Source: an uncultured Pseudomonadota bacterium (GTDB lineage Bacteria; Myxococcota; UBA796). Taken from it: DNA of 7,223 nucleotides. This document shows, piece after piece, positions 1-7,223 of this stretch; position 1 is the stretch's first letter; every line of letters starts with the position of its first letter. A program made the position numbers and the translations under genes. Below the pieces are notes generated by a model. The model had not been told where the DNA came from. It worked only from the letters and a program-made list of their open reading frames with translations, and did no database searches. The DNA lies in the NCBI GenBank assembly GCA_913040875.1, contig CAJWHX010000165.1, forward strand, positions 1-7,223. Direction: 5' to 3'.

Positions 1-509
1 GTTGGTTCATTCAGCAATCGAAGAACTTCAATCCCTGCAATCTTTGCTGCATCTTTGGTCGCTTGGCGCTGTGCGTCATCAAAATATGCGGGGACTGTTA
101 TCACCGCTCCAGTAGGTGGTGCGAACAAACACTCTTCGGCGACATTCGCTAGAGTTTTTAAAATATGTGCAGACATTTCAATTGGGGTAATGGCCTTGTC
201 ACCAATCGAAAAGCGTGTCACACGTTCATCATCAGCCAACTCATACCCAAAATCTGTTGCTTCTTCTCGTATATCATTGGGTGATCGACCCATAAATCGT
301 TTGATTGAACGAAATGTTTGCACGCCTTCTTTGCCAATTTGCTGGAGTGCTTCTGTACCAGACGCGGTTAGATTTCCATCGTTGTCATATTGCAACACTG
401 AAGGAAACAACGGATTTTCATTGTCATCAAGTAAGATCCTTGCTGTTCCACTGAGGACTACCGAAACCAAAGAATGTGTCGTGCCTAAATCAATTCCAAT
501 ATTTGCCAT
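1..509 (-). CDS. hscA: Fe-S cluster assembly chaperone HscA (Hsp70 family), N-terminal part, cut by window edge
   Basis: Specialised Hsp70 ATPase. In the known ISC pathway it binds IscU with its co-chaperone HscB and uses ATP hydrolysis to promote release of the newly built cluster to acceptor proteins in the cytoplasm. Only about the first 169 residues lie here, all within the nucleotide-binding domain. Visible landmarks are the phosphate-binding loop [11 protein letters not shown] near residues 5-15, the segment [10 protein letters not shown], and the Hsp70 signature region with [20 protein letters not shown] followed by [13 protein letters not shown] at the edge. FDDAQRQ is typical of HscA. 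The start is ATG 509, with GGAG five bases upstream. An ATG at 518-520 is in another frame and stops at once. The N-terminus is shorter than in E. coli HscA, which has about 20 extra residues before the GIDLGTT motif. The loop reads TTH where DnaK/HscA usually have TTN and eukaryotic Hsp70 has TTY. It is the last visible gene of the isc operon, 69 bases after hscB. Confidence 0.96.
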
Positions 510-564
510 GATTACTCCATGTGACGCTTGTAAATTCTGTCACGTTTTCCAATGAGCGATAACC

Positions 565-583
565 GTTGACCAACTTGGTCAAC
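565..583. repeat. Perfect 19-bp palindrome spanning the hscB stop codon
   Basis: GTTGACCAA (565-573) and TTGGTCAAC (575-583) are exact reverse complements around a single base at 574. The hscB stop codon (579-581) lies inside the right arm. In RNA this would form a 7-bp stem with a 5-nt loop between hscB and hscA. There is no U-tract after it on the minus strand, so it does not look like an intrinsic terminator. It could be an intercistronic stability or processing hairpin, or a dimeric-protein binding site. Its function is unknown. Confidence 0.6.
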
Positions 584-1127
584 TGTTCACCAAATTCTGT
601 AAATACTTCATTTTGCCCAGTACTTCTTCCACACCAGACAGGTCGCCTTCCCCATTTTCCCAAGTTCTGAACTGCCCTTCCAGTTCATCTTTACAACCTG
701 TCAACAGGTCTTTCGCCTCTTCCCGAACCGACTCTCGGTCTTCCATAGCACGCATCTGCAGTTCAAAGATGGTCTCTAAGAACTCCGTGTCCATTTTGCC
801 GCCTCGTTCTGAAACACTTGCCGACCCGGTCGCTAGGTAACGAGCGCGCATGACATCATCTTGTAAAACTCGAAGACCTTCATTGACAAGAGCCATCCAT
901 TGTTTGGACATTCGACGCTCCACTGCTGACGCTTGGCGCCATTTGTCTGGATGTAAAATCTTTGCCAAACGCAAATGTGCAGAACGAACATCGTCCGTCT
1001 GGACAAAGTATCGCTTTCGCAAACCAAATACGGCAAAATAATCTGCTTTGGGTGGCGGCGGCCGTATGGCTGAACAACTGACACAAACCAATCCCTGCAT
1101 CGGTTCTTTGCATTTCCAGCACAACAT
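579..1127 (-). CDS. hscB: Fe-S cluster assembly co-chaperone HscB with N-terminal tetracysteine domain
   Basis: J-domain co-chaperone that brings IscU to HscA and stimulates its ATPase. Three parts are visible, numbered from ATG 1127. Residues 3-18 are a tetracysteine module, CWKC then CVSC, with spacing CX2C-X8-CX2C, probably a structural zinc site. Residues 29-75 are the J domain, opening with DYFAVFGL and carrying the essential HPD at 59-61 in ILHPDKW. The rest is the C-terminal helical domain that contacts IscU (ALVNEGLRVLQDD, then RARYL and a charged helical tail). The length of 182 residues fits HscB/HSC20. E. coli HscB lacks the cysteine module. Human HSCB has a similar one (CWNC and CPQC) just before its J domain. 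Start choice: ATG 1127 has GAG five bases upstream. GTG 1139, in frame with a GGGGGA upstream, would add four residues and cannot be excluded. The gene lies 85 bases after iscA and 69 bases before hscA. Confidence 0.94.
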   Translation of the reverse strand: MLCWKCKEPMQGLVCVSCSAIRPPPPKADYFAVFGLRKRYFVQTDDVRSAHLRLAKILHPDKWRQASAVERRMSKQWMALVNEGLRVLQDDVMRARYLATGSASVSERGGKMDTEFLETIFELQMRAMEDRESVREEAKDLLTGCKDELEGQFRTWENGEGDLSGVEEVLGKMKYLQNLVNS

Positions 1128-1147
1128 TTTTGCTCTCACTCAATCCC

Positions 1148-1175
1148 CCACTGTACAGAAAAACCGCCACAGTGG
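1148..1175 (-). repeat. Inverted repeat (hairpin) upstream of hscB
   Basis: CCACTGT (1148-1154) and ACAGTGG (1169-1175) form a 7-bp inverted repeat with a 14-base loop in the gap between iscA and hscB. On the minus-strand mRNA the hairpin ends directly next to the GGGGGA tract that would act as ribosome binding site for the alternative GTG start. An inner CTGTACAG palindrome (1151-1158) shares one arm, so two folds are possible. It could tune translation of hscB or protect an mRNA end. It has no U-tract and does not look like a terminator. Confidence 0.4.
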
Positions 1176-1212
1176 ACGGTCCTTCACAAAACTTGTTCAA
1201 CGATAGATATAC

Positions 1213-1539
1213 CTACAAGGTAAACGACTCGCCACAAGAACAAGATCGGGATGCCAACGGGTTGTTGAATACAAATCCAGTACGCACCATCGTCTGCTCA
1301 AAGTCGATTTCAGAGCCGTTGATAAACATGTAGCTTTTGCGTTCAACAGCAACTCGGTGATCACCGAAAGAGAACATCTTATCTTTTGCTTGGGCAGCAT
1401 CCGCAAAGTCCATGTGATAACTCAGGCCTGAGCATCCACCGCCACGAACACTGAGTCTCAAAACGGCTTCAGGGGTCTGGCGTTTCTTTTTAAGCAATGT
1501 CAAACGGTGCATGGCGTTGTCTGTCATAGTAATGGCCAC
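1213..1539 (-). CDS. iscA: Iron-sulfur cluster assembly protein IscA (A-type carrier)
   Basis: A-type Fe-S carrier of the HesB/IscA family. It binds iron or a cluster and helps deliver clusters to apo-proteins, mainly in [4Fe-4S] maturation. The 108-residue product has the family size and the three ligand cysteines at expected places: C36 in GGGCSG, and C100 and C102 in the C-terminal SRSCSCGESF. The start is GTG 1539, chosen for two reasons: a strong GGGAGG lies at 1545-1550, five bases upstream, and the resulting N-terminus reads M-AITMTD, which matches the conserved M-A/S-I/V-T start of IscA proteins. An in-frame ATG at 1527 would remove four residues and lacks such a site. The open frame continues far upstream into iscU in another register, but that extension is not IscA. 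The gene lies 55 bases after iscU and 85 bases before hscB. The cysteine pattern and position between iscU and hscB favour IscA over ErpA. Confidence 0.95.
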   Translation of the reverse strand: MAITMTDNAMHRLTLLKKKRQTPEAVLRLSVRGGGCSGLSYHMDFADAAQAKDKMFSFGDHRVAVERKSYMFINGSEIDFEQTMVRTGFVFNNPLASRSCSCGESFTL

Positions 1540-1544
1540 TACAT

Positions 1545-1550
1545 CCTCCC
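1545..1550 (-). promoter_or_regulatory. Ribosome binding site that fixes the GTG start of iscA
   Basis: GGGAGG on the minus strand, five bases before GTG 1539. It is the strongest Shine-Dalgarno match in the operon and decides in favour of the GTG over the downstream in-frame ATG at 1527. Confidence 0.75.
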
Positions 1551-1594
1551 AAATGGTATGAACTACGTCTATATACTTAGTCCAATCGAACAGA

Positions 1595-1987
1595 TTACTC
1601 AACCGTGCTGGCCTTCTTTTCTTGATAATTTCGGATGGCTTCCTTGATCGCATCTTCTGCAAGTACGGAGCAATGAATCTTTTGCGGTGGCAACTCAAGT
1701 TCAGCAGCGATGTCCACATTGCGTAATGTTTCAGCCTCTTCCACTCGCTTACCTTTAACCATTGTCGTCACAAGAGAAGAAGAAGCAATGGCCGAACCAC
1801 AACCGAATGTTTTGAATTTTGCATCTTCAATGACGCCTTCTTCACTGATTTTTAATTGCAATTGCATCACGTCACCACAGGCTGGTGCACCGACTACTGC
1901 AGTGCCCACTTGTGGATCTTGACGGTCCATTGAACCCATGTTGCGCGGATTGTTGAAATGATCGTTGACTTTATCGCTGTAACGCAT
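1595..1987 (-). CDS. iscU: Iron-sulfur cluster scaffold protein IscU
   Basis: Scaffold on which IscS-derived sulfur and iron are assembled into a [2Fe-2S] cluster before hand-over through HscA/HscB. The 130-residue protein is close to E. coli IscU over its whole length. The ligand set is complete and at the usual positions: C37 and D39 in APACGDV, C63 in GCGSAIASSS, and H105-C106 in KIHCS. The chaperone-recognition loop at residues 99-103 reads LPPQK instead of the almost invariant LPPVK that HscA binds, a valine-to-glutamine change. The start is ATG 1987 (MRYSDKV, as in MAYSEKV of E. coli), with GGAG at 1994-1997. A TTG at 1999 in the same frame is rejected because it overlaps that ribosome binding site and adds non-conserved residues. 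The gene lies 68 bases after iscS and 55 bases before iscA. Confidence 0.98.
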   Translation of the reverse strand: MRYSDKVNDHFNNPRNMGSMDRQDPQVGTAVVGAPACGDVMQLQLKISEEGVIEDAKFKTFGCGSAIASSSLVTTMVKGKRVEEAETLRNVDIAAELELPPQKIHCSVLAEDAIKEAIRNYQEKKASTVE

Positions 1988-2055
1988 GTCTATCTCCAAA
2001 ATAAATGTCTATTGACGGGGGAATTGTAATAAATTTGAGTGTGTGTAAGGACTAT

Positions 2056-3315
2056 TTAGTGTGCAGACCACTGAACGGTTTTCAGATCGATGCCCATCTT
2101 CGCCATTTCGTAAAGTGGACTCATATCACGAAGTTTCTTGATCTGCGTAACGATGATACCCAGTGCCGCATCGACCTCTTCTTTCGTGGTAAATCGTCCA
2201 AGACCAAAACGAATCGATGTATGGGCCAGTTCCACATCTACACCAAGAGCTCTCAAGACATAACTTGGCTCGAGACTTGCACTGGTACAGGCGGACCCTG
2301 AAGAACATGCAATTTCTTTGATCGCAAGCATGATGGCTTCTCCTTCAACATAAGCGAAGGAGATATTCAGATTGTTCGGCAGGCGATGCTCCATTGAACC
2401 GTTGATGAATACTTCATCAAGCTGCGATTGGACTTGCTTCCACATATAATCTCTGAGTTCTCTAACCTTTTCAATGTGGCCTTCTTCCAAATCCTTCTTG
2501 GAAAGTTCCGCTGCCTTACCCAAACCAACAATTTGGTGAACAGGCAACGTGCCAGAACGCATACCGCGCTCGTGACCACCACCATCAATCAATGCTTCCA
2601 AACGAATTCTGGGTCGTCCTCTCCGAACATACAAGGCACCAATTCCCTTTGGCCCGTACATTTTATGCCCAGAAATACTGAGCATATCAATCTGAGAGGC
2701 TTTCACATCCACAGTCACTCGGCCCAGCGCTTGAACAGCATCTGAGTGAAATACGACCTTAGGAGACTGTTTCGATTTTCGAGCTTCTGCGACAATGGCA
2801 CCAATCTCAGCGATGGGCTGAATCACTCCTATCTCGTTGTTGGCGTACATCACTGAAACCAAAACCGTGTCCTCACGAAGAGCGGCTTTCAAATCATCCA
2901 AACGAATCCGACCGTCCGACTCTACCTCTAGAAACGTGATCTCCCAGCCGTCTCGCATGAGTGCTTTACACGCATCTACGACCGCCTTGTGCTCTGTCAA
3001 AACCGTGATGATGTGACCCGTTTCCCCATCATTGTTTCGTTCGTAATACTTGGCAATGCCTTTGATGGCAAGGTTGTTCGACTCCGTAGCGCCTGAGGTC
3101 CAAACAATTTCCTTACCGGTAGCATTGATGAGGCTTCCGACTTGGTCTCTTGCCAACTCTACTGCATCTAGAGCATTCCAACCAAAGGCGTGAGAACGCG
3201 AAGCAGCATTGCCAAACTGATTGGTCAAGAACGGCAACATTGCCTCAACAACAGCAGGGTCGCAAGGGGTCGTTGCATGATTGTCCAAATAAATCAAATC
3301 TGAAATGTCTTTCAT
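2056..3315 (-). CDS. iscS: Cysteine desulfurase IscS
   Basis: PLP-dependent class V aminotransferase-fold enzyme that converts cysteine to alanine and passes the persulfide sulfur to IscU and other acceptors. The 419-residue protein begins with [12 protein letters not shown], has [14 protein letters not shown] near residues 73-86, and H109 in TEHK stacking on PLP. The PLP-binding lysine is K218 in [10 protein letters not shown], and the catalytic C343 lies in [20 protein letters not shown]. That long mobile-loop context and the C-terminal [13 protein letters not shown], matching the IscU-binding tail of E. coli IscS, mark it as true IscS (group I) rather than SufS, NifS or a tRNA-only desulfurase. 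It is about 15 residues longer than E. coli IscS. The start is ATG 3315 with GGAG at 3324-3327, inside the 20-base gap after the regulator gene. That tight spacing indicates co-transcription with the regulator. Confidence 0.98.
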
Positions 3316-3335
3316 AATGAAAACTCCACTGAAAA

Positions 3336-3818
3336 TCAGTCGTGAGAATGCTGAAGAGATTCTTGGACTCCAGCAATGAGAATGGGAATTTGTGTCTGGT
3401 TATGACCATGTCGGGTACAATTTGGGCAGTCTGATTGATCAACTCGAAATTGGCAGGGTGTACATTGATTTGCAAACTGAATAGACTCTTGAAGTTCGGT
3501 CGCCAGCTGTTGGAGCTGGGCGATTTGCTGCTGTACTTCCAGCAACTTTTCTTGATACAAAACACTCATTTGATTCATCAAATCTGATGCTGATTCTACG
3601 GCCCCAAAGGACGACAAAAAGGTTTTTATCTCGGGAAGAGAAAACCCCAACCGATTCAATTTATCGATCCACTCGACTTGGAAAACCGCTTTATCAGAAT
3701 ACATACGGTACCCTGCTTCGGTACGACTGTCTGGCGATAGAATCCCCAACTGCTCATAATACCGAATGGCTCTAGAGGTTTTACCTGTTTTCTCAGCTAT
3801 GGTTTTAATAGAATACAT
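3336..3818 (-). CDS. MerR-family regulator with C-terminal tetracysteine cluster, first gene of the isc operon
   Basis: DNA-binding regulator of 160 residues. Residues 1-70 are a clear MerR winged-helix domain ([20 protein letters not shown], then GYRMYSD as the wing and LGFSLPEIK). Residues about 76-118 form a Gln/Leu-rich dimerization helix. It is followed by C119, C122, C131 and C134 (CTPC ... SDCPNC), then a His-containing tail (TRHGH ... QHSHD). In E. coli SoxR the [2Fe-2S] ligands are C119, C122, C124 and C130, also directly after the dimer helix and with a similar SDCP stretch. Here the middle cysteine is absent and one is added at the end. Bound Fe-S or zinc is therefore likely, but which one cannot be read from sequence. 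The gene occupies the usual iscR position, 20 bases before iscS, and its promoter contains a MerR-type palindrome, so autoregulation and control of isc are inferred. ATG 3818 is the only start that gives a complete MerR domain. Its ribosome site is weak (GAGAG, about 11 bases away). Alternatives are a zinc or copper sensor. Confidence 0.93.
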
Positions 3819-3833
3819 AAACGACTGCTCTCA

Positions 3834-3868
3834 ACCTTAACCTTAACGTAAAGGTTACTGTTTGTCAA
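3834..3868 (-). promoter_or_regulatory. Promoter with MerR-type operator for the regulator-isc operon
   Basis: On the minus strand a perfect -35 TTGACA (3863-3868) is followed after 17 bases by TAAGGT (3840-3845), and the same hexamer is repeated directly at 3834-3839. TAAGGT also serves as the -10 of the classical Tn501 merT promoter. The near-palindrome AACCTT-AACGTA-AAGGTT (3839-3856, 16 of 18 positions symmetric) lies between and over these elements, and a third half-site AACCTT (3833-3838) adjoins it. MerR-activated promoters usually have a 19-20-bp spacer. A 17-bp spacer would suit repression by the bound regulator, though the second TAAGGT (23-bp spacer) leaves the real -10 uncertain. 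The predicted leader is only about 15 bases. Confidence 0.68.
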
Positions 3869-3874
3869 CAAATG

Positions 3875-6133
3875 TCACTCGATGAAATGCATTTTGCCCT
3901 GTTCGAACTCTATTTTAATTATCCCATGCCAATCTGTTCTCAATACTTTCGACTCTCTAAGAGACCACAATGTTTCAGGATGGGGATGACCAAATCGGTT
4001 CCTTTCACCTACAGATATAACGCTAAAATTCGGTTCCAACAAGGATATGAATTTCTCTGATGTCGATGTTTTAGACCCGTGGTGCGCTACCTTTAATACA
4101 TCCACATCGGACAGCACTTCGAGCAATCGACGTTCAGCATCTTCCTCAATGTCTCCTGTAAGCAATACCTTATGTTGAGCAATACTGATTTCTAAGACGA
4201 CGCTCTCTTCATTGCAACGATCGGATGTATCGGCCTTCCAATCATGTGGATGTAGAATTCTAACATGTCTATTGACTACGTCTGAAGTCCATTGAATCGT
4301 GTGGGCAATCTGAATCGGCACAGATTTGGATCTAGCAAAATCCCATAATGCAGAATATCTCCCACCTTCATCTTCAGGTTCCAAACCCCGTCCAACAATT
4401 AGAGATCCAACATCAACGTGTTGCAACACAGAAAACATCCCCTCCATATGATCCGCGTGAGGATGAGACAGCCACATCTTATCAATACGCCAAATCCCCT
4501 GTCGCTTCAGATACGGCACCAAATCAAATGTGAACGGACCTGCGTCCACCAGCCACACCACTCCATCTTTCCACTGTATGAGTGTAGCATCCCCTTGTCC
4601 AACCGGAAGAAACTGAATCTGCATTTCAGGACGGTTCTTCAAATACAAATGGTACATTGACCCATACGGAGTATTGATCCAAATGAGCCCACTCCCCATC
4701 AATCCAAACATACATCTTACCCATTTGTTCTTTATCAAAGCAACACTGATGATACATCCAAATGCTATGAATACATCTCGAACATCAAACGCAACCATGA
4801 AAGGCTCGATACTCAATGGTTCCAATAGCCACATCGATAATTCCACAGACGCATCTGCGATGACAAAGAAAAGCATCGATATGGTTGAACAGCCAGACAT
4901 ACCAGTCACAAGACCCAGCATAGAGATTGGCACTGCTAAGGTGGCTAGGAATGGTGTAACCAACAAATTGGCAATTACCCCAGTCAACGGAATGGACTGA
5001 AAGATCCAAGCACAAATCGGGATCGTACCAATTGTTGCGCCTACCGTCATTCCTATCGAGACTGTGATCCCATTTACAATACGAGACTTTGATTTTGAGG
5101 TCAATCGACGGGCGTATTGCCCAAACAGTCCAATGCCAATCACCGCTGCAAAAGAGAGCTGGCATCCCAAATCATGCATCATCGAAGGTTCATGAAGCAG
5201 CATCACCATTCCTGTCAATCCCAGAACATCCCATAGAGAAAAGGATACATCCAATCCTCTACCGATACAATACACACACACCATTAACACAGCCCTTTGA
5301 GCCGATGCAGACCACCCAACCTGATGCCCATACCACACTGAAACCAGTATGGAACCGGTCAATGCAATTCGTTTTGTATACGCATCCAACCCCCATCTTT
5401 CAAATCTATCGATCAATACAATCCATCCTATTAGTCGATATAAGAATGCATACGTACACGCCGCCATGAGACCAATGTGCATTCCACTAATCGCCAACAG
5501 ATGACTGGTACCCGTGTGCTGAAGTTTTTGCTTCAACGCCGGGTCAATACCCGACTTATCTCCAGATATTAATGCCCACAAAACACCTCCGTATGTCAAG
5601 TCATCTAATATCACTGGCTTTTGAACCCGTTCTGGCTCACTGTGAATGATCCACTCTTTGGCCTTCCGAACCCCCATTCTTTGAGCATGTACGCGTCTAA
5701 ATTGATCCACACCCCCTTCCCAATATGCGAGCCCGGTCTTTGGTTGATGCCACACCGACACCAACGACCCTTGAATTGGTGCTGACGGAAAAAATTCTAT
5801 CAACCACCGTTCACCTTCATTTTGAATCAAAGCCTCTCGACGATTGGATTTCATCACCCAACCGGTTGTATACCCGTCCAATTCAACAGATTGATCTGTT
5901 GCATTCACCATGGTGGACAATCGCAACGCACCAATCATCATTGCCATTATCCAGACGATCACTCTTCCTTGTCGAGGATCCTTACAGACCAAAAGCAAGA
6001 GCCCATACGCACACACCCCAATGCGCAACCCCATTACACTTGGTTCCCAACACCACCATGTCACTATTCCAGTAACAATCGCCAGTGATACTTCCCCAAC
6101 CCGAATCTTGATTTCTTCCCTTTTGACCTGCAT
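3875..6133 (-). CDS. comEC: ComEC/Rec2-family DNA-uptake channel protein
   Basis: Inner-membrane protein that carries single-stranded DNA into the cytoplasm during natural transformation. The 752 residues show the full three-part architecture. Residues about 12-75 are N-terminal membrane helices, followed by a soluble OB-like segment to about 170 (DUF4131 region). The Competence domain at about 180-480 has many membrane helices and the hallmark HLLAISGMHIG at 211-221. The C-terminal metallo-beta-lactamase-like domain starts near 505 (FLPVGQGDATLI), with HPHADH at 557-562, LLTGD at 657-661, AHHGS at 683-687 and GHPH at 715-718. The metal-ligand motifs are present, so the nuclease-like domain looks intact. 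The start is ATG 6133, giving a charged N-terminus before the first helix. The upstream GGCGG is a poor ribosome site. The stop codon lies only six bases before the -35 of the isc promoter, with no terminator between, so read-through into isc is possible. No other competence gene is visible. Confidence 0.95.
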   Translation of the reverse strand: MQVKREEIKIRVGEVSLAIVTGIVTWWCWEPSVMGLRIGVCAYGLLLLVCKDPRQGRVIVWIMAMMIGALRLSTMVNATDQSVELDGYTTGWVMKSNRREALIQNEGERWLIEFFPSAPIQGSLVSVWHQPKTGLAYWEGGVDQFRRVHAQRMGVRKAKEWIIHSEPERVQKPVILDDLTYGGVLWALISGDKSGIDPALKQKLQHTGTSHLLAISGMHIGLMAACTYAFLYRLIGWIVLIDRFERWGLDAYTKRIALTGSILVSVWYGHQVGWSASAQRAVLMVCVYCIGRGLDVSFSLWDVLGLTGMVMLLHEPSMMHDLGCQLSFAAVIGIGLFGQYARRLTSKSKSRIVNGITVSIGMTVGATIGTIPICAWIFQSIPLTGVIANLLVTPFLATLAVPISMLGLVTGMSGCSTISMLFFVIADASVELSMWLLEPLSIEPFMVAFDVRDVFIAFGCIISVALIKNKWVRCMFGLMGSGLIWINTPYGSMYHLYLKNRPEMQIQFLPVGQGDATLIQWKDGVVWLVDAGPFTFDLVPYLKRQGIWRIDKMWLSHPHADHMEGMFSVLQHVDVGSLIVGRGLEPEDEGGRYSALWDFARSKSVPIQIAHTIQWTSDVVNRHVRILHPHDWKADTSDRCNEESVVLEISIAQHKVLLTGDIEEDAERRLLEVLSDVDVLKVAHHGSKTSTSEKFISLLEPNFSVISVGERNRFGHPHPETLWSLRESKVLRTDWHGIIKIEFEQGKMHFIE

Positions 6134-6501
6134 GACCGCCTATAATCAAAGTTCGTGCCAATCTTTACAATTTCGAAAAATTGGACATCAATTAGACTGA
6201 ACAGATGGATTTCGTCAGTGAATTGACGAAACCCATTTGATATTTGACGAAACACTGATGAACATTCAGTACTGTGGCGTTTTGCAATTTGCTGTGTACA
6301 CTAAGATACCTCTACAATTATCGATCACATCAGCGATGTACACCCAGATGATTGTTCGTCAATGCAGGTGACAACGTAGCTGATGGTGACAGTTATCCAC
6401 CAATCACAGTGATCTCATGCCGTTCCGAAACTCGATTTCACAGCAGCGGTATGCCAAGAACGCAATGTTATATAAACCTAGAGATTCTGACTGCTATCAA
6501 G
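6134..6501. other. Non-coding stretch between the lipoprotein gene and comEC
   Basis: No convincing gene was found on either strand. It holds a 13-bp hairpin (6205-6236) and a nearby third copy of the octamer TGACGAAA, described separately. Smaller items are GTGTACAC (6294-6301) with TGTACAC again at 6337-6343, and two GGTGACA copies near 6367 and 6385. It should contain the comEC promoter and the 3' end of the lipoprotein transcript. No convincing -35/-10 pair or hairpin-plus-U-tract terminator was recognised. Confidence 0.6.
6205..6252 (-). repeat. Strong hairpin plus three TGACGAAA octamers upstream of comEC
   Basis: TTTCGTCA (6210-6217) is an inverted copy of TGACGAAA (6224-6231), and a further direct copy lies at 6245-6252, 21 bp on, about two helical turns. 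On the minus-strand RNA the first two form a continuous 13-bp stem (6224-6236 with 6205-6217, one G-U pair) and a 6-base loop AUUCAC. The G-U pair is a mismatch (A-C) on the plus strand, which hints at selection on minus-strand RNA. No U-tract follows. It could be an operator array for comEC, an mRNA leader structure, or a U-tract-less transcript end of the lipoprotein gene. Confidence 0.5.
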
Positions 6502-6975
6502 TCATTCGGAGGGAGAGACCTGAGTAGTGTATATCTCACTGGGGTTGCTGGCTTCGTCATATACAGTAACGGATACATCGTACGTACTTGCCTCATCAAC
6601 CTCTCCAATAAAGAAGGTCAACTCGCCTTCTTCAACCAAGACCGCCTCGCCGTCTATATCTATTTCTGTCGATTCCGCAGACTCCCCATCTCCCCACTGA
6701 TAGTCGACTTCAAGCATGCCATTTAACAAATCTCCTTGTGGATCTGTAACATAGACATGCATCTCTAAGGCAATACCATTTTCATCGGCTACAAAATACC
6801 CGTCCATCCCTGAAATCAGAGGATTGACGCTATTTTCCGAATCCGAAGCATCACCAGAACCACCTTCTGTGCTGTCAGTCAACGCGTCTGTATCAATGGT
6901 ATTGTTGCCAGACGTTGAAAATCCAGATTCTGTGTCTCCTTGACACGCAAAGAATAAAGAAAGCAAGAGCGTCAT
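6502..6975 (-). CDS. Putative secreted acidic lipoprotein without lysine or arginine
   Basis: I do not recognise the family. The 157-residue product starts with a short hydrophobic run (LLLSLFFA) ending at C11, which fits a lipoprotein signal with the modified cysteine at residue 11, though FFAC is not the canonical lipobox and the n-region has no positive charge. Residues about 12-50 are a low-complexity Ser/Thr/Asp/Gly linker. The rest (MHVYVTDPQGDLL ... VDYQWGDGE ... TYDVSVTVYDEASNP) looks like one beta-sandwich domain of the PKD/Ig-like or cadherin-like kind, with DPQGD and DGE turns that could bind calcium. About 35 residues are Asp or Glu, and there is no Lys or Arg at all. ATG 6975 is preceded by GGGG at 6983-6986. 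No in-frame start lies further upstream before a stop. It is likely surface-exposed and monocistronic, divergent from the gene at 7055. Confidence 0.72.
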   Translation of the reverse strand: MTLLLSLFFACQGDTESGFSTSGNNTIDTDALTDSTEGGSGDASDSENSVNPLISGMDGYFVADENGIALEMHVYVTDPQGDLLNGMLEVDYQWGDGESAESTEIDIDGEAVLVEEGELTFFIGEVDEASTYDVSVTVYDEASNPSEIYTTQVSPSE

Positions 6976-7054
6976 AAAATATCCCCTTTGGCATTGTATA
7001 AATCTGTATCAAGACATACATATTCTGACAAAGACAATGTAGTAGGTGACACAA
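6976..7054. promoter_or_regulatory. Divergent promoter region
   Basis: This 79-base AT-rich gap between two diverging genes must contain promoters for both, or for whichever is expressed. Candidate elements are weak: TTGTAT and TACATA 17 bases apart toward the plus-strand gene, and TTGTCA with TACAGA 17 bases apart toward the lipoprotein gene. Ribosome sites are clear on both sides (GGGG for the lipoprotein, AGGTG at about 7044-7048 for the plus-strand gene). Confidence 0.35.
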
Positions 7055-7223
7055 ATGGATTCAAAAAAACTCGCTGTTTGGATTTTTATTGTTGGAATCA
7101 GTGGATTTATAGCTGCTGGTCTTGGATTTTATTGGTGGGATAGAGGTGCCCTTCCTGGATTTCAACCAACAATTGTCGATGTGTCCATCGAAGATATCAA
7201 CTTGGATTATCGAGGTGTTCGAG
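7055..7223 (+). CDS. Membrane-anchored protein of unknown function, N-terminal part, cut by window edge
   Basis: Only the first 56 residues are visible, and I cannot name the family. The N-terminus MDSKKLA is followed by a single membrane segment of about 20 residues (WIFIVGISGFIAAGLGFYWW, roughly 9-28). The chain then continues with DRGALPGFQ and VDVSIEDINLDYRGV. The positive residues before the helix suggest that the N-terminus faces the cytoplasm and the rest the periplasm, as an uncleaved anchor. The start ATG 7055 has AGGTG six bases upstream. It is the only plus-strand gene in the window and is divergent from the lipoprotein gene 79 bases away. The similar promoter region does not by itself show that the two are functionally related. 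Confidence 0.78.
   Translation, partial: MDSKKLAVWIFIVGISGFIAAGLGFYWWDRGALPGFQPTIVDVSIEDINLDYRGVR

Follow-up and report, generated by a model that had tools for sequence, protein, structure and literature searches.

The isc operon in the window, the whole 7,223-nucleotide stretch of DNA analysed here, begins with a gene for a MerR-family protein that carries four cysteines in two pairs, and a palindromic operator lies in front of that gene. The association of this regulator with the isc genes and with the operator is real, conserved and specific. It is very probable, judging from gene order and conservation, that the tetracysteine MerR regulates isc, and repression is the probable mode. The full model, in which a dedicated and autoregulated isc repressor would carry a four-cysteine site most likely reporting Fe-S, is held with slightly better than even confidence. 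The feedback job usually done by an IscR-type regulator thus seems to have passed to another family of proteins.

The regulator gene and its operon

The genes on the minus strand of the window follow one another with short gaps in the order comEC-like gene, MerR gene, iscS, iscU, iscA, hscB and hscA, the last being cut. The features are listed below.

3863..3868, minus strand: TTGACA, possible -35 element, read by eye, with TTGAC at offset -10 from the operator
3840..3845, minus strand: TAAGGT, possible -10 element, read by eye, 17 bp after TTGACA and inside the operator
3837..3858, minus strand: operator palindrome GTAACCTTTACGTTAAGGTTAA, ending 18 bp upstream of the start codon of the MerR gene (leave-one-out matrix, 20.5 bits)
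3336..3818, minus strand: tetracysteine MerR-family regulator, 160 aa, ATG start, first gene of the isc operon (open reading frame; three Pfam MerR families over cut-off)
3417..3464, minus strand: codons of the CX2C-X8-CX2C motif, C119 to C134 (sequence; alignment conservation)
2056..3315, minus strand: iscS, cysteine desulfurase (NF010611, 630 bits, cut-off 548)
1595..1987, minus strand: iscU, scaffold (TIGR01999, 207.6 bits, cut-off 192.4)
1213..1527, minus strand: iscA-type carrier (TIGR00049, 111.2 bits, cut-off 58.8)
579..1139, minus strand: hscB-type co-chaperone (NF002935, 68.7 bits, under the cut-off of 198)
3..509, minus strand: hscA, 5' part, truncated by the window edge (best match TIGR01991, 193.7 bits over 166 residues)

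The iscA product was scored on the longer open reading frame 1213-1719, and the starts given for iscU and iscA are chosen inner ATG codons. The hscB-type protein (579-1139) also scores slightly under the cut-offs of Pfam DnaJ and HSCB_C; its N-terminal stretch holds CX2C ... CX2C, which we take to be reminiscent of eukaryotic HSC20. Upstream of the regulator, the ComEC-like gene (3875-6133, minus strand) encodes Competence and metallo-beta-lactamase domains according to Pfam, and 56 bases separate its stop codon from the start of the MerR gene, with the operator inside that gap. Further away, a 157-aa open reading frame (6502-6975, minus strand) resembles a secreted acidic protein and has no Pfam match.

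The stop codon of the MerR gene ends at 3336 and iscS begins at 3315. The 20-base gap reported by the sequence-only reading was confirmed, as were its four cysteines, C119-X2-C122-X8-C131-X2-C134, with correct coordinates. The gene is the first of an assembly operon, a place shared with the gene for IscR, the Rrf2-family protein of E. coli and others, which is likewise a cysteine-bearing DNA-binding protein with a presumed role in Fe-S feedback. The window family differs from IscR in having a MerR domain rather than an Rrf2 domain, a different operator, and four cysteines in two pairs where IscR has three plus a fourth ligand.

The claimed MerR DNA-binding domain and dimer helix are both present. 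In particular, MerR_1 (53.2 bits, cut-off 21.6), MerR (40.6, cut-off 28.2) and MerR-DNA-bind (40.1, cut-off 25.4) all match the window protein over cut-off, with the winged-helix domain preceding the dimer helix as in the MerR superfamily, while the Rrf2 family is absent from its Pfam and NCBIfam matches. None of the NCBIfam equivalog models for CueR, ZntR, MerR, CadR-PbrR and SoxR is matched over cut-off. CueR and ZntR are the best-scoring, with 84.7 bits for CueR (curated cut-off 147.4) and 69 for ZntR (167.95; ZntR-type scores range from 69 to 75.6 bits, under cut-off), followed by mercury MerR with 67.5 (150.85) and CadR-PbrR with 55.2 (151.45). The sequence relatives in the PDB are MerR-family regulators such as CueR. 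Aligned CueR-like relatives have at most two C-terminal cysteines. The targets of CueR and ZntR lie in metal export.

SoxR shares with the window protein the MerR fold and cysteines just after the dimer helix. The proposal that the CX2C pair lies where SoxR has it holds roughly, as C119 of the window falls at position 126 of the family profile and SoxR residue 120 at position 120, so that the SoxR pair stands about seven residues earlier. The SoxR motif, which we take to be CX2C-X-C-X5-C (C119/C122/C124/C130) holding [2Fe-2S], was not found: the window has CX2C-X8-CX2C, and its relatives have X7-X12 between the pairs. The suggested likeness to SoxR extends to the fold and to the SoxR structure (PDB 2zhg), reached only with the family profile (E 2.5e-9), but not to the equivalog model, on which the window protein scores 34.5 bits, far under the cut-off of 116.9, and the promoter geometry of relatives suggests repression.

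A four-cysteine family and the first place of isc operons

A protein search returned 80 homologues, and a profile search 4465 matches, 120 of which were listed. When the protein hits and the listed profile matches were pooled, 117 of 171 proteins had CX2C-X8-CX2C beyond residue 90, the others including fragments, CX3C variants and ordinary MerR proteins. All four cysteine columns are invariant in both assembled family alignments (29 and 52 rows). A scan of genome contigs gave 71 confirmed MerR loci: four (L001-L004) have the MerR gene followed by an iscS of 65-72% identity, one (L006) by an iscS of 52% and one (L005) by suf genes, and the other 65 are distant MerR genes with no adjoining isc operon in the fetched stretch. 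Viral contigs yielded no confirmed relative.

The family was then surveyed in 282 genomes of one phylum, apparently Myxococcota, to which G001, home of L001, belongs. Matches were found in 163/282 genomes at 1e-15 and in 85/282 at 1e-40 or better. All 92 strong matches (1e-40 or better) were read together with 15 weaker ones; the weaker survey matches outside the loci read (roughly E above 1e-27, G018 apart) resemble other MerR proteins. With linkage defined as a same-strand desulfurase reading frame starting at most 400 bases downstream, overlaps allowed, 83 of the 92 strong matches lie directly upstream of iscS or another desulfurase, compared with 0/15 of the weaker ones. The linked desulfurases are IscS-like in 80 cases (about 50% identity or more) and distant in three (37-42%; L158, L162, L163). 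Of the nine unlinked strong matches, L124 stands at a contig end and the other eight are found away from isc; for seven of these eight, the genome holds a further, isc-linked copy.

The cysteines are similarly constant. Four are kept in 82 of the 83 desulfurase-linked genes, with X2 or X3 separating the cysteines of the first pair and X7-X12 separating the two pairs (CX2C-X(7-12)-CX2C in 71, CX3C-X8-CX2C in 11), and the sole exception, L128, has three. The tabulation of four-cysteine MerR proteins and iscS linkage that had been proposed, together with the lack of fit to any named NCBIfam equivalog, supports the assignment of the window MerR to a distinct tetracysteine subfamily. Six loci (L157, L161, L164, L166, L167, L168) hold a second four-cysteine MerR paralogue away from isc. 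By eye, such isc-distant paralogues often follow a deoxynucleoside-kinase-like gene or precede a sigma-factor-like gene; one such kinase had no match when scanned against NCBIfam, and L157 lies near a QueG gene (282.9 bits).

IscU scored over cut-off in 99/282 Myxococcota genomes, and 75 of these 99 hold the tetracysteine MerR. Among the 24 without it, a three-cysteine Rrf2 gene stands directly before iscS in 11; in 9 the isc region was read and matched neither Rrf2 nor the tetracysteine MerR, and in 4 the isc region ends at a contig edge. Thus, within this one phylum, the first place of the isc operon appears to be held by one regulator or the other. The claim that the MerR "replaces IscR" is fair as to where the gene stands and what it presumably does. 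The two isc-head Rrf2 genes tested, however, are closer in score to the model for the Xanthomonas SUF regulator than to that for IscR. The isc locus of Myxococcus xanthus is described as having no regulator gene (PMC9973013).

Whether carriers of the MerR lack iscR was examined in relatives of the window. No Rrf2 match at all was found in 26/85 MerR-bearing genomes versus 7/197 others, many of these being incomplete drafts. On the Rrf2 model, the isc-linked Rrf2 genes reach E 3e-55 or better and the Rrf2 loci of MerR-bearing genomes 2e-23 or worse (32 loci read from 30 MerR-bearing genomes with a match), with the exception of L072, which is one of the model's own seeds and lacks the three cysteines. 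Some three-cysteine pattern occurs in 13/32 of these loci, and an unlinked Rrf2 protein could therefore act at isc in such genomes. SufB was found in 3/60 MerR-bearing genomes, 57 having no match, so that these bacteria probably assemble their clusters mainly by isc.

The association extends to a second phylum. In 294 genomes of Planctomycetota, the phylum of G005, seven MerR matches reach 1e-40. In L272, L273 and L275 the MerR gene precedes iscS-iscU; in L006 it is followed by iscS, an IscA-like gene and sufB; and in L005 it heads sufB-sufC-sufD (SufB 920.7 bits, cut-off 717), followed by sufU-like and sufT-like genes. As for the remaining matches, L246 lies at a contig end, and the single match read as L247/L274 has no such gene.

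These neighbourhoods bear on the nature of the cysteine site. The CX2C-X(7-12)-CX2C spacing also occurs in sites of the zinc-ribbon and rubredoxin-like kinds, and the nearest NCBIfam models of the window protein, all below cut-off, are the metal sensors CueR and ZntR. The four cysteines could accordingly bind a structural zinc in a regulator that has isc as its target but responds to zinc or some other signal and does not read Fe-S status. This zinc-site reading is unlikely, given the co-location with two different Fe-S assembly systems, ISC and SUF, and the lack of any metal exporter beside the genes examined, as judged from names and homology search among partly identified neighbours.

Operator, promoter geometry and possible further targets

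To find the operator, the stretch before each of 98 family genes was searched over at most 260 bases; 95 of these stretches are distinct. Among exact palindrome cores, ACCC-N8-GGGT was the most frequent (24 versus 0.6 expected), and the refined motif is CTAACCCTTACGTAAGGGTTAG, with the consensus CTnACsyTnACGTnArsGTnAG. It scores at least 12 bits in 89/95 regions and at least 10 in 91/95, compared with 0 in shuffled and 0 in reversed sequence. The motif was learned on the same regions in which it was counted; independent of this are the leave-one-out score of the window, the pattern scans of whole genomes and the loci of cysM. With the matrix built without the window, the window operator scores 20.5 bits and the best non-overlapping place -1.1, and the pattern with up to 3 mismatches matches the window once, compared with 0 in 200 shuffles. 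By eye, 9 of its 11 pairs are symmetric. The MerR proteins of this family thus have a palindromic operator, as is usual in the superfamily. The palindrome noticed earlier before the gene is real, but it is an element of 22-28 bp centred on ACGT rather than all of 3834-3868.

The conserved stretch measures about 28 bases and breaks off at either end, most of the flanking sequence being unconserved. The six regions under 12 bits include those of the near relatives L002 (10.7) and L004 (10.4) and of L158, L162 and L163, the three genes before a distant desulfurase. Conversely, among 20 isc operons that lack the MerR, 19 reach at most 5.0 bits, and L195 has a weak site of 13 bits. Among planctomycete genes, the SUF-leading one has an operator of 17.7 bits and the iscS-leading ones 19-26. 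A strict pattern applied to 50 genomes gave 21 places in 16 genomes, 20 of them at family genes and one at a cysM operon, with 0 for the reversed pattern; the strict pattern misses most operators. Four loci (L082, L095, L103, L110) have two tandem operators, 29-33 bases apart, before the MerR-isc operon.

The same operator type is shared by the isc-distant paralogues L157, L159, L161, L164 and L166, and by more distant planctomycete MerR genes with no isc link (L251, L255, L259, L265). Four cysteines plus the operator are therefore not, on their own, proof of isc control. The MerR might even serve other genes and stand at isc by chance or by inherited synteny. Indeed, neighbours may stay together for long in a lineage, and a quick IscS tree of 104 rows has 4 changes of regulator type compared with a shuffled mean of 18.4. 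Such ordinary co-location is nevertheless very improbable, because the operator precedes the MerR-isc unit in 89/95 regions amid mostly unconserved flanks and because the MerR is found with SUF as well, in a second phylum.

The position of the operator relative to the promoter points to the mode of regulation. TTGAC occurs at most 50 bases upstream of the operator in 69/89 loci (shuffled mean 2.7), and TA follows it after exactly 17 bases in 46/64; other spacers give 12 or fewer, the highest of these counts, for a spacer of 19, coming partly from TATA. With +1 set seven bases after the -10 element, the inferred start in relatives lies between 11 bases before the 22-bp operator and 11 bases inside it. 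In the window, where a promoter scan of 3790-3960 gave no match, the promoter read by eye would have the operator span part of the spacer and the -10 element, unlike that of most relatives, in which it lies over the start.

Classical MerR and SoxR operators lie within a 19-20 bp promoter spacer, and SoxR activates from such a long spacer. A dimer of the window family could similarly twist an over-long spacer when a cluster is oxidised or lost; the MerR fold and the palindrome fit this activator reading, as does the window TTGACA, 10 bases before the operator, which puts the operator between the possible -35 and -10 elements as read by eye. The relatives do not have the 19-20 bp spacer: it is 17 bp, with the operator at the start site, in 46/64 loci, and the by-eye spacer of the window is also 17 bp. 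An operator over the start site of a 17-bp-spacer promoter is a repressor geometry, unlike MerR or SoxR activation, and the activator reading is thus rather improbable.

Some genomes have the operator at a second kind of gene. The single strict-pattern place away from the family precedes a cysteine synthase gene of the PALP family, with JAB, ThiS and ThiF genes next in line (L302), and a looser pattern added two further cysteine synthase genes (L301, L304). In an unbiased test, 30 cysM loci from 27 of 30 other MerR-bearing genomes were compared with 29 loci from MerR-free genomes, one short locus being dropped. The operator scored 18-22 bits in 3/30 and below 0 in the other 27, versus 0/29 in the MerR-free set (best 3.4 bits); by count this difference is not significant, and its weight lies in the score gap. 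Altogether, the operator precedes a cysteine synthase gene in six genomes, three found by pattern and three by the unbiased test.

The looser pattern gave 78 places in 79 genomes versus 12 when reversed, among the matches listed, and 23 places away from known loci were fetched. Seven sites exceed 25 bits: besides L301, L302 and L304, these are L303:2120-2141 (G037; 27.2 bits), which lies 135 bases upstream of a gene for a QrcA-like multihaem cytochrome (76.1 bits, cut-off 180); L305, in or at the start of a glycosyltransferase-like reading frame; L307, with no called gene nearby; and L308, at a contig end where a paralogue would be expected. A wide regulon was considered and rejected, as the strict pattern gave one off-family place in 50 genomes and the rest of the 23 fetched places scored lower or not at all, several within reading frames. 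Control of suf by the operator within the phylum was likewise set aside: in G132, the one of 54 genomes with sufB, the sufB locus fetched has no site of at least 8 bits. In G046, L320 and L322 hold TTGACGTTGACGTTAACGTCAA-type palindromes, and L320 adjoins a second MerR gene and an acyl-CoA dehydrogenase gene. We take this MerR, whose gene has a related palindrome nearby, to be LiuR-like; LiuR-type MerR proteins have catabolic targets.

The cysM sites raise the alternative of a sulfur or cysteine sensor, in which the cysteine pairs would react with persulfide, sulfide or disulfide stress and balance cysteine synthesis against desulfurase. One of the six cysM operators stands before the JAB, ThiS and ThiF carrier-protein cysteine pathway, and in a deeper planctomycete branch, the next twelve matches (L249-L260), 7/12 loci have CX2C-X10-CX2C and precede a same-strand NifS-like desulfurase (L250, L252, L253, L254, L256, L257, L260). 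However, those seven genes have no isc-type operator (10.0 bits or less), and the cysM site occurs in a minority of loci (3/30) whereas the isc site is nearly constant. A sulfur sensor is therefore an improbable, though not a negligible, reading.

Proposed mechanism and meaning

The four-cysteine site is best read as reporting Fe-S, iron or sulfur status, and the chance that its ligand is an Fe-S cluster is about even. Gene order, the conservation of the cysteines and the operator, the operator position in relatives and the alternation with Rrf2 are taken from the sequences, and from them we infer that the protein binds, represses and provides feedback, and what its ligand is. According to the repressor model, a MerR homodimer, expected from the fold, would bind the palindrome before its own gene and keep RNA polymerase from starting there. 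Occupation of the four-cysteine site, in all likelihood by an Fe-S cluster that the operon itself has produced, would hold isc low; when clusters or iron run short, the MerR would release the operator and isc would rise. In some species the same operator may also control a cysteine synthase operon, the source of the sulfur donor of IscS.

Most known cases of feedback on Fe-S assembly involve SufR or sensors of the Rrf2 family (IscR, RisR). The literature searched, in part and with few subscription journals, held no MerR regulator of isc or suf, which is weak evidence of novelty. A parallel to the proposed scheme may be seen in RisR, an Rrf2 protein from the same broad bacterial group, whose holo form represses isc and suf in M. 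xanthus (PMC9973013). RisR, as described there, differs from the window family in being encoded with suf, in acting on both isc and suf and in belonging to another protein family (PMC9973013), and the MerR-bearing genomes are mostly without sufB (57/60).

A still broader reading is that the MerR fold became, independently of Rrf2 proteins, an Fe-S-sensing repressor at the head of both ISC and SUF operons, that it covers the start site of an ordinary 17-bp-spacer promoter rather than distorting a spacer as MerR does, that it displaced an Rrf2 regulator within one phylum and ties in cysteine synthesis in some species, and that it has a four-cysteine cluster site not previously described; taken jointly, these elements are put forward tentatively, at somewhat less than an even chance. 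If true, a second DNA-binding fold would occupy the same seat, meaning that the Fe-S feedback loop evolved more than once, and a MerR protein would carry a new kind of four-cysteine site. Collectively, the analysis leads one to expect this regulator, its operator of 22-28 bp and a regulon limited to isc and in some cases cysM across a large bacterial group, most of which, in the sample tested, is without the SUF system.
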